64,000 nucleotides of DNA from Haloferax elongans ATCC BAA-1513. Its GTDB lineage: Archaea; Halobacteriota; Halobacteria; Halobacteriales; Haloferacaceae. The DNA lies in assembly GCF_000336755.1 (NCBI RefSeq), contig NZ_AOLK01000015.1, forward strand, positions 520,806-584,805, given 5' to 3'. The position numbers and the translations under genes were made by a program. How positions within the stretch are numbered: the stretch's first letter is position 1; the number at the start of each line of letters is the position of its first letter. Shown here one piece after another: positions 1-64,000 of the stretch. Below the pieces are notes generated by a model, which worked only from the letters and a program-made list of their open reading frames with translations, was not told the origin of the DNA and made no database searches.

Positions 1-1039
1 ACCGCTAGCGCGGTGTCCTTGCCCTCTTCGATTTCAGAGCAGCAGCTGAACTCTATCAACAATCTCCTACAGAAGAGCGCACGCGATAAACGGTCTGTTC
101 TCCAGCGAAATCGTTCCGCTGTGGGACTTCCTCCAAGAACAGCAAGTGCCGGTCGTCACGCCGTGGCCGGGGACGACGTTCCTCGACACTCGGGGCGGGG
201 ACAAGGGAACGGACGACCTCGGTGACGACGAGTGGCTCTGGCGAACTGTCATCGGTGACACCGTCCACACCTCCGGGGCAGCGGAAGCGATGATTGACGA
301 GGCTGGAATCGAGCAGATGGGTATCCTCAGCGCTACGTCCGCTGGCGAAGAAGGGTGGACGAGGCAGTTCGTCAACTGGTACGAGAGCCTCGGTGGAGAG
401 ATAGTCGAGGTCGTCTCGGCTCAGGGAGGACAGTCCTCCTATCAGAGCCAACTCGACAGACTGTTCGAGAACGACTTCGAGGCGTGGGCACTCTCCTTTG
501 CTCTCGAGGATGCAACCACAATCATTCGGAACTGGGACGAAGGCGGGTACGGCAGACAGCTTCTGATGGAAGATGGCTTGCGGGACCCCGGCCTCATCGA
601 CGCAGTTGGCGACGTCGCCGAGGGAGCATGGATTGCGGCTGGGAGCACAGAGGGTCCGAACTTCGAAAGTTTCCTCCCGAAGTTCCGCGACGCGGGCGAT
701 GCCAGCCTCCACCCCTGGGGGGTCGCCGCGTACGACGCCACAAACGTCATCGCACTCGCCATCCACCACGCCGGTGAGACCTCGCACGACGCCATCCAGC
801 AGAGCCTCGGTGATGTCGCCCGAGGGGGCGGGACGACCGTCACGACGTTCGCCGAGGGCAAAGAGGCGCTCGACAACGGCGAAGAAATCAACTACGAGGG
901 CGCGGTCACGAACGTTGATTTCACCCCGCACGGGAACGTCTGGGGAGACGTCGCAGTTGATAGGGTCACTCCCGACGGCTTCGAGAACGAGTTCACCATC
1001 GGGGCCGACAAGCTGCAGGCCGAGATCGACGACTACTGA
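1..1039 (+). CDS. ABC transporter substrate-binding protein (LivK-like), 5'-truncated, probable frameshift
   Basis: Extracellular solute-binding protein of the branched-chain amino acid/amide type (periplasmic-binding fold I), the receptor for the permeases and ATPases that follow; the true substrate cannot be read from sequence. The C-terminal ~330 residues are clear in frame 2, with family features such as the stretch AINGLFSS followed by PVVTPWPG and the late segment VTNVDFTPHGNVWGD. The gene begins outside the window. Frame 2 has a TGA at 47-49, while frame 1 is open from base 1 to 225 and there reads a plausible NSINNLLQ segment, so the reading frame appears to change between about 50 and 95. 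The GTG at 146 is the first formal start in frame 2 but lies inside the domain. Either a real frameshift (inactive receptor) or an assembly error. The next gene starts 22 bases downstream. Confidence 0.8.
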
Positions 1040-1061
1040 CGCGGTTTGTTTCCCCGATACC

Positions 1062-1946
1062 ATGGCACTCCCCCTTGCACAAGAACTAATCTTCGGACTC
1101 GTCATCGGGTCGTACATCGCACTGGGTGCAATCGGGTTCACCCTTGTGTACGGGCTCGTCAACATGATCAACTTCGCCCACGGTGAGTTCATCACCATCG
1201 GGGCGTTCGTCGGCTACCTCGCCGTCGTGTTCGGTGGGGTGTCCCTCCCGGTCGCGCTCGTCGTCGCACTTGGCGTCGCCGCCGTCACCGGATGGGCCAT
1301 TGCACGGCTCACTTTCGAGCCGATGAACGATGCCGGTGCGGTGCCGCTGCTTTTGATGTCTATCGGTCTGGGACTCGTCCTGCGGAACGGCATGCGAGCG
1401 ATTGCGGGACCCGACCGCCGGAACGTACCGGTTGCTGTCACGACCTATCGCTTCGACGACCTCGGCTTCTTCGTGACGAGCAATCAGTTGTTCATCATCG
1501 GGGTGACGCTCTTTGTGGTGCTCGTCTTGCACCTCTTTCTCAGCCGGACGATGGTTGGAATTTCGATGCGTGCAACCGCCGACAACGAGCGTCTCGCACT
1601 CGTCTCCGGCATCGATACGCGGCAGATTCGGAACGCGGTCTGGCTCGCGGCCTCCGGGCTGGCGGGCGTGGCGGGCGTCATGCTTGCGGTCTCACAGTCT
1701 GCGAATCCCAGCGTCGGGTTCGGCCAACTGTTGTTGATAATCACGGCCGCCATCCTCGGGGGGGCTGGAAGCCCGTACGGAGCGGTCGCCGGTTCGTATC
1801 TGCTGGGAGTCGGCATCGCTGTCTCCGTGGCCTTCCTCCCAGCCGACATCGTGGCGCTCAGTTCGACGATGGCCTTTGCCATCCTCATAGTGGTCCTTTT
1901 GGTCCGCCCTGGTGGCATCGCCAACACGGAGGTGCGGACGTCGTGA
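1062..1946 (+). CDS. livH: Branched-chain amino acid-type ABC permease LivH
   Basis: First of two inner-membrane permease subunits of the importer. The 294-residue protein starts at ATG 1062 with MALPLAQELIFG, the typical LivH opening; the same frame is open much further upstream but that part is a shadow of the preceding gene. Many hydrophobic helices are visible, and the segment NMINFAHGEFITIGA (residues about 30-45) is the characteristic first-helix signature of LivH permeases. Length is normal for the family. It lies 22 bases after the binding-protein stop and 67 bases before livM, consistent with one transcription unit. Substrate specificity is not evident. Confidence 0.92.
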   Translation: MALPLAQELIFGLVIGSYIALGAIGFTLVYGLVNMINFAHGEFITIGAFVGYLAVVFGGVSLPVALVVALGVAAVTGWAIARLTFEPMNDAGAVPLLLMSIGLGLVLRNGMRAIAGPDRRNVPVAVTTYRFDDLGFFVTSNQLFIIGVTLFVVLVLHLFLSRTMVGISMRATADNERLALVSGIDTRQIRNAVWLAASGLAGVAGVMLAVSQSANPSVGFGQLLLIITAAILGGAGSPYGAVAGSYLLGVGIAVSVAFLPADIVALSSTMAFAILIVVLLVRPGGIANTEVRTS

Positions 1947-1974
1947 CCCCACGCGGAGGTGCAGACATCGTGAC
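1925..1974. repeat. Imperfect tandem repeat at the livH 3' end
   Basis: About 23 bases, GGAGGTGCGGACGTCGTGAC with its flanks at 1925-1947, recur as GGAGGTGCAGACATCGTGAC at 1952-1974. The first copy holds the livH stop codon; the second lies in the livH-livM spacer and repeats the same TGA. It looks like a small duplication that pushed livM away from livH. Confidence 0.6.
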
Positions 1975-2013
1975 GGTGCAGTCCGTGGCCGTGGCCGATA
2001 GTGAGGTGAGCCG

Positions 2014-3051
2014 ATGAGTCGTCTCGAACTCCCCGCAATCGACGCGACCCGCGCCGGCCTCGTGTTGTTCGTCGCCTCGATTGCCTTCCTCTACAGCCCG
2101 ATTTTTATCAGGCCACCGAGCGGCACGTTCGTCTTCCTCGAACTCGCCGTCCTCTTTCTGCTGTATGCGCTGATACTCATCGGGCTAAACCTCCAATTCG
2201 GCCACACGGGACTCGTCAACTTCGGACCCGTCGCTTTCTTCGCCGTCGGCGGGTACGCCGCTGCGATACTGACCGCGAACGACCCCTACAGAGCTGTCGG
2301 ACTCGGCTTTGCGTGGCCAGTCGGCCTCGTCGCCGGGGTGCTCGCCGCGGTCGCACTCGGAGTCTTACTCGGCTTCTCGACGCTCAAACTCCGGGATGAC
2401 TTCCTCGCAATCGTTACGCTTGCAGTGGCCGAAATCATTCACGGGCTGACCATCACATTCCGCGACATCACCGGCGGTTCAATCGGACTACAGAACGTTC
2501 CACGGCCGATAGCCGACATGACTGGTGGTGGCGGCGGCGCAGAGCTATTCGCGACAATAGTCGTCCTCGGCTCTGTGTGCCTCCTCGCGTACGGCGTGTT
2601 CCATCGACTGTCAGCGTCGCCCTACGGGCGTGTTCTCAGAGCCATCAGGGCCGACGAACAGGTGACAGAAACGCTCGGCAAGCGGGTGTTCCGGTACAAA
2701 CTCGTCGTATTCATCTACGGGGCAGCTATCGGGGGGCTGGCTGGCGCGCTCCTCGTCTTCTACAACGGCGCTGCCTCGGCGAGTTTCTTCACTATCGACG
2801 TCACGGTTATCGTCTGGATTGGCATGCTCATCGGCGGCGCGGGGAGTGACCGCGGCGTGCTCGGCGGACTCGCGCTCATCATGGGCTTTCAGTTGCTCAC
2901 CCGCTTTTTCAACGACCTGCTTCCGTTCGTCACACAGGACCAGTTCGCTTCGATTCGCCTCGTTCTCGTGGGACTGCTGTTGATGCTCGTCGTCAAGTAT
3001 CGCCCCGAGGGAATCTGGGGAACCGCCGAAGAACTGGAGGTCGAGTCATGA
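2014..3051 (+). CDS. livM: Branched-chain amino acid-type ABC permease LivM
   Basis: Second permease subunit, pairing with LivH to form the membrane channel. It has 345 residues, about ten hydrophobic segments and the LivM hallmark NLQFGHTGLVNFGPVAFFAVGG (roughly residues 63-84, here split by family convention into the helix and following loop), plus the cytoplasmic coupling region around SPYGRVLRAIRADE (about 206-219) that contacts the ATPases. The ATG at 2014 follows a purine-rich GTGAG. Its stop overlaps the start of the next gene in an ATGA arrangement at 3048-3051, indicating translational coupling to the ATPase. Confidence 0.92.
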   Translation: MSRLELPAIDATRAGLVLFVASIAFLYSPIFIRPPSGTFVFLELAVLFLLYALILIGLNLQFGHTGLVNFGPVAFFAVGGYAAAILTANDPYRAVGLGFAWPVGLVAGVLAAVALGVLLGFSTLKLRDDFLAIVTLAVAEIIHGLTITFRDITGGSIGLQNVPRPIADMTGGGGGAELFATIVVLGSVCLLAYGVFHRLSASPYGRVLRAIRADEQVTETLGKRVFRYKLVVFIYGAAIGGLAGALLVFYNGAASASFFTIDVTVIVWIGMLIGGAGSDRGVLGGLALIMGFQLLTRFFNDLLPFVTQDQFASIRLVLVGLLLMLVVKYRPEGIWGTAEELEVES

Positions 3052-3803
3052 CGCTTCTGGCAGTCGATAGCCTCCACCGCTCGTTCGGCAGCCTCGTCGC
3101 AGTCGACGACGTCTCCTTCGAAATCGAGCCCGGGGAAGTCGTCGGGATGATTGGTCCGAACGGTGCCGGAAAGACGACGACGTTCAACTGTGTCTCCGGC
3201 GTCCTCGACAGCGACGCTGGCACCGTCACCTTCGACGGCGAGGACGTGACTAACGTCCCCGCGTACGAACTCGCACGGAACGGGCTGGTCAGGACGTTCC
3301 AGCAAACCCGGGAGCTATCGACGATGACCGTCGAAGCGAACGTACTGTTACCGACGCCTGCGCATCCCGGCGAGCGAGCCTGGCACGCCATCACGCGGTC
3401 GGAGGCGAGCCAGCAGCGCGAGCGGGAGGCACGAGAGCAAGCGATGGAACTACTCGACGTGTTCGACATTCGGTCGAAGGCTGACGAGTACGCTGGCACC
3501 CTCTCTGGCGGCCAGCGGAAACTGCTGGAACTAGCGCGGGCATTGATGCTCGACCCGACGATGCTCATGCTCGATGAACCGTTCGCGGGCGTCAATCCGA
3601 CGCTCACGACGGAACTCGTCGCTCACCTCGAATCGCTCAACGACGATGGACTCACGCTGCTCATCATCGAGCACGAACTAGAGACGCTCACCGACCTCGT
3701 CGACCGCCTGATTGTGCTGACCGATGGGCGCGTCTTGGCGTCCGGCACGCCGGCGGAAGTCACGAGCAACGAGGAGGTAATCGATGCCTATCTGGGCAAC
3801 TAA
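3048..3803 (+). CDS. livG: ABC transporter ATP-binding protein LivG
   Basis: Cytoplasmic ATPase subunit that powers uptake through LivH/LivM. The 251-residue protein has Walker A GPNGAGKTT (about residues 36-44), the ABC signature LSGGQRK (about 150) and Walker B LMLDEPFAGV (about 172-181), ending with an H-loop in IIEHELETL. The insertion with ANVLLPT and the long helix before the signature is typical of LivG rather than LivF. Start codon overlaps livM by four bases. Confidence 0.93.
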   Translation: MTLLAVDSLHRSFGSLVAVDDVSFEIEPGEVVGMIGPNGAGKTTTFNCVSGVLDSDAGTVTFDGEDVTNVPAYELARNGLVRTFQQTRELSTMTVEANVLLPTPAHPGERAWHAITRSEASQQREREAREQAMELLDVFDIRSKADEYAGTLSGGQRKLLELARALMLDPTMLMLDEPFAGVNPTLTTELVAHLESLNDDGLTLLIIEHELETLTDLVDRLIVLTDGRVLASGTPAEVTSNEEVIDAYLGN

Positions 3804-3854
3804 ATTCACCGACAGCAGGGCGATGAAACGACGGCCGAGACAGGGAGGAGACCG

Positions 3855-4577
3855 ATGAGTCTGCTTGAAGTCACTGAACTAGACGCAGGGTACGGCGACC
3901 TGCAGGTACTGTTCGGCGTCGACCTCCACGTCACCGAAGGCGAGTACGTCGCAATCGTCGGCCCAAACGGGGCCGGGAAGTCGACGGTGATGAAAGCCGT
4001 CGTGGGGTTGGCCACGCACATGGGCGGGGAGATTCGGTTTGACGGCGAGGATATCACGGGGTTGGGGCCCCAGACGAGAATCGAGCGCGGACTTGGGTAC
4101 GTCCCACAGACGGAGAACGTCTTCCCGACCCTGACTGTCGAGGAGAACCTCAAGATAGGCGGCTATCTGCTCGGCGGCCTCCCGGACGACCGGCGAGAGG
4201 CGGTCGTCGAACAGTTCCCCATCCTCGCAGAGCGCTTCGACCAGCGGGCGGGCAACCTCTCCGGCGGGCAACAACAGATGCTTGCGATGGCGCGGGCGCT
4301 AATCCCGGACCCGCCCGTGTTGTTACTCGATGAACCGTCCGCAGGGCTGGCCCCGGACCTCGTCGATACTGTGTTCGACCACATCGACGCGGTCAACGAC
4401 CGCGGAGTCACGGTGGTCATCGTCGAGCAGAACGCGAAGACCGCCCTTCGTCGCTGTGACCGGGGGTACGTGCTCACACAGGGTGAGAACCGATACACAG
4501 ACGAGGGCGACGCACTGCTGGACGACCCCGAGGTCCGAAAGCAGTTCTTGGGCGGGTCAGACTCTTCCAACGGCTGA
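3855..4577 (+). CDS. livF: ABC transporter ATP-binding protein LivF
   Basis: Second ATPase of the importer, expected to form a heterodimer with LivG. It has 240 residues with Walker A GPNGAGKST (about 36-44), signature LSGGQQQ (about 135) and Walker B LLLDEPSAGL (about 155-164), and the LivF-type phrase LGYVPQTENVFPTLTVEENL. The ATG at 3855 follows a GGAGGAG ribosome-binding site seven bases upstream, the strongest Shine-Dalgarno of this operon. It is the last gene; a pyrimidine-rich stretch (4587-4640) follows before the convergent MMPL gene. Confidence 0.93.
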   Translation: MSLLEVTELDAGYGDLQVLFGVDLHVTEGEYVAIVGPNGAGKSTVMKAVVGLATHMGGEIRFDGEDITGLGPQTRIERGLGYVPQTENVFPTLTVEENLKIGGYLLGGLPDDRREAVVEQFPILAERFDQRAGNLSGGQQQMLAMARALIPDPPVLLLDEPSAGLAPDLVDTVFDHIDAVNDRGVTVVIVEQNAKTALRRCDRGYVLTQGENRYTDEGDALLDDPEVRKQFLGGSDSSNG

Positions 4578-4586
4578 AGCCGTGGG

Positions 4587-4640
4587 GTTTTCTTCGTCTC
4601 TCGTTCTCCTCCTCTCTCGTTCCCCTTGGCTCTCTGACTT
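4587..4640. terminator. Pyrimidine-rich spacer between convergent genes
   Basis: Runs of T and C (TTTTCTTCG, CTCTCTCG, TCCCCTTGG) fill the 62 bases between livF and the oppositely oriented MMPL gene. No strong hairpin is seen; archaeal termination commonly occurs at such T-rich tracts, so this is a plausible terminator for livF only by position. Confidence 0.35.
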
Positions 4641-7168
4641 CAATCGTCTCCCGGCGTGGGACCGATATCCATCTCCAGTGCGTCGAGTGGGACCATCGGG
4701 TCGTTGCCGCTGAATCTGTCCCAGACGACGAGTGCTGACGGAAGAACGAGCACCGACGCGAGGAACGAGTAGACGATGCTCGCCGCAGTGAGAAGCCCGA
4801 ACTGCCCGAGGACCGAGAGGACTGCGAGGACGAGCACGCCGAGTCCGAAGACGGTCGTGAGCATGCTCCCCGCGAGTGCGCCGCCGGTTCCGCGGACAGT
4901 TCGGTCGAGCGCCGTTCGGAGGTCGTTCTCCGCGCGCTCGTCGATGAAGCGGTGGACGACGTGGACCGAGTAATCGACGCCGAGGCCGATAGTCAACGCG
5001 AGGACCGTCGCGGTGAAGGCGTTGAACGAGATTCCGACCAATCGCATCGTTCCGGCGACCGACGTGACGGCGACCAAGATAGGCACGAGGTTGGCGAGTG
5101 CCAGGGACGGCCGGCCTTCGAGCCACCAGTAGATGAAGATGAGGAACGCGCCCGTGCCAGCGAGAGAGATGGCGAGGCTCTGAACCGCCGAGTCGAGGAT
5201 GAGGTCCGAGATGGCCGTGAAGACGACGACTGTCCCCGTCGCGGTGCTCGTCGTTCGGAACCGGTCGGCTATCGTGCGAGCGTCGGCGACGACCGTATCG
5301 TCGTCTGCATCGGCTTTGACGCGGTAATCCACGCGGGCGCTCCGGTAGTCGTCGGCAAGGTAGTTGGCAGCCTGCTCGCCCGACTCGGTCGCGAGCAGCG
5401 CGTCGTACACTGTCTCAAGGTCGCGGTCGGGGATGCCGTCGCCGTCGGTATCGTGGCGTGCGACGAGCGTTGCGAAGTCCTCGTTTATGGCTTTCTCAGC
5501 CTGCAAAACGGTCAGAATGCTCGTCGAGTCTGCGCGTCGGTTCTCGACGAGGAACGTTCCCGGTGGGTCCTGTGCGACCCGGTCGAGTTCTTCGAGGAAC
5601 GCGCCGTCTGTCATCCGCCCTTCCAAGAATATCGTCACGACGCCGCTTTGGGAGGACGTAAAGCGGTCTTCGAGGAACTCGATGTCGGCGACGACGCTGT
5701 AGTCACCCGGAGCGAACGGTTCGGGCAGTGCCTTCAGATAGGCTGGCGCCTCTGCGGGTGGCAGGAAATCTTCTTGTCCGAACTCGGTGTCGACACCGGT
5801 TGCGTACCACATCGCGCCGCTTGAGAGAAGCAGTGCGGCGACGAGGACGACCACAGGCGCGCGGAGTGCAGGGCCGATGCCGACTCGGAGGGCTGACCCG
5901 AGTGAACTCCCCTCGCGCCCGAGCGGGGACTGACTGAACGTCGGAATCGGGTATCGCTGGCGGAGACGGTCGACTTCGACCTTCGTGGCGGGGAGGAAGA
6001 CACCGAAGACGAAGAACGTGAAGATGATGCCGATAGCCGCGACCACGCCGAAATCACGAATCGGGGTGAGGTTGCTCACGAGATTCGAGAGGAACCCGAT
6101 GACTGTGGTACAGGTGACGATGAAGAACGCGACGAGGAGTTGGTCGGTCGCTTTGCGCATAGCATCGTCGACGTCGTGGCCCTCGGCGCGGTCCTCGCGA
6201 TAGCGGTTCACCGCGTGAATCCCGAAGTCGATGCCGACCGCCAACAAGAGTGGCGGGACGGCAATCATAATCTGGTTGAAGGGGATGCCCGCGAGGCCGA
6301 GGAACCCGAAGGTCCAGACGAGGGCCATCCCGAGCGCCGCAGTACCCAACAATAGGTCCACGAGGTCGCGGTAGGCGACGACGAGAAAGAGGACGATAAA
6401 CAGCACCGCCGCGGGCACGACGATGATGAGCGAATCGACGATGACCGTGCTGAACTCGTCGGCGATGACGCCGGTTCCGAACACCGAAATGTCGCCGCCG
6501 ACGGTGGCGACGACGCGCTGTGCTTTGCGCTGAATCGGCGTCAGTTGGCTCTCACCGCCTTGTCCTGCACTGGCGGCTTCGTCCTGCGGGAGCGAGTGGG
6601 TGATGACGGCGATAGTCGCCGTCGACGAGGCACCGGTCGGATTGAAGTCGTCGGCAAGAAGCCCGACGAACCGGGGGTTGTTCGCGTTCGCGCTCACCGC
6701 GGTGGCGACCTCCCTGTCTGTCGCCCGTTCGACGGCAGTTATCTGTGCGTCGAGTGTCTCGGCGTCCTCGTCGAGCGTCTGTGCGACGACAGACGCCGCA
6801 CTCGCGGTCGAGCGCACGCGGAGGTCGTCGCGGTCTGCCAGTCGCTTCTGCGCTTCGAGCATTCGAAGGAGTTCACGTCTCGTCAGCACGTTCGGCGCGC
6901 GCTGGATGAGTTGCGTGCTACCAGTGGCCTCGGAAAAACTCGGTGAGAACTCCTCGCTGATGCGCGAGAACGCTTCTTCTTCGGGGACTTCCTCGGCGAA
7001 CTGCTCGGTTCCGGCTTCCGTCTCGACGGCGCTCAGGCCAGCTCCGAAGACGAGCGTCAAGGCGAGAAAGACGAGAATCACGCGCCGAGAGCGATTGACG
7101 ATGCGGTGGTCGACCCAGTCGACGAACCGCTGAAAGTCGAATCGAGACACCGAATCCAATCGGGACAT
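4640..7168 (-). CDS. RND/MMPL-family membrane transporter
   Basis: Large membrane protein of 842 residues with the two-fold RND/MMPL architecture: an N-terminal helix (about residues 34-52), a large extracytoplasmic domain, a block of about five helices, then a second extracytoplasmic domain and helix block. Each half carries the motif expected in proton-coupled MMPL proteins, GIDFGIHAVNRYRED (about 315) and GLGVDYSVHVVHRFIDE (about 735), with the acidic residue inside the membrane segment. Such proteins move lipids or other hydrophobic compounds, or assist protein export; the cargo here is unknown. Its start is three bases after the stop of the repeat protein upstream, so the two are probably co-translated and may act together at the cell surface. 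Confidence 0.85.
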   Translation of the reverse strand: MSRLDSVSRFDFQRFVDWVDHRIVNRSRRVILVFLALTLVFGAGLSAVETEAGTEQFAEEVPEEEAFSRISEEFSPSFSEATGSTQLIQRAPNVLTRRELLRMLEAQKRLADRDDLRVRSTASAASVVAQTLDEDAETLDAQITAVERATDREVATAVSANANNPRFVGLLADDFNPTGASSTATIAVITHSLPQDEAASAGQGGESQLTPIQRKAQRVVATVGGDISVFGTGVIADEFSTVIVDSLIIVVPAAVLFIVLFLVVAYRDLVDLLLGTAALGMALVWTFGFLGLAGIPFNQIMIAVPPLLLAVGIDFGIHAVNRYREDRAEGHDVDDAMRKATDQLLVAFFIVTCTTVIGFLSNLVSNLTPIRDFGVVAAIGIIFTFFVFGVFLPATKVEVDRLRQRYPIPTFSQSPLGREGSSLGSALRVGIGPALRAPVVVLVAALLLSSGAMWYATGVDTEFGQEDFLPPAEAPAYLKALPEPFAPGDYSVVADIEFLEDRFTSSQSGVVTIFLEGRMTDGAFLEELDRVAQDPPGTFLVENRRADSTSILTVLQAEKAINEDFATLVARHDTDGDGIPDRDLETVYDALLATESGEQAANYLADDYRSARVDYRVKADADDDTVVADARTIADRFRTTSTATGTVVVFTAISDLILDSAVQSLAISLAGTGAFLIFIYWWLEGRPSLALANLVPILVAVTSVAGTMRLVGISFNAFTATVLALTIGLGVDYSVHVVHRFIDERAENDLRTALDRTVRGTGGALAGSMLTTVFGLGVLVLAVLSVLGQFGLLTAASIVYSFLASVLVLPSALVVWDRFSGNDPMVPLDALEMDIGPTPGDD

Positions 7169-7171
7169 CGC

Positions 7172-8749
7172 TCAGTCCTGTCCGCGTCTGCGGACGACGA
7201 GGAAGCCAGCACCACCCGCAGCCGCGACGACGACAGCAGCACCGAGAAGCGGCAGTGTGAGACCGAAGGGAAGCCCACTGCGGTCCTCGTTGGACTCGAC
7301 CTGAACCGGGACACGGTAGGCGTCGGAGATGGTCGTCTCACCGCTTTCGTCTTCGTAGCGGAAGTCGAGTTCGGCCGGGTACTGTTTCTCCAGTGCGCCA
7401 CCGTCAGCAGCGACCCGGAAGACGAGTGTCGCCGACTCGCCGGGTTCGAGTTCACTGACGAACGATTCGGTGTCCGACGACGACAACGGTTCTTCGAAGT
7501 ACACCTTCGCCGAGATGTCCCGAAGCGTCTCGTCGCGGGCGTTCACGATGGTGACGCGGAGTTCGGTGCTCTGGCCCGGCGCGACAGTCGATTCTTCGAC
7601 GGAGACATCGAACTCTGGCGTCTCGGGTGCCACCTCGACTCGCAGGTCGATATCGTCGCTCGACCGGCGCTCACCGTCTGCATCGCGGTAGGTGACGGTG
7701 GCAGTGAACTGTCTCGGGCCGGGGTCAGCGTTGCCGGCTACCTGCACGTCGAACGAAAACGGCACCGACTCGCCGGGCGCCATGTCGCCGAGTGCGTACT
7801 CGGTCTCGGTCGCTGTCGCAGTTCCTTCGGGCAGCGAGAGCGTCACGACGGCGTTTTTCGCGATCGCGCCACCGTCGTTGACGACTGCACCGCTGACGCG
7901 GCCCTCGTCACCGACGCGGAGCGTGCTCGTCACCTCGTCGACGCTGAACGACTGTTCCGCGACTGGGATGAATCCCGCGGCGAGGTCAGTGTACGCCAGT
8001 CGCGCCCCGTCCGGGTTCTCGTAGGCGACGTTCACGCCGAGCGCGTAGCCACGGACTGAACTCTCAGACGAGAGCGACGTGTCGTAGACGAAGGTTCTGT
8101 TCTCGCCCGCTGGCCACGACACTGCGAACTGCGTCGCAGTGGCCGAGCCCTCGAATCTGACCTCGTCGGATTGCGACGTGACGGCGACGATTGCGTTGCG
8201 CGCGTCAAGTTCGCCGGTGTTCTGGATGGTAATGGCAACGTCGCCACGCCCGCCGACAGGGACTGTCGCCTCGGAGCCGACGACTGCGAACCGGACGCGT
8301 TCTTCGACGCGGAGGGGAACGTCGAGGGTGTACGTTCGGCGGTGGGCGTTGTCGAATTCGTAGAACACCTTCAGTCCGAGGTCGTACTCACCGGCCGCGA
8401 TGTTCTCGGGGGCTTCGACGCGGAAGGCGACCTCTCGTGTGTCGCTGTCGTTCATGCGCCCGACGACGATATCACCGGTTCGAACGACGAACGGAGTGTT
8501 CCGTGGTTCGAGTCTGACACGGACGTTCTCGGCCGTCTTCGACACGTCTTCAGGTTTGCCCGGGTCGTTGGTGAAGACGACGCGGACCATCATCTCCTCG
8601 CCGGGTTCGACGACTGGGTCGACGACGTAGGCGCGAAAGACGGGGACTTTGTTCGGGTCTCGTTCTTCGTCGCTTTGCGCTACGACTGGTGCCGCAATCG
8701 GGACGAGGACGAGCAGTACGACAGATAGGATGACGAGAGTTCTCTTCAT
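7172..8749 (-). CDS. Secreted, membrane-anchored repeat protein (COG1361/NEW3-like)
   Basis: A 525-residue surface protein. I chose ATG 8749 because MKRTLVILSVVLLVLVPIAA begins a clear Sec-type signal peptide; the frame is open 35 codons further upstream but with no signal-like sequence. After cleavage near AQSDEE the protein is built of several immunoglobulin-like NEW3/CARDB-type repeats (phrases like NTGELDARNAIVAVTS, VNDGGAIAKNAVVTLSLPEGT, PGQSTELRVTIVNARDETLRD), ending in a single transmembrane helix (about residues 498-520) and RRR anchor. The pairing of COG1361-type proteins with MMPL transporters recurs in archaea; this arrangement suggests an extracytoplasmic partner of the transporter encoded immediately downstream. 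No biochemical function is established from sequence. Confidence 0.8.
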   Translation of the reverse strand: MKRTLVILSVVLLVLVPIAAPVVAQSDEERDPNKVPVFRAYVVDPVVEPGEEMMVRVVFTNDPGKPEDVSKTAENVRVRLEPRNTPFVVRTGDIVVGRMNDSDTREVAFRVEAPENIAAGEYDLGLKVFYEFDNAHRRTYTLDVPLRVEERVRFAVVGSEATVPVGGRGDVAITIQNTGELDARNAIVAVTSQSDEVRFEGSATATQFAVSWPAGENRTFVYDTSLSSESSVRGYALGVNVAYENPDGARLAYTDLAAGFIPVAEQSFSVDEVTSTLRVGDEGRVSGAVVNDGGAIAKNAVVTLSLPEGTATATETEYALGDMAPGESVPFSFDVQVAGNADPGPRQFTATVTYRDADGERRSSDDIDLRVEVAPETPEFDVSVEESTVAPGQSTELRVTIVNARDETLRDISAKVYFEEPLSSSDTESFVSELEPGESATLVFRVAADGGALEKQYPAELDFRYEDESGETTISDAYRVPVQVESNEDRSGLPFGLTLPLLGAAVVVAAAGGAGFLVVRRRGQD

Positions 8750-8955
8750 TTGAGCTCCGAGGTGAACACACCGACTGCGAATCGACCCGCGAGCGTCGGT
8801 GGAGGGCGGGGTTGTACCGACCCAACTAGCCACTGATACGTTGCCGACAGGCAAATACCCGTATTCACACTAGTTAGGATACTCAGCCATCCGAGACAGT
8901 CAGTTTGTGCTGTGGCTAGGGCCCTGCGAGTGTTGCCCAGTGAGGCGACTCCGTC

Positions 8956-9011
8956 GGTGTGGTTCTGTGGAGGTGACTCAGTAGGTGCGGTTCTGTGGAG
9001 GTGACTCTGTT
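8956..9011. repeat. Two 28-base tandem repeats
   Basis: Units 8956-8983 and 8984-9011 match at 25 of 28 positions around the shared core GGTTCTGTGGAGGTGACTC. A degenerate partial unit (GAGGCGACTCCGTC, from about 8943) precedes them. The array sits between the start of the repeat-protein gene and the stop of the 151-residue minus-strand ORF. Too few units for a CRISPR. Confidence 0.75.
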
Positions 9012-9021
9012 GTGGTCCCTG

Positions 9022-9477
9022 TTACGACGTTCGGGGGTGACTACCGAGTTCCGCCAGCGCGCGGACGACGATGTGGGCCTCGACGAGGTCGCGACGTTCG
9101 ACCAGTGGATTCTCGGCGTCGTCGAGCACTTCGCGTGCCTCCGAGAGGAGTTTTCGCTCTTGTTCGGTCTGGTCTGGTTCGTCGCGGGTGGCGTTCAGAA
9201 GCGCCTCGAAATCCTCGCGGATACTGAAGTCAGCACGCGCGACGTTACACCGAGAAAGTGGGTGTGTCCCTAAATCGAGAACGAGTTCGGAGACGAGTTC
9301 CCAATCGCTCTCACAGAAGTGCAGCGTCACGTCACCGACGATATCCCGCCAAGCGATGGGGCCGGAGTTCTTCATGAGCAGCACCGCTCGCGGTGGCACT
9401 GCGATTCGTGCGACGGTCTTGGGGTCGTCGCAGAGACAGCACGGTTGCTCCGTCCTGCCGGTGTACATACCCGTCAT
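9022..9477 (-). CDS. Hypothetical protein, cysteine-containing N terminus
   Basis: A 151-residue acidic protein that I cannot assign to a family. It opens with a CCLCDDPKTVARIAVPPRA segment, where Cys-x-x-Cys-type residues followed by a short basic stretch look like half of a metal site, then a second Cys in FCESDWELVSELVLDLGTHPLSRC, so four cysteines could form one zinc site. The C-terminal half is helical and charged. Codon usage and acidity match genuine haloarchaeal genes, while the two overlapping plus-strand ORFs are rich in Arg and Ser and look like shadows. An internal start is possible. Its stop abuts the tandem repeat. Confidence 0.6.
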   Translation of the reverse strand: MTGMYTGRTEQPCCLCDDPKTVARIAVPPRAVLLMKNSGPIAWRDIVGDVTLHFCESDWELVSELVLDLGTHPLSRCNVARADFSIREDFEALLNATRDEPDQTEQERKLLSEAREVLDDAENPLVERRDLVEAHIVVRALAELGSHPRTS

Positions 9478-10010
9478 ATGGAGGCCAGAGAGATGTACTT
9501 TCGGTCCGAATCGACGCGGGACTCGCTCGTCGAGACATGCGTGTCGACGACAGAACTGAGACGTATGAGGTTCGACCGCCGGGGCAAGGCAGTCGAACCC
9601 GTTGGCAGCGGGAGGCGCGACCGGCTAACTGGCTGGCACTGAATCACGCATTAGGCTGGGCTGGATGTAACACAGTAGACGGTGTCAGTGGTCACGCCAA
9701 CTACGCATTTGTTGACTTCTCATAAATATCTTGTTCTACAAGACATAATACGACATATTGTGCACTATATATTCTAACAATAGGTAGAAAACCACCAATA
9801 TATGAACGATTGTAAATATCGGTGGTGAGTCAGGGTGCGGCCTAGAAGTAGAGGGCTAGCCTCCACACACCAGCCTTCGGGCCAAGAACTGTTCAAATAC
9901 CGGAGACTGGGGGCAAGAGGCTGGAAGCTGGAGACTGAGGACTAACCACTGCACCACCAAGAGAGCAAAGTCAGGGGCCACTGTTCGCCCCGTGTAGTGA
10001 GATTGCAGTA
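9478..10010. other. Gene-poor spacer with AT-rich core
   Basis: No convincing gene in 533 bases. The stretch 9700-9830 is much richer in A and T than the surroundings and holds two possible hairpins: CTTGT-TCT-ACAAG at about 9731-9743 and a larger one at 9791-9826. The right part (about 9899-9945) is full of short GGCTGGA/GAGACTG near-repeats. Overlapping ORFs in this stretch lack haloarchaeal protein composition. Confidence 0.6.
9791..9826. repeat. Inverted repeat (stem-loop)
   Basis: Arms ACCACCAATAT (9791-9801) and ATATCGGTGGT (9816-9826) pair at 10 of 11 positions around a 14-base AT-rich loop. It could be a transcript terminator or a scar of a mobile element; no terminal duplications were found. 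Confidence 0.55.
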
Positions 10011-10694
10011 CTAGCTTGATTCCAGTGCCGTCACCTGCGTTGCAGAGCGGCACGTCTCGATGAGTCCGCGAAGCTTCCCGTCGAAGTCGGTGTCGACGGA
10101 GACGAGCAACGCGAGTTCGCTCTCCACAGGAATCCTGACCACGAGCGCGTCCTCGAGTCCGAATGCGACAAATTCGGGGCCGCCAGTCGGTGAGTCCGCT
10201 AACACAGTCCCAAACTCTTCGTCGTCTTTGAATGCAGAGACGATTGCTTTCAGGGTTTCTGGGTCGTAGTTGTCGGATACCGTCGACGAGGCGAAGTTGA
10301 CCCACGTTTGGTTTGGCTCGCACCAGACGACTGCCCGAAGGTCGTCGTCGTAGGACTCTGCGAGCGACTCGACCAGTTCTGGGGCCGGGAACTCACCTCT
10401 CTCGACGATATTCAATTCTGCTTCTCGGTCCGATGCAACTCGTTCGTACGCAAGTTCTCCATGGTCAGTCAGTCCGTACAACCGACCTTTCTGCTGCGAT
10501 TCGGGAACAAGTAATTCCACGATGTCCCGGTCTCGAAGCTCGGAAAGTGCTCGCGATACGTGTGGTTGTGCGAGTCCAGTCTCCGTCGCTATTCGTGACG
10601 GAAGTCCAGAACCATGCTGGACGAGATACTCACACACTGCGAGTCTGTAGCGAGAACTTGCGATGTAGCCAGCCGAATCCCACGTTTCGGTCAT
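10011..10694 (-). CDS. Winged-helix transcriptional regulator
   Basis: A 227-residue DNA-binding protein. Residues about 12-80 form a winged helix-turn-helix of ArsR/MarR type: RYRLAVCEYLVQHG, then SRIATETGLAQPHVSRALSELRDRDIVELL as recognition helix and wing, followed by QQKGRLYGLTDHGELAYE. The remaining ~140 residues are an acidic domain that I cannot name, perhaps a ligand or dimer domain. Haloarchaea contain many such regulators without known targets. It is monocistronic; likely promoter elements lie at 10743-10777. ATG 10694 is the first start that includes the whole HTH. Confidence 0.8.
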   Translation of the reverse strand: MTETWDSAGYIASSRYRLAVCEYLVQHGSGLPSRIATETGLAQPHVSRALSELRDRDIVELLVPESQQKGRLYGLTDHGELAYERVASDREAELNIVERGEFPAPELVESLAESYDDDLRAVVWCEPNQTWVNFASSTVSDNYDPETLKAIVSAFKDDEEFGTVLADSPTGGPEFVAFGLEDALVVRIPVESELALLVSVDTDFDGKLRGLIETCRSATQVTALESS

Positions 10695-11008
10695 GGCGTG
10701 TCGTCCTCGCTGTTCGTTTTCATCATTGCTGACACGTCCCGTTTAACTATCGATTTTCGAGACGGGTATATTTTTCGTGGAATTCAAGACAAATCCATAC
10801 CACATTTATACAATATGTCACTTTGTCAGGAGGAGAGCCGAGAGTCCGCCCACAGTACGGTGATTGTTAAATGAGTTCTGAAATTCGAAATTTTGTCAAC
10901 CGAATGGTTGTTCAGTATCACCGGTGTGACCTGGTGTGAGTGCAGCCCTCCGGTAACATACATGTTAGCAAACGTACATTAGTGGAACACGCTGTAGTGT
11001 AAGGTGCA
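10695..11008. other. Spacer with promoters and a palindrome
   Basis: No gene recognised in about 310 bases. It contains an AT-rich block (GGGTATATTTTTCG, 10766-10779) suited as a promoter and the inverted repeat TAACAT-AC-ATGTTA at 10954-10967, which could be an operator for the doxX transcript to its right. Very short ORFs in it (for example from 10871) look random. Confidence 0.5.
10954..10967. promoter_or_regulatory. Candidate operator palindrome upstream of doxX
   Basis: TAACAT and ATGTTA are exact reverse complements separated by two bases, 104 bases before the doxX start codon. Symmetric sites of this size are typical for dimeric winged-helix repressors. Which protein binds is unknown. 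Confidence 0.4.
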
Positions 11009-11074
11009 ATGATATCCGATCCACTACAGCCAGCACAGCAGACAAACACCTTCGCGAGCGAGGTGGCGGCGTGA
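11009..11074 (+). other. Short upstream ORF overlapping the doxX start
   Basis: An ATG-initiated 21-codon frame ends in TGA at 11072-11074, overlapping the GTG start of doxX (11071) as GTGA. It could serve as a leader coupling translation into doxX. The peptide has no recognisable feature, and chance occurrence is quite possible in GC-rich DNA. Confidence 0.3.
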
Positions 11075-11502
11075 GCGTCCCAGTCCAATTCGCGTCTCCG
11101 ACGGCCGACATCGCGTTCCTGCTGGCGCGTGTGCTCTTCGGCGCGGTCATCGCGTTCATGGGCCTCAATCACTTCATGAACACTGACCAGATGGCCGGCT
11201 ATGCCGAGATGAAGGGCCTCCCGGCACCTCGCCTCGGTGTCGTCTTCTCCGGTGGGATGCTCGCCTTCGGCGGTCTCGGTATCGCGGCAGGCGTGCTTCC
11301 GGCGCTCGCTGCCGGTGCCATCATCCTCTTCTTGCTCGTCAGCACACCGATGTTCCACAACTTCTGGGCGGTACCCGAAGAGCAGCAAGAATCCGAGATG
11401 ACCAGTTTCCTGAAAAACGTCGTGATGCTCGGTGGCGCACTCGTCTTCCTCGCGCTCAGTACGGTCTCGTGGCCGTACGCGATTGGACTCACGATGTTCT
11501 GA
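11071..11502 (+). CDS. DoxX family membrane protein
   Basis: A 143-residue integral membrane protein with four hydrophobic helices, the DoxX fold. Family features seen are LLARVLFGAVIAFMGLNHFMN near residues 13-33, GLPAPRLGVVFSGGMLAFGGLGIAAG at 46-71 and a final helix ending GLTMF. DoxX proteins form part of thiosulfate:quinone oxidoreductase in some archaea, but most haloarchaeal members have no proven role and are often induced by stress or controlled by a nearby regulator. No DoxD partner is present. The start chosen is GTG 11071, because no in-frame ATG precedes the first helix. Confidence 0.85.
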   Translation: MSVPVQFASPTADIAFLLARVLFGAVIAFMGLNHFMNTDQMAGYAEMKGLPAPRLGVVFSGGMLAFGGLGIAAGVLPALAAGAIILFLLVSTPMFHNFWAVPEEQQESEMTSFLKNVVMLGGALVFLALSTVSWPYAIGLTMF

Positions 11503-11669
11503 CACCACCGAAACCCACGGTGTTCTGATACCACCGACAACCGAGCCAGAACGCTCCCCCACACTAGCGACCGAACTCGGGCGTCCCACCCGACCGACCA
11601 CACCTTCATCCCTCTACACTCCCCTTCCCCAAGCATGACTGACGCGACGACCACAATGGAGGCACCCTA

Positions 11670-12251
11670 ATGGAGGGGTCGCCGACCGACTTCGGGTCCG
11701 CTTACAGACTCCTGTCGGGAGCAGTTATCCCGCGCCCCATCGCGTGGGTGAGTACTCGCGACGACGGCGCAGACAACCTCGCACCGTACAGTTTCTTCAC
11801 CGTCGCCAGCATCGACCCGCCGATTGTCGTATTCGCGCCTGTCGGCCGCGGTGACGACCTGAAAGACACGCCACGAAACGCCATCGAACACGGCGAGTTC
11901 GTCGTCAACGTGGTCACTCGCGACCTCGTCGAACAGATGAACCAGACCGCTGCGACAGTCTCCGCCGATGTCGACGAGTTCGACCACGCAGGTATCGAGA
12001 AAGCCGAATCAACGGTCGTCGACGCGCCGCGCGTCGTCGATGCGCACGTCGCCTTCGAGTGTACGCTCCACGATACCGTCGAGATGGGGTCGTCAACACT
12101 CGTCTTCGGTGAAGTCGTCCACGCCCACGTCGCAGATGGCGTCTTGACCGACGGGAAACTCGACACGACGAAGCTCGAAGCGGTCGGACGCCTCGCCGGG
12201 AGTCAGTACGTTTACACGACAGACCGATTCGAACTCACGCGGCCGCCGTAG
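11670..12251 (+). CDS. Flavin reductase-like (FMN-binding split barrel) protein
   Basis: A 193-residue cytoplasmic protein of the flavin reductase-like family. The signature is clear at the N terminus: SGAVIPRPIAWVSTRDDGADNLAPYSFF followed by DPPIVVFAPVG, the loop that wraps FMN phosphate. The protein could supply reduced flavin to an oxygenase or act as an FMN-dependent reductase; no partner gene adjoins it. It starts at ATG 11670, after an unconserved 160-base spacer from doxX, and ends with a stop 40 bases before the next gene. Confidence 0.85.
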   Translation: MEGSPTDFGSAYRLLSGAVIPRPIAWVSTRDDGADNLAPYSFFTVASIDPPIVVFAPVGRGDDLKDTPRNAIEHGEFVVNVVTRDLVEQMNQTAATVSADVDEFDHAGIEKAESTVVDAPRVVDAHVAFECTLHDTVEMGSSTLVFGEVVHAHVADGVLTDGKLDTTKLEAVGRLAGSQYVYTTDRFELTRPP

Positions 12252-12291
12252 GCGGGAAGATTTATTTCTCGATGTTCTGTTCCTTCGGCTA

Positions 12292-12945
12292 ATGAGTGAC
12301 GTATCGCTGTCGAACGTGCTCTCTTTCCTCGATGTCGACGACCTCGCGACCGTCGTCGAGCGAGTACGTGCTCGACGCGGTGAGCGAACCAAGCGAGTCC
12401 ACCGCGACGGCCGGACGTTCCTCTTCGTCGCGCCGGAAGGAGAGAAGCAACCGACGGAGGTCGTCTGGGTCGATATCGCAGCCGAGTTCGACACGAAGAC
12501 GGTCGAGGTGTTCGCCGAGCGCTGCGACTCGCGTGGCGTCTCCGGGACGCTCCTCACGACAGGTGATGGGGACGAGGCCCGGGAGACGCTGGCGAGAGCC
12601 TTCGCAACCGAAGAACAATTCGAAGAGCCCGAAGACGAAGAGGCGGAACCGGAACTCGCGGTCGACCCCGAGGACGTCGAGACGCCGATTACGCTCGAGA
12701 CGCTCGACAACCTCGTCGAGGCGCTGGAAGAACTCGAACTCGACGAGGACGTCATCGACGAGTATCACGAACCGCACGAACCCGAGTTCGAAGAGGTGCT
12801 CAACGAAATCGACGCGGAAGAGGAGGGGGAAACCGCGACAGCCGACACGTCCGAATCGGGACTCGGACTGACGACGCTTCTCCTCGTCGCGGTCGTGCTC
12901 GTCATTCTCGTCGGCGGGGCACTGGTTGTACTCGGCATTCTCTGA
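12292..12945 (+). CDS. Hypothetical acidic protein with C-terminal membrane anchor
   Basis: A 217-residue protein without a family I can name. Residues 1-105 look like a compact alpha/beta domain (VWVDIAAEFDTKTVEVFAERC), 105-180 are extremely rich in Glu and Asp, and a single transmembrane helix lies at the very C terminus (LTTLLLVAVVLVILVGGALVVLGIL region, about 192-216), so the domain would be held at the inner face as a tail-anchored protein. The TATA-like TTTATT at 12262-12267 stands about 28 bases before ATG 12292, suiting a leaderless transcript. Confidence 0.7.
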   Translation: MSDVSLSNVLSFLDVDDLATVVERVRARRGERTKRVHRDGRTFLFVAPEGEKQPTEVVWVDIAAEFDTKTVEVFAERCDSRGVSGTLLTTGDGDEARETLARAFATEEQFEEPEDEEAEPELAVDPEDVETPITLETLDNLVEALEELELDEDVIDEYHEPHEPEFEEVLNEIDAEEEGETATADTSESGLGLTTLLLVAVVLVILVGGALVVLGIL

Positions 12946-12979
12946 AGGCTATTCGTCGCTTATTCGTCGCACCTCTCAC

Positions 12980-13408
12980 TCAGTGGCGTCGAGAGGCGAT
13001 ATCGTCGATTCGGCGGAGTGCCACCGCACAGACTGCTGCGTAGGGCGCAGCATACAGCGGAATCTCGAATGCGACTTCACATTGCTCGACACCGGCCGGT
13101 TTCACTCGGTGGCCGGTCGCAGGGACGCCAGCGACGCGCCACGTCCAGCGGTGGTCTCGACACGTCTCGATGACGAACGGAATCCACGCACCGGCAACCT
13201 TGACTTCGCCGCGCGTTCCCTCCTCGATTGCTCCCTCGACGCCCCGAACCGCCGAGACAGATGGTCCCCACTCAGGCCAGTGAGCAACGTTGACGAGAAC
13301 GTCCCACACCTCGTCGAGCGGCGCGCCGACGACGCGAGCGACGACGAACCGCCGACCATCGGGTGTCTGCTCGATTCGCGGGCGTCGACCTGATATCACA
13401 TTCATCAA
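12980..13408 (-). CDS. SRPBCC (START-like) family protein
   Basis: A 142-residue protein with the SRPBCC/polyketide-cyclase fold that makes a deep hydrophobic ligand cavity. The family features are VVGAPLDEVWDVLVNVAHWPEWGPSVSAV at about residues 25-53, followed by the strand pairs GTRGEVKVAGAWIPFVIE and RWTWRVAGVPATGHRV. Ligand and function are unknown. The C terminus is convergent with the hypothetical gene at 12292, 35 bases apart. Confidence 0.75.
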   Translation of the reverse strand: MMNVISGRRPRIEQTPDGRRFVVARVVGAPLDEVWDVLVNVAHWPEWGPSVSAVRGVEGAIEEGTRGEVKVAGAWIPFVIETCRDHRWTWRVAGVPATGHRVKPAGVEQCEVAFEIPLYAAPYAAVCAVALRRIDDIASRRH

Positions 13409-13514
13409 CCTAGTATGGTAATAAGTCGTAATATAACATGGGCGAAACCTTTACATAGAAACCGAGTTAGGTGATACCAAGATGCACACAAACCACTCCG
13501 CACACTCACGAACC

Positions 13515-13607
13515 ATGAAAGACGTCAGCCACACGCCGCCAGCAGGCGAGAGCGTCACCAACGTCTGGGAACGAGGAAACGAAGCAGAAGCAAACGCAGA
13601 CGACTGA
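13515..13607 (+). CDS. Small 30-residue ORF
   Basis: A short acidic ORF from ATG 13515 to TGA 13607 beginning MKDVSHTPP and ending NAEANADD. Composition (Asp, Glu, Ala rich, few basic residues) is that of haloarchaeal proteins, and a TATA-like CTTTACAT lies at about 13450. It stands alone between divergent and co-directional genes. I cannot assign a function; it could also be non-coding. Confidence 0.4.
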   Translation: MKDVSHTPPAGESVTNVWERGNEAEANADD

Positions 13608-13762
13608 CAGACCGATATAAACTGAGAAACCCAACGCAAACGACTGGAAAGCTGAACGCAGGCGAATAAGAACCCGAACACCAGCGACGAACCTTGTACC
13701 GGCCGTCGTCTCCACGAGCCCTGTCGTGGGGCATCCTTCTCCGTTCGAACCAAATCAGCGCG

Positions 13763-13820
13763 CAGTGACGACGTTCCGTCTCCGCGAAGCCCAGTGACGA
13801 CGTTCCGTCTCCGCGAAGCC
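13763..13820. repeat. Perfect 29-base tandem duplication
   Basis: Two identical 29-base units, 13763-13791 and 13792-13820, each beginning CAGTGACGACGTTCCG and ending CGCGAAGCC, lie 74 bases before the mvaD start. Perfect identity points to a recent slippage or duplication. Confidence 0.9.
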
Positions 13821-13862
13821 GAATCACGTCGGCCGACCCGCTATTTCGATACCTATCGGGAC

Positions 13863-13869
13863 GTTTAAC
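13863..13869 (+). promoter_or_regulatory. TATA-like box of mvaD
   Basis: TTTAACC centred about 28 bases before ATG 13894, the spacing expected when the transcript starts at or next to the start codon. Position-based inference. Confidence 0.5.
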
Positions 13870-13893
13870 CCCCAGTCCAACGGGCGTTCGAAT

Positions 13894-14868
13894 ATGAAGG
13901 CTACCGCCAAGGCTCACCCGATTCAGGGCCTCGTGAAGTATCACGGGATGCGAGACACGGAGCGCCGAATGCCGTACCACGACAGCATCAGCGTCTGCAC
14001 GGCACCGAGCCACACGAAGACGACGGTCGAATTCCTCCCCGACGCCGACGAAGACGTCTACGTCATCGGCGGCGAGGAAGTCGACGGACGCGGTGCGGAG
14101 CGTATCTGCGCCGTCGTCGACCGAGTCCGCGAGCTGGCCGGGTTCGACCACCGGGTTCGACTGGAAAGTGAGAACTCCTTCCCCTCGAACATCGGATTTG
14201 GGTCGTCGGCGTCCGGGTTCGCCGCCGCCGCGATGGCCCTCGCCGAGGCGGCCGACCTCGACGTGACGCGTCCCGAAATCTCGACTATCGCCCGCCGCGG
14301 GTCGGCGTCTGCCGCCCGCGCCGTCACGGGTGCGTTCTCGCACCTCTACGCGGGGATGAACGACACTGACTGTCGCTCCGAGCGCATCGAGACCGACCTC
14401 GAAGACGACCTGCGCATCGTCGCCGCACACGTCCCGGCCTACAAAGAGACCGAACAGGCTCACGCCGAAGCGGCGGACAGCCACATGTTCCAAGCGCGGA
14501 TGGCGCACATGCACGCCCAGATAGACGACATGCGTGACGCGCTGTACGACGCCGACTTCGACGCCGCTTTCGAACTCGCCGAACACGACTCGCTGTCGCT
14601 CGCGGCGACGACCATGACCGGCCCCGCGGGATGGGTCTACTGGCAACCACGCACTATCGCCGTCTTCAACGCCGTCCGCGAACTGCGTACCGAAGAGGAG
14701 ATTCCGGTCTACTTCTCGACCGACACGGGCGCGAGCGTCTACATCAACACGACCGAGGAGTACGTCGACCGCGTCGAGGAAGTCGTCGCCGACTGCGGCG
14801 TCGAGACTGACGTGTGGAGCGTCGGCGGTCCTGCCGAAGTCCTCGACGAGTCCGAAGCGCTGTTCTGA
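13894..14868 (+). CDS. mvaD: Phosphomevalonate decarboxylase
   Basis: Enzyme of the archaeal mevalonate route to isopentenyl units, needed for all membrane lipids and quinone tails. The 324-residue protein is a GHMP-superfamily decarboxylase; the ATP-binding glycine/serine loop FPSNIGFGSSASGFA is at residues about 97-110, and the N-terminal KAHPIQGLVKYHGM replaces the usual APSNIAVIKYWGK of classical diphosphomevalonate decarboxylases. In Haloferax volcanii the equivalent enzyme was shown to decarboxylate mevalonate 5-phosphate, with isopentenyl phosphate kinase acting afterwards; by similarity the same activity is expected here. ATG 13894 is supported by a TATA-like box about 28 bases upstream. 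It is followed after 83 bases by an NDH-like gene. Confidence 0.88.
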   Translation: MKATAKAHPIQGLVKYHGMRDTERRMPYHDSISVCTAPSHTKTTVEFLPDADEDVYVIGGEEVDGRGAERICAVVDRVRELAGFDHRVRLESENSFPSNIGFGSSASGFAAAAMALAEAADLDVTRPEISTIARRGSASAARAVTGAFSHLYAGMNDTDCRSERIETDLEDDLRIVAAHVPAYKETEQAHAEAADSHMFQARMAHMHAQIDDMRDALYDADFDAAFELAEHDSLSLAATTMTGPAGWVYWQPRTIAVFNAVRELRTEEEIPVYFSTDTGASVYINTTEEYVDRVEEVVADCGVETDVWSVGGPAEVLDESEALF

Positions 14869-14951
14869 CACCGCGACGCGACGGTCTGACTCGCTCGCGT
14901 TGATTTTCTGCTGCCGTCACCCTCATTTCTCTCGGCTCCTACGTCACGGTC

Positions 14952-16085
14952 ATGCGCGTCCTCGTACTCGGCGCAGGATATGCTGGCCTGACACTCGCCC
15001 GCGACCTCGAACGCCGACTCCCGGCAGCCGTCGAGTTGACCGTCGTCAACGACTCGCCCTTCCATCTCGTACAGCACGAAGTCCACCGCGCGATTCGTCG
15101 CCCGTCTGTCGCCGACGCTATCGAAGTGCCACTCGACGAGGCACTCGACCGCGCCGAAATAGTCGTCGACCGCGTGACCGACATCGACAGAACGAGTCGC
15201 CGGGTCCACCTCGCCGACTCTGACCCACTCGACTACGACTACTGCGCGGTCTGTCTCGGCGCGACCACCGCGTACTACGACATTCCGGGCCTCGAATCCC
15301 ACGCGATTCCCCTCAAATCCTTGGACGACGCGGCAGCAATCCGCGCTCGCTACTTCGACGCCTGCGACGACGGCGGCCGAGTCGTCGTCGGCGGGGCCGG
15401 TCTCTCGGGTATCCAAGTGGCCGGTGAACTCGCGACACTCAGCGCCGAAGAAGACGCACACACCGATATCGTCCTCGTCGAGCAGTTAGACACCGTCGCA
15501 CCCTCGTTCCCGGAAGCGTTCCAGCGTGCGGTTCGAGACGAGTTACTCGACCGCGGCGTCGAGATTCGAACCGAGACGACCATCGAGTCCGTGAGCGCGT
15601 CGACCGTCGAGACCGATACCGGCGACCTCGAGTACGAACTGCTCGTCTGGGCTGGTGGACTCGCCGGGCAAGACGCGATGGGAGCCGATAGGCCCACCGT
15701 CCGCGCCGACCTCCGTCTCGACCGGCGAACCTACGTCGTCGGCGACGCTGCCCGGGCTATGGATGCCAACGGGGAGCCAGTCCCCGCGAGTGCCTCTGCG
15801 GCAATCCGCGAAGCGAAAATCGTCGGCGAAAATATCGCGGAACAGGTCGCCCACGAACAGGCAGGAGACATCGGGGACTTCCCACCGCGGCCGCGACAGT
15901 ACCGGTTCGACGTCCCCGGCTGGATTGTCTCTGTCGGCGACGGGGCTGTTGCCCAGGTCGGCCCGAGCATCTTCTGTGGGAGTGCGGCGAAGGCGATGAA
16001 AGCGACCGTGGGAGCAGGCCACCTCACGTCGGTCGGTGCTATCTCGAAGGCGGCCGAACTCGTCGAAGAGGAATTGAACAGCTAA
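14952..16085 (+). CDS. FAD-dependent NADH dehydrogenase (NDH-2-like)
   Basis: A 377-residue flavoprotein of the type II NADH dehydrogenase/sulfide-quinone reductase group. It opens with the FAD dinucleotide motif VLVLGAGYAGLTLARDLE (residues 3-20), has a second NAD-binding Rossmann motif RVVVGGAGLSGIQVAGELATL (about 144-164) and the C-terminal FAD motif RRTYVVGDAARAMDANG (about 256-272). Such enzymes oxidise NADH at the membrane surface and reduce menaquinone without pumping protons. The cysteines of sulfide-quinone reductases are not arranged as expected, so NADH is the better donor guess. Confidence 0.82.
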   Translation: MRVLVLGAGYAGLTLARDLERRLPAAVELTVVNDSPFHLVQHEVHRAIRRPSVADAIEVPLDEALDRAEIVVDRVTDIDRTSRRVHLADSDPLDYDYCAVCLGATTAYYDIPGLESHAIPLKSLDDAAAIRARYFDACDDGGRVVVGGAGLSGIQVAGELATLSAEEDAHTDIVLVEQLDTVAPSFPEAFQRAVRDELLDRGVEIRTETTIESVSASTVETDTGDLEYELLVWAGGLAGQDAMGADRPTVRADLRLDRRTYVVGDAARAMDANGEPVPASASAAIREAKIVGENIAEQVAHEQAGDIGDFPPRPRQYRFDVPGWIVSVGDGAVAQVGPSIFCGSAAKAMKATVGAGHLTSVGAISKAAELVEEELNS

Positions 16086-16146
16086 TCGAAACGTTTCGGC
16101 CGGGACAGAGGCGACCACACCGGATTTGCGGCTGTCGCGATGGTGG

Positions 16147-16155
16147 TTTTTATCC
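16147..16155 (+). promoter_or_regulatory. TATA-like box before the leader ORFs of the histidine kinase
   Basis: TTTTTATCC lies about 30 bases before ATG 16182, a spacing suited to a leaderless start on that ATG rather than on the kinase ATG at 16309. Confidence 0.45.
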
Positions 16156-16181
16156 GGTTCCGATTCTTTCGGCCGTACAAG

Positions 16182-16309
16182 ATGGGACGGTCGAGTGGCG
16201 CAGCCCGAAAACGAGACGGTGTGAGGTCGTCGCTCCAGTGAGCGGTGTGAGTTCGACGAGTAGTATCAACACGGTGAACGATGCGGTGCCAATGAGTATC
16301 GACGTCTGA
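16182..16309 (+). other. Two short ORFs chained into the histidine kinase start
   Basis: ATG 16182 opens a 19-codon frame ending in TGA 16239-16241; GTG 16238 overlaps that stop and opens a 23-codon frame ending in TGA 16307-16309, which overlaps the kinase ATG 16309 as TGATG. Stop/start overlaps at both joints suggest translational coupling through a leader, but neither peptide has recognisable features. Confidence 0.35.
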
Positions 16310-18006
16310 TGGAGTGGCAGTACACAGTCTACGCGTATCCGACGATATTCGCTGCCATAGCGTCGGCCATCATCTTCGTGTACACCCTCGACTTCATGCG
16401 ACAGCGAGGACAGAGCCCGGTCGCGCTCTCGTTTGCCGCACTCGCAGTGACGACAACTATCTGGACCGGGACGAGCGTCATCAAGCTACTCGCCGTGGAT
16501 GCGGGCGTGAAGCTTCTCGCCTACAAAGTGTTGCACATCGGTGGCACGTTCGCTCCGCCGGCGTTTCTCCTCTTCGCGCTGGCTTACACCGACCGAAAGC
16601 AGTACCTAAACAGGAAGACTGTCGTGGCGCTCTTCGTCGTTCCGTCAGTGTTCGTCCTCGTGTTGTTTACCAACCCGATGGAACTCGCGTACACGGGGTG
16701 GGAACTCACGACTGCCAATGGCATCACGACGCTTAGTGTCGAGGACGGTCCCGTAAGCACCCTCTCGTTCATCTACGTGTTCGTCGCTCTCTTTACGGCA
16801 TTCGGCGTTATCGGACACCACGTCATCAGGCTCGGCAAACCGTTCAGCCTGCAAGCGGCGTTGTTACTCGTTGGCTTGGTCCTGCCAACCGTCGTCGCCG
16901 TATTCGAATTCACCGACACACCACCGCTCGCAGGTGGCGTGAACCTCGTTCCGGCGTCGCTCGCGATTCCGACGACGTTGTACGCGATTGCCGTCTTCCG
17001 CTACAAGCTTCTCGACATCCTCCCTATCGCCTACGCCGCGGCCGGAGAGCACTCGACTGACGGGTTCATCGTCCTCGACTCGTCGGAGACCGTCGTTCAC
17101 ACAAACGACACCGCCGCCGAATTGCTCGGGGCGAGACGGTCGCTCAGAGGGAACGCCGCAGCCAACGTTATTCCGGCGTACGACCAGCTGAAACGAAGCG
17201 ACGAGCCGCTCGACTGCCAGGTACAGCAAGTACCGAACCGATACGTGGAACTCACGCGGATTCCGCTCGAACAGTCTTACGGGCGCGTCGGCTGGGTCGT
17301 CACCGTCCGAGACGTGACGCCGCGAAAGCAGTACGAACTGTCGCTGGAGTCACGAAACGACGAACTGGAGATGTTGAACCGAATCGTCAGACACGACATC
17401 CGAAACGACATGCAAATCGTCACCGCCTACATCGAGCTTGCGATGGAAGACGGGCTGGTCGAGCCGGACGGGCGACCATATCTCCAGACGGCGCTCACCC
17501 GGGCGCAGAACACGGTCGAGTTGACCAACGCCCTCGGTCAGTTAACGAAAGTGACGAACGAGGACGAACGGCTGTATTCGGTCGACGTCGGAACCGTCGT
17601 CTCGAAAGTCGCCGACAGCGTCCGCGAGAGCCACCCCGAGGCCACGATTACAGTCGCGTCGCTTCCGGCGGCGACTATCCTCGGAAATGACCTCCTCGAA
17701 TCCGTCTTCGTGAACATCATCGAGAACGCAATCGTCCACAACGACACCGACGCTCCTGACGTCGACGTGGGACTATCGGTGACTGAAGACGCTGCAACCG
17801 TCCGAATCGCCGATAACGGCCCCGGAATTCCAGACGACAAGAAAAAGGAGGTCTTCGGAAAAGGAGAGAAGGGCCTCGAAAGCCCGGGAACGGGGGTCGG
17901 ACTCTACCTCGTCGACGCAATCGTCACAACCTACGGCGGGAAAGTGTGGGTCGAAGACAACGACCCACGCGGGGCGCGGTTCATGATTGAACTTCCGTTG
18001 GCGTGA
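16309..18006 (+). CDS. Membrane sensor histidine kinase (7TM-PAS-HisKA-HATPase)
   Basis: A 565-residue sensor. Residues 1-235 hold seven hydrophobic helices resembling the histidine-kinase N-terminal 7TM sensor; about 245-335 is a PAS domain (GFIVLDSSETVVHTNDTAAELLG); the phosphoacceptor lies in RIVRHDIRNDMQ with His 362; the N box is NIIENAIVHN (about 469-478) and the G boxes are ADNGPGIPDD (501-510) and GTGVGLYLVD (about 527-536). All catalytic elements look intact. The signal sensed is unknown and no response regulator is adjacent, which is common in haloarchaea. ATG 16309 is chosen because it directly starts the first helix. Confidence 0.88.
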   Translation: MEWQYTVYAYPTIFAAIASAIIFVYTLDFMRQRGQSPVALSFAALAVTTTIWTGTSVIKLLAVDAGVKLLAYKVLHIGGTFAPPAFLLFALAYTDRKQYLNRKTVVALFVVPSVFVLVLFTNPMELAYTGWELTTANGITTLSVEDGPVSTLSFIYVFVALFTAFGVIGHHVIRLGKPFSLQAALLLVGLVLPTVVAVFEFTDTPPLAGGVNLVPASLAIPTTLYAIAVFRYKLLDILPIAYAAAGEHSTDGFIVLDSSETVVHTNDTAAELLGARRSLRGNAAANVIPAYDQLKRSDEPLDCQVQQVPNRYVELTRIPLEQSYGRVGWVVTVRDVTPRKQYELSLESRNDELEMLNRIVRHDIRNDMQIVTAYIELAMEDGLVEPDGRPYLQTALTRAQNTVELTNALGQLTKVTNEDERLYSVDVGTVVSKVADSVRESHPEATITVASLPAATILGNDLLESVFVNIIENAIVHNDTDAPDVDVGLSVTEDAATVRIADNGPGIPDDKKKEVFGKGEKGLESPGTGVGLYLVDAIVTTYGGKVWVEDNDPRGARFMIELPLA

Positions 18007-18222
18007 GCGGTCCGCGCGAGGGCGCGACAGCGTTATCAGTGGTCGGTGCTACGGGACAGACTTGTGAGAGCGCCGCTTATCGCCACGGGGTCGCTGGCCA
18101 GAGTGGAAGATACTCCCAATGACTTAAAGCACCGAAATTTGGAGTCTAGGGCACTATACCCACACATTATCTAGCGACGAAAAACTCGAACACAGACAAC
18201 AGAGTCTCCGTTTTTTTGAGTG

Positions 18223-18250
18223 TCACAAACATTATTGGACTCGTTTGTGA
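18223..18250. promoter_or_regulatory. Inverted repeat before acyl-CoA dehydrogenase
   Basis: TCACAAAC (18223-18230) and GTTTGTGA (18243-18250) are perfect 8-base reverse complements separated by 12 bases. The right arm ends nine bases before the ATG at 18260, so a bound protein would block initiation of a short-leader transcript. The symmetry and position suggest a repressor operator; the regulator is not identified. Confidence 0.6.
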
Positions 18251-18259
18251 TTAATAACC

Positions 18260-19414
18260 ATGGATTTCCATCTCACAGAGGAGCAGGAGGCCATCCGCGA
18301 GGAGGTTCGCCGATTCGCCGAGAACGAGATTGCACCCGTCGCCAGCGAGTACGACGAGGAAGAAAAGTACCCCCACGACATCATGCAGAAGGCAGCCAAG
18401 ATGGGGCTGACCGGGGCACACTTCCCCGTCGAGTACGGCGGTGTCGGGTACTCGTCGCTGGAGAACGCACTCGTCACGGAGGAACTGTTCGCCGTCGACC
18501 CCGGAATCGGACTCTGTATCACGAGCGCTGGCTTCGGGGCAGAGGCCATCATCAACTTCGGGACCGAAGACCAGAAAGAGCGCTTCCTGCCGCCTATCGT
18601 GGAAGGCGAGTCCGTGATGGGTGCGGCCATCAGTGAACCGCAAGCCGGCTCAGACGTGACGTCCGTCCGCACGCAGGCAGAGAAAGACGGCGACGAGTGG
18701 GTCCTCAACGGCAACAAGATGTGGATTACCAACGGGAGCGTCGGCGACTACTTCGTCGTCATGTGCCAGACCGACCCCGACGCAGACGACCGCTACTCCG
18801 GCTTTTCCCAAATCGTCGTCGAGTCCGACCGCGACGGATTCAGCGCCGACAAGATTACCGGAAAGATGGGCATTCGCGCCAGCGACACGGCCGAACTCAT
18901 CCTCGACGACGTGCGCGTCCCCGAAGAGAACCTCATCGGGACCGAAGGGATGGGCTTCCTCCAACTCATGCAGTTCTTCGACGAGACCCGAACCGCGGTC
19001 GCTGCACAGGGCGTCGGCATCGCCAAAGGTGCCTGCGAGCGTGCACTCGAATACGCAAAAGAGCGCGAACAGTTCGGTCGCTCTATCAGCGACTTCCAGG
19101 CGATTCAGCACAAACTCGCCGAGATGCACACCGCGACCGAAGCCGCGCGCCAGTTGACCTACAAGTCCGCTTGGAGCGTCGACAACGACGAGGGTCAACT
19201 GACCGCGCTCGCGTCCATGGCCAAGGAGTTCGCGTCCGACGTCGCGACCGACGTCGCCGACGAAGCCGTCCAGATTCACGGTGGTGCCGGGTTCGTCAAC
19301 GACCACGACGTCGAACGCCTCTACCGCGACTCCAAGATTACCCAGATTTACGAGGGGACGACCGAGATTCAAAAGACCATCATCGCACGCGAACTGCTCG
19401 GGAAGGGCTTCTAA
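18260..19414 (+). CDS. Acyl-CoA dehydrogenase
   Basis: A 384-residue FAD flavoenzyme that oxidises acyl-CoA to trans-2-enoyl-CoA in fatty- or amino-acid breakdown. Full-length family features are present: AAISEPQAGSDVTSVRT (about 120-136) and NGNKMWITNGSVGDYFVV for FAD and substrate, and the C-terminal YEGTTEIQKTIIAREL with Glu 365 in the position of the catalytic base. Chain-length preference cannot be deduced; the closest naming would be short-chain or butyryl type. It is monocistronic and preceded by a perfect inverted repeat overlapping the promoter region. The electron acceptor (ETF) is not encoded nearby. Confidence 0.93.
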   Translation: MDFHLTEEQEAIREEVRRFAENEIAPVASEYDEEEKYPHDIMQKAAKMGLTGAHFPVEYGGVGYSSLENALVTEELFAVDPGIGLCITSAGFGAEAIINFGTEDQKERFLPPIVEGESVMGAAISEPQAGSDVTSVRTQAEKDGDEWVLNGNKMWITNGSVGDYFVVMCQTDPDADDRYSGFSQIVVESDRDGFSADKITGKMGIRASDTAELILDDVRVPEENLIGTEGMGFLQLMQFFDETRTAVAAQGVGIAKGACERALEYAKEREQFGRSISDFQAIQHKLAEMHTATEAARQLTYKSAWSVDNDEGQLTALASMAKEFASDVATDVADEAVQIHGGAGFVNDHDVERLYRDSKITQIYEGTTEIQKTIIARELLGKGF

Positions 19415-19510
19415 CCCACCCCGTTCAGTCGCCGCTTCGGCGGTGTCGTCACCGAGAAGCACGTCGATTCGACACGAAGTACTAACACCATGTCTGTGGT
19501 ATAACACGTC

Positions 19511-19822
19511 ATGCCGCGAAAAGATGGCAAGCGAAACTTCGTCCTCATCGAAGACGACGATGAAGAAACGAGCGTATTTAGCGGACAGTACCCACGGCAG
19601 GCGGCGTTGAAAGCCGCCCGTCGGCTCCATCCCGCCCCGAGTCGTGACGAGGTAGACGGGAAGGCAACCCTACGACTCCGCGAGCGCGGGACCGACCGTG
19701 TCCACGTCTACGAAGGCTGGGCGTGGACCGAATCGAAGAGCGACGACGACCCCGAGTGGATGGGCGACAGCGTCACACGAGCCAACGTTTCGAAACAAGG
19801 TATCGAACACCTCGACGAGTGA
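19511..19822 (+). CDS. MC1-family non-histone chromatin protein
   Basis: A 103-residue DNA-binding protein of the archaeal MC1 family, known from methanogens and haloarchaea to bend DNA sharply as a monomer. The diagnostic order is preserved: RNFVLIEDDD, FSGQYPRQAALKAARRLHP (residues about 22-40), TLRLRERGTDRVHVYEGWAW (about 53-72) and EWMGDSVTRANVSKQGIEHL. Compared with methanogen MC1, this copy is more acidic at both ends, as expected for a high-salt cytoplasm. ATG 19511 gives the standard length. It is a single-gene unit. Confidence 0.9.
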   Translation: MPRKDGKRNFVLIEDDDEETSVFSGQYPRQAALKAARRLHPAPSRDEVDGKATLRLRERGTDRVHVYEGWAWTESKSDDDPEWMGDSVTRANVSKQGIEHLDE

Positions 19823-19900
19823 CTACTCGACAGTCTCCGTCGTGACGACGAGCGTTCGGTCGTCGCCTCCAACGTGTCGGAGGCGTTTCGACATGTCGGG

Positions 19901-20521
19901 TTAGCTGTCTTGCCGTTCGAAGACTCGCAACGTATCTGGGTCCTCGTGCGTGACGTCACGCTGCGACAAGCCGAACTGCGTGAAGATGTCGTTCCAGTCG
20001 CGGTAGTAAAGCGGAAAGTCGTACTCAGAGTCGTTCACGTCAGGACCGCTCGTCTGGTTGTCGTCAGCCCCCTCGTTTTCGACGGTGATGAGAAGGTCGT
20101 CCGTACACCGGGCGAGTTCTTCGAAGACCCACGCATCGTCGGGGTGGATGTGCTGCAGCGTCTCGATAGAGTATACCACGTCGAACTGACCGTCGTCGAA
20201 CTCCTCGACGATATCCTCGATGGCTGCCGCGTAGAACGTGCCGCTGGCAGCGAGTTCGGGATACGCCTCCTGCATCACCTCAAACGAGTCGGCGTTGATG
20301 TCGATGCCGTGGACGTTCTCGAAGCCGTTGTCTCGAAGGTGCGACAGGTGTCGTCCCGACCCGCATCCGAGTTCTAACACCGACGCAGTCGGGTCGACGG
20401 CATCCTCGAGAATCTGATGAATCGTCTCGCTCGTTTCGTTCGGCCCGTAATAGGCGTAGTACTCCGGGGAAAACTCTCCCGACCGGTCTGCCCACTGCCG
20501 ACGAACATCGTTAGGACCCAC
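19901..20521 (-). CDS. Class I SAM-dependent methyltransferase
   Basis: A 206-residue Rossmann-fold methyltransferase. Motif I is VLELGCGSGRHLSHL (about residues 48-62), motif II GIDINADSFEVM and motif IV FDVVYSIETLQHI (about 110-122). The target is unknown; the fold group includes small-molecule, quinone and tRNA methyltransferases. The frame is open upstream to 20644, but the extra residues are Arg/Ser/Val-rich and not family-like, so I start at GTG 20521, just before NDVRRQWADRSGEFSPEYY. It could still use another nearby start. Confidence 0.78.
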   Translation of the reverse strand: MGPNDVRRQWADRSGEFSPEYYAYYGPNETSETIHQILEDAVDPTASVLELGCGSGRHLSHLRDNGFENVHGIDINADSFEVMQEAYPELAASGTFYAAAIEDIVEEFDDGQFDVVYSIETLQHIHPDDAWVFEELARCTDDLLITVENEGADDNQTSGPDVNDSEYDFPLYYRDWNDIFTQFGLSQRDVTHEDPDTLRVFERQDS

Positions 20522-20740
20522 AGGAATCACAGGGTTCCTCGACGGGTAAAGCCTCGTCGGACGAGCCGCCCCTGTTGGAGCGAGCAGAACTGCCGATACC
20601 ACAGAATCCTCTCTGAACACCGACGGTACGCTAGCCGAGCGCACACAGAATAGACGAATCAGAACAAATGTCTATTTGAGTGGCGATATCGGAAAAAGAA
20701 TTCAACAAAATCGACCCATGATACAACGACCCTCACAAGC

Positions 20741-20747
20741 TTTATCC
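20741..20747 (+). promoter_or_regulatory. TATA-like box of cspA
   Basis: TTTATCC lies about 30 bases before the cold-shock gene ATG at 20774, consistent with a leaderless transcript. Confidence 0.5.
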
Positions 20748-20773
20748 CCAAACGGCCACTGTGTCCAAAAGCA

Positions 20774-20968
20774 ATGGCGAAAGGAAACGTTGATTTCTTC
20801 AACGACACTGGCGGCTACGGTTTCATTTCGACGGACGATGCGGACGACGACGTGTTCTTCCACATGGAAGACATCGGCGGCCCTGACCTCGAAGAAGGAA
20901 CGGATGTGGAGTTTGACATTGAACAGGCCCCCAAGGGCCCGCGTGCGACGAACCTCACGCGTCTTTAA
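20774..20968 (+). CDS. cspA: Cold-shock domain protein
   Basis: A 64-residue OB-fold nucleic-acid-binding protein of the CspA family, acting as an RNA chaperone. It has RNP1 GGYGFIST (residues about 11-18) and RNP2 VFFHMEDI (about 26-33), and ends KGPRATNLTRL. The length matches single-domain haloarchaeal Csp proteins. It starts at ATG 20774 and is monocistronic. Confidence 0.93.
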   Translation: MAKGNVDFFNDTGGYGFISTDDADDDVFFHMEDIGGPDLEEGTDVEFDIEQAPKGPRATNLTRL

Positions 20969-21169
20969 ATCGGTAGGACGTCGCGCGTAGCGACAATACT
21001 ACGGATTATTTCTCACGAAGTTACACTCGAAAAGCGGCAGTGCTCTCGACTGTTGTACGACGCTGTCGAAACACAGCGCTGAGCCACTCGTCGAGACCGT
21101 CAGGTTTCGAGCCGGGTTGACTATGCTAACGTTGCACATAGTTTTGCGTCGTTAGGTTGTATATCGTGT

Positions 21170-22228
21170 ATGACATCCGCGCTCGTCATTGGGGGGACTG
21201 GCTTCGTCGGGCACTACACCACAGCAGAACTGCTCGACCACGGATACAAGGTGACGGTGTTCAGCCGTGGGGTACGAGACTATCCATCGGACCCACGCGA
21301 GGGCGTCTCCTACGTCACGGTCGCCAGGGCCGACGCCGACGCGCTCGAATCGGCCGCCGAGCGCGTCGACCCGGACATCGTCATCGACAACGCTCTCTTT
21401 CACCCAGAACACGCACGGGTGGCAGTGGAGATTTTCGCGGACGTGGACGCGTACGTCTACGTCTCTAGCGGTGGCGTCTACGACGCTCACGAGATTCCGA
21501 AGCGAGAAGACGAAACCGCACTGCATTCGTTCTCCGCAGAGCAGGCGGGCGACAACACAATGCGAACGTATGGCCCTCGCAAGGCCGAGTGTGACCGAAT
21601 CGTCAGGGCCGCCGCCGACCGAGGTGTCGCAGCCACGTGTGTCCGACCAACGATGGTCTACGGGCCAAAATCGACCGCTTCCGGCGACACCTCGTTGGTG
21701 GACGCTATCTCTTGGGCGGCAGACCTTCCAGAGCTGCAGGACCACCACGACTACTGGATTGACCGCATCGACCGCTACGACCGGGTCGTCGTCCCTGGCG
21801 ACGGAACCGCAATCTGGCATCGCGTGTACGTCGAGGACGTGGCGCGGGCGCTCCGAGTCGTCGCCGAATCGGGGACGCCCGGCGAAGTCTACAACGCGGC
21901 CGACCGCACCGTATTCACGATGGAAGACGTTATCGACCTCATCGCCGAGACGCTCGACACGACGGTCGACGTCTATCACGCGAGTCGCCGCGAACTCGCC
22001 GAATTCGACCTCGAACCGGACGACTTCGTCCTCTATCACCACCTCGGCAGCGACTACCCGCACGTCCTTTCGACGTGCAAACTCTCGTCGCTCGGATGGG
22101 ACTCGACACCTCCGGAAGTCGCGATGGAGCGAACCGTCGAAGAATCACTCGCGAGCGAGCGCGACGGCAGCATGTTCGACCCGGGCCGAGAGGCCGAAGA
22201 ACGATTCATCGAAGCGGTAACTGGCTAG
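21170..22228 (+). CDS. NAD-dependent epimerase/dehydratase family protein
   Basis: A 352-residue extended short-chain dehydrogenase. It has the N-terminal NAD motif GGTGFVGHYTTAELL (about residues 8-22), SSGGVYD (about 98-104) and an atypical active-site region: MRTYGPRKAECDRIV, where Tyr-x3-Lys is present as YGPRK. The C-terminal region resembles the isoflavone-reductase/CSP41-like group rather than a sugar-nucleotide epimerase. Substrate unknown. The surrounding genes give no pathway. Confidence 0.8.
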   Translation: MTSALVIGGTGFVGHYTTAELLDHGYKVTVFSRGVRDYPSDPREGVSYVTVARADADALESAAERVDPDIVIDNALFHPEHARVAVEIFADVDAYVYVSSGGVYDAHEIPKREDETALHSFSAEQAGDNTMRTYGPRKAECDRIVRAAADRGVAATCVRPTMVYGPKSTASGDTSLVDAISWAADLPELQDHHDYWIDRIDRYDRVVVPGDGTAIWHRVYVEDVARALRVVAESGTPGEVYNAADRTVFTMEDVIDLIAETLDTTVDVYHASRRELAEFDLEPDDFVLYHHLGSDYPHVLSTCKLSSLGWDSTPPEVAMERTVEESLASERDGSMFDPGREAEERFIEAVTG

Positions 22229-22327
22229 TCACGCTCTCCCGTGAACGTGGCTTCGACGGCGACTCTACAGTGGTGCTCGTCGTCTGCAGCAGAGCTTGCC
22301 GTCTACAGTGAGACTCGCCGTCCCCGG

Positions 22328-22552
22328 TTAGTGGTCGTGAAACGAGTCGTGAAGTTCTCGTGCCTCTTCGAACGTCGTCGTAATCCACTCACCGTCCTCT
22401 TGGAGTTTGATTTGGACCATCCCGTCCGGGATATCCGCCTCCACGGTCTTCGCGTGGGCCTCGACGAGATGCTCGGCGTACTGCGCCATCGCTGCATCCG
22501 AAGACGGGGCGATGGCCTGCCACGAACAGCCCGGGTGTGAGCAGCGTTTCAT
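22328..22552 (-). CDS. DUF1059-like small metal-binding protein
   Basis: A 74-residue protein. The start MKRCSHPGCSWQAIA contains Cys-x4-Cys and a later HLVEAHAKT holds His-x4-His, a Cys2-His2 arrangement as in small DUF1059 proteins with the same order (CGWxxxG, later HxxxxH). It probably binds zinc; no function is known. The family name is by recognition of layout and not certain. Confidence 0.65.
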   Translation of the reverse strand: MKRCSHPGCSWQAIAPSSDAAMAQYAEHLVEAHAKTVEADIPDGMVQIKLQEDGEWITTTFEEARELHDSFHDH

Positions 22553-22813
22553 TCTCTTACCACCGGCATTCCCCGACCCAGTATGAATCTTTTCTTCAGT
22601 GCAGTATTCTTGGTAGCCAGACTGTCAGTATCGAGACGAAGGAGTTCGCCTGCTCGAACGCATTACGGCGAATTGGACAGAGAGTTGGAAGAGAGTTGGA
22701 AAAGAGCTCAAGTAGACTTCTGGCCGAGTATACACCTGTACGGCAGTGAATTCGGTGTTCGGCCCGCAGGCATACTGGATTCCACTCACAGACACACCAG
22801 CCTCCCATCGCCA

Positions 22814-24322
22814 ATGTCCCACTCCACACACCCTGTCACCGACCGATTGCCCGGCATCGAAGCAGTGCTCGTCGCACTTCTCGCCGGCGTCGCGGGCGTC
22901 GCAGGGTCGTTTGCTGTCGCCGCGTTCACGCCCGCGTTTATCGCCGGGCCGATTGCGGGCTTCATGGCCCGAACGCTCCCGGGCGCGCTCATCACGTTCA
23001 GTATCGTCGTACTCGGTGACCTCGGAAGCCAGCTTAACGTCCTCCTCGCAGTGGGTCTTTCGACCACCATTTTCGCTGTCGCGGCACTGCTCGGACAAGC
23101 CGTCGGGCAGCGCACGGCGTATCCCATCGCTGGCGTCGTCGCGGCCGCGACGACCGCACTCATCTCGGTCGCGATTACCGCCGCCCCGACTCCTTCGGTC
23201 GTCGCGGGCGTCGCTACCGGAACTGTGGTGCTGCTCTCCGACCTCAGCCAGAGCCAAGCCGTTTCGTCCCACACTGCCGACCTCTCTGCAGGCCGCCGGC
23301 GTCTGCTCGCGGCGGTTGCGAGTGCAGCCTCGCTCGGTATCGGTGGCTACGTACTCGGCTCGCAGCAATCGACCCAAGTCTCCCCACCGACGCTCGAAGG
23401 TGCCCAACCGTGGGCCGCTCCCGAAATTGAACCTCTCCTCGCGGAAGCGGCCGAGAAATCCCTCGGCGTCTCAGGTCTCGAACCTCTCGTGAGCGACCGC
23501 TTCTACGAGGTCGACATCAACTCCACCGACCCAACGCTCGACGCCACCTCGTGGTCGTTGACTGTCACCGGGACGGTCGACCGAGAGCTGTCTTATTCGT
23601 ACGAAGACATCCTCTCGATGGAGGTCGACCACCAGTTCGTCTCGCTTCGCTGTGTCGGCGAGGCGCTCAACGGGAAGAAGATGGACAACGCGCTGTGGAC
23701 CGGCGTCTCGATTATGGACCTCGTCGAGCCCGCTGGCCTCCCCGAAGACTGCTGTGTGATGCTCCGCGCCGCCGACGGCTTCTACGAAGAGTTCCCGCTT
23801 TCCGCCCTCCAAGACGGGTTCCTCGCCGTCGGAATGAACGGTGAACCGCTTCCACGCGGCCACGGCTACCCTGCGCGGGCACTCATCCCCGGCCACTGGG
23901 GCGAAATCAACGTCAAGTGGCTCACCGAAATCGAGATTCTCGAAGAAGAGCAAGACGGCTACTGGGAAGAACGCGGCTGGCACGGAACCGGCCCGGTCAA
24001 CACCGTTGCGAAACTGCACGTCATCAACACGCTCGACGATGGACGCAAACAGGTCGGCGGCCACGCCTATGCGGGCGTCCGAGGTATCGACCGGGTCGAA
24101 GTCTCGACCGATGGCGGCGACACGTGGGCCGACGCCACACTCTCGGAGCCGCTTCCCGGAACCGACGTGTGGCGACAATGGACCTACACCTACGACCCGC
24201 CGGGTGGTGAACACGAAGTCGTCGTCCGCGCGACCGACGGTATGGGCGCGCTCCAACCCGAAGAAAAGTCGTCACCGTTCCCGAGCGGGCCGTCTGGCTG
24301 GGTGACCAAAACCGTTCGGTAG
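22814..24322 (+). CDS. Membrane-anchored molybdopterin-dependent sulfite-oxidase-like protein
   Basis: A 502-residue protein with two parts. Residues 1-145 contain about four to five hydrophobic helices; a Tat-like twin-arginine run RRRLLAAVAS (161-170) then precedes a last helix (about 168-182). From about residue 215 the protein has the sulfite-oxidase molybdopterin fold, with Cys 280 in FVSLRCVGEALNG as the molybdenum ligand, and a C-terminal dimerisation-like beta domain (VRGIDRVEVSTDGGDTWADATL, about 422-443). The Mo domain would face outside. ATG 22814 is chosen because MSHSTHPVTDRLPG leads into the first helix; upstream residues lack family character. Substrate unknown. Confidence 0.82.
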   Translation: MSHSTHPVTDRLPGIEAVLVALLAGVAGVAGSFAVAAFTPAFIAGPIAGFMARTLPGALITFSIVVLGDLGSQLNVLLAVGLSTTIFAVAALLGQAVGQRTAYPIAGVVAAATTALISVAITAAPTPSVVAGVATGTVVLLSDLSQSQAVSSHTADLSAGRRRLLAAVASAASLGIGGYVLGSQQSTQVSPPTLEGAQPWAAPEIEPLLAEAAEKSLGVSGLEPLVSDRFYEVDINSTDPTLDATSWSLTVTGTVDRELSYSYEDILSMEVDHQFVSLRCVGEALNGKKMDNALWTGVSIMDLVEPAGLPEDCCVMLRAADGFYEEFPLSALQDGFLAVGMNGEPLPRGHGYPARALIPGHWGEINVKWLTEIEILEEEQDGYWEERGWHGTGPVNTVAKLHVINTLDDGRKQVGGHAYAGVRGIDRVEVSTDGGDTWADATLSEPLPGTDVWRQWTYTYDPPGGEHEVVVRATDGMGALQPEEKSSPFPSGPSGWVTKTVR

Positions 24323-24419
24323 TGATGTCGGTCTTGGTGTGACCCGACCCAGCTATTCAGACGCAGATTCTGACGAGGATACGGAGGGTGAGGAGACTCA
24401 GCCCTCGTTCTGCCGGGTG

Positions 24420-25112
24420 TTAGACGGTGAACGTCGTTTCAGTAGTGCTCGTGTTGCCGTGGGAGTCAGTCACGACGAGTTTCAGCGAGAACGTGTTGTC
24501 ATCGGCGAACTGCTCTACGAACGTAGGGCCAGTTTTCCACGGCGAAGACAGGTAGTCGTCTTGGTGCTCGTGGTTTCGGACGTACCATTCGTAGGACTCG
24601 ATAGTGCCACGCGGCGCTGCCGAGAGTCGGCCACTAAAGGTAATCGGCCCGCTGTTATCCGGTGCCTCGGGGTGCCGAGTGAGGCGTGCCGTCGGCGTGA
24701 CCGCTTGGTGAGCGATGAAATCCAGTTGCGTGCTGTCCGTGTTTCCGTCGTTGTCGGTGACGACGAGTTTCAGCGAAAACGGACTGTCGGCGAACGATTC
24801 GGTGAACGTCTCGCCGGTTTTCCACGGTGAGGAGGGAAAGTCGTCCTGCGCCTCGTTGTTACGAACGTACCATTCGTAAGACTGGATTCCGGTGGGTGCG
24901 CTCGATTCGCTCGCATCGAACGTAATATCGTCACCCTGTTCGGCCGGAAGCGAGTCGGCGTTGATGACGGCGGTTGGACCACTTGATGCGGCGGCGCTGC
25001 CGGTACTCGCGCCTACGCTAAGCATCCCAATCCCCGCTGCTGCGCCAGTCTTGAGGACCGTTCGTCGCGTCGAGTCGTCGACCAATCCAGAGTCTTCGTT
25101 GTCGTCTTTCAT
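24420..25112 (-). CDS. Secreted protein with two tandem PKD domains
   Basis: A 230-residue exported protein. The N terminus STRRTVLKTGAAAGIGMLSVG (residues 14-34 approx.) is a Tat signal with a GSAAA cleavage region. The rest consists of two PKD-type beta-sandwich domains of about 90 residues, similar enough to show internal duplication: both have SYEWYVRN, then SSPWKTG, then FSLKLVVTD. There are no catalytic residues; PKD domains usually mediate surface contacts. I start at ATG 25112 because it begins the Tat signal; the frame is open much further upstream. It could be a fragment of a larger exoprotein family. Confidence 0.75.
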   Translation of the reverse strand: MKDDNEDSGLVDDSTRRTVLKTGAAAGIGMLSVGASTGSAAASSGPTAVINADSLPAEQGDDITFDASESSAPTGIQSYEWYVRNNEAQDDFPSSPWKTGETFTESFADSPFSLKLVVTDNDGNTDSTQLDFIAHQAVTPTARLTRHPEAPDNSGPITFSGRLSAAPRGTIESYEWYVRNHEHQDDYLSSPWKTGPTFVEQFADDNTFSLKLVVTDSHGNTSTTETTFTV

Positions 25113-25419
25113 GACAACATTCCAATTGTATTTGAAATACATATTGAACGTTATGGCACATTCGCAACGAGCGGATTGATGTGTGTCTGCAATCCGTCGC
25201 GCGGTCGCAAGTAACAGTGGCCGACGAGGAGGTCGCGAGAGGGTGCCATTCCCGGTGAATATACGTCTTAAAAACATTTCGTTATTCTTGGATTTTCCAA
25301 AGCTTCTAGCAGTTGATGACTTAAAACTCCGGTCAAATTCTCGGCCAAACTCATGACTGTGGGAAATGATTAAATACCTGATAATAATTAAGTGGTAACA
25401 GCCACTGGCTGAGATTGCA
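25113..25419. other. Divergent spacer, AT-rich
   Basis: No gene in 307 bases between the PKD gene and a small ORF. It contains the 15-base perfect palindrome TGTATTTGAAATACA at 25127-25141, 15 bases before the PKD start, and several AT-rich tracts including TGATTAAATACC (about 25367) that may be the promoter of the small ORF. Confidence 0.55.
25127..25141. promoter_or_regulatory. 15-base palindrome next to the PKD gene start
   Basis: TGTATTT-G-AAATACA is a perfect dyad. It sits where the TATA element and transcript start of the minus-strand gene are expected, so it may be operator and TATA combined. Confidence 0.45.
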
Positions 25420-25548
25420 ATGCAAGAATCCAAACTCAATGCATTGACGTTCGCACTGCCACTGATACCAGCCTTCGTGCTTGCAAGTTGGCTCGACGTA
25501 GCCAAGGCCGGTCTCGAAATTCTGCAAATCATCCTCGGCCTGTTCTGA
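25420..25548 (+). CDS. Small 42-residue hydrophobic ORF
   Basis: ATG 25420 to TGA 25548 encodes 42 residues beginning MQESKLNALT and ending ILQIILGLF, with one hydrophobic segment (FALPLIPAFVLASWL) and a second weakly hydrophobic one. It looks like a small membrane protein. Upstream AT-rich DNA could provide the promoter. No homology can be named. Confidence 0.5.
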   Translation: MQESKLNALTFALPLIPAFVLASWLDVAKAGLEILQIILGLF

Positions 25549-25562
25549 TACGACGGGGGACT

Positions 25563-25721
25563 TCACAGCCACTCCCCCGCCTCCGTCTGGCAGTTAGAAC
25601 ACAGTGGATAGTCGTGTGACCGTCTGCAGTTGCTGGGGCAGAGACGAACGTGGCGTTCACAGTCGGCCGACGAACCGACCTGTTTACACCGAATCGGTGA
25701 CGAGCCACTCGTATGAGCCAC
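25563..25721 (-). CDS. Possible small cysteine-rich ORF
   Basis: From GTG 25721 to TGA 25563 a 52-residue frame carries six cysteines (CKQ, DCERH, LCPSNC, LCSNC) that could bind one or two zinc ions, ending QTEAGEWL. Against it, its start overlaps the ATG of the oppositely oriented gene at 25713 by nine bases, and the composition is not acidic. I treat it as a candidate only. Confidence 0.3.
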   Translation of the reverse strand: MAHTSGSSPIRCKQVGSSADCERHVRLCPSNCRRSHDYPLCSNCQTEAGEWL

Positions 25722-25925
25722 GATTCGAGCGACGACCCGACTGTTCCGATTGTCTGCGACGACTGTGGCACGCGAACTCGCGTTCCGCTTTCCGACCTCG
25801 CGGACCTCATCGAACGACACAACGAGACGCGACACGACGGTGACTCGGTCGCTACAGTCGAGCCCGAACTCGCAGAACAAATCGCGGACCTCGTCACGGA
25901 AGACCTAGGACTGCTCGAAGAGTAG
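25713..25925 (+). CDS. Small zinc-ribbon-like protein
   Basis: A 70-residue acidic protein with an N-terminal CDDCG motif (residues 15-19) followed by TRVPLSDLADLIERHNETRHDGD, where the second metal pair could be His residues (HNETRH), forming a zinc-finger-like unit. The remainder is a helical acidic tail ending LGLLEE. Such small CxxC proteins are frequent in haloarchaea and mostly of unknown role. Confidence 0.65.
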   Translation: MSHDSSDDPTVPIVCDDCGTRTRVPLSDLADLIERHNETRHDGDSVATVEPELAEQIADLVTEDLGLLEE

Positions 25926-26082
25926 TGTTTCCTGCCGACCACGGCTGGTGGTGGCGTAGGTGAGTTCACGTCCTTCTGGTTCGGCCCCACGTCACGGTCG
26001 GTGAGTGCTTCCAGTTGTCACTTTAACCTAGTCGAATCTGGATGAGCGGCTCTGTTTTCCGATCGTTCTGACAGTTTGAAAA

Positions 26083-26102
26083 GGCGCTGCAGGATTGTGA
26101 AC
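26083..26102 (-). repeat. Partial copy of the tRNA-Arg 3' end
   Basis: These 20 bases repeat the tRNA segment 26199-26217 with a single inserted base. The copy lies downstream of the tRNA in its direction of transcription and is followed by TTTT. It might be an old attachment-site duplication or part of the transcript terminator. Confidence 0.6.
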
Positions 26103-26152
26103 TACGCCCGAGAACCTGCGCTCCGCGCAGAACCTCGGTCTAGTTCAAATCC
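26092..26152. repeat. Long imperfect palindrome downstream of tRNA-Arg
   Basis: The 61-base element is an inverted repeat built on the T-arm sequence: outer arms GGATTGTGAACTA and TAGTTCAAATCC, then CCGAG/CTCGG, then the inner stem CTGCGC (26116-26121), loop TCC and GCGCAG (26125-26130). RNA from either strand would fold into a hairpin of roughly 25 pairs. Elements of this style seem to be dispersed repeats; copy number in the genome cannot be judged here. Confidence 0.75.
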
Positions 26153-26197
26153 TTCGCGGAGATGATTCTCCGCTCACGTTGTTCGCGGAAGAATCAT

Positions 26198-26271
26198 GGG
26201 CGCTGCAGGATTTGAACCCACGGCAACTTGGTCCGAAGCCAAGCACTCTGTCCAGACTGAGCTAAGCGCCC
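26198..26271 (-). tRNA. tRNA-Arg (anticodon UCG)
   Basis: The minus strand reads a complete 74-base cloverleaf: acceptor GGGCGCT pairing with AGCGCCC, D stem GCTC/GAGT, anticodon stem CTTGG/CCAAG around loop CTTCGGA (anticodon TCG, decoding CGA), and T stem GTGGG/CCTGC with loop TTCAAAT. No intron and no encoded CCA. The acceptor, anticodon and T-loop positions are all canonical. Confidence 0.93.
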
Positions 26272-26365
26272 GACAATACTCCGTCTGTTGCCAACCATTT
26301 TAAATGGATTGATTCGCGGCGACAACTCCGCGCGATTTATACCAAGTCACCGAACAGTACGGGGT

Positions 26366-27220
26366 ATGTCTCTGGGAGTGCGGGCGCGCGGCTTTCTCGA
26401 ACTCACCCGGCCAGGGAACGCCATCGCCGCGGGCGTGCTCACGTTTACGGGTGCAATCGTCGCAGGGGGGACACTCGAAGACACGTTCGTCGTTATCGCG
26501 GCTATCCTCGCGACAGTATTCGCAACGGGGGCAGGAAACGCGATTAACGACTACTTCGACCGCGATATCGACCGCATCAACCGTCCCGATAGACCAATTC
26601 CGCGCGGGGCAGTCAGCGCCGACGCGGCCAAGTGGTTCAGTATTGCTCTCTTCGGCGGCGCGGTCGTTTCGGCGCTCGCGCTCCCGCTCGTCGCGCTCGC
26701 CATCGCGGTGGTGAACCTCACCGCGCTGGTCGCCTACACGGAGTTCCTCAAAGGGCTGCCGGGCGTCGGGAACGTCGTCGTCGCGGCCCTCACGGGGTCG
26801 ACGTTCCTCTTCGGAGGAGCAGCTATCGGCGAGCCACTCGGTGCAGTCGTCTTGGCCGTGCTGGCCGCGCTGGCGACCCTCACCCGTGAAATCGTCAAAG
26901 ACGTCGAGGACATCGCTGGCGACAAGGAAGAAGGACTTCGCACGCTTCCCATCGTCGTCGGCGAACGACCGTCGCTCGTGTTCGGGACGGGAGTTCTCGT
27001 CGTCGCCGTCCTCGCGAGCGCGGTCCCGTATCTCGACGGCGAGTTCGGACTCGCGTACCTCGGATTGGTCGTGCCCGCCGACGTGCTGATGCTCGCGGGG
27101 ACAATCCAGTCGTTTGAGGACCCAACGCTGGCACAGCGCCGCCTCAAACACGGGATGTTTCTGGCTGCCGCCGCATTCATCGTCGGCCGGGTTGCAGCGC
27201 TCGGTGGTGTTTCGGTATGA
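26366..27220 (+). CDS. Geranylgeranylglycerol-phosphate geranylgeranyltransferase (UbiA family)
   Basis: Digeranylgeranylglyceryl phosphate synthase (EC 2.5.1.42), an integral membrane prenyltransferase that adds the second geranylgeranyl chain in archaeal lipid synthesis. The 284-residue protein has eight or more helices and the UbiA aspartate motif NDYFDRDIDRINRPDRPIPRG (about residues 63-83; key DxxxDxxxD), with the second conserved region REIVKDVEDIAGDKEEGLRTLP (about 175-196). The frame opens at 26288, but ATG 26366 starts the family-typical SLGVRARGFLELTRPGN. An alternative UbiA substrate cannot be fully excluded, but menA, present elsewhere in this window, covers the quinone reaction. 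Confidence 0.88.
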   Translation: MSLGVRARGFLELTRPGNAIAAGVLTFTGAIVAGGTLEDTFVVIAAILATVFATGAGNAINDYFDRDIDRINRPDRPIPRGAVSADAAKWFSIALFGGAVVSALALPLVALAIAVVNLTALVAYTEFLKGLPGVGNVVVAALTGSTFLFGGAAIGEPLGAVVLAVLAALATLTREIVKDVEDIAGDKEEGLRTLPIVVGERPSLVFGTGVLVVAVLASAVPYLDGEFGLAYLGLVVPADVLMLAGTIQSFEDPTLAQRRLKHGMFLAAAAFIVGRVAALGGVSV

Positions 27221-27373
27221 ATGACCCCCATCGAAATCCAAAATCAGGATGGGATAATCAAAAAGAATATTACTTGCTCACGGTATGGTCGTATTATCCG
27301 ATGACTCCCGGCGAGCGGAAGCGTCATTCGATTGTCCACCTCGGAGCGAACGGTGAACAGCCGAGGTGCTCGT

Positions 27374-27985
27374 ATGTATGACCTCGGCCCCGACCTCGAT
27401 GCCGAGGTCGAACCGGGAACGAATCTTCTCATCAGTGGACCGCCGCTGACCGGCAAGCGAGCCCTCGCACTCGACATCTTGGCAGCGGGGACCGAGAAAG
27501 GAGAGGGTGCGGTTATCGTCACCACCAAAGACGGTGCCGAACGCGTCCTCAACGACTACGCGAAGCGCATCGACTACGAGGGGAAACCCGTCTCGGTCGT
27601 CGACTGCGTCACGCGACAGCAAGGTGTCGGCGACGTGCGTGACGACGAGCGTGTCAAGTACACGTCGTCGCCCGTGGACATGACAGGTATCGGTATCAAA
27701 CTCTCGGAAGTACTCCAGGAGTACTACCAGCAGCGTGGTCTCGAACAGAACCGCATCATGCTGCACTCGCTTTCGACACTCCTGATGTACGCCGACTTGC
27801 AGACCGTCTTCCGGTTCCTCCACGTCTTCACCGGTCGCATCCAGAGCGTCGGCGGCCTCGGCTTGTTCGCCATCGACGCGGACGCGCACGACGACCGGAC
27901 GATGAACACCATCAAACAACTGTTCGATGGCATCATCACCACCCACGAAGACGCGGAGCCCGACGTTCGCCTCGCAGGCGACTAA
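27374..27985 (+). CDS. KaiC/RecA-like ATPase domain protein
   Basis: A 203-residue protein with a RecA/KaiC-like core. Walker A is GPPLTGKRAL (about residues 22-31) and the alternating hydrophobic strands VIVTTKD, VSVVDCV, RIMLHSLSTLLMYAD and GLGLFAIDADAHD follow the KaiC order, the last being the Walker B-like strand. There is no second domain and no obvious partner. Haloarchaea encode many such single-domain proteins, some next to regulators. The ATG at 27374 has a GAGGTG ribosome-binding site eight bases upstream and is preferred to TTG 27332. Confidence 0.75.
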   Translation: MYDLGPDLDAEVEPGTNLLISGPPLTGKRALALDILAAGTEKGEGAVIVTTKDGAERVLNDYAKRIDYEGKPVSVVDCVTRQQGVGDVRDDERVKYTSSPVDMTGIGIKLSEVLQEYYQQRGLEQNRIMLHSLSTLLMYADLQTVFRFLHVFTGRIQSVGGLGLFAIDADAHDDRTMNTIKQLFDGIITTHEDAEPDVRLAGD

Positions 27986-28075
27986 CGAGTCGGTGGCGAC
28001 CGCCGAACGACTGCGCATCCGGCGCACGGCCGCCCGCCGTTTTTACCGACTCACTACTAACACCCGGTACCAATT

Positions 28076-28498
28076 ATGCCTAGCACCAGCAGCGACACGC
28101 TACAGGACCTCTTCGACCTCGAAACGATTGCGGTCGTCGGCTGTTCGGCTACGCCCGGCAAGGCCGCCCACGAGATTCCGGCGTACATGCAACGCCACGG
28201 CTACCGAGTCATTCCGGTCAACCCGTTTCACGACGAAATTCTCGGCGAGACAGCGTACGACTCGCTGGCCGACGTCGAGGAAGACGTCGACCTCGTCAAC
28301 GTGTTCCGGCCGTCGGACGAAGCGGGCGGCGTTGTCGACGCAGCAATCGAACGAGCACAGACGCGGGGCGACGTAGCGGCAGTCTGGCTCCAGTTGGGAA
28401 TCAAAGACAACGAGGCGGCCGCCCGCGCCGAAGAGGCGGGCCTCGCGTTCGTCCAAAACAAGTGTTACAAAGTCGAGCACGCTCGGCTCGTCGCCTGA
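28076..28498 (+). CDS. CoA-binding domain protein
   Basis: A 140-residue stand-alone CoA-binding Rossmann domain, related to the succinyl-CoA-synthetase alpha N-terminal domain. It has IAVVGCSATPGKAAHEIPAYM (about residues 16-36), VIPVNPFHDEILG and the C-terminal KCYKVEHARLVA. Members of this family are widespread and bind CoA; their physiological role is unclear. Start at ATG 28076, 90 bases after the KaiC-like gene. Confidence 0.85.
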   Translation: MPSTSSDTLQDLFDLETIAVVGCSATPGKAAHEIPAYMQRHGYRVIPVNPFHDEILGETAYDSLADVEEDVDLVNVFRPSDEAGGVVDAAIERAQTRGDVAAVWLQLGIKDNEAAARAEEAGLAFVQNKCYKVEHARLVA

Positions 28499-28534
28499 GT
28501 AGGACGTAGCAGTCCGGCTACCCAGTGACGAGCA

Positions 28535-29515
28535 TCAGCCTTCCCAGGACTCGAAGTCGCCGTAGACGCCTTTCGAGAGATAGCGCTCCGAGGAGTCGGC
28601 GAAGACAGTCACGACCGAGTCGTACGGGAGGTCGACCTCACCTGCGGCAGCGCGCTCGGCGAGGTCGACAGCCGCGAGGCAGTTCGCGGCGGCGCTCGAC
28701 CCGACGAGGTGACCCTCCTCGGCGGCGAGTCGCTGCATCTCCGCGTGCGTGTCGCGGTCGTCGATTTGGACGATTTCGTCCACGAGGTCCGGTTCGAACA
28801 GTTCGTTCGTCGCGGGGTTGTGCGTCCCGATACCTTCGGTCTTGTACTCGGCTTCTTCGACGTCGCGGCCGTGGAGCGTCGAGTAGAGCGAGCCAGCCGG
28901 TTCGACGGCGGTGACGTAGGTGTCTTCGTGTCGCTCGCGTCCGTAGCGGGCCATCCCCATGAGCGTCCCCGCGGTTCCGCAGCCGGCGACGAGTGCCCCG
29001 ACTTCGTCGTCGAGCGCGTCGTAGACTTCCGGCGCAGTGGTCTCGTAGTGCGCTTCGGGGTTGAGCGGGTTCGAGAACTGTTGTGGGACCACGGCGTCGT
29101 CGAGTTCCTCGGCGAGTTGGTGCGCGCGGTCGATTGCCCCGCCCATGCCGTCTTCGGTCGGGGTGTTGACGACGTCAGCGCCCAGTGCGCGCATCAGCGT
29201 CTGCTTTTCGACGCTGAACCGTTCGGGGACGACGAACACCGCGCGGATGCCGAGTTGGTTGGCAGCGACGGCGATGCCGATGCCGGTGTTGCCCGCGGTC
29301 GGTTCGACGACGGTCCCGCCCTCGGGGAGCGTCCCGTCGGCGAGCATCTGTTCGAGCATGTACTTCCCGATGCGGTCTTTGACACTCGCGCCGGGGTTGA
29401 ACGATTCCAGCTTCGCGTAGACGGGGACTTCGTCGGGCGATGCCTGAACCCGGACGAGTGGCGTCTCAGCGATGGTGTCGAGCACCGAGTCGAGGGGTTC
29501 GCGGTGCGTGGTCAT
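28535..29515 (-). CDS. cysK: Cysteine synthase (O-acetylserine sulfhydrylase/CBS-like)
   Basis: A 326-residue PLP-dependent enzyme making cysteine from an activated serine and sulfide. The PLP lysine is in NPGASVKDRIGKYML (about residues 39-53), phosphate-binding GNTGIGIAVA (about 78-87), and the glycine loop VAGCGTAGTLMG (about 176-187). Length is that of CysK; no regulatory CBS domains are present. I start at ATG 29515, giving MTTHREPLDSVLDTIAETPLV; the much longer open frame upstream is not family-like. It may also act in the cystathionine direction. Confidence 0.9.
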   Translation of the reverse strand: MTTHREPLDSVLDTIAETPLVRVQASPDEVPVYAKLESFNPGASVKDRIGKYMLEQMLADGTLPEGGTVVEPTAGNTGIGIAVAANQLGIRAVFVVPERFSVEKQTLMRALGADVVNTPTEDGMGGAIDRAHQLAEELDDAVVPQQFSNPLNPEAHYETTAPEVYDALDDEVGALVAGCGTAGTLMGMARYGRERHEDTYVTAVEPAGSLYSTLHGRDVEEAEYKTEGIGTHNPATNELFEPDLVDEIVQIDDRDTHAEMQRLAAEEGHLVGSSAAANCLAAVDLAERAAAGEVDLPYDSVVTVFADSSERYLSKGVYGDFESWEG

Positions 29516-29638
29516 ACTGGGGCAAATGTTGCCCCCGCTCCTGAACGTTATCATCCCGTCGTTGGGGGACGCGAAGTAACCACTCCCACCGCCATCGAGA
29601 GGTAGATTTAATGTTGCTCTGTAGACACCATAGCAGAT

Positions 29639-29861
29639 GTGGAACGTCTCCTCTCGGATGTCCGGGACGAACTCGACAGCGACCTCGAACACCAGAAATT
29701 CGGTAGCGTCCTCACTGGACGGGGTTGGCGTATGGGCCACAGCAACGTTCTTCGACTCTGTGGTCCGGGCACCGGAGGCAATCGTCGTCATCACGACTCT
29801 GATTGCCGCCGGAGCCACTCCTGCTGTGACGTGGTACGTGCTCAGCAAAAACGGAGTGTGA
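29639..29861 (+). pseudogene. Possible frameshifted small membrane protein
   Basis: Two overlapping frames look like parts of one protein. Frame of GTG 29639 reads ERLLSDVRDELDSDLEHQKF, a typical acidic haloarchaeal start, until about 29715; after that the other frame (the one ending at 29861) reads FFDSVVRAPEAIVVITTLI and WYVLSKNGV, a clean membrane helix with polar end. Joined, they give a ~73-residue protein with one or two membrane segments. The change falls in TGGACGGGGTTGG around 29717-29728, where a lost or gained base would explain it. It may be a real frameshift or sequencing error. Confidence 0.45.
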
Positions 29862-29891
29862 GGAAGACGGGGAGAAAAGCGAGTCGTCGCG

Positions 29892-30206
29892 CTACTCGGA
29901 CTGGTCGGCGTCGGCAGCCTCGTCGGTCGTGTCGGTCGCCGACTCGTCTGCGGGTGTCTCCGCCTCGGCGATGTGTGCGTCGGCGATGACGGCGTCGAGG
30001 TCGATACCCTGCTCTTCGGCGATGGCTTCGAGAATCGCGCGCTGTTCTGCGTTCTCGGCTTCGAGTCGGTCCACGCGGTCTTTCGTCTCGGTGACCGTCT
30101 CACGAACCTCGACGATTTGCTCGCGGAGTTCGTTGAGTTTCTTGTAGACGTCTTCGGCCATCTCTGCGACCTTCTGGAGCTTTTTCGCGGTTCCTCCGAG
30201 TGCCAT
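29892..30206 (-). CDS. DUF5798-like coiled-coil protein
   Basis: A 104-residue acidic protein, start MALGGTAKKLQKVAEMAEDVY. Residues about 10-60 form a heptad coiled coil (KLNELREQIVEVRETVTETKDRVDRLEAENAEQRAILEAIAEE), and the C terminus is a low-complexity acidic tail with Ala, Asp, Thr. It is in the same orientation as the ABC operon, 77 bases after the last permease gene, so it may be co-transcribed. Function unknown; the DUF name is by recognition of layout. Confidence 0.7.
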   Translation of the reverse strand: MALGGTAKKLQKVAEMAEDVYKKLNELREQIVEVRETVTETKDRVDRLEAENAEQRAILEAIAEEQGIDLDAVIADAHIAEAETPADESATDTTDEAADADQSE

Positions 30207-30283
30207 GTGTCGGTTCTCGAACTCCGGACTTGTACGACTTCCGGTGCTGCGAGAGAGACGCAAAAAGCAGCGACGAAGTGGCC

Positions 30284-31342
30284 TTAGCCGAGTTCGTTGG
30301 GGTCGACGCGTCCGACGACGAATCGCAGGCCGACGAGCGCGACGACACCAACCACGACAAGTCCTGTGACTGCAGCCTGTGCACCCACACCGGCCGTACC
30401 GATTGCGAGTCGCGCAGCCGTATTTGCAGGGTTCAGTGGGAGCAGCGACGTGCCCGCGAAGACGAGCAGGACGCCGAGCGAGTAGAGCAGTTGCGCGATT
30501 CTCCGGTCGGGTGCTGTCAGCGCCACCGTCGCGCCGAGGGTGACGACGAGCGCGGCTAATCCGGCAACCATCCCGAAGAGCCACGGGAGGTTGTCGATTC
30601 CGGTGCCGTTCAGTTGGAGCAGCACCATCCACGCGACCCCCTGAATCGGTGCGAGGGCACCGGCGGCGAGGACCTTCCCGTCGACGACGGCCGAGAAGCT
30701 CACCGGGGCGACGCGCAGGAGTTCGAGCGTCCCGCGTTCTATCTCTTCGGTCAACGAGTCGACGACGAGCGACCCGGAAATGAACACCGGGAGGAACAAC
30801 AGCAGTGGGACGAGCACCGTGTACGTGAAGCTGAAGTACGGGCTCGAAGTCCCGGCAGGCGGGAGCGAAAGCGGCGTCGTCGAGAGGTACGCGCTTCGCT
30901 CGGTGCGCTCGCTCCGTTCGAGTTCGCGGAGTGCGTCCCGCAGGCGGACGACCACAGCGGTCGTCTCGACGCCTGAATCGGGAGCGATAGCGAGCACCCG
31001 TATCCGCCCATCCTCTCCTGTCGAGGCCTCTATCACCGTGTCGGCGCGCCGTTCTTCGAAGGCGGTCATCGCCGCGTCGGTCGAGGGGTACGACCGCCCG
31101 GCGAGTCCGTCTTCGGTGCCGATTGCGCGCAACAGGTCCTCGACCGACTCGTCACCTCCAGTGACCGCGACATCGACCTGGTAGTTGGACGCCCCGGGGT
31201 CGTACAGCGAGACGAGACCGACGACGAGGAACGACGAGAACGCCGCCACGAACAGTTGGATAGCCAGCGCGAGCACGATGGTCTTTTCTTTGCCCAGACT
31301 CCCGAGTTCGCGCCGGGCGATGTCGAATCGCGGGTTACCCAA
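30284..31342 (-). CDS. ABC-2-type exporter permease
   Basis: A 352-residue membrane protein. After an N-terminal helix (about 22-45) comes a ~130-residue extracytoplasmic domain (NYQVDVAVTGGDESVEDLLRAIG), then five hydrophobic helices, including the ABC-2 signature LTEEIERGTLELLRVAPVSFSAVVDGKVLA (about residues 205-234), the cytoplasmic coupling helix of NatB-like permeases. Its ATG overlaps the end of the preceding permease-protease gene by eight bases, so the three genes 33173-34096, 31335-33176 and 30284-31342 form one operon. The cargo is unknown. Confidence 0.82.
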   Translation of the reverse strand: MGNPRFDIARRELGSLGKEKTIVLALAIQLFVAAFSSFLVVGLVSLYDPGASNYQVDVAVTGGDESVEDLLRAIGTEDGLAGRSYPSTDAAMTAFEERRADTVIEASTGEDGRIRVLAIAPDSGVETTAVVVRLRDALRELERSERTERSAYLSTTPLSLPPAGTSSPYFSFTYTVLVPLLLFLPVFISGSLVVDSLTEEIERGTLELLRVAPVSFSAVVDGKVLAAGALAPIQGVAWMVLLQLNGTGIDNLPWLFGMVAGLAALVVTLGATVALTAPDRRIAQLLYSLGVLLVFAGTSLLPLNPANTAARLAIGTAGVGAQAAVTGLVVVGVVALVGLRFVVGRVDPNELG

Positions 31343-33172
31343 GGGAACTCACCACCTGAAGGTTGTAGACGACGTGAATGCCGATTGCGGCGACCAACGC
31401 GAGCGCGTAGGCCGACCGTCCACGCGTGGCCCCGAGTGCCGTCACCGTGGCCGTCACGGCGTGCAGGACGAGCGGTGCGAGGAGGAGGCCCGTGGCTGCG
31501 ACGACGCCGATACCGGATGGCGCGAACGCTGCTTGCCCGAGCGTGAGCGATGGGAGGCCGACGAGTTGGACGATGGCCGTGAACTTCTCGCCGACGAAGA
31601 AGCCGAAGCCCGAGAGCGCGCCGAGCAGGAGTGAGACGCGAATCGTCCGGGCGAACCGTGCCTTCTCGAAGGCGGCGTACACGTGGAGGCTCTTCGCCAA
31701 CTCCTCGACCACTGCGACGGCGAGGAGGACAAGCGGAATCGTCAGGTCCACCGGGAGGACGTACAAGACGGCGATGACCAGCAGTTCGGCGATGAAGACG
31801 AACGGAATCGACAGCGCCGAGAGCGTCGCGACCGACCGTGGACGAGAGATTCGACTGTCGAGCGCGTCGAGGAACTTCAGCGGGACGGGACGCTGGGTGA
31901 ACATATCCTCCTCGCGGTAGACGCCGGTGCCGAGGAGGAACAAGACGAGCGCGGCGAGGAGAATCGGGCCGACCGAGAACGCGAAGTCGCCGAGCGACAC
32001 GGCCGTTCCACTCAAGTCGCGGACGACCAGCGTGAGCGGCGAGATGAGCGCGATTGGCGTCACGTTCGTGAAGATAGCCGGAACGAACGTGTAGGTCGTC
32101 AGGAACACCGAGATAGTCACGGTGACGAAGGTGAGTTCCTTGAACGACCGCGCGAACATCGCGCCGACGAAGGTCGCAGAGAGGAACAACAGCCCGATTG
32201 GGACGACGGCGGCGACCGAAACCGGCCCGCCGCCGATTGCGAGCGCGATGGCGACCGTGAGACCGACCATCCCTGCGAGGTACGGCACGGTCTTTCCGGC
32301 GACGATGTCACCGGGCGTCACGGGCGCGACGAGGAGGAGTTCGCCGCGGCGATTCACACGCTCGTTGAGGATGCTCGACCCGTAGGCCTGAATGACGAAG
32401 TTCATCGGGACGAGGAACGCGAAGGCGAGAACCAGCGATGCGAAGGGGAACGGTGGGCTGATGCTCGCTGGCGACCCGCTGGTATCACCGCCGAGGAAGC
32501 CACCCGCGCCGCCGACGTCCGGTGCTGCTATCGGCCCGTCGTCTGCTGCGGCGGCACCACTGGCTGCCGAAGAGCCGGATGTTCCGCCTGCTTGTCCGTC
32601 GGTGTCGCTATCGGACGAGCCACTACCGCCGTCCGCTCCTGTGGCGTCACCGCCGGTACTTCCACCACTGCCGCCTCCGTCATCGACGCGACTTCCGGGC
32701 GGGACGAGCGCCCCGCGCTCTCGATATTGGAGGTTCACGACGACGGGAAACGCCGCCGTCTGGTTCGACTCGCGGAGCATCTGGCGTTCGTTGTAGGTTT
32801 GAACCGCGTCACGGAACGCTTCGTAGGCGGCCATCCCGGTCGGCGTGTCAGTGACCGAGACGTGCGTCTCGCTGACGATGAGTTCGACGTTCGGGTCGGA
32901 GACCGACCGCGGGTCGAGAACCGTCGATTCCTCGACAGCGTCGTAGTACGGACTATCGGACGCGACGCCGACTCGATAGAGGTCTTTGTCGATTGCAACG
33001 CCACCGCTAGCAGCCCCGAGTGCGACACCGCCAGCGACGAGGACGGCGATGACCCCGAGGATAATAGTCCGGCGGTCGAGCGTCCCGGCGGAGCGCGTGA
33101 CCTCCCAGCGAGCGATTCTGGCTATCGCACGGGCGTGTGCGGCGAGGCGGGACTTCAGTCCGGTGTCGTCGG

Positions 33173-33176
<4 letters not shown>
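31335..33176 (-). CDS. ABC permease fused to PrsW-type intramembrane metalloprotease
   Basis: A 613-residue fusion. Residues 1-415 form an ABC-2 permease: N-terminal helix (38-60), extracytoplasmic domain, a Gly/Ser/Asp-rich linker (about 165-235), then helices with the coupling motif LNERVNRRGELLLVAPVTPGDIVAGK (about 270-295). From about residue 450 comes a PrsW-like protease with its conserved motifs intact: EELAKS (491-496), FFVGE (526-530), His 572, and HVVYN (601-605). PrsW proteases cut membrane proteins; fusion to a transporter suggests processing or control of a membrane substrate in the same complex. It overlaps both neighbours by a few bases. Confidence 0.85.
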
Positions 33177-34096
<920 letters not shown>

Positions 34097-34239
34097 TGCC
34101 AGACCTTCACGCGGGACGGGATAAAAGGGTTCGCGCGGGATTTCAGAACTGATAGGCTTCGTCTCCGGAGGACAACAGTTCCGAGGCGCATCATCGTCGG
34201 AAGACAACAGTTTCGTCGCTCCATGGTGAATGGAAAGTC

Positions 34240-34455
34240 ATGCCCGCCGACGATTTCCTGACACCCGCGTTCGTCCTCTTCGTCGGTGGATTCGTGGCGG
34301 CGATGTTCTTTTTCGGGGCGCTCTTGGCCAGCGTCGCGGGCGGCGGCTCAGACATCGTGAATGGGTTGGCGTTCGCGCTCGCCGGGCTCGGTGGAGTGTT
34401 TCTCGTCGTGGGTGTCGTCGGCGCTGGCGTGTTGAAACTGTTGGGCGACGACTGA
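34240..34455 (+). CDS. Small two-helix membrane protein
   Basis: A 71-residue protein with two transmembrane helices (about 12-33 and 43-68), the first rich in Phe, start MPADDFLTPAFV. It is divergent from the exporter operon and 37 bases ahead of a Tat-exported protein. Not assigned to a family; genuine by composition and start context. Confidence 0.65.
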   Translation: MPADDFLTPAFVLFVGGFVAAMFFFGALLASVAGGGSDIVNGLAFALAGLGGVFLVVGVVGAGVLKLLGDD

Positions 34456-34492
34456 CCAGAAGATACTCACCGGGTTGTTGTCAGACACGCGT

Positions 34493-35020
34493 ATGGTCAG
34501 CATCGATAGACGAACGTTTCTTGGCGTCGCTGGCGCGTCGGTTTTGGGTGCGAGTTCGAGATGTCTCGGCCGTGCCGCGGTGGTCCCGTTGCGGGAAACC
34601 GACCTCGACGGGGTGGGAATGCTTCCGCTAAACGTCCAAGGAGACGCCACCATCGTAACGACCCACGTCGTCGGCCACCGCGGTCCCGACGACGTCTTCG
34701 CGGAGAAGCCAGTCGGTCTCGTCGTCGCCAACCAGACGGCGTCGGCTGCCGAGATGAGTATCTCCGTCGAACGCCGCGACCTCCTTTCGTGGACTTCGCT
34801 GTACGACGCTCGCCACAGTCTCGCGGCAGACACCAGAATCAACTTCGTCCTTCGAGACCCCGCAGCCTACCGGATTCGAGTCTCGACGCCCAACCACGAG
34901 GATGAAATGCAGATAGCGAAATCGGAGTTCGACTGCAACGAAAAAGCGTTCAGCCTCGTCGCAACCGACGAGGGCATCGACCAATCGTCGATTTCGACGA
35001 CGATGGGCTGTGGCCTCTAA
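34493..35020 (+). CDS. Tat-exported hypothetical protein
   Basis: A 175-residue protein. MVSIDRRTFLGVAGASVLGASS is a Tat signal with the twin arginines at residues 6-7, then a cysteine in ASSRC in a lipobox-like position, though not a canonical one, so a lipoprotein is uncertain. The mature part is a small beta-rich domain (VVANQTASAAEMSISVERRD, FVLRDPAAYRIRVST) with two more cysteines near the C terminus. Function unknown. The frame begins six codons earlier, but ATG 34493 starts the signal. Confidence 0.7.
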   Translation: MVSIDRRTFLGVAGASVLGASSRCLGRAAVVPLRETDLDGVGMLPLNVQGDATIVTTHVVGHRGPDDVFAEKPVGLVVANQTASAAEMSISVERRDLLSWTSLYDARHSLAADTRINFVLRDPAAYRIRVSTPNHEDEMQIAKSEFDCNEKAFSLVATDEGIDQSSISTTMGCGL

Positions 35021-35041
35021 CGGCCTTCGACCGCGTTCAGC

Positions 35042-35893
35042 TCAGTCGTACTCGTAGAAGCCTTTGCCCGTCTTCTTGCCGAGGTCGCCAGCATCGACCT
35101 TGCGCTTGAGCAGGTACGCAGGCTTGTAGCGGTCGCCGAGTTCCTCGAAGAGCGTCTCGGAGGCGTCCAGACAGATGTCCAGCCCGATGTGGTCGGCGAG
35201 CGTGAGCGGCCCCATCGGGACGTTGGTGCCGAGGGTCATGCCGCGGTCGATGTCTTCCTTCGAGGCGACGCCCTCGTCGTAGGCGCGGATGCCCTCGTTA
35301 ATCCACGGCATGAGGATGCGGTTCGTGACGAATCCGGGCTTGTCGTCGGACTCCCAGGTCTCCTTACCGAGTTCTTCGGAGAAGTCGTGGGCGAACTCGA
35401 CGACTGCGGGGTCGGTCTTCTCGCCGCGAACGACTTCGACGCCCTTCATGATGGGAACGGGGTTCATGAAGTGAAGGCCGACGACCTGTTCGGGGCGCTC
35501 TGTCGCGGCCGCGATGGTCGTAATCGAGAGCGTGCTGGTGTTCGTCGCCAGAATCACGTCCTCGGGCATCAGGTCGTCGAGGTCCGCGAAGATGTCGCGC
35601 TTGACGTCCATGTTCTCGACGGCCGCCTCGACGACGAGGTCGCAGTCGGCCAGCGCGTCGAAGTCCGTCGTGCCCGTGATACGGTCCTTCGTCGCTTCGG
35701 CCTCGTCCTCGCTGAGTTTCTCTTTCGAGACGAAGCGCGAGAGACTGTCGTCGATAGCGGAAAGCCCGCGGTCGACGAACTCTACCTGGATGTCCCGCAT
35801 GACCACGTCGTAGCCGGACATCGCCGCGACCTGTGCGATTCCGTTGCCCATGGTTCCAGCGCCGATGACTCCAACCGTGTCGATATCGTTCAT
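35042..35893 (-). CDS. 3-hydroxyacyl-CoA dehydrogenase
   Basis: A 283-residue NAD-dependent enzyme that oxidises 3-hydroxyacyl-CoA in beta-oxidation (or reduces it in the opposite direction). The Rossmann motif is [20 protein letters not shown] (about residues 5-24), with [20 protein letters not shown] (about 82-101), the catalytic region [19 protein letters not shown] containing the His (about 140-158), and [24 protein letters not shown] at the C-terminal domain. Normal size for the monofunctional form (Hbd). ATG 35893 is preferred over upstream ATGs. Two TGTGAC-containing repeats lie in the upstream spacer. Confidence 0.93.
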
Positions 35894-35953
35894 GCCGCGC
35901 ATGCGCTGGACTCCGCGAGGACGCAAGGTAAAACTTGCCGAGTCATCCAGAAC

Positions 35954-35990
35954 TGTGACAATCAATTACTCAGTTCACTCGATTGTGACA
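35954..35990. promoter_or_regulatory. Candidate regulatory repeats upstream of 3-hydroxyacyl-CoA dehydrogenase
   Basis: TGTGACAATC (35954-35963) and GATTGTGACA (35981-35990) form a near-perfect inverted repeat (one mismatch in nine core bases) 60-97 bases before the start codon. The coding strand reads TTGTCACAGT, close to the TCACGGT element seen by other acyl-CoA genes here. Confidence 0.45.
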
Positions 35991-36065
35991 ACTGTGTGAC
36001 TTTCACGGAAACGCTCAAGTTCGGGGCCGGAATGGTCACACGCAACGGTGACTGGCGCGAACAAT

Positions 36066-37094
36066 ATGGGTAGGGACGACGGGGATGCCGCACCGGACGG
36101 TGGTTCGTCCGGAGGAGAGAGCGGCCGCGGGGCGCAAACCGGGAGTGTAAATTCGGCGTCCGGCGCGGCCGACACACACCATTCTGAGAGCCACGGCCGA
36201 CCAGATTCCGGGAGTGACGACGCACGCGAACCGAGTACCGACGAGGCAATCGAGAAACTGCTCCGGCCGCGCGGCGCAGCCGATGGTGACGAGACACCAG
36301 AAGAGCTAGCGGACCTGAAATTCATCGGCCCCGCGACGGCAGCGGAACTCGACGACTCCGAAATCGGTGTCGAATCCATCCTCGACGGGGCAGTCTGTTA
36401 CCGTGACCTCGTCGATGCGGGAGTCAATCCGGGCGTCGCGGCCAAGATTCGTCGATGGCACTCGCTTTCGTGGTCGTTCAGTTCCGGCGACGACCTCGAC
36501 CGCCGGTCCGCACAAGTGCGTGGACTCGGCGACGAAGAACGGGAGTGGGTCGCGGCGAGTTCCGGCGACTGGGGCACCGACGACGACGCCGAAACTGCTG
36601 ACGGCGATTGGACTCCGACCGGCGAGTCGCAGACGGCGACCGGACCGACGCGAGAGGGCGACTGGACGCCCTCCGGGTCGGCCACACAGTCCGAGAATGC
36701 GACCAAAAGCGGTGATTGGACGCCGACGAACCGGGAGGAGTCGTCCGACGCGACACGTTCTACTCAGGAAGGCGAGGGTAAGCAGACAGAGGCCGCCAGT
36801 CACGGGGGAGACTGGACGCCGCGCGGGACGCCGAACGCCGAGAATAGCGCGTCCGCAGATGGGTCTGGTGACGCGCTCGCCGCCGAAGCCGCGTGGCGTG
36901 AGCGCTCGAAACCAACGCCACTCACCACGCTCGATGGTATCGACGAAGGCGACGCCGAGATGCTCGCCGAGGCGGGCGTTCGCTCCGTGCGCCGACTCGC
37001 CACTGCCGACCCCGAACACGTCGCAGACGCCCTGCAAATCGACCCTGCAGTCGTCAGCGCGTGGAAGGGGCAGGCCCGCGAGTCGATGGAGTAG
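36066..37094 (+). CDS. Helix-hairpin-helix-like protein with GDWTP repeats
   Basis: A 342-residue, very hydrophilic protein. Residues 78-135 and about 286-340 resemble helix-hairpin-helix units (KFIGPATAAELDD; LTTLDGIDEGDAEMLAEAGV). Between them a disordered linker carries GDWTP at 180, 198 and 216, exactly 18 residues apart, then at 248, plus a GDWG at 167. HhH units usually contact DNA; the Trp-containing repeats may bind a partner protein. I cannot assign a specific role. ATG 36066 is chosen over GTG 36048. Confidence 0.65.
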   Translation: MGRDDGDAAPDGGSSGGESGRGAQTGSVNSASGAADTHHSESHGRPDSGSDDAREPSTDEAIEKLLRPRGAADGDETPEELADLKFIGPATAAELDDSEIGVESILDGAVCYRDLVDAGVNPGVAAKIRRWHSLSWSFSSGDDLDRRSAQVRGLGDEEREWVAASSGDWGTDDDAETADGDWTPTGESQTATGPTREGDWTPSGSATQSENATKSGDWTPTNREESSDATRSTQEGEGKQTEAASHGGDWTPRGTPNAENSASADGSGDALAAEAAWRERSKPTPLTTLDGIDEGDAEMLAEAGVRSVRRLATADPEHVADALQIDPAVVSAWKGQARESME

Positions 37095-37224
37095 TCTTTC
37101 CCACCCGAAAATTTACTATCGGAGTAGTAATTTATATTCACAATATTTTGAATCGCAATATTTGACTAGAGCGCGCCTACCGGTTGAATTCCTCCTTTTC
37201 TGAGTTCCCACTCCAGCCAATGAC

Positions 37225-37230
37225 TTTATA
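37225..37230 (+). promoter_or_regulatory. TATA-like box of the fbp leader
   Basis: TTTATA stands about 30 bases before ATG 37257 and about 165 before the fbp ATG 37391, placing the likely transcript start at the short upstream ORF. Confidence 0.5.
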
Positions 37231-37256
37231 TACGAAGTTACCCGATGCTGACGTAG

Positions 37257-37391
37257 ATGATGCTCGGTGTCGACACGTCCGTTAGCCCCGCCGAGGCGGG
37301 TCCCACGTCTTCGACAGCCCCCAGTTCTGGTTCCTCACTGGTTCGAACGCTCCGGTGTTGTATCCGCGGCGCGTCGGAGGTGCGACTCTGA
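37257..37391 (+). other. Upstream ORF overlapping the fbp start
   Basis: A 44-codon frame opens at ATG 37257 just downstream of a TATA-like box and ends in TGA 37389-37391, sharing its A with the fbp ATG (TGATG). A short GC hairpin, CCCGCC-GA-GGCGGG, lies inside it. The peptide (Ser/Thr/Ala-rich, two adjacent Cys near position 34) has no known match that I recognise. It could couple translation into fbp or act as a regulatory leader. Confidence 0.45.
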
Positions 37392-38284
37392 TGGCGACGC
37401 ACGACGTGAACACGGCAGACTCCACGAAAGACGTCCGAACTATCGACAAAGTGGTCGACGTTATCGCGACCACCGCGCCCGAGATTCGCACGGGACTTCC
37501 CGGCCGCCGCGTGGCGTCCGAAGAGGAGAACCCGAGTGGCGAGACGCAGATGGCCGCCGACGTGTTCGCCGACGACCTGCTCTGTGAGCGGATCGGTGCA
37601 CTCGACGGCGTCAGCGAGTACGCGAGCGAGGAACGCCCGGAAGCTATCGACGTCGGCAGTGGCAACCTCTCGGTCGCTGTCGACCCCCTCGACGGGTCGT
37701 CGAACCTCAAGCCGAACAACACGATGGGGACCATCTTCGCCGTCTACGACGCGCCGCTTCCGGCCCACGGACGCGACCTCGTCGCCGCCGGCTACGTCCT
37801 CTACGGCCCCGTGATGACGATGATTGTCGCCCGCAAGGGCTCGGTCGACGAGTACGTCATCTACGACGATTCGAGCTACGAACTCGTCCGTGAAGACGTC
37901 ACGCTCCCCGACGAGGGGACCGTCTACGGATTCGGCGGTCGCGTCCCCGACTGGACCGAGGACTTCGAGAACTTCGCGCGCGAGGTCGAACAGGACGCGT
38001 CGCGCAAGCTCCGCTACGGCGGCTCGATGATTGGCGACGTGAACCAGATTCTCTCTTACGGCGGCATCTTCAGCTATCCGGGCCTCCGGTCGGCACCGGA
38101 AGGAAAGCTCCGCGTTCAGTTCGAAGGCTACCCCATCGGCTACATCCTCGAAACCGCCGGTGGCGCGTCCTCCGACGGAACACAGTCGCTTCTCGACGTC
38201 GACAAGGACGAACTCCACGCACGGACCCCAGTCCACATCGGAAACGAGAGTCTCATCGACGACCTCGAAGCGGCGTTGGAATAA
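37391..38284 (+). CDS. fbp: Fructose-1,6-bisphosphatase (class I)
   Basis: A 297-residue gluconeogenic enzyme converting fructose 1,6-bisphosphate to fructose 6-phosphate. The metal/phosphate motif [10 protein letters not shown] (about residues 96-105) carries the two aspartates and later regions [13 protein letters not shown] and [23 protein letters not shown] (about 217-239) match class I FBPases. Haloarchaea use this enzyme in gluconeogenesis and in making sugars from TCA intermediates. ATG 37391 is the start; it overlaps the stop of a 44-codon upstream ORF. Confidence 0.93.
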
Positions 38285-38352
38285 CGCCGCATTCGGGCGT
38301 TTTCTTTCCTCACCGCCGACCGCGAGCGTACCTGCCACGACTCAGAGACGTG

Positions 38353-38359
38353 ACCGTGA
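38353..38359 (-). promoter_or_regulatory. TCACGGT element upstream of the acyl-CoA carboxylase gene
   Basis: ACCGTGA on the plus strand, with TTTTGTCACGGT on the minus strand, 50 bases before ATG 38409. The same heptamer occurs before maoC and the enoyl-CoA hydratase gene. Confidence 0.4.
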
Positions 38360-38408
38360 CAAAACATACATGGAAAACCATTTTGAATACGGTGCGTCAT
38401 CCGAACGT

Positions 38409-40154
38409 ATGAAGGTTAGAATCGGTGACGGCGCGACCGGCGAAGAGGCAGAGGCCATCGCGGGCGCGCTGGCGCGACACCTCGGAACGGACGTCGACGT
38501 GTACGTCGGCGACGAGGACGACGCCGCAGCGAACGCCGAACCGCCCGCAGAGGCCTTCCCGCTCGACGACGACCTCTCTCCGACAGAGCGCGAAGAACAA
38601 CTCAAAGAGGAGATTGCCGACATCCTCGGCGGCGGTCCGCAGAAGTACAAAGACCGCCTCCCCGAGCAGGGCAAACTGTTCGTCCGTGACCGCCTCGACC
38701 TCTGGTTCCCGGAGGGCCTGAAGTTCGAAGACGGCAAGTTCGCCAACTTCGACTCGTGGCACGAGGACTCGCCGGAAGTAGAAGAATCAGACCCGAACAA
38801 CCGGCTTCCGGGTGACGGTCTGCTCACCGGCGCGGCCGAGTTCGAAGACCGCGACCTCCACTTCATGGCCAACGACTTCACCGTCAAGGCCGGGTCGATG
38901 GCGCGCCGCGGCGTCGAGAAGTTCCTCCGCATGCAACAGCGCGCGCTCAAGACCGGCAAGCCGGTCCTCTACCTGATGGACTCCTCCGGCGGGCGCATCG
39001 ACCAGCAGACCGGCTTCTTCGCCAACCGCGAGGGCATCGGGAAGTACTACTACAACCACTCGATGCTGTCGGGGTACGTCCCGCAAATCTGTGTCCTCTA
39101 CGGGCCGTGTATCGCCGGTGCGGCGTACACGCCCGTCTTCGCCGACTTCACCATCATGGTCGAGGGGATGTCGGCGATGGCTATCGCGTCCCCGCGGATG
39201 GTGAAGATGGTCACCGGCGAGGAAATCGATATGCAGGACCTCGGCGGTGCGCACATGCACGCCCAAGAGTCCGGGAGCGCCGACCTCGTCGCCCGCGACG
39301 AGGAACACGCCCGCGAACTCGTGGCACAGCTCGTTACCTACCTGCCCGACAAGGCGGGCGAGAAACCGCCGCGCTCGGAGCCGAAACCGCCGCGGTTCTC
39401 CCCCGAGGGGATCGACGAACTCATCCCCGAGTCACCGAACCGCGCCTACGACGTGCACGACCTCATCGCACGTATCGCCGACGCCGAATCGGTCTTCGAA
39501 CTGAAGCCCGACTACGGCAAGGAAATCGTCACGGCGTTCGCCCGCATCGACGGCCGACCGGTCGGCATCGTCGCCAACCAACCCACGGAGCGGTCGGGCG
39601 CAATCTTCCCCGACGCCGCCGAGAAGGCCGCCGAGTTCATCTGGACGTGCGACGCCTACGAGATTCCGCTCTTGTACCTCTGTGACACCCCGGGCTTCAT
39701 GGCCGGGTCGCAAGTCGAGAAAGACGCCATTCTGGAGAAGGGCAAGAAGTTCATCTACGCCACGTCGTCGGCGACGGTTCCGAAACAGACGGTCATCGTG
39801 CGCAAGGCCTACGGCGCGGGTATCTACGCGATGGGCGGCCCCGCCTACGACCCCGACAGCGTCATTGGCCTCCCCTCGGGCGAAATCGGTATCATGGGCC
39901 CCGAGGCCGCAATCAACGCCGTCTACGCGAACAAACTCAACGCCATCGACGACCCCGAAGAGCGAAAAGCGATGGAAGACGAACTCCGCGAGGAGTACCG
40001 CGAGGACATCAACGTCCACCGAATGGCGAGCGAAGTCGTCATCGACGAAATCGTCCCGCCGTCGACGCTCCGCGAGGAACTCGTCAATCGATTCGAGTTC
40101 TACGCTGACGTGGACAAGTCACTGCCGGACAAGAAACACGGCACCATCCTCTGA
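38409..40154 (+). CDS. Acyl-CoA carboxylase carboxyltransferase (beta) subunit with extra N-terminal module
   Basis: A 581-residue carboxyltransferase of the acetyl-/propionyl-CoA carboxylase family, transferring CO2 from biotin to acyl-CoA. The C-terminal 500 residues are standard: MDSSGGRIDQQTGFF, VPQICVLYGPCIAGAAYTP, GFMAGSQVEKDAILEKGKKFIYA, YGAGIYAMGGPAYDPD. The first ~45 residues (RIGDGATGEEAEAIAGALARHLG) are a separate acidic segment resembling the short epsilon/PccX-like subunit of related carboxylases. The biotin-carrying alpha subunit is not in the window. ATG 38409 is preferred; 38370 would add 13 residues. Confidence 0.88.
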   Translation: MKVRIGDGATGEEAEAIAGALARHLGTDVDVYVGDEDDAAANAEPPAEAFPLDDDLSPTEREEQLKEEIADILGGGPQKYKDRLPEQGKLFVRDRLDLWFPEGLKFEDGKFANFDSWHEDSPEVEESDPNNRLPGDGLLTGAAEFEDRDLHFMANDFTVKAGSMARRGVEKFLRMQQRALKTGKPVLYLMDSSGGRIDQQTGFFANREGIGKYYYNHSMLSGYVPQICVLYGPCIAGAAYTPVFADFTIMVEGMSAMAIASPRMVKMVTGEEIDMQDLGGAHMHAQESGSADLVARDEEHARELVAQLVTYLPDKAGEKPPRSEPKPPRFSPEGIDELIPESPNRAYDVHDLIARIADAESVFELKPDYGKEIVTAFARIDGRPVGIVANQPTERSGAIFPDAAEKAAEFIWTCDAYEIPLLYLCDTPGFMAGSQVEKDAILEKGKKFIYATSSATVPKQTVIVRKAYGAGIYAMGGPAYDPDSVIGLPSGEIGIMGPEAAINAVYANKLNAIDDPEERKAMEDELREEYREDINVHRMASEVVIDEIVPPSTLREELVNRFEFYADVDKSLPDKKHGTIL

Positions 40155-40281
40155 AACGGCGTCTGAGCGCTCGTTAATACTCTGTTTTTCCGGCCGGTAA
40201 TGTCGCGATAAGTGACGTATGGAGTGGCTACTGAGGATACCTGCGTGCCAACCACGGGTGTCACCGTCTCTGGTGCGTGTT

Positions 40282-40641
40282 ATGAGCCTCGAAACACCAC
40301 GGCCTGAGTCCGCCCCGACGCTCTTTTCCCGCGTCTTCAGCGACGATTCCCACCTCTGGTTGGTCACGCTCTTGGCGCTCGTCCTCGACGTGGCGACCAC
40401 GATGTTCGGGCTGAGTCGCGGCCTCTCCGAGCTGAATCCAGTCGTCCTCGCCTTGATGCCGCAGTTCGGCGCGCTCGGGACGTTGCTCTTGTTGAAGTCA
40501 ATTGTACTTCTCATCTCAGGGACGATGTGGGTGTTTCTCCCCGTTCGCTACCGCGGTGCGATTCCAATCGGTGTCGCGGTCCCGTGGGGCGTCGCGGGCC
40601 TGATGAACGCCCAACTCATCCTCCTGACGTCAGTGGGGTAG
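40282..40641 (+). CDS. DUF5658-like membrane protein
   Basis: A 119-residue membrane protein with three or four hydrophobic helices (LWLVTLLALVLDVATTMFGL, LGTLLLLKSIVLLISGTMWVF, VPWGVAGLMNAQLILLT) and the conserved short loop GLSELNPVVLAL. The pattern matches the DUF5658 family, function unknown. The start could be ATG 40219 (21 more residues) or ATG 40282; I prefer the latter because the residues before it are Arg/Pro-rich and unlike the rest. Confidence 0.7.
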   Translation: MSLETPRPESAPTLFSRVFSDDSHLWLVTLLALVLDVATTMFGLSRGLSELNPVVLALMPQFGALGTLLLLKSIVLLISGTMWVFLPVRYRGAIPIGVAVPWGVAGLMNAQLILLTSVG

Positions 40642-40819
40642 CAGGACAGCACGAACGAGAAGCGCGTAGCCAGGTGCTAATTGCGTAAGTGAGACGGCCG
40701 TGATAGCGCTCGCGACGCGAAGCCGTCGAAGTCCATAGCCAACGTAGCGACGCAGCACACAAAGCGGTACGGAACGAGAGAATTCAGGCGAGACGGGAGA
40801 GCGGATCGGAGACGACGCT

Positions 40820-41281
40820 CTATGCTTCGTCGACGTTCGCTTTCTTCAGCGACAGCGCCGTGCGCTCGAACTCACACACGAGGTCGTCGTCCTGGTTGAA
40901 CACCTCGACTTTCATCGTCACGATACCGCGCTCGCCGTCGGACGTTTCGCGCTTGTCGAGGACGGTGGTTTGCGCACGGAGCGTGTCGCCGTGGAACACC
41001 GGGTTCGGATGCGACACGTTGTCGTAGCTGAGGTTTGCGACGATGGTCCCGTCGGTCGTATCGGGAATCGAGACGCCGACTGCGAGGCTCATGGTGAACA
41101 GGCCGTTGACGAGGCGCTCGCCGAACTGCGTGTCCGAGGCGAACTCCTCGTCGAGGTGCAGCGGCTGCTGGTTCATCGTCATGTCGCAGAAACGCTGGTT
41201 GTCTGACTCCGAGACCGTCCGCCGCTTTTCGTGTTCGATGGTCTGTCCGACCTCGAACTCCTCGTAGTACAGGCCAGTCAT
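40820..41281 (-). CDS. MaoC-like hot-dog hydratase
   Basis: A 153-residue single hot-dog protein of the MaoC/(R)-hydratase group, hydrating enoyl-CoA compounds. The active-site segment reads NQRFCDMTMNQQPLHLDEEFA, so the family's GDxNPxH is changed to MNQQPLH: the His is kept but the Asp is missing. Conserved NGLFTMSLAVG and PVFHGDTLRAQTTVLDKRE follow. This motif variant occurs among mesaconyl/methylmalyl-type hydratases, in line with the CitE-like lyase encoded 1.6 kb downstream, but the substrate is not proven. It has a strong operator-like repeat upstream. Confidence 0.82.
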   Translation of the reverse strand: MTGLYYEEFEVGQTIEHEKRRTVSESDNQRFCDMTMNQQPLHLDEEFASDTQFGERLVNGLFTMSLAVGVSIPDTTDGTIVANLSYDNVSHPNPVFHGDTLRAQTTVLDKRETSDGERGIVTMKVEVFNQDDDLVCEFERTALSLKKANVDEA

Positions 41282-41298
41282 ACGCCAGTTTGTGTAAG

Positions 41299-41339
41299 AC
41301 CGTGATAAAACCGTGACGGTTCGATGGCCGTTTCACGGT
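41299..41339 (-). promoter_or_regulatory. Operator-like repeats at the maoC start
   Basis: ACCGTGA at 41299-41305 and 41310-41316, and TCACGGT at 41333-41339, form direct and inverted repeats directly in front of the maoC ATG (41281). The coding strand reads GTTTTATCACGGTCTTACAC, in which a TATA-like TTTTAT runs into the repeat, so a repressor would cover the promoter. Confidence 0.6.
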
Positions 41340-41463
41340 ATGACAACTCTTGCCCTAAGCGAAATCAGATAACAACCATTATAATTATCCAACGAAGAGC
41401 AACGCGAACACGCTCATTAGCTGCCCACACGGGTGGCTGGTGAACGTCATGGACAGTATCTGA

Positions 41464-41493
41464 CCGGCTGCACGGCCGGTACCAGGCTGGTAC
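41464..41493 (+). promoter_or_regulatory. Two hairpins in the gdh leader
   Basis: CCGGC-TGCACG-GCCGG (41464-41479) and GTACCA-GGC-TGGTAC (41479-41493) lie directly before the glutamate dehydrogenase ATG at 41503. A four-residue ORF (MDSI, 41449-41463) precedes them. These could fold in the leader RNA and affect translation; alternatively they are an operator. Confidence 0.45.
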
Positions 41494-41502
41494 GAACGCA
41501 CT

Positions 41503-42789
41503 ATGGCATCCGCAGCACCAACATCCGAGCCGGACGACGAACCGACGGAAGAGACAGCCCTCGAAACAGCCCGACGCCAACTCGAACGCGCGGCAGCGCA
41601 TCTCGACGTTGACCCGGGCATCATCGAGCGGCTTCACCACCCGAACCAGGTCCACCGCGTCTCGGTCCCTCTCGAGCGTGACGATGGTTCGACCGCAGTC
41701 TACACCGGCTACCGCGCCCAGCACGACAGCGTGCGCGGCCCGTACAAAGGCGGCCTCCGTTTCCACCCCGACGTCACCGAAGACGAGTGTATCGGCCTCT
41801 CGATGTGGATGACGTGGAAGTGCGCCCTGATGGACATTCCATTCGGCGGCGGCAAGGGCGGCATCGTCGTCAACCCCAAAGACCTCTCTATCGACGAGAA
41901 AGAACGTCTGACGCGCCGCTTCGCCGAGGAACTGCGTCCATTCATCGGCCCCACGAAGGACATCCCTGCACCCGACATGGGCACGGACTCGCAGGCGATG
42001 GCGTGGTTCATGGACGCGTACTCGATGCAGGAAGGCGAGACGCAGGCGGGCGTCGTCACGGGCAAGCCCCCTGTCGTCGGCGGGAGCAAGGGTCGTGACA
42101 CGGCCCCCGGTCGCTCTGTCGCCATCATCGCCCGCGAAGCTATCGAACACCTCGGCTGGGACCTCGAAGACACCACCGTCGCCGTGCAGGGCTTCGGCTC
42201 TGTCGGCGCACCCGCCGCACGCCTCCTCGACGACTACGGCGCGACGGTCGTCGCCGTCTCCGACGTGAACGGCGCAATCTACGACCCCGACGGCCTCGAC
42301 ACCCACGACGTCCCGACCCACGAGGAAGAGCCCGAAGCTGTCATGAAGTACGACGCGCCGCAGAAGCTCTCCAACGGGGAACTCCTCGAACTCGACGTCG
42401 ACGTCCTCATCCCGGCGGCAATCGGTAACGTGCTGACCGAGGAGAACGCCGACGACGTGAAGGCAGACCTCATCGTCGAAGGTGCCAACGGACCGACGAC
42501 CTCGGCCGCCGACGCGACCTTCGAAGAGCGCGGCATCGACGTCGTTCCCGACATCCTCGCCAACGCGGGCGGTGTCACCGTCTCGTACTTCGAGTGGCTG
42601 CAGGACCTCAACCACCGCTCGTGGTCGCTCGAACGCGTCCACGACGAACTGGAGTCCGAGATGCTCGATGCGTGGACCGCCGTCTGCGAAGAAGTCGAAT
42701 CCCGCGACGTGACGTGGCGTGACGCCGCGTACATCGTCGCACTCGAACGCGTCGCGGCCGCCCACGAGCACCGCGGGCTCTGGCCCTAA
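41503..42789 (+). CDS. gdhA: Glutamate dehydrogenase (first paralogue)
   Basis: A 428-residue hexameric dehydrogenase interconverting glutamate and 2-oxoglutarate plus ammonia. The catalytic region is [17 protein letters not shown] (about residues 76-92), with a Lys-containing [17 protein letters not shown] (about 105-121), and the NAD(P) motif [18 protein letters not shown] (about 226-243). The N-terminal ~25 residues are extra and acidic compared with its paralogue. Two GDH genes are common in haloarchaea, one NAD- and one NADP-dependent; which is which cannot be read reliably. A TATA-like TTATAAT is about 120 bases upstream, giving a leader with two hairpins. Confidence 0.9.
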
Positions 42790-42929
42790 CGCGTCGAACA
42801 CAGGCCGGACCAGCCTCGGCCACATCCGAGTAAAACCGACGGCTGTCTCTGCCGTCGCCACTCGTCCGCGACGACGAACAATTCAATCCCCGTACAACTT
42901 TCACCCTTCCATCCCTCTCTCCGCACGAC

Positions 42930-43769
42930 ATGCCACGACGGAGCGTGCTGTTCTCACCCGGCGATAGACCCGAACTGATGCGCAAAGCCCCGAGCTCCGG
43001 AGCCGACGTGCTCGTCTTCGACCTCGAAGACGCCGTCGCACCCGGGCGAAAAGCCGAGGCCAGAGCCGCCGTTGGCGACCTCCTCTCCGACGACGAGTTC
43101 GACCCGGACGCGGAGGTTACGGTCCGTGTGAATCCGGGCGAGACGGGCCTCGAAGATATCGCGGCCGTCTGCGAGACACACCCGCCGGACGCGCTCGTCG
43201 TCCCGAAAGCGACCGACGGGACAGACGTGACGAACGTCGCTGCCGCAGCACGGGAAGTCGGTGCCGACTGCCCAGTCCTTCCGATTGTCGAGAGCGCTGC
43301 TGGCGTCCTTGCGGCCCCGGAGATTGCCGCCGCCCCCGACACCACCGCCGTCATCTTCGGTGCGGAGGACTTCGCCGCCGACGTGGGCGCGACCCGAACC
43401 GACGAGGGGACCGAAGTGCTCTACGCCAGAGAGCGCGTCGTCGTCGCGACCGCCGCAGCGGGCGTCGATGCTATCGACACGCTCCACGTCGACTACCACG
43501 ACGAAGAAGGCCTGCGCGAAGACGCGCGCTTCGGTCGAGAACTCGGGTACGACGGGAAGTTAGCGATTCACCCGGCACAGGTCGGCCCAATTAACGAGGC
43601 ATTCTCACCGGACCCCGAAGACGTGACGTGGGCGAAAAAGGTGCTGCGGGCGCGTGACGAGGCGAACGCGGACGACCGTGGTGTCTTCGGTGTGGACGGC
43701 GAGATGATAGACGCACCGCTGATTAAACAGGCGGAGAATATTCTCGACCGAGCCGGCGAATCGTACTAG
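42930..43769 (+). CDS. HpcH/HpaI-family (citE-like) lyase
   Basis: A 279-residue TIM-barrel enzyme of the citrate-lyase-beta/malyl-CoA-lyase family, using Mg2+ to split or form 3-hydroxyacyl-CoA products. It has RSVLFSPGDRPELMRKA (about 4-20), LVFDLEDAVAPGRK (about 29-42), RVNPGE and the metal-binding PIVESAAGVLAAPEIA (about 116-131) with IFGAEDFAADVGAT (about 139-152). Haloarchaeal members include malyl-/methylmalyl-CoA lyases and malyl-CoA thioesterases, and may relate to the MaoC protein upstream. It sits between two GDH genes; a carbon-nitrogen role linked to glutamate is suggestive only. Confidence 0.85.
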   Translation: MPRRSVLFSPGDRPELMRKAPSSGADVLVFDLEDAVAPGRKAEARAAVGDLLSDDEFDPDAEVTVRVNPGETGLEDIAAVCETHPPDALVVPKATDGTDVTNVAAAAREVGADCPVLPIVESAAGVLAAPEIAAAPDTTAVIFGAEDFAADVGATRTDEGTEVLYARERVVVATAAAGVDAIDTLHVDYHDEEGLREDARFGRELGYDGKLAIHPAQVGPINEAFSPDPEDVTWAKKVLRARDEANADDRGVFGVDGEMIDAPLIKQAENILDRAGESY

Positions 43770-43860
43770 AAATCAAACAATTCCTCGGTCCGAGTGTCGG
43801 CACGCACTAATCGGCCGACAGGTCCGTGTGCTGAATACTCCTATTACCACTGGGTACGCA

Positions 43861-43914
43861 TATTATCATTATAATATGGTAAAATTTCCGCTACTCTTAA
43901 ACCACCGGCCGGTG
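43861..43914 (+). promoter_or_regulatory. Promoter and operator-like dyads of the second gdh gene
   Basis: The inverted repeat TATTAT-CATT-ATAATA (43861-43876) is followed by the TATA-like TTAAACC (43897-43903), about 26 bases from ATG 43926, and by the perfect palindrome CACCGGCCGGTG (43903-43914) between TATA and start. The core CATTATAAT also occurs at 41377-41385 upstream of gdhA, suggesting a shared control element. Confidence 0.5.
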
Positions 43915-43925
43915 CGTATCATAAC

Positions 43926-45179
43926 ATGGCACAAGAGGCGAATCCGTTCGAGAGTTTGCAGGAACAAGTCGACGACGCAGCCGCCTACCTCGACGTGAGC
44001 GAGGATGTCATCGAGCGCCTGAAGAACCCCGAGCGAGTGCTCGAGACGAACCTCTCCGTCGAGATGGACGACGGCGACATCGAGCTCTTCCGCGCCTATC
44101 GCTCGCAGTTCAACGGCGACCGAGGCCCGTACAAAGGAGGTATTCGCTACCACCCGGGCGTCACACGAGACGAAGTAAAGGCCCTCTCCGGGTGGATGGT
44201 CTACAAGTGCGCCGTCGTCGATATCCCGTACGGCGGTGGCAAAGGCGGTATCGTCATCGACCCCGCAGACTACAGTGAGTCCGAACTCGAACGCGTCTCT
44301 CGCTCCTTCGCGAAGGAACTCCGCCCGTTCATCGGCGAGAGTCGCGACATCCCCGCACCGGACGTGAACACCGGCCAGCGCGAGATGAACTGGATTAAGG
44401 ACACTTACGAGACCCTCGAAAACACCACGGCACCGGGCGTCATCACGGGCAAGGCGCTCGAAAACGGCGGCAGTGAAGGCCGCGTCGAAGCGACCGGTCG
44501 CTCGACGATGCTCACCGCGCGCGAGGCGTTCAAATACCTCGACCGCGACATCGAGGGCGCGACCGTCGCCGTCCAGGGCTACGGGAACGCTGGCTCTGTC
44601 GCCGCGAAACTCATCGAGGACCTCGGCGCAAACATCGTCGCCGTCTCCGACTCTTCCGGCGGTATCTACGACCCCGAGGGCCTCGACGCCCGCGCTGTCA
44701 AAGACTTCAAGAACGAGACGGGCACCGTCTCCGAGTACGAGGGAACCGAGGCCATCACGAACGACGAGCTGCTGACGCTCGACGTGGACCTGCTCGTCCC
44801 CGCTGCGCTCGAAAACGCAATCGACGGCGACCTCGCGAAAGAGGTTCAGGCTGACATCATCGCCGAGGCCGCGAACGGCCCGCTGACGCCCCGCGCCGAC
44901 GACGTGCTCACCGAGCGCGGCGTCCACGTCTTCCCCGACATTCTCGCCAACGCGGGCGGCGTCACCGTCTCGTACTTCGAGTGGGTCCAGAACCGCCAGC
45001 GGTTCTACTGGACCGAAGACCGCGTTAACGACGAACTCGAACGCATCATCGTCGATGCCTTCGACAACCTCGTCGACGCCTACGAGACCCACGACCTGAC
45101 GAACTTCCGCACCGCCGCCTACGTCGTCGCCATCCAGCGCGTCGTCGACTCCTACGAGTCGAGCGGCAACTGGCCCTAA
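43926..45179 (+). CDS. gdhB: Glutamate dehydrogenase (second paralogue)
   Basis: A 417-residue paralogue of gdhA. The same catalytic regions are present: [17 protein letters not shown] (about 67-83), [17 protein letters not shown] (about 96-112), and the nucleotide motif [17 protein letters not shown] (about 215-231). The coenzyme loop differs from its paralogue: [18 protein letters not shown] there and [18 protein letters not shown] here, so cofactor specificity may differ, which I cannot resolve. The pair flanking the CitE-like lyase suggests ancient duplication, yet they are diverged well beyond recent copies. Confidence 0.92.
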
Positions 45180-45390
45180 CTGACGGGCTCGCCGTCCTGG
45201 CGACGGCATCGGCATCACACCGCTATCGAGCCGTCATCGCCGACGCCATCACCGACCGCGTGTCGCGGTCGATTCGCCGACTGAACCGCGTCGGAATTCT
45301 GACAACCACGTTTTATTGCATGAAAATGTATAGCATCCGCTTCGGCCGATGCCGAGGGATTCAAGTCGGTGTAGGTCGGTCAAATCATCA

Positions 45391-46305
45391 ATGCGTCAGG
45401 ACCACCTCATCTCCGCGGTAGACCTCTCGCGGGAGGACATCGAGGCGGTGCTCGACCGCGCGGCCGAAATCGACGCGAATCCAGCGGCGTTCCGACAGCG
45501 GCACGCCGGAACGGTTCTCGGACTCTGTTTCTTCGAGCCGAGTACGCGAACCCGGATGAGCTTCGATACCGCGATGAAACGCCTCGGCGGCCAGACGGTC
45601 GACATGGGACCGGTCGAGTCGTCGTCGGTCAAAAAAGGCGAGACTCTCGCCGACACCGTTCGCGTCGTCGAAGGCTACGCGGACGCGCTCGTCCTTCGCC
45701 ACCCGAGTGAGGGTGCAGCGACGATGGCCGCCGAATTCATCGACGTGCCGCTCGTCAACGCGGGCGACGGCGCGGGTCAGCACCCGAGTCAGACACTCCT
45801 CGACCTCTACACTATCCGCGAAAACGCCGGACTGGACGACATCACCATCGGTATCATGGGCGACCTGAAGTACGGTCGCACGGTTCACTCGCTGGCCGAA
45901 GCGCTGACGAACTTCGACGTGAATCAGCACTTCATCAGTCCCGAGAGCCTGCAACTGCCCCGAAACGTTCGCTACGACCTGCACGCCTCGGGCGCGAGCG
46001 TCAAGGAACACACCGAACTCGACGAGGTACTCCCGGAACTCGACGTGCTCTACGTGACGCGCATCCAGCGCGAGCGCTTCCCCGACGAAAACGAGTACCG
46101 CAAGGTCGCAGGCGAGTACAAAATCGACGACGAGACGCTCGCCGCCGCGTCCGACGACCTCGTCATCATGCACCCGCTGCCACGCGTAGACGAGATTTCA
46201 CCCGAAATCGACGACAGCGACCACGCGAAATACTTCGAACAGGCACACAACGGCATCCCCGTCCGAATGGCGCTTCTGGACATCCTCCTCTCCAACGATG
46301 ACTGA
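45391..46305 (+). CDS. pyrB: Aspartate carbamoyltransferase catalytic subunit
   Basis: A 304-residue transcarbamylase catalysing the first committed step of pyrimidine synthesis. The carbamoyl-phosphate loop is [11 protein letters not shown] (about residues 48-58), the 80s loop [14 protein letters not shown] follows, then [15 protein letters not shown] (about 130-144), and the C-terminal [14 protein letters not shown] (about 261-274). ATG 45391 gives the canonical [16 protein letters not shown]. It is followed by pyrI with eight bases of overlap, as usual for archaea. Confidence 0.94.
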
Positions 46306-46765
46306 CGACCACCAACTCCGCGTCTCCAAGATTCAAAACGGAACCGTCATCGACCACGTCGAGGCTGGCCAGGCACTCAACGTCCTCGCCATCCTCGGAA
46401 TCGACGGCACCAGCGGTGAGACCGTCTCTGTCGGGATGAACGTCCCTTCGGACCGCCTCGGCCGCAAGGACATCGTCAAGGTCGAAGGGCGCGAACTGAG
46501 CCAGTCCGAAGTCGACGTGCTCTCGCTTATCGCCCCGGCGGCGAGCATCAACATCGTCCGCGACTACGAAGTGGTCGAAAAGAGCCGCGTCGTCCGCCCC
46601 GAAACCGTCTCGGGCGTCGTCTCCTGTCCGAACCGCAACTGCATCAGCAACGCCGACGAGCCGATTACCTCCGGCTTTGCCGTTCTCTCCGACGGCGTCC
46701 GCTGTGACTACTGCGGGGCTATCGTCCGCGAGAAAGAAATCGCCGCGAACCTCGACGTCAGCTAA
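46298..46765 (+). CDS. pyrI: Aspartate carbamoyltransferase regulatory subunit
   Basis: A 155-residue allosteric subunit. The N-terminal nucleotide-binding domain has [21 protein letters not shown] (about 7-27), the C-terminal domain binds zinc through Cys 110, 115, 136 and 139 (SCPNRNCI and RCDYCG). It overlaps the end of pyrB by eight bases, so the two are translationally coupled and form the dodecameric enzyme. Zinc residues are complete. Confidence 0.95.
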
Positions 46766-46774
46766 CGCGCGTCG

Positions 46775-48262
46775 TCACTCGTTTTCGTCGGTCGAATCCG
46801 TATTGTCTGCCTCGGGTTGGCAGAACGTCACGCCAGTGAACTCGAAGCGCGCACCCTCGATGTCCCCGCTCGCGTTTTCCACCGACCAGCTGTGTGCGTC
46901 CGCCAGCGACCGGACGATGTCGAGGCCGAATCCCGTTCCGTTGGGAGTAGTGGTGACGCCGGGTTCGAAGACGTTCCCGCTGACGTCTGGATTGATTCCG
47001 TCTCCGTCGTCTCCGACGGCGAACCCCGCGTTCGAGTCGAGCAGTTCGACCGTCACTGTTGGCGATGGACCGGCGTGTTCTATCGAGTTTCGAAAGAGAT
47101 TCTCGAACAGTCGTTGCAGGCGTTCGCGGTCCGCTTCGATGGTCGCGTCTGCCTCGACGACGAGCGTCGACCCGTTCGTGTCGACCGACGACCAAGCGTC
47201 TCGTGCGACCGATTCGAGTGAGACAGTGTCGATATCGAGGACGGCAGTCCCCTGTCGGGCGACGTGCAACACGTCCTCGACGATGTCTCGAATCCGTTCG
47301 AGCGAGTCGGCCACGCGACCGAGATACTCCGAGTCGTTGGCCTCCCGTTCGAGTTCGAGAAAGCCCATCGAGATGGAAAGCGGGTTCCGGAGGTCGTGCG
47401 AGAGGACGCGGGCGAACTCGTCGAGGCGTTCGTTCTGTCGCGCGAGTTGCTCTTCGTGGTGTCTGTGAAGCGTCACGTCGCGCGCGACGCCGCAGACTCC
47501 GACGATAGACCCGTCTTGGGCGACCAATCGACGGTTCGACAGTTGGAACAAGATTCGCCCTTCTTTCGTCTTCGCCCGCGCTTCGACGACTTTCTCTTCG
47601 CCTTCGAGCACATCGTTGAACGCCCGGCGGATAGCAGGGCGGTCCCGCTCGTCGAAAAACGAGTCGGCGCTCTTCCCGTAGAGTTCCTCGTCGGAGAGTC
47701 CGAACAGTTCGTTGAGTCGTGCGTTCCACCGCACGAGAGCGCCGGTCTGGTCGTAGACGTAGAAGACATCGTCGAGGGCGTCGAGCGCATCTTCGAGGAG
47801 CCAATCGTCGTCGGTGTATCCACTTCCGTCTTCGGTGGCGGCCTCCGCGAGCCGTTCGGCACGGTGTCGAGTTGCCAAACGCTCGACGCGGGGGACCAGT
47901 TCGATGTTCGGGTCGAAGGAGTCCTGCTGCAGATACCCCTCGATACCCAGTTCGACGAGTTCGGTCGTGTGGTCGGCGACGGTGCTGTTTGCGAGATAGA
48001 CGATTGGAAGGTCGCTGTCCGTTGCGCGAATCTCCCTGACGAGTTCGACGCCGACTCCGTCCACGGGGCGCTCTGCGATGACGACACAATCGAACGGGTC
48101 GTCCCCTCTGAGCCGAGAGAGTGCAGCGCCGACACCATCAGTAACCATCACTGAGACCGTCTCACTGTTGCAATCGTCGCCTGCGGTTTCGAACGCGGTG
48201 ACGAGCGGCTCGGCTACCTGTGACTCACCGACGAGGAGGATATGAGGTGTCTCAGAGGGCAT
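46775..48262 (-). CDS. PAS-domain histidine kinase with degenerate receiver
   Basis: A 495-residue soluble sensor kinase. Residues 1-125 have the receiver fold, but the phosphoacceptor aspartate and lysine appear lost (VVIAERPVDG and GYLQQDS in place of the usual D and K), so this domain may be regulatory only. A PAS domain lies at about 155-265; HisKA with LSHDLRNPLSIS (His 289); N box ENLFRNSIEHAG (about 387-398); G boxes VGDDGDGINP (about 416-425) and GTGFGLDIVRS (about 442-452). No membrane segments. The upstream spacer contains a perfect dyad. Partner and signal unknown. Confidence 0.88.
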   Translation of the reverse strand: MPSETPHILLVGESQVAEPLVTAFETAGDDCNSETVSVMVTDGVGAALSRLRGDDPFDCVVIAERPVDGVGVELVREIRATDSDLPIVYLANSTVADHTTELVELGIEGYLQQDSFDPNIELVPRVERLATRHRAERLAEAATEDGSGYTDDDWLLEDALDALDDVFYVYDQTGALVRWNARLNELFGLSDEELYGKSADSFFDERDRPAIRRAFNDVLEGEEKVVEARAKTKEGRILFQLSNRRLVAQDGSIVGVCGVARDVTLHRHHEEQLARQNERLDEFARVLSHDLRNPLSISMGFLELEREANDSEYLGRVADSLERIRDIVEDVLHVARQGTAVLDIDTVSLESVARDAWSSVDTNGSTLVVEADATIEADRERLQRLFENLFRNSIEHAGPSPTVTVELLDSNAGFAVGDDGDGINPDVSGNVFEPGVTTTPNGTGFGLDIVRSLADAHSWSVENASGDIEGARFEFTGVTFCQPEADNTDSTDENE

Positions 48263-48330
48263 AGTATGTACCGAACCGAGTCGGAATTAACTGAGAGGAC
48301 GAACTGAAAGCCCATAACTGTACTGTAGAT

Positions 48331-48346
48331 ACAATATTCATATTGT
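48331..48346. promoter_or_regulatory. AT-rich dyad between kinase and small ORF
   Basis: ACAATAT-TC-ATATTGT is a perfect 7-base inverted repeat flanked by TACTGTAG and TACTGTCT. It lies 69 bases before the kinase start on one side and 96 before a small ORF on the other, the position for a shared operator or promoter. Confidence 0.45.
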
Positions 48347-48441
48347 AAATACTGTCTAGGTATACTCTCGGAGTAAGGTCTCGTGTGTCCGCCGCGCGTC
48401 GTGTCGAAATCACTTAGTGTCGCCACAGTCTACGCTACTGT

Positions 48442-48546
48442 ATGTCCAAGAAGGCCAAACTCGTCTTGGTGCTCGCAGTAGTCGCCGTCCTCTACACCGT
48501 CTTCTCCGGCGATGGTGAAGCGGTCGAAGTCGAAATCGAAGAGTAG
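48442..48546 (+). CDS. Small 34-residue membrane ORF
   Basis: ATG 48442 to TAG 48546: MSKKAKLVLVLAVVAVLYTV is a lysine-led hydrophobic helix, followed by an acidic tail ending EVEIEE. It has the inside-positive single-helix build of a small membrane protein. Not assigned to a family. Confidence 0.55.
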   Translation: MSKKAKLVLVLAVVAVLYTVFSGDGEAVEVEIEE

Positions 48547-48689
48547 TCGAACGTTCCTCCGCTCGGCAGTAGCCGAGCCTCCGTTTTTTTTTGTCCCGTG
48601 AGTCTGCCGTCTCGATAGCACTCGTTCAGTGTCGATTCGGCGCTTCGGAGAGCGAACGACTTACCCACGACCCAACCGAAAGCGGATTC

Positions 48690-49562
48690 ATGTACGGGGT
48701 CGTCACACGCAACGCAGAAGAGGTCGACTGGCCAGAGTTCGACCGCGGATTCTACGAAGTCAAGGACGTGACCGGCCGCGCGGCCGAACCGCTGTCGAAC
48801 GCGGTCAACATGATATCGTGTTTCGGCGACAACGCCGCCGCAAACGAGAATCCAGACCTCGTCCCCGTCGACGACGAGGGGAACCTCGCCACCCGCGACC
48901 GGACCTACTTCGACTGGGCCTACATCTGCCCGACGAACGAGAAGTACCGCGCCGGACTTCTCGAAATCGTCGAGGACGCCGCCGAGGCAAACGGCGACGT
49001 TCGTCTCGACGACGTTGGGTTCCCTCGCGAAGAGTACTGCCACTGCGAACGCTGCACCGAGCAGTTCCGCGAGTGGTCCGAAGAGAACGACCGCGACGGC
49101 GACGAAGACGACTGGTTCGACTGGCGTGCCGAGGTCATCACCGACTTCGTCGCCGAGGCGGCCGACCGAATTCCCGGGCGACTGTACCTGACGCTCTATC
49201 CCGACCCGTATCCGGGACACCTCTATCGTCGCGCCGGACTCGACATCGACGCCCTTTCGACCTACGTCGACGAGTTCGTCGTCCCGCTGTACGACACCAA
49301 CTACGGCACGACCTACTGGCTAGAGACCATCGCAAAGGGCTTCCAGACGCTCCTCGCCGACACCGGCGCGGACCTCTCTGTGGAACTCTACGCCGTCAAC
49401 GTGGACGTAGACGACCTCATTCACGCGCTCGAAGTCGCCGACGAGTACGCGAAAGACGTGCTCTTCGGCTACGACGCGAGCAACGCAGCGGCGGCCCTCA
49501 GGCGGATGACCGCCGACGAGAAAGGTGGCAAGACCTTCCGTCCCGAGGATTCGACGCGCTAA
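48690..49562 (+). CDS. Hypothetical TIM-barrel-like protein with cysteine cluster
   Basis: A 290-residue acidic protein, start MYGVVTRNAEEVDWPEFDRGFYE. The order of segments, YFDWAYICPTNEKYRAGLLEIVEDAAEANGDVRLDDVGFPREEYCHCERC (about residues 70-120), then RLYLTLYPDPYPGHLY and EFVVPLYDTNY, resembles glycoside-hydrolase-like TIM barrels, with RLDDVGF in the place of an active-site strand. A CHCERC motif (three Cys) could hold a metal. I do not recognise a characterised member. The frame continues upstream, but ATG 48690 suits the first strand. Confidence 0.7.
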   Translation: MYGVVTRNAEEVDWPEFDRGFYEVKDVTGRAAEPLSNAVNMISCFGDNAAANENPDLVPVDDEGNLATRDRTYFDWAYICPTNEKYRAGLLEIVEDAAEANGDVRLDDVGFPREEYCHCERCTEQFREWSEENDRDGDEDDWFDWRAEVITDFVAEAADRIPGRLYLTLYPDPYPGHLYRRAGLDIDALSTYVDEFVVPLYDTNYGTTYWLETIAKGFQTLLADTGADLSVELYAVNVDVDDLIHALEVADEYAKDVLFGYDASNAAAALRRMTADEKGGKTFRPEDSTR

Positions 49563-49592
49563 CCGGGACCGGTGCTACCCCTCGGCGAGTCG

Positions 49593-49706
49593 TCAAATCG
49601 CACCCGAGAGGAACCCGATGACGACGATTCCGAGGATGAAAATCAGCGTGGCGACTGCGAACAAGACGAACATGAGGCGTTGTTGGCCACTCGTCGGTTG
49701 TGCCAT
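49593..49706 (-). CDS. Small 37-residue membrane protein
   Basis: Minus-strand ATG 49706 to TGA 49593: MAQPTSGQQRLMFVLFAVA and onward gives one long hydrophobic helix (about residues 11-33) preceded by a short polar segment. The design, start and composition look genuine; the plus strand has no competing gene. Not seen to belong to a named family. Confidence 0.6.
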   Translation of the reverse strand: MAQPTSGQQRLMFVLFAVATLIFILGIVVIGFLSGAI

Positions 49707-49799
49707 GACGTTCGTTCAGGACCGACAGCACTTAGCATAGTCGGCGACCGCGACTGATTCTCGAATAAGGGTGTCGCTGTGCGGGGATTGGTGGTGCGG

Positions 49800-50558
49800 T
49801 CAGGGGACGACGTAGCCGCCGTCGACGACCATCGGGTGGCCGGTGACGTACGACGCGTCGTCCGAACAGAGGTAGACCACTGCACCCGCAACTTCCTCCG
49901 GTGTTCCGAACCGCCCGATTGGTTCGGTCGCGAGCAGTCCTTCTTTCGCCTCTTCGTCGTCGCCGACGAACCGCTCTATCATCGGCGTCTCGATGACGCC
50001 CGGTAAGACGGCGTTGACCCGGATGTTCTCGGACGCCACTTCGAGGGCGGCCGAGCGCGTCAGTCCGATAACCCCGTGTTTCGCGGCGTAGTAATGCGAG
50101 AGGTTCGCGCCGCCGGTCATTCCGGCGACAGACGAGGTGTTGACGATTGCGCCGCCACCCTGTTCGACGAGGCGTGGAATCTCGTATTTCAGCCCGAGGA
50201 AGACGCCCGTGAGGTTGATGTCGATGACGCGCTGGAAGTCCTCGATGGACATCTCTGCGATTGACGATTGGGTGCCTTCGATACCGGCGTTGTTGTGGGC
50301 GAAGTCGAGGCCGCCGAACTCCTCGACGGTCCGTTCGACCAGTCCGGCCACGTCGGCTTCCTTCGAGACGTCGGCTTCGAAGAACACGGCCTCACCGCCT
50401 TCAGCCTCTATCTCGCGTACCACTTGCTGTCCCGCGTCGACCTGCACGTCCGAGAGTGCGACCTTCGCACCCTCTTCGGCGAACCGAATTGCTGTCGACC
50501 GCCCGATACCCGACGCAGCGCCCGTGACGAGGGCGACCTTTCCACTGATTCCCTTCAT
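49800..50558 (-). CDS. Short-chain dehydrogenase/reductase
   Basis: A 252-residue classical SDR. NAD(P) motif TGAASGIGRSTAIRF (about residues 13-27), NNAGIEGT (about 91-98), catalytic Ser in NTSSVAG and Tyr-x3-Lys in YYAAKHGVIGL (about 158-168). VALSDVQVDAG after the second strand has an Asp that favours NAD(H). Substrate unknown; members such as 3-ketoacyl-ACP or glucose dehydrogenase are equally possible by sequence alone. Monocistronic. Confidence 0.88.
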   Translation of the reverse strand: MKGISGKVALVTGAASGIGRSTAIRFAEEGAKVALSDVQVDAGQQVVREIEAEGGEAVFFEADVSKEADVAGLVERTVEEFGGLDFAHNNAGIEGTQSSIAEMSIEDFQRVIDINLTGVFLGLKYEIPRLVEQGGGAIVNTSSVAGMTGGANLSHYYAAKHGVIGLTRSAALEVASENIRVNAVLPGVIETPMIERFVGDDEEAKEGLLATEPIGRFGTPEEVAGAVVYLCSDDASYVTGHPMVVDGGYVVP

Positions 50559-50683
50559 GGTCTCACCGCGACTCGGGACGAGTGTGCCACCGAATCGCCC
50601 GTGAAACTAGGACCGCAGACAGAATAACGACTCCTCAGGAACTTGCGACAGTCAGGAGACTCGAAAAACGCTGCAAACGCATC

Positions 50684-51400
50684 TCAGTCGAGGTCTTCGA
50701 GCGGGGCGACGTTGTCGAAGTTCGGGTCTGGTCCGCTTCCGGGGGCAGCCCAGTCGACGGCGTTCGCGAGGACTGTCTGAATCTCTGGTTGCTCGTAGAT
50801 TGGGAACGTCTCGTGGCCCGGTCGGAAGTAGAAGATGCGGCCCTTGCCGCGGGTGTAACAGCATCCGCTTCTGAACACTTCGCCGCCTTCGAACCACGAG
50901 AGGAAGACGAGTTCGTCGGGTGCCGGAATGTCGAATCGCTCGCCGTACATCTCGGCGCGCGGCACCTCGAACGACTCGGGGAGACCGTCGGCGATGGGGT
51001 GGCCCGGTTCGACCGTCCAGATGCGCTCGCGTTCGCCGGAATCGCGCCACTTCAGCGAACACGAGGTACCCATGAGTCGCGTGAATGGTTTCGAGTAGTG
51101 GCCCGAGTGGAGGACGAGAAGACCCATCCCGTCGCGGACGCGCTGAACCACCTTGTCAACGATTTCGTCGTCAACCTCGCCGTGGGCTTTGTGGCCCCAC
51201 CACGCCAGCACGTCCGTGTCGTCGAGGACCGATTCGGAGAGGCCGTGTTCGGGTTCGTCGAGCGTCGCGGTGTTTACGTCGTAGCCCGCGTCGCGGAGGC
51301 CCTCGGCGATAGTCGCGTGGATGCCATCGGGATAGACGGCCGCGACTTCCTCGCTTTCCTTCTCGTGGCGGTATTCGTTCCAGACAGTGACAGTGACCAT
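50684..51400 (-). CDS. ThuA-like trehalose-utilisation-domain protein
   Basis: A 238-residue protein with the ThuA/GATase-like flavodoxin fold. Typical segments are [23 protein letters not shown] (about 63-85), [22 protein letters not shown] (about 91-112), and [21 protein letters not shown] (about 195-215). ThuA proteins are linked with trehalose or disaccharide metabolism in bacteria; their archaeal substrates are unknown. ATG 51400 begins [15 protein letters not shown], the usual first strand; the nine codons upstream are shadow. Confidence 0.82.
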
Positions 51401-51454
51401 ACGCCCGCCGTCACCGGGCGGGGACAAGTAGCCACCGCTGTGTGACCCGAACGC

Positions 51455-52258
51455 TTAGCGCCCTTCGAACTCCGGCTCTCTGCGCTCCATGAACGATTCG
51501 ACGCCCTCGGCGTGGTCCTCGGTCTCGAAGATGACCGCCTGCGCAGTCGCCTCGTGTTCGATGGCCGCCTCGATGGAGTCGTCCTGTCTGCGAAGGAGGC
51601 GCTTCGATGCGGTGAGCGCCTTCGTCGGCCCGCCCGCGATGCGCGCGGTCAACTCGTCGAGTTCGGCTTCGAACTCGTCAGCGCCCGCGACGCGGTTGAC
51701 GACGCCCAGTTCGAGCGCCCGTTCGGGGCCGAGCAGTTCGCCCGTGTAGACGAGTTCCATCGCGACGTTCTGTCCGACGTGTCGCGGGAGGAGATACGAG
51801 AGTCCCGAGTCCACCGCGAGGCCGACTCGCCGGAATCCGAAGCCGATGTGGGCCTCTTCGTGGAGGAGTTGGATGTCGCAGGCGATGGCCAGCGCGCCGC
51901 CAGCGCCGACTGCCGCACCGTCGATTGCGGCGACCGTCGGGAGGTCACACTCGTAGACGCGGCGAACACAGTCGGCCGTGTCGTCGATGATGTGGTCGAC
52001 CGCGTCGGGAAGCGAAAGCGCGCCCGACTGTAACTGCATCATCGCGTTGACGTCGCCGCCCGCGCAGAACGCGCCTTCAGACCCACGGAAGACGACACAG
52101 CGCGCTTCGTCCGGCAGGGAGTCGAGCGCCTCGCGCACGCCAGCGGTCACTTCCATCGTGAGCGCGTTCCGCGTCTCTGGCGCGTCGAGCGTCACTGTGG
52201 CGACGTGTTCGTCGATAGCGAGACGCACTGCGTCGGAGTCGAGTTCGACTTCGGTCAT
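51455..52258 (-). CDS. Enoyl-CoA hydratase/isomerase family protein
   Basis: A 267-residue crotonase-fold protein. The oxyanion-hole residues are in CVVFRGSEGAFCAGGDVNAMM (about 60-80) and AIDGAAVGAGGALAIACD (about 106-123); the substrate loop HIGFGFRRVGLAVDSGLSYLLPR follows. The catalytic pair is not obvious, since Glu positions differ from classical hydratases, so isomerase, hydratase or another crotonase reaction is possible. ATG 52258 is chosen; a TCACGGT element lies 21 bases upstream. Confidence 0.85.
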   Translation of the reverse strand: MTEVELDSDAVRLAIDEHVATVTLDAPETRNALTMEVTAGVREALDSLPDEARCVVFRGSEGAFCAGGDVNAMMQLQSGALSLPDAVDHIIDDTADCVRRVYECDLPTVAAIDGAAVGAGGALAIACDIQLLHEEAHIGFGFRRVGLAVDSGLSYLLPRHVGQNVAMELVYTGELLGPERALELGVVNRVAGADEFEAELDELTARIAGGPTKALTASKRLLRRQDDSIEAAIEHEATAQAVIFETEDHAEGVESFMERREPEFEGR

Positions 52259-52278
52259 TTTCGACGTGGACGTGTAGA

Positions 52279-52285
52279 ACCGTGA
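52279..52285 (-). promoter_or_regulatory. TCACGGT element before enoyl-CoA hydratase
   Basis: On the coding strand the sequence TTTTTCACGGTTCTACAC precedes the ATG by about 21 bases, matching 12 of 14 positions of the maoC element TCACGGTCTTACAC. Confidence 0.5.
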
Positions 52286-52330
52286 AAAACGTTTGGTCCG
52301 TGGAGAGTTTCCCACCCCGAGACTGCGGTC

Positions 52331-53353
52331 TCAGTCCAGTACAGCGTCGGGGTCGATGCCGAGGCCGGGCGACTCGGGCACGCTCATCTTCCCGTCACGG
52401 ACCGGCGCTGGGTCGGCCGCAACGTCCGAATCGAGGAGTGATGCAGTTGCAAGCCCGTGTGCGCGCTCGCCGGGCAGTGCGGCCGCGACGTGGAGCGCGC
52501 CGAGTCTGGCGACGACGGCGTCGATAGTCGTCGTGACGACAATATCGACACCCGCGTTGCGTGCGCGACTTGCCACGTCAAGCACGCGGTCCGGCCCGCC
52601 GAGTGCCATCGGTTTACAGACGAGGACGTCTGCGGCGTTCGACGCGAGCGCACGTACTGGCGGGACCGACGCGAGCGATTCGTCGAGCGCGATGGGTGTG
52701 TCGTGGCGGCGGCGCAAGACGGCGTGGCCAGCCAATTCCTCGGCCGGAAGCGGCTGTTCGACGTATTCGAGGTCGAGGTCAGAGATGGCTGCCAGGACTC
52801 GGTCGGCCGTCCAGCGGTCCCACGCACCGTTTGCATCGGCCCGAATCGACACGTCGTCGCCGACTGCTTCTCGGACTGCCCTGAGGCGAGTGATGTCGGC
52901 GCCGGTGTCGCGTGCGCCGACCTTCAGTTTTAGACAGTCGAATCCCGCAGAAACAGCGTTCTCGGCGGCTTCGACTGTCTGCTCGACGGGCGCGTCACCG
53001 ACTGTCGAATTCACCGGAAGCGAGGTGTGTGGGTTGCTAGCGAACGATGCCGCGAGTGGGGTGTCGTCGCGCCGGGCGCGAGCGTCTGCGAGCGCGAGCG
53101 ACACCGCGTGTCTGGCCGCCGGTGTGTCCGCGAGCGCGTCGGTCTCGATTGCGGTCTTCGGGTGGTCGACACCGTCGAGTGCAGCGCGACAGTCGTCGAG
53201 CGATTCGGTCCAGCCCGGAAGCGGCGTCGCCTCCCCGATGCCCGTGTGGCCGTCCACGTCGACCGCGACGAGGAATCCTTCGCGGCGCTCGATGTCACCG
53301 GTCGCGGTGGTGAGCGGCTGTCGCAGGTCGAGCGCGAAGTTTCGGATACGCAT
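52331..53353 (-). CDS. menC: o-Succinylbenzoate synthase
   Basis: A 340-residue enolase-superfamily enzyme dehydrating SHCHC to o-succinylbenzoate in menaquinone synthesis. The acid-base Lys is in CLKLKVGA (about residues 137-144), metal ligands in RADANGAW (about 170-177), YVEQPLP (about 196-202) and IALDES (about 220-225), and a second Lys in VLVCKPMALGG (about 243-253). The start ATG 53353 overlaps the stop of the preceding menA (TGATG). An alternative in this superfamily, a cis-muconate or dipeptide epimerase, is unlikely given the menA coupling. Confidence 0.87.
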   Translation of the reverse strand: MRIRNFALDLRQPLTTATGDIERREGFLVAVDVDGHTGIGEATPLPGWTESLDDCRAALDGVDHPKTAIETDALADTPAARHAVSLALADARARRDDTPLAASFASNPHTSLPVNSTVGDAPVEQTVEAAENAVSAGFDCLKLKVGARDTGADITRLRAVREAVGDDVSIRADANGAWDRWTADRVLAAISDLDLEYVEQPLPAEELAGHAVLRRRHDTPIALDESLASVPPVRALASNAADVLVCKPMALGGPDRVLDVASRARNAGVDIVVTTTIDAVVARLGALHVAAALPGERAHGLATASLLDSDVAADPAPVRDGKMSVPESPGLGIDPDAVLD

Positions 53354-54291
53354 CACGCGAGGGCGAGGCCGACCGAGAACAGGAGCGCGTAGAGCGCCAG
53401 CAGTTTCCCGGTGTCCTCCAATGCAGGGTTGAGCAGTTCGCCGTTCGTCTCCGTGAGGACGGTTCGGGCGATTCGGGCGGCGATAGGCATCGAGAGGAAC
53501 GGCAGCAAGACGTGCCACTCGAACCCGGAGCGCGTCCAGAGATACAGCGGAACCGCGTAGGCGACGACCAGCATCACCACGTACTCGGCGCGGGCGAAGC
53601 CGTAGCCGAACCGGACGGCGAGGGTTCGCTTGCCCGTCGTCGCGTCTTCTTCCTTGTCGCGGATGTTGTTCACGACGAGGATATTCGTCGAAATCGCCGC
53701 GATTGGGAGACTGGCGAGGACGGCGACGAGCGTCACTGTCTCCGGTGGGATACCCATCGACAGTGGGGCCGCGAGGATACTCGCTGCTTGGACGTAGTAG
53801 GTGCCGACGACGGCGACGAGGCCGAAGAAGACGAAGACGAACAGGTCGCCGAGTCCGTGGTAGCCGAGGGGGTACGGACCGCCGGTGTAGGCGATGCCTG
53901 AAGCGACCGAGAGCAGGCCGATGACGAGAATCGGCACGCCACCGACGTAGACGAGGTAGGTGCCGAGGAGGATAGCCGCGGCGAAGGTGAGATACATCGC
54001 GCGCTTGACCTCGGCGGGTGGGATGAGACCGCCAGCCGTCACGCGAGTGAAGCCTTCGCGCGCCTCGGTGTCGGCTCCCTGAATCGCGTCGTAGTAGTCG
54101 TTGGCGAAGTTGGTTCCAACCTGGATGAGAAGCGCACCGACGAGGGCCGCAAGCGCGGGCAGTGGGGCGAACAGACCGTCGTGGACCGCGAGGGCCGTGC
54201 CGACCAAAACGGGAGCGGCGGCCGCGGGGAGCGTCTGCGGCCGCGACGCCATCACCCACGCCTGCGTGCGAGAGATGTCCTGCGTGCTCAT
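53353..54291 (-). CDS. menA: 1,4-Dihydroxy-2-naphthoate polyprenyltransferase
   Basis: A 312-residue UbiA-family membrane enzyme attaching the prenyl tail to dihydroxynaphthoate. Aspartate motif NFANDYYDAIQGADTEAREG (about residues 62-81) and the second NNIRDKEEDATTGKRTLAVRFG (about 209-230), with eight or nine helices between and around. The pattern matches MenA rather than the lipid-synthesising UbiA protein elsewhere in the window. It is first in a pair with menC (TGATG overlap). Confidence 0.92.
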   Translation of the reverse strand: MSTQDISRTQAWVMASRPQTLPAAAAPVLVGTALAVHDGLFAPLPALAALVGALLIQVGTNFANDYYDAIQGADTEAREGFTRVTAGGLIPPAEVKRAMYLTFAAAILLGTYLVYVGGVPILVIGLLSVASGIAYTGGPYPLGYHGLGDLFVFVFFGLVAVVGTYYVQAASILAAPLSMGIPPETVTLVAVLASLPIAAISTNILVVNNIRDKEEDATTGKRTLAVRFGYGFARAEYVVMLVVAYAVPLYLWTRSGFEWHVLLPFLSMPIAARIARTVLTETNGELLNPALEDTGKLLALYALLFSVGLALA

Positions 54292-54367
54292 TGTGTGAAC
54301 ACGAGGGCCGTAGCAGTGAGTAAGTTCCTATCGAAAAGCGCGCGACACTGGTGCGGTGGAGGCGCGG

Positions 54368-55234
54368 CTACGACGACTCGGCGTCGATGTCGAGGTGTTC
54401 AGCGAGTCGCTCGTGGGCCTGCTCGGCACGTGCTTCCATCTCTTCGTCGGAGAGGTACGTCGAGAGTCGGCGGTCGATTTCGGCCTCTCGGATTTCGGTG
54501 AGTCGCTCCTCGTCGACGTCGCAGTCGTCGGGAACGCGCTCGTCGAACCACTCGCGCCAGTCGTCGCGTTCGCCTTCGAGTTCCGCCTCGCGGCGCATCC
54601 AGTCCCAGTGCTTGGCGATTGCTTCGGGATACCCTTCGTCGCGGCGCGCGTCTGCGATGACCGTTCGGGCGACGCGCGCACCGTGGCCAGCCGAGATAAT
54701 CGCCTGCGCGTTGATGTCGGTCACGGGCGCGACGACGTACAGCCCGTCGAACGGCGTTCGGCCGTCTTGGTCCGGGTAGTCGCGGTTGAACCGCTCTTGT
54801 TCCTCGCCGTCGTGTTCGTACTGAATGAACATCGAGTCGTCGCCGAGCGGTTTGAGATACTCGCCACCGTACCGGGCGGCCGCGACGACGCGTTTCGTGG
54901 TGACTGTCCGGCCGTCCTGCGTCGTGACGGTGAACCCCGTCTCCAACTCGGAAACCTCCTCGACGAGGTCCGGGACGATTTCGCACCCGGCTTCCTCGGC
55001 GTGGTCGTGCATCAGGTCGTAGAGGGTGTCGATGTCGATGCCACCGGGGAACCCGAGGTAGTTTTCGAGGTGTGCGCACCGTCGAAGCGACGACCGGCCC
55101 CGGTCGAAGATGACCGTGTCGAGGCCGTACCGGCCGGTGAACACGCCCGCCGAACAACCTGCGGGACCGCCGCCGACGATGACGACGTCGCGGTCGAACT
55201 CGGTCTGCGATGGTTGAGAGTCGTCGCTTGACAT
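54368..55234 (-). CDS. FAD-dependent oxidoreductase (thioredoxin-reductase-like)
   Basis: A 288-residue flavoprotein with FAD motif DVVIVGGGPAGCSAGVFTGRYG (about residues 16-37) and the C-terminal VVAPVTDINAQAIISAGHGARVARTVIAD. It resembles the FAD half of thioredoxin reductases but has no CxxC active site; a single Cys lies in RRCAHLENYLGFPGG. It starts two bases after the stop of the iron-regulated binding-protein gene, so it may belong to the same transcript and act in iron or siderophore reduction. That link is inference. Confidence 0.78.
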   Translation of the reverse strand: MSSDDSQPSQTEFDRDVVIVGGGPAGCSAGVFTGRYGLDTVIFDRGRSSLRRCAHLENYLGFPGGIDIDTLYDLMHDHAEEAGCEIVPDLVEEVSELETGFTVTTQDGRTVTTKRVVAAARYGGEYLKPLGDDSMFIQYEHDGEEQERFNRDYPDQDGRTPFDGLYVVAPVTDINAQAIISAGHGARVARTVIADARRDEGYPEAIAKHWDWMRREAELEGERDDWREWFDERVPDDCDVDEERLTEIREAEIDRRLSTYLSDEEMEARAEQAHERLAEHLDIDAESS

Positions 55235-55236
55235 GG

Positions 55237-56451
55237 TCAGAAGTCGCCGTTGACGATGTCCGCGACGCGCTGGCGGTCGAACAGTGTCTCGTCGCTCGTG
55301 ACCTCACCGAAGACGTCGGGATACAGTTGCTGTGCCCCGCGCTCGGTCAGGAACAGGTTCTGAATCGGACCCTGGAAGAGGTAGCCACCACGGTAGACGC
55401 GCTCGTTCTTGACGGCAGTCAGTTCGCTCGCGACCGGGTGGGACTTCATGAATTCGAGCACGGTGTCGCGGAACTCTTCGGCCGATTTGCGCTCGTGGGC
55501 GCGCAGGAGAATCACGTCTGGGTCGACCTCCAGCATGGCCTCGTAGTCGATTTTTCCGCGGTCGGTCGTGCTCAGCCCCTCGATACCGGTACCCGAGAGC
55601 GCGTCGCTGACGCCGAGGTCGCGCCACTGTTTCTTGCTCGTCCCCTTGTCGTTGAGACGGTACGGCGAGAACTTCTCGGGTTCGTCGCTGCCGGCGTACA
55701 CCAGAAGGACGTTCGGGCGCTCGTCGGCAGACGGAAGCTTCGCCTGAATGTCGGCGATGAACTCGTCGTGGAGCGATTCGAACGCCTCGTAGCGCGCTTC
55801 TTCTTGGAAGAGTTGTGCGACCTTCTCGAAGGCCTCATAGAGGGTGTAGTACCGGTAGTCGTGCCACTCGTCTTCGCGTCGGAAGATGAGGTTGCCGAAG
55901 AACGGCGCGACGCCCTTGGTAATCTCGTCGACGTCCTTCTGCTTCCAGCCGAACCAGTTGACGAGCATCTCCGGGTCCATCAGGTGGACGTCGTTGTCCA
56001 ACTCGTAGAAAATCTCCTTGGACATGTCGCTGTCCGAGAGTTGGTTCTCCTCTATGACCGAGCGGTCCACACTCACGCCGGGGAGTTCGTCGTAGACGTA
56101 GGTGTAGTAGCGACCCGCGCCACCGATACCGGTCATCTTGTCACCGAGGCCGAGTGCGACGCCCATGTCGGCGTAGCCGCCGTCGTAGGCAATCCACGAC
56201 TCGGGGACCGAATCGAACGTGACCTCACCGACCGGTGCCATCGACACCGAGTACGACGTGTCGGGTTCAGCCGTCGTCGTGGTCGCGGTGTCCGTTTCAG
56301 CGGCAGTCTCTGCTGCGGTGGTCGTCTCGGCGGTACTGTCACCACTCGAATCAGACGTACATCCGGCGAGAAGCCCGGCACTGGCGAGTGCACCGTACTG
56401 TAGATAGTTGCGACGCGTCAGCCCGTTCCGTTCCGTGGAGTCTCCGTCCAT
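55237..56451 (-). CDS. Iron(III)/siderophore-type ABC substrate-binding lipoprotein
   Basis: A 404-residue class III periplasmic-binding protein. The N terminus GLTRRNYLQYGALASAGLLAGC is a Tat lipoprotein signal (RR at about 12-13, lipobox LAGC), followed by a Thr/Ala/Glu-rich linker and the binding domain: FDSVPESWIAYDGGYADMGVALGLGDKM and the long helix and C-terminal lobe typical of FepB/TroA-type receptors. It is preceded by two perfect TTTAGG-N4-CCTAAA sites, the pattern of metal-dependent DtxR-type repressor boxes, which supports iron as the signal. Permease and ATPase are not adjacent. Confidence 0.87.
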   Translation of the reverse strand: MDGDSTERNGLTRRNYLQYGALASAGLLAGCTSDSSGDSTAETTTAAETAAETDTATTTTAEPDTSYSVSMAPVGEVTFDSVPESWIAYDGGYADMGVALGLGDKMTGIGGAGRYYTYVYDELPGVSVDRSVIEENQLSDSDMSKEIFYELDNDVHLMDPEMLVNWFGWKQKDVDEITKGVAPFFGNLIFRREDEWHDYRYYTLYEAFEKVAQLFQEEARYEAFESLHDEFIADIQAKLPSADERPNVLLVYAGSDEPEKFSPYRLNDKGTSKKQWRDLGVSDALSGTGIEGLSTTDRGKIDYEAMLEVDPDVILLRAHERKSAEEFRDTVLEFMKSHPVASELTAVKNERVYRGGYLFQGPIQNLFLTERGAQQLYPDVFGEVTSDETLFDRQRVADIVNGDF

Positions 56452-56454
56452 ATC

Positions 56455-56470
56455 TTTAGGCTCACCTAAA
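56455..56470. promoter_or_regulatory. Iron-type operator 1 (TTTAGG-N4-CCTAAA)
   Basis: Perfect 6-base inverted repeat with a 4-base spacer, 4-19 bases before the binding-protein ATG, overlapping the transcript start expected from the TATA-like box (about 56470-56478). The sequence matches the TTAGG..CCTAA style of DtxR/IdeR/SirR family binding sites. Confidence 0.75.
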
Positions 56471-56490
56471 GGTATAAGTCGCTTCCTAAT

Positions 56491-56506
56491 TTTAGGCGTC
56501 CCTAAA
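56491..56506. promoter_or_regulatory. Iron-type operator 2 (TTTAGG-N4-CCTAAA)
   Basis: A second perfect copy of the same dyad, 36 bases from the first, on the far side of the TATA-like box. The two copies bracket the promoter, suiting cooperative repression under iron-rich conditions. Confidence 0.75.
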
Positions 56507-56531
56507 TCCTTTGCTCGGGGGTGCTACTGTC

Positions 56532-57449
56532 TCAGTAGTGCCACGGGTAGTCGCGGAACGCCGGCTGGCGTTTTTCGAGGAACGCGTCGCGGCCCTCTTG
56601 GGCTTCCTCGGTCATGTACGCGAGTCGGGTCGCTTCACCGGCGAACACTTGCTGGCCGACCATCCCGTCGTCGGTCATGTTGAACGCGTATTTGAGCATC
56701 CGCATGGCCGTCGGCGACTTCTTCGTCATCTCGTCGGCCCACTCCAGCGCGACATCCTCCAGTTCCTCGTGCGGAATCGCTTCGTTCGCCATCCCCATGT
56801 CGACGGCTTCCTCAGCGGAGTAGGTCTTGCCCATGAAGAACACCTCGCGGGCTTTCTTCTGGCCGACCTGTTTGGCGAGATACGCCGAGCCGAACCCGCC
56901 GTCGAACGAGGCCACGTCGGGGTCGGTCTGGAGGAACTTCGCGTGCTCGTCGGATGCGAGCGTCATGTCGCAGACGACGTGCAGCGAGTGGCCGCCGCCG
57001 ACGGCCCAGCCGGGAACGACGGCGACGACGGGCTTGGGCATGAATCGGATGAGTCGCTGGACTTCGAGGATGTGCAGTCGGCCAGCCTTGGCTTCGCGCA
57101 CGAGCGGGTCGTCGGACACGTCTGCCTCGTCGTCCTCGCGGTACTCGTAGCCAGAGCCACCGCGAACCGACTGGTCGCCGCCGGAACAGAACGCCCAGCC
57201 GCCGTCTTTCTCGGACGGGCCGTTGCCGGTCAGGAGGACACAGCCCACGTCGGCCCGCTTTCTGGCATCGTCGAGTGCGGCGTAGAGTTCGTCTACCGTC
57301 CCCGGACGGAAGGCGTTGCGGACCTCGGGGCGGTCGAATGCGATGCGCACCGCCGGAACGTCGACGGCGCGGTGATAGGTGATGTCGTCGAACTCGTCGG
57401 ACCCCTCGACCGGTTCCCAGCGGTCGGGATCGAATATCTCCGAGACCAT
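56532..57449 (-). CDS. menB: 1,4-Dihydroxy-2-naphthoyl-CoA synthase
   Basis: A 305-residue crotonase-fold enzyme closing the naphthoquinone ring from o-succinylbenzoyl-CoA. MenB-specific features are the loop WAFCSGGDQSVRGGSGYEYRED (about residues 84-105), MPKPVVAVVPGWAVGGGHSLHVVCD (about 137-161), and DVASFDGGFGSAYLAKQVGQKKAREVFF (about 181-208), followed by the C-terminal FREARRPxF-like EKRQPAFRDYPWHY end. ATG 57449 is chosen (MVSEIFDP); an in-frame ATG 30 codons earlier (57539) is possible but not family-like. Confidence 0.93.
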   Translation of the reverse strand: MVSEIFDPDRWEPVEGSDEFDDITYHRAVDVPAVRIAFDRPEVRNAFRPGTVDELYAALDDARKRADVGCVLLTGNGPSEKDGGWAFCSGGDQSVRGGSGYEYREDDEADVSDDPLVREAKAGRLHILEVQRLIRFMPKPVVAVVPGWAVGGGHSLHVVCDMTLASDEHAKFLQTDPDVASFDGGFGSAYLAKQVGQKKAREVFFMGKTYSAEEAVDMGMANEAIPHEELEDVALEWADEMTKKSPTAMRMLKYAFNMTDDGMVGQQVFAGEATRLAYMTEEAQEGRDAFLEKRQPAFRDYPWHY

Positions 57450-57572
57450 ATCGAGTGGCGGCACGGGCGGCGCAAAAAGATTCGCTTGCGTGGCCACCGC
57501 GACGACACCCCCCGGCTCGAAGCCGCGTGACAGCCCCATCGTATTTGACTGTTCCCTTACAATTATTAGAGA

Positions 57573-57998
57573 ATGTCCGCCGCTTCCGCCCTCCTCGTTC
57601 GGTTCGTCCACATCGTCGGAATGACGATTCTGTTCGGGGGTGCAATCGGCGCGTGGGTCGCAACACGGACGACCAGCGACCGCGGTATCGAACTCGCAGC
57701 GCGCTACGAGTGGATATTTTGGGGCGCGATGGGCGTCATAGTCGTCACCGGCGTCGGAAATCTCGGGGCGGTCGGGCCACCGGGACCAGAAACGACGTGG
57801 GGACTCGTCCTGACCGTCAAACTCGCTCTCGTCGTCGTGTTCGTCCTCGGGTCGTTCGTTCGGACACTCGTCGTCTTGGGATGGCTTCGCGCCGCGACCG
57901 TGACGCCCGACGCGACTTCGCTGCGCACCCTGTATGCGGCGACTGCCGGATGGCTTCTCGTGCTGGTCGCGTTCGCGGAGGTGCTCGCCCATGGCTGA
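57573..57998 (+). CDS. CopD-like membrane protein
   Basis: A 141-residue protein with four hydrophobic helices. N-terminal LLVRFVHIVGMTILFGGAIGAW and the final WLLVLVAFAEVLAHG follow the pattern of the CopD domain, a copper- or heme-related membrane family; conserved His residues are few, so function is uncertain. It overlaps the next gene by eight bases. It lies divergent from menB, within the menaquinone locus. Confidence 0.65.
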   Translation: MSAASALLVRFVHIVGMTILFGGAIGAWVATRTTSDRGIELAARYEWIFWGAMGVIVVTGVGNLGAVGPPGPETTWGLVLTVKLALVVVFVLGSFVRTLVVLGWLRAATVTPDATSLRTLYAATAGWLLVLVAFAEVLAHG

Positions 57999-58500
57999 CG
58001 CCGACCGACTCGAAACGTGGACCATAACGACGGTCAACGTCACGCTCTTGAGTCTCATCGGTGTCTTCGCAGCGCACACGAGCGGCGTGCTCACGAATGC
58101 ACTCTCTGGCTTCGGGACGCTCCCCGGCGTGGCCGTCTTCACCTATCTCTGGGTCGTCGTCTGGCTCTCGACGCGCTGGGCAGTTGCCGACGGCGGCCTC
58201 GACAGGATTGCCCGTGAGGACTCGGGCTTTCGGTCACTCGTCCTTCGCGGCATCGCCGGCGGCGCAGCAAGCGGCGTGGTGTTCGTATTCGGGATTCTCG
58301 TCACCGCGTTTCTCGCCAGCGTCAGTCGCGGCGAGTTAGAACTGACTTCGTTCGCACTGTTCGGTCTCTTCGGCGGCGGGGTTTCGGGCGTCGTCGGCGG
58401 CGTTATCGGTGGAGTTTCGGTCGTCCTCGACGCCGCAGTCTACCTCGTCGCCACGCACGTCGGTCCGAAACAGGATGGCGAGTCAGCCACAGAGTCGTAG
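57991..58500 (+). CDS. Hypothetical multi-pass membrane protein
   Basis: A 169-residue membrane protein with four or five hydrophobic helices, start ATG 57991 (MADADRLETWTITTVNVTLLS). The Gly-rich segment LFGLFGGGVSGVVGGVIGGVSVVLDAAVYLV is a long hydrophobic, possibly hairpin region. No known family recognised. The start overlaps the CopD-like gene, so both are probably co-expressed. Confidence 0.65.
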   Translation: MADADRLETWTITTVNVTLLSLIGVFAAHTSGVLTNALSGFGTLPGVAVFTYLWVVVWLSTRWAVADGGLDRIAREDSGFRSLVLRGIAGGAASGVVFVFGILVTAFLASVSRGELELTSFALFGLFGGGVSGVVGGVIGGVSVVLDAAVYLVATHVGPKQDGESATES

Positions 58501-58502
58501 CC

Positions 58503-59009
58503 TCACTCACGGAGCGGTCCAAGTGGACTCGTCAACCACGACGCGAGGCCGACGAGGACACCCGTCGAAATACCTGCAAGCAACCCGACTGCGCCGTGAA
58601 ACGCCCCGTACGCGACGAGACTGCTCACGACGAGTCCGGTCGTGAGTGACCGGCGACGACCCAGCGACGTGGGATAGCCGGGAAACGTGAGACGGGAGAG
58701 CATCCACACCGCGATGGCTGCTGGCGGGAGGAGGAGCATCGGGACGAACGACTCGAGAATTGGGCGCGCAGAGAGAAGGCCGTCGCCGAAGAAGAGACAG
58801 GCACCAACGACGGCCGCGAGCGTCACCCACCGTTGGAGTTCGGTCGAATAGCCATTGTCAGCGATGTCGGAAAGTAGCAGGACCGCAACTGCGGTGGAGA
58901 CACCGGTGAGAAGCCCGGCGAATGGATCCAAATACGGAGGAAGCGAGAGTACGACCGGCAGCAACCCGGCGACGACTGCAGTAACGTAGGTGGTTCGCGT
59001 GGAGGGCAT
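58503..59009 (-). CDS. Hypothetical membrane protein
   Basis: A 168-residue protein with five to six predicted helices (TTYVTAVVAGLLPVVLSL, LTGVSTAVAVLLLSDI, VTLAAVVGACLFFGDGLL and others). Convergent with the previous gene, only two bases apart. No family recognised; codon use is normal for the window. Confidence 0.65.
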   Translation of the reverse strand: MPSTRTTYVTAVVAGLLPVVLSLPPYLDPFAGLLTGVSTAVAVLLLSDIADNGYSTELQRWVTLAAVVGACLFFGDGLLSARPILESFVPMLLLPPAAIAVWMLSRLTFPGYPTSLGRRRSLTTGLVVSSLVAYGAFHGAVGLLAGISTGVLVGLASWLTSPLGPLRE

Positions 59010-59092
59010 ACGACCACGATGAAATCCGTGGCTAAAAAGTCAGTCGGTTGACGTGAAGAGAGAAGGGAAAGGGAGTGAAGAACGACCGAGAC

Positions 59093-60838
59093 TCAGTCGG
59101 TCAGCGCGTCTACGACTCGCTCTCGCAGGTCGTCGCGCACGCGGTGAGAGTCCTTGGCGTCGGTTCGGACCTCGATGACGTCGGTCCCGACGCTCGCCAC
59201 CGACTCGGCGTACGCGTCGCGGAAGTCGCCCATCTCGACCGAGTCGAACGAGAGGTCGTACAGGTCTTCGGTGGCCTCGAAGTCGAGGCCGTGGGGCGTC
59301 TTGAACTGCTCCGTAAACGGCGGTTCGAACTCCTCGATGGGGAGCATGTGGAAGATGCCGCCGCCGTCGTTGTTCACGAGGACGATGGTCGCGTCCACGC
59401 CGAGGCGACCAAGCGCGAGCAGGCCGTTCATGTCGTGGTAGTACGCGAGGTCGCCGGTCAGGAGCGTCAGGTGGTCGGTCGTCGCCGACCCGGCACCGAG
59501 CGCCGACGAGACGATACCGTCGATACCAGACGCACCGCGGTTCCCGAGGACAGTTCGTGCCTTTGTCGAGGGACGAGCGAAGCGGTCGAGGTCGCGGACA
59601 GGCATCGAGTTCGAGACGAAGACGGTCGATGGCTCGGGTGCGAGTTCGGCCACGTCGGCCGCAACGCGCCCCTCGAACGCGCCAGTTTCGGCATCGACAG
59701 CGTCCCAGTGTGTCTCTTCGGCGTCGGTCCACAACTGATTCCACTCCGAATCGGGCCGGTTGCGGACGAGTTGCGAGAGTCGCCACGCGAGCACCGAGGG
59801 TTCGGCCTCGACGAGATTAGTCGCGGTGAACTCGGCTTCTCGCCAGCGACCCGCGGGGTCGACGAGATACTGTCGGGCGTCGGTCCGGGCGAGGTACTTT
59901 CTGAGAGGCTTCGAAGTGGGGGACGCGCCGATTCGGACCACGGCTTGGGGGTCGGGCCAGTCGTCGGTGACGCGCTCGTCGAGGTAGGCGTCGTAGCCGC
60001 CGAGGACCGTCGTCGTTCGGGTGTGTCCGCCAAATCGGAGTCCGGAGAGCGGGTCGGCGACGATGGGGAACCCTGTCGCGTGTGCGAGCGCGGCGATTGC
60101 TTCGGTGTTGAATCCTGGCGAGTCGGCCGGGCCAGCGACGATGAGCCCGCGGTCGGCGGTCAGTTCGTCGGCGAGTTTTCGAAGGTTGTCCTCCGAGAGC
60201 TCGGGGACGCCGCCGGTCGTCTTGACGTACGGGTCGTCGTCGCGGCCGTCGAGTGCCTCGCGCGATAGCCCGTTCGGGATGTCGTCTTCGACGGCGGTCG
60301 GTTCGAGAGGTTTCCGAAATGGGAAGTTGAGATGGACCGGGCCGGAGTCGGCACCAGTCGACTCAGAGAGTGCGCGGGACGCAGTCGTCCTGAGACTCCG
60401 GAGTTTGCGCTCTGTCGCTTCCGGTTCCGGCATATCCTTGTACCAGCGGACGGCGTCGCCGTAGAGTTTCTCTTGGTCGATGGTCTGGTTCGCGCCACTG
60501 TCACGGAGTTCTGGCGGGCGGTCAGCCGTGAGGACGAGCATCGGGACTCGAGATTGGGACGCCTCGATGATTGCGGGGTGGAAATTCGCCGCCGCAGTGC
60601 CGGAGGTACAGACGATGGGCGTCACCTCGCCGCTTCGGCGGGCGCGCCCGAGCGCGAAGTAGGCCGCCGAGCGCTCGTCGAGGTGTGAAAACGTCTCGAT
60701 GTCGTCGTGGCCGTCGAACGCCTCCGTCAACGGTGTCGAGCGACTGCCGGGTGCGATACACACCGCGTCGATGCCGGTGCGAGCCAATTCGTCGACGAAC
60801 GTCCGTGCCCAGAGGGCGTTTCGATTCGGTGCTGTCAT
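59093..60838 (-). CDS. menD: 2-Succinyl-5-enolpyruvyl-6-hydroxy-3-cyclohexene-1-carboxylate synthase
   Basis: A 581-residue ThDP-dependent enzyme joining 2-oxoglutarate to isochorismate. N-terminal FVDELARTGIDAVCIAPGSRSTPL (about 15-38), PIVCTSGTAAANFHPAIIEAS (about 73-93), and the ThDP motif LLTGDLAYYHDMNGLLAL followed by IVLVNNDGGGIFHMLP (about 453-495) are all MenD-like. Length is normal. It starts 61 bases after the menF stop, in the same orientation, probably one operon. Confidence 0.93.
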   Translation of the reverse strand: MTAPNRNALWARTFVDELARTGIDAVCIAPGSRSTPLTEAFDGHDDIETFSHLDERSAAYFALGRARRSGEVTPIVCTSGTAAANFHPAIIEASQSRVPMLVLTADRPPELRDSGANQTIDQEKLYGDAVRWYKDMPEPEATERKLRSLRTTASRALSESTGADSGPVHLNFPFRKPLEPTAVEDDIPNGLSREALDGRDDDPYVKTTGGVPELSEDNLRKLADELTADRGLIVAGPADSPGFNTEAIAALAHATGFPIVADPLSGLRFGGHTRTTTVLGGYDAYLDERVTDDWPDPQAVVRIGASPTSKPLRKYLARTDARQYLVDPAGRWREAEFTATNLVEAEPSVLAWRLSQLVRNRPDSEWNQLWTDAEETHWDAVDAETGAFEGRVAADVAELAPEPSTVFVSNSMPVRDLDRFARPSTKARTVLGNRGASGIDGIVSSALGAGSATTDHLTLLTGDLAYYHDMNGLLALGRLGVDATIVLVNNDGGGIFHMLPIEEFEPPFTEQFKTPHGLDFEATEDLYDLSFDSVEMGDFRDAYAESVASVGTDVIEVRTDAKDSHRVRDDLRERVVDALTD

Positions 60839-60899
60839 CTCGTCTCGTGTCGATAATCTCGTCTCAGTCGTCGTCTCAAAGAGCGATACGGCGGGCCGG

Positions 60900-62225
60900 C
60901 TACGCCTCGCGTTCGAGTTCGTCGAGGATGGGCCGGTACTTCAGTTGTACTTCGTCCCACTCGGCGTCGGGGTCGGAGTCGGCGACGAGGCCGACCCCAG
61001 CGAAGAGTGTCGCCAGCGAGTCGTCGACGACCGCCGAGCGAATCGCCACGGCGAAGCTCCCGTCGCCGTCGGCGTCGAACCACCCGACAGGTGCCGCATA
61101 CCAGCCGCGGTCGAAGGGTTCGGTCTCGCGGATGACACCGAGCGCATCGGCCGGTGGCAACCCACCGACTGCGGGCGTCGGGTGGAGTGCGTCGACGAGC
61201 GAGAGGACGTGCTCGTCGCGTTCGAGGGTCGCGTCGATAGGCGTCCAGAGATGCTGGACGGTCGCGAGTTTGCGAATCCCGCGCTCGCCGACGCGAACCT
61301 CGGCTGAGAGCGGGTCGAGTTGCTCGCGAATCGTCTCGGCGACGAGTTCGTGTTCGTGATTGTCCTTCTCGCTCGCGAGGAGTTCGTCAGCCAACCACAC
61401 GTCTTCGTCGTCGGTGTCGCCGCGGCCGGTCGTTCCGGCGAGCGCGCCAGTCGCGATATCGCGCCCGCGAAGCGAGACGAGTCGCTCGGGGGTCGCGCCG
61501 AGGAAACTGGCCCCCGTCGCGGGTTCGACGAGGAAGCGATGACATTCAGGGTACGTCTCGCCGAGGCGAGCCAACAGGTCCGGCACCGACGCCGGGCGGT
61601 CGAGTTCCACGTCGAGTGCTTGCGCGAGGACGACCTTTCGAAGGTCGCCAGCGCGAATGCGCGATACGGCGGTGTCGACGCTCTCGCGCCACGCGTCGAG
61701 CGACGTCGTTCGGTGTCGACTGACCACGCCGGGCGGTCCGTTGGGGCCGACAGCAGAGAGCGCGTCGAGGTCTGCCCGGACCTCGTCGAGGCGGGTTTCG
61801 ACCGCATCGGCGTCGGCACCGGCGTCGCTGACCGTCAGCCACACCTCGTCGTCGTCGAAGACGAGTTGGACTTCGGGGACGACGAAGCGCGCCGCCGGGA
61901 AGTCGCCCCACGGGTCGCGGCCGGTCGCCGCCTCGTGGAAGGCGAGACCGCCGAAGAAGCGCGGGCGGGCGACAGCGGGTGCCTCAACGTCTGCACCGTC
62001 GAAGAGTTCGGTCGCCTGCTCGCGGACGCGCGAGAGACGGTCCGGGCCGTCTGCCTCGACAGTGACGGCGGCACCCCCGCCGACGACTGTCGGTTCGTCG
62101 GGAGCAGTCCACAACGTCCGCGGGCGAGAGACCGCCATGAGGGCCGCTCTGACCGACGGCACAGACAGTCGAGCCGACCTGCTGACGAGGGATGTTGCCA
62201 CCTCGTCGGTCCGCAACGGTTCCAT
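60900..62225 (-). CDS. menF: Isochorismate synthase
   Basis: A 441-residue chorismate-utilising enzyme starting the menaquinone route. Key segments are KVVLAQALDVELDRPASVPDLLARL (about 220-244), the ATPERLVSLRGRDIATGALAGTTGRG region (about 265-290, with the catalytic glycine/aspartate part), SEKDNHEHELVAETIREQL (about 308-326) and GGLPPADALGVIRETEPFDRGWYAAPVGWFDADGDGSFAVAIRSA (about 371-412, whose residues chelate Mg2+). ATG 62225 starts MEPLRTDEVATSL; 24 more codons upstream are open but unlike the family. First of the menF-menD unit. Confidence 0.9.
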   Translation of the reverse strand: MEPLRTDEVATSLVSRSARLSVPSVRAALMAVSRPRTLWTAPDEPTVVGGGAAVTVEADGPDRLSRVREQATELFDGADVEAPAVARPRFFGGLAFHEAATGRDPWGDFPAARFVVPEVQLVFDDDEVWLTVSDAGADADAVETRLDEVRADLDALSAVGPNGPPGVVSRHRTTSLDAWRESVDTAVSRIRAGDLRKVVLAQALDVELDRPASVPDLLARLGETYPECHRFLVEPATGASFLGATPERLVSLRGRDIATGALAGTTGRGDTDDEDVWLADELLASEKDNHEHELVAETIREQLDPLSAEVRVGERGIRKLATVQHLWTPIDATLERDEHVLSLVDALHPTPAVGGLPPADALGVIRETEPFDRGWYAAPVGWFDADGDGSFAVAIRSAVVDDSLATLFAGVGLVADSDPDAEWDEVQLKYRPILDELEREA

Positions 62226-62384
62226 CGCACGAGGCTCAGGACCGGGGACGCTTGAAACTCTCCCTTCTGTTCCGATAGCTGACCACCTCGTGCGCATACA
62301 CGTACACTGTTCAACAGATTCGGGCGTCGATACGTGTGACAGAGAGAATTTAGTTCGGAGTAATCATTCAGACAACGATTAATA

Positions 62385-62401
62385 TGTGATAACATGTCAC
62401 A
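62385..62401. promoter_or_regulatory. Inverted repeat upstream of the SnoaL-like gene
   Basis: TGTGA (62385-62389) and TCACA (62397-62401) separated by seven bases lie in an AT-rich stretch 97 bases before ATG 62498 and about 160 from menF on the other side. It could be an operator. Confidence 0.35.
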
Positions 62402-62497
62402 CACCAAAAGTCTAGACGGCGTCCGTCACGGAGAGAAGACACAGCGAAGATGCAGGCGAGCGTGGTCGGGACGAACGTCACAGAGGAGAGGGAGCCA

Positions 62498-62929
62498 ATG
62501 GCAGCAACAGAAGAAACAAACAAACAGCTCGTTCGACGGTCGAACGACGAAATCTGGGGAGACGGAAATCTCGACATCATCGAGGGGTACGTCGCCGACG
62601 ACTACGTCGAACACAACGCCGCGTCACCCCAGACGATTCACGGGCCAGAAGGGTACAAAGAGAACGTCCAGATAGTTCGGTCGGCGTTCCCGGATTTGGA
62701 AGTGACCACGGAGGACGTAATCGCAGAAGACGACAAAGTGGTGACTCGGTACACGCTCAGAGGAACACACGAAGGAGAACTGATGGGCATCGAACCGACC
62801 GGGAAGACCATCGAGGTTCAAGGAATCAGCATCGGGAGATTCGAGGATGAAACGGTCGTGGAGGGCTGGTCAGTTATCGATATGATGAGTATGATGCAGC
62901 AACTCGGCATCGTCGAAACACCCGGCTAG
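62498..62929 (+). CDS. SnoaL-like/ester-cyclase family protein
   Basis: A 143-residue protein with the NTF2-like cone-shaped fold. Features: WGDGNLDIIEGYVADDYVEHNA (about 20-41), GPEGYKENVQIVRSAFPDLEVTTEDVIAEDDKVVTRYTLRGTHEGELMGIEPTG (about 49-100) with the DDKVVxRYTxxGTHxGE pattern of SnoaL-like polyketide cyclases. Function in archaea unknown; such proteins can be hydrolases, isomerases or binding proteins. ATG 62498 lacks the 16 polar residues of the earlier start 62450. Confidence 0.8.
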   Translation: MAATEETNKQLVRRSNDEIWGDGNLDIIEGYVADDYVEHNAASPQTIHGPEGYKENVQIVRSAFPDLEVTTEDVIAEDDKVVTRYTLRGTHEGELMGIEPTGKTIEVQGISIGRFEDETVVEGWSVIDMMSMMQQLGIVETPG

Positions 62930-62976
62930 TGGGTCGACGGTGACTCACCTTTTTCCAGTGGACAAAGAGGCTAGAA

Positions 62977-63570
62977 TTAGCTATACCGCTCTTCGTTCCA
63001 CGGATTCGCCGTGTTCGAATACCCGCGCTTCTCCCAGTAGCCGCGTTCGGGTTCCGTGAGGAACTCGACGCCCGTCACCCACTTCGCGCCCTTGTAGGCG
63101 TACTTGTGCGGCGTGACGACGCGAAGCGGGCCGCCGTGGTCCGCAGGCAGGTCGTCGCCGTCGTACCCCCACACGAACATCACTTCGTCGCGCATGCACT
63201 CGTCGAGCGGGAGGTTCGTCGTGTAGCCGTCGAGCGCGTGGAACATGACGTGGACCGCGTCGTCTACGACGCCCGCTTCCTCGGCGAGCGTCGGGAACGT
63301 GACACCCTCGAACTCGCAGTCGAACTTACTCCAGCCAGTGACGCAGTGGAAGTCCTGAACCTGCGTCTCGGAAGGAAGCGACTGGAACTCATCGAACGAG
63401 AGGTCGAGTTCGGTTTCGACCGCGCCCCAGACTTCGAACGACCACGTCTCGGGGTCCCACGACGGCGTGCCACTCTTCGAGAGGACCGGGAACCGCTGTG
63501 TCTCGCGCTGTCCCGGCGGCAGGCGGTCTCCATCGAACTCTTCGTGGAGGTGCGTGACGTTCTTGCTCAT
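62977..63570 (-). CDS. Soluble molybdopterin-dependent (sulfite-oxidase-fold) protein
   Basis: A 197-residue protein made of just the sulfite-oxidase molybdopterin domain, related to MsrP/YedY. Cys 76 in VQDFHCVTGWSKFD is the Mo ligand; FVWGYDGDDLPADHGGPLRVVTPHKYAYKGAKWVTGVEFL (about 132-171) is the cofactor pocket. No signal peptide or anchor is visible, so it may be cytoplasmic unless exported with a partner. The window has a second, membrane-anchored version at 22814. The acceptor is unknown. Confidence 0.85.
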   Translation of the reverse strand: MSKNVTHLHEEFDGDRLPPGQRETQRFPVLSKSGTPSWDPETWSFEVWGAVETELDLSFDEFQSLPSETQVQDFHCVTGWSKFDCEFEGVTFPTLAEEAGVVDDAVHVMFHALDGYTTNLPLDECMRDEVMFVWGYDGDDLPADHGGPLRVVTPHKYAYKGAKWVTGVEFLTEPERGYWEKRGYSNTANPWNEERYS

Positions 63571-63755
63571 GGTCGCTTCTTCGACCCGACGCACCTATCT
63601 GTACCGACTCGGAGAGACGGGACAGTTCGGTATTCGAAAACGAACGTCCACCGATAGTAAAAAGAAGCATACCAATCTGTAACCAACGCTTCGGGAATCC
63701 GAATTGTCCCCCCGGCAGACTTAAATACGGCCCTTTCAAACCGTCGGACGTTCAG

Positions 63756-63968
63756 ATGCCGAAAGTAGAGATCACCGTGCCGGAACACCTGGAGATGCAG
63801 ATCGTGCAGCTCGTCGAACAGGGGGAGTTCGTCAACCGCGACGAGGCAATCGAGGACCTCCTGTCGACCGGAATTCGTGCGTACAAGACCAGCGGCCCGA
63901 TGTCGGACGACGACCGGGCCTACGAAGACGACGGGATGATGGGTCACGAAGACGAGTACGTCTTCTGA
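63756..63968 (+). CDS. Ribbon-helix-helix-like small DNA-binding protein
   Basis: A 70-residue protein with an N-terminal MPKVEITVPEHLEMQIVQLVEQGEFVNRDEAIEDLLSTGI region, a ribbon-helix-helix (CopG-type) pattern with a beta-strand followed by two helices (about 3-45). The C-terminal DDDRAYEDDGMMGHEDEYVF is acidic. It may be a transcriptional regulator or an antitoxin-like protein; no toxin gene is visible in the remaining bases. A TATA-like TTAAATA at 63720 lies about 36 bases before the ATG. Confidence 0.7.
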   Translation: MPKVEITVPEHLEMQIVQLVEQGEFVNRDEAIEDLLSTGIRAYKTSGPMSDDDRAYEDDGMMGHEDEYVF

Positions 63969-64000
63969 GCCGAATGACAGCCCGCCCCAATAACTCTTAA

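Follow-up and report, generated by a model that had tools for sequence, protein, structure and literature searches.

The locus described here lies on the minus strand of the window, by which we mean the whole 64-kb stretch of Haloferax elongans DNA that was analysed. Two genes of iron-uptake type are set between two genes of menaquinone synthesis. menB (56532..57449; NF006186, E 2.3e-173; TIGR01929 above cut-off) is the upstream neighbour of the iron promoter and menA (53353..54291, identified by profile matches) the downstream neighbour. Between them are encoded a substrate-binding lipoprotein of 404 amino acids (55237..56451) and a flavoprotein of 288 amino acids (54368..55234), all four genes on the minus strand. 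These coordinates confirm an earlier, sequence-only reading of the DNA, which had placed a receptor gene and an FAD oxidoreductase gene between menB and menA. As only 2 nt separate the lipoprotein gene from the flavoprotein gene, the two would be expected to form one transcription unit. The order menF-menD-menB-binding protein-flavoprotein-menA is kept in the window and in eight relatives (seven Haloferax and Halogeometricum limi), and these nine loci are referred to below as the men-locus copies. A gene for a CopD-like membrane protein (57573-57998), which is divergent from menB, is present in seven of the eight relatives and not in Halogeometricum limi.

The lipoprotein was assigned to the class III (FhuD/BtuF-type) substrate-binding proteins by its match to PF01497 (Peripla_BP_2), which covers residues 87-354 and scores 85.6 bits at a cut-off of 27.5 (E 4.5e-24). 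The match to PDB entry 4mlz is weak (9.8e-8). It is 96% identical to the corresponding lipoprotein of Haloferax larsenii JCM 13917, and an RR signal with an LAGC lipobox (TRRNYLQ...LLAGC) could be read by eye in its translation. The term “receptor”, under which the protein had been introduced, was wrong in its wording, since the protein is really an ABC-type extracytoplasmic substrate-binding lipoprotein of the Peripla_BP_2 family. An outer-membrane receptor was rejected because the match is to an ABC substrate-binding protein. Siderophore-type uptake, also proposed, holds at the family level (PF01497) and no further. With the class III ABC substrate-binding proteins of the FhuD/BtuF/EitA type the window protein shares PF01497 and weak NCBIfam matches to EitA, ferrichrome and heme binders. 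However, all four of its NCBIfam matches are far under the cut-offs, and its gene differs from theirs in that the immediate neighbours are neither permease nor ATPase genes. From the family and the regulon context, the ligand may be expected to be a ferric siderophore.

The flavoprotein resembles thioredoxin reductases but has neither their NADPH domain nor a CxxC redox site. An FAD motif (GGGPAG) is present at its N-terminus, thioredoxin reductases match over this N-terminal FAD part only, and the best stretches against full-length reductases lie inside profile positions 5-137. No CxxC was found in its sequence of 288 residues. The best match in both sequence and fold was TTHA0370 (PDB 2cvj), a thioredoxin-reductase-related chain of 180 amino acids with a single FAD domain. 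This chain is matched in two pieces (16-116 and 157-202), and the two FAD pieces are separated by 44 residues, too few for an NADPH domain. A structural model of the flavoprotein (pLDDT 83, from 18 sequences) likewise had the single-domain 2cvj as its best fold match, with a TM-score of 0.82 by target length and 0.52 by query length; full-length reductases were also aligned by Foldseek, mostly with an rmsd of 8-12. A genuine thioredoxin reductase was thus rejected, as the NADPH domain and CxxC are missing and the single-domain fold matches best. The haloarchaeal protein differs from TTHA0370 by an extra C-terminal helical part of approximately 90 residues and by its placement in an iron cassette. 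A second copy, 56% identical, is encoded in the same genome downstream of a binding protein whose gene has the paired dyads described below (L029). Outside the men locus, a flavoprotein match was found at 11 of the 25 loci of lipoprotein relatives, some of these matches being weak or on the other strand. The protein probably helps to release or reduce siderophore iron inside the cell.

A motif scan of the window yielded two perfect TTTAGG-N4-CCTAAA dyads, at 56455-56470 and 56491-56506, which are 36 bp apart from start to start and leave 20 bp in between. The next-best match has two mismatches. Under a first-order Markov model with the composition of the window, 0.0001 perfect dyads are expected per 64 kb. 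When up to three mismatches were allowed, there were six matches compared to 4.58 expected, and 34 of 100 shuffles reached six, which leaves the perfect pair as the one remarkable finding in the window. Read on the minus strand, the layout is dyad, ATTAGGAAGCGACTTATACC, dyad, GAT and ATG. The distal (upstream) dyad TTTAGGGACGCCTAAA extends from -55 to -40 relative to the ATG and the proximal (downstream) dyad TTTAGGTGAGCCTAAA from -19 to -4. The core promoter lies between them (56471..56490) with a BRE-like stretch and a TATA-like TTATA, both identified by eye and with an ad hoc score. The scan and this layout bear out what had been described from the letters alone, namely two perfect dyads 36 bases apart around a TATA-like box. 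In all nine men-locus copies the proximal dyad is perfect and the spacing is 36. The distal dyad, in contrast, is perfect in two copies, has one mismatch in six and two mismatches in one, and this degeneracy in seven of the nine copies counts against an explanation that involves two dyads. An extra TTAGG half-site (56485-56489) abuts the distal dyad (CCTAAAATTAGG on the minus strand) and is a candidate for a partial third site; it is also found in one of the relatives (L040) and is absent from the other seven men-locus copies.

A scan of the genome for the dyad had been suggested together with the sequence-only reading. Over the 3.95 Mb of the genome (27 contigs) and with one mismatch tolerated, it gave 29 distinct dyads, of which 19 are perfect and 10 have one mismatch, and the dyads recur at siderophore genes. 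The reversed control gave 3, and the Markov expectation for perfect dyads, again with the composition of the window, is approximately 0.008 per genome. In view of the perfect pair in the window, the genome counts against the reversed control and the Markov expectation, a chance origin of the dyads was rejected. Sixteen of these dyads are paired, and each of the eight pairs is spaced at exactly 36 bp. Peripla_BP_2 lipoprotein genes account for four paired loci (the window, L022:3959-5122, L028:3223-4467 and L029:1967-3157). Pairs are also found with a class III aminotransferase gene (L016), with an IucA/IucC gene that is followed by a lysine/ornithine monooxygenase-type gene (L022), with a DUF5059-cupredoxin lipoprotein gene (L018), and with a DUF7260 gene that is followed by a small DtxR-like gene (L024). 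Four genome pairs end 4-5 nt ahead of the next gene, and the window pair ends 3 nt ahead of the ATG. Pairs lie 44-113 nt from the start chosen for the aminotransferase, IucA/IucC and DUF7260 genes, whose start or direction is thus less certain. The 822-residue DUF5059-cupredoxin lipoprotein (L018:3298-5766), encoded right after its 36-bp pair, is a candidate iron protein.

The remaining 13 of the 29 dyads have no partner at 36 bp within one mismatch. One dyad may thus suffice, which is a further point against a two-dyad explanation. A search for degenerate partners of these single dyads at 28-44 bp gave one (C19:193750, two mismatches, at 34 bp); for the other 12, the best partner in this range has at least four mismatches. 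About 154 bp separate one perfect single dyad from an alpha/beta hydrolase gene downstream of it (L025:3231-4711), whose product could be a siderophore-opening enzyme.

The spacing was then followed through relatives of the lipoprotein, the genus and the order. For 33 relatives of the lipoprotein family, the sequence from -200 to +40 was searched, and two dyads with up to two mismatches each were accepted as a pair. With these settings, 24 of the 33 had a pair, 21 at 36 bp, one at 35 and two at 34. Of those without a pair, one had a single dyad and eight had no dyad in the stretch searched; by eye, six of these eight directly trail another binding-protein gene, and the other two matches begin inside the gene. 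At three loci (L063, L064 and L069) the pair is found ahead of the first gene of an array. In the genus, 24 perfect pairs were detected in 14 of 15 genomes, H. elongans included, and all 24 are at 36 bp with spacings of 21-51 allowed. The survey of the order covered 59 genomes, one Haloferax among them, and allowed spacings of 20-50 bp. The 64 pairs that it gave come from 29 genomes; 41 are at 36 bp, 11 at 34, four at 35, one at 37 and seven elsewhere, so that 57 of the 64 fall at 34-37, although these counts are not independent, as both the genomes and the paralogues are related by descent. The other 30 genomes had no pair under the pattern used, which counts against the explanation given below, and a stricter pattern left 18 of the 59 positive. 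Three pairs spaced at 20-21 bp, approximately two helical turns (G031:C2:671070, G041:C5:210665 and G017:C1:719666), form a class apart from those at 34-36. The idea that the 36-bp spacing reflects a local duplication, with which we started, was not upheld, because the spacing is a regulon-wide rule in the genome, the genus and the order.

To relate the pairs to the start codon, those spaced at 32-38 bp were oriented by an ORF start no more than 15 nt past the downstream 14-mer. Of 57 distinct pairs, 34 could be oriented in this way, 18 could not and five were ambiguous, which gave an oriented set rich in binding-protein genes. In 33 of the 34 oriented pairs the start codon lies 3-8 nt past the downstream 14-mer, a distance that the criterion itself bounds; the exception (L077, 12 nt) looks wrongly oriented. 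Except at L077, the TATA-like element (ad hoc score) has its start 8-11 nt ahead of the downstream 14-mer, in pairs of the 34 class as in those of the 36 class, and the difference of 2 bp between the classes falls on the upstream side. Because the distance to the TATA element is constant across both classes, the downstream operator is locked to the core promoter. This fixed operator pair at 36 or 34 bp around an archaeal core promoter, seen across the order, is what the present analysis adds to the sequence-only reading. We do not claim it as new, although no description of a 36-bp layout was found in a literature sample that consisted mostly of titles and abstract openings, was searched without spacing as a term and lay outside the primary regulon papers.

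The window dyads contain the 14-bp core TTAGGNNNNCCTAA, the proposed IdeR/DtxR consensus for a single dimer (PMC8464063), and they share this consensus with the IdeR/DtxR operators of Actinobacteria. The classical actinobacterial site of 19 bp takes up two dimers on one site (PMC8464063). The window differs in having two separate 14-bp cores, 36 bp apart, with an archaeal core promoter between them. The genome has ten matches to the DtxR DNA-binding profile PF01325, nine of them over the cut-off. The four fullest proteins include one of 138 residues, in which PF02742 is below the cut-off, while it is above the cut-off in the other three; the remaining six matches cover part of PF01325 only. 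The gene for the 138-residue protein is located about 0.9 kb from a dyad pair. Close relatives of this protein (at least 46% identity) were found in 12 of the 59 order genomes, its own included, as compared to pairs in 29, and it is thus not the sole reader of the dyads. Using it as the query, co-occurrence with dyad pairs across the 59 genomes did not single out a regulator. Another DtxR-family protein of 150 residues (L031:1504-1956) ends in a tail rich in cysteines (ECPDC...CEFLDVC) that may provide an additional site for a metal or an Fe-S cluster.

Published data on Haloferax volcanii bear on the role of iron. In this species menB is HVO_1465 and menA is HVO_1462 (PMC8305020), and HVO_1464 and HVO_1463 should thus be the two intervening genes. 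From the order of the locus tags and the synteny in other Haloferax, HVO_1464 is presumed to be the counterpart of the window lipoprotein. In a proteome study, iron starvation raises HVO_1464 8.0-fold, and a ferR signal is reported upstream of the fhu genes (PMC11349517). The presumed counterpart's response, the TTAGGNNNNCCTAA core and the recurrence at siderophore genes all support the earlier view of the dyads as DtxR-type iron boxes, and for HVO_1464 the iron reading is largely published already. Some data from the same study fit less well: under iron starvation IucC is 10.4-fold down with IucA 3.8-fold up, only five of 11 FhuD paralogues are up more than 4-fold, and the amounts of SirR and TroR are unchanged (PMC11349517). 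A result from denitrifying H. mediterranei also counts against the iron reading, as iron-uptake genes, among them one for an FAD-dependent oxidoreductase, are repressed there at the same medium iron (PMC11218638). The window genome has iron-uptake and siderophore genes and DtxR-family regulators in common with the haloarchaeal DtxR-family iron regulon (Idr, SirR and TroR of H. volcanii), and the window locus fits this known regulon. The FerR signal of the regulon was reportedly described by Leyn and Rodionov in 2015.

We are fairly confident that this promoter belongs to the DtxR-family regulon and is repressed by iron, that it serves a unit of two genes for the use of ferric siderophores, and that dimers at the dyads would clamp its core. 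When Fe2+ is sufficient, each dyad would be occupied by one predicted DtxR-family dimer. The dimer on the distal dyad would abut the BRE on its upstream side, the dimer on the proximal dyad would cover the bases that separate the TATA box from the start codon, and the two together would clamp the core promoter and shut out TBP/TFB and RNA polymerase. At low iron the dimers would leave and a near-leaderless mRNA would be made. The surface lipoprotein would then bind the loaded siderophore, and the flavoprotein would probably help to free or reduce the iron in the cell. The unit would thus be a self-contained cassette set between separately promoted men genes.

A different reading gives the two dyads opposite roles: the downstream dyad would block at plentiful iron, and at scarce iron the protein that binds there, or a different DtxR-family member, would act as an activator at the upstream dyad. 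The perfect downstream dyad next to a mostly degenerate upstream one in the men-locus copies points in this direction, as do the shift of the upstream dyad by 2 bp between the spacing classes with the downstream dyad fixed to the TATA element, and the fact that the genome encodes four or more proteins of the DtxR family. However, one consensus is common to both dyads, and an upstream site that abuts the BRE could equally be a second blocking site. We consider opposite roles unlikely, though worth keeping in mind.

It is improbable that the spacing reflects descent alone, i.e. that one ancestral promoter-gene unit was copied along with the binding-protein family and carried the 36 bp with it without any mechanism behind it. 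Many pairs do precede paralogous substrate-binding proteins. But pairs at 36 bp are also found beside the unrelated IucA/IucC, class III aminotransferase, DUF5059-cupredoxin and DUF7260 genes, the sequence between the dyads diverges while the spacing holds, and the 34 class keeps the distance between the TATA element and the downstream dyad.

Even less credit is due to a functional tie to menaquinone synthesis, in which transcripts from the iron promoter would enter menA or the flavoprotein would take electrons from menaquinol. The conserved gene order of the nine men-locus copies speaks for such a tie, and a flavoprotein without an NADPH domain would need an outside donor. In Natronorubrum texcoconense, too, an iron island lies between men genes, here menD and menB (L069:5620-13454); with three substrate-binding proteins, a flavoprotein, a small DtxR-like gene and a ferritin-like gene, it is arranged unlike the Haloferax locus. 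However, all nine men-locus copies have a conserved block, GATAGGAACTTACTCACT, approximately 24-41 bp before the ATG of menA, and menB has a conserved upstream block of its own, AAGCGAATCTTTTTGCGC, again in all nine; both may well be separate promoters. By eye, a flavoprotein match adjoins menB in only one of the 59 order genomes, that of the window, in a sample that includes 12 genomes lacking any flavoprotein match and some that are fragmented. The nearest other case has the two genes 29 kb apart (G035). The interleaving of iron and quinone genes noted earlier therefore stands as a map of the window and eight other loci, but shared control is not supported, given the menA and menB blocks and the adjacency in one genome of 59. 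We rejected the idea that the arrangement serves mainly to bring menA under iron control by read-through, because a conserved block precedes menA itself. On present evidence the menaquinone link is positional.

Some DtxR-family proteins respond to Mn2+, and the dyads might accordingly answer to manganese or another metal. We attach almost no weight to this possibility, as the dyads are placed at siderophore synthesis genes and HVO_1464 responds to iron starvation in the H. volcanii proteome study (PMC11349517).

Beyond the single locus, the iron-repressed, clamped promoter might be extended to a standard iron-gene module of haloarchaea. Two DtxR-type operators with 14-bp cores, 36 (or 34) bp apart, would clamp the BRE-TATA from both sides, with the downstream operator locked to the TATA element and the leaderless start, and the module would be portable to unrelated genes. 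The accompanying flavoprotein would be an iron-release reductase that lacks an NADPH domain and is fed by ferredoxin or menaquinol. In this full form the proposal is tentative, and we rather doubt that all of it will hold. The flavoprotein, which recurs beside binding proteins, is a candidate for siderophore iron release in haloarchaea. The spacing that is fixed across the order offers a simple, testable rule for the control of a eukaryote-like archaeal core promoter by a metal regulator of bacterial type, and the fixed-spacing pair provides a sharp pattern with which iron genes may be found in unannotated haloarchaeal genomes.
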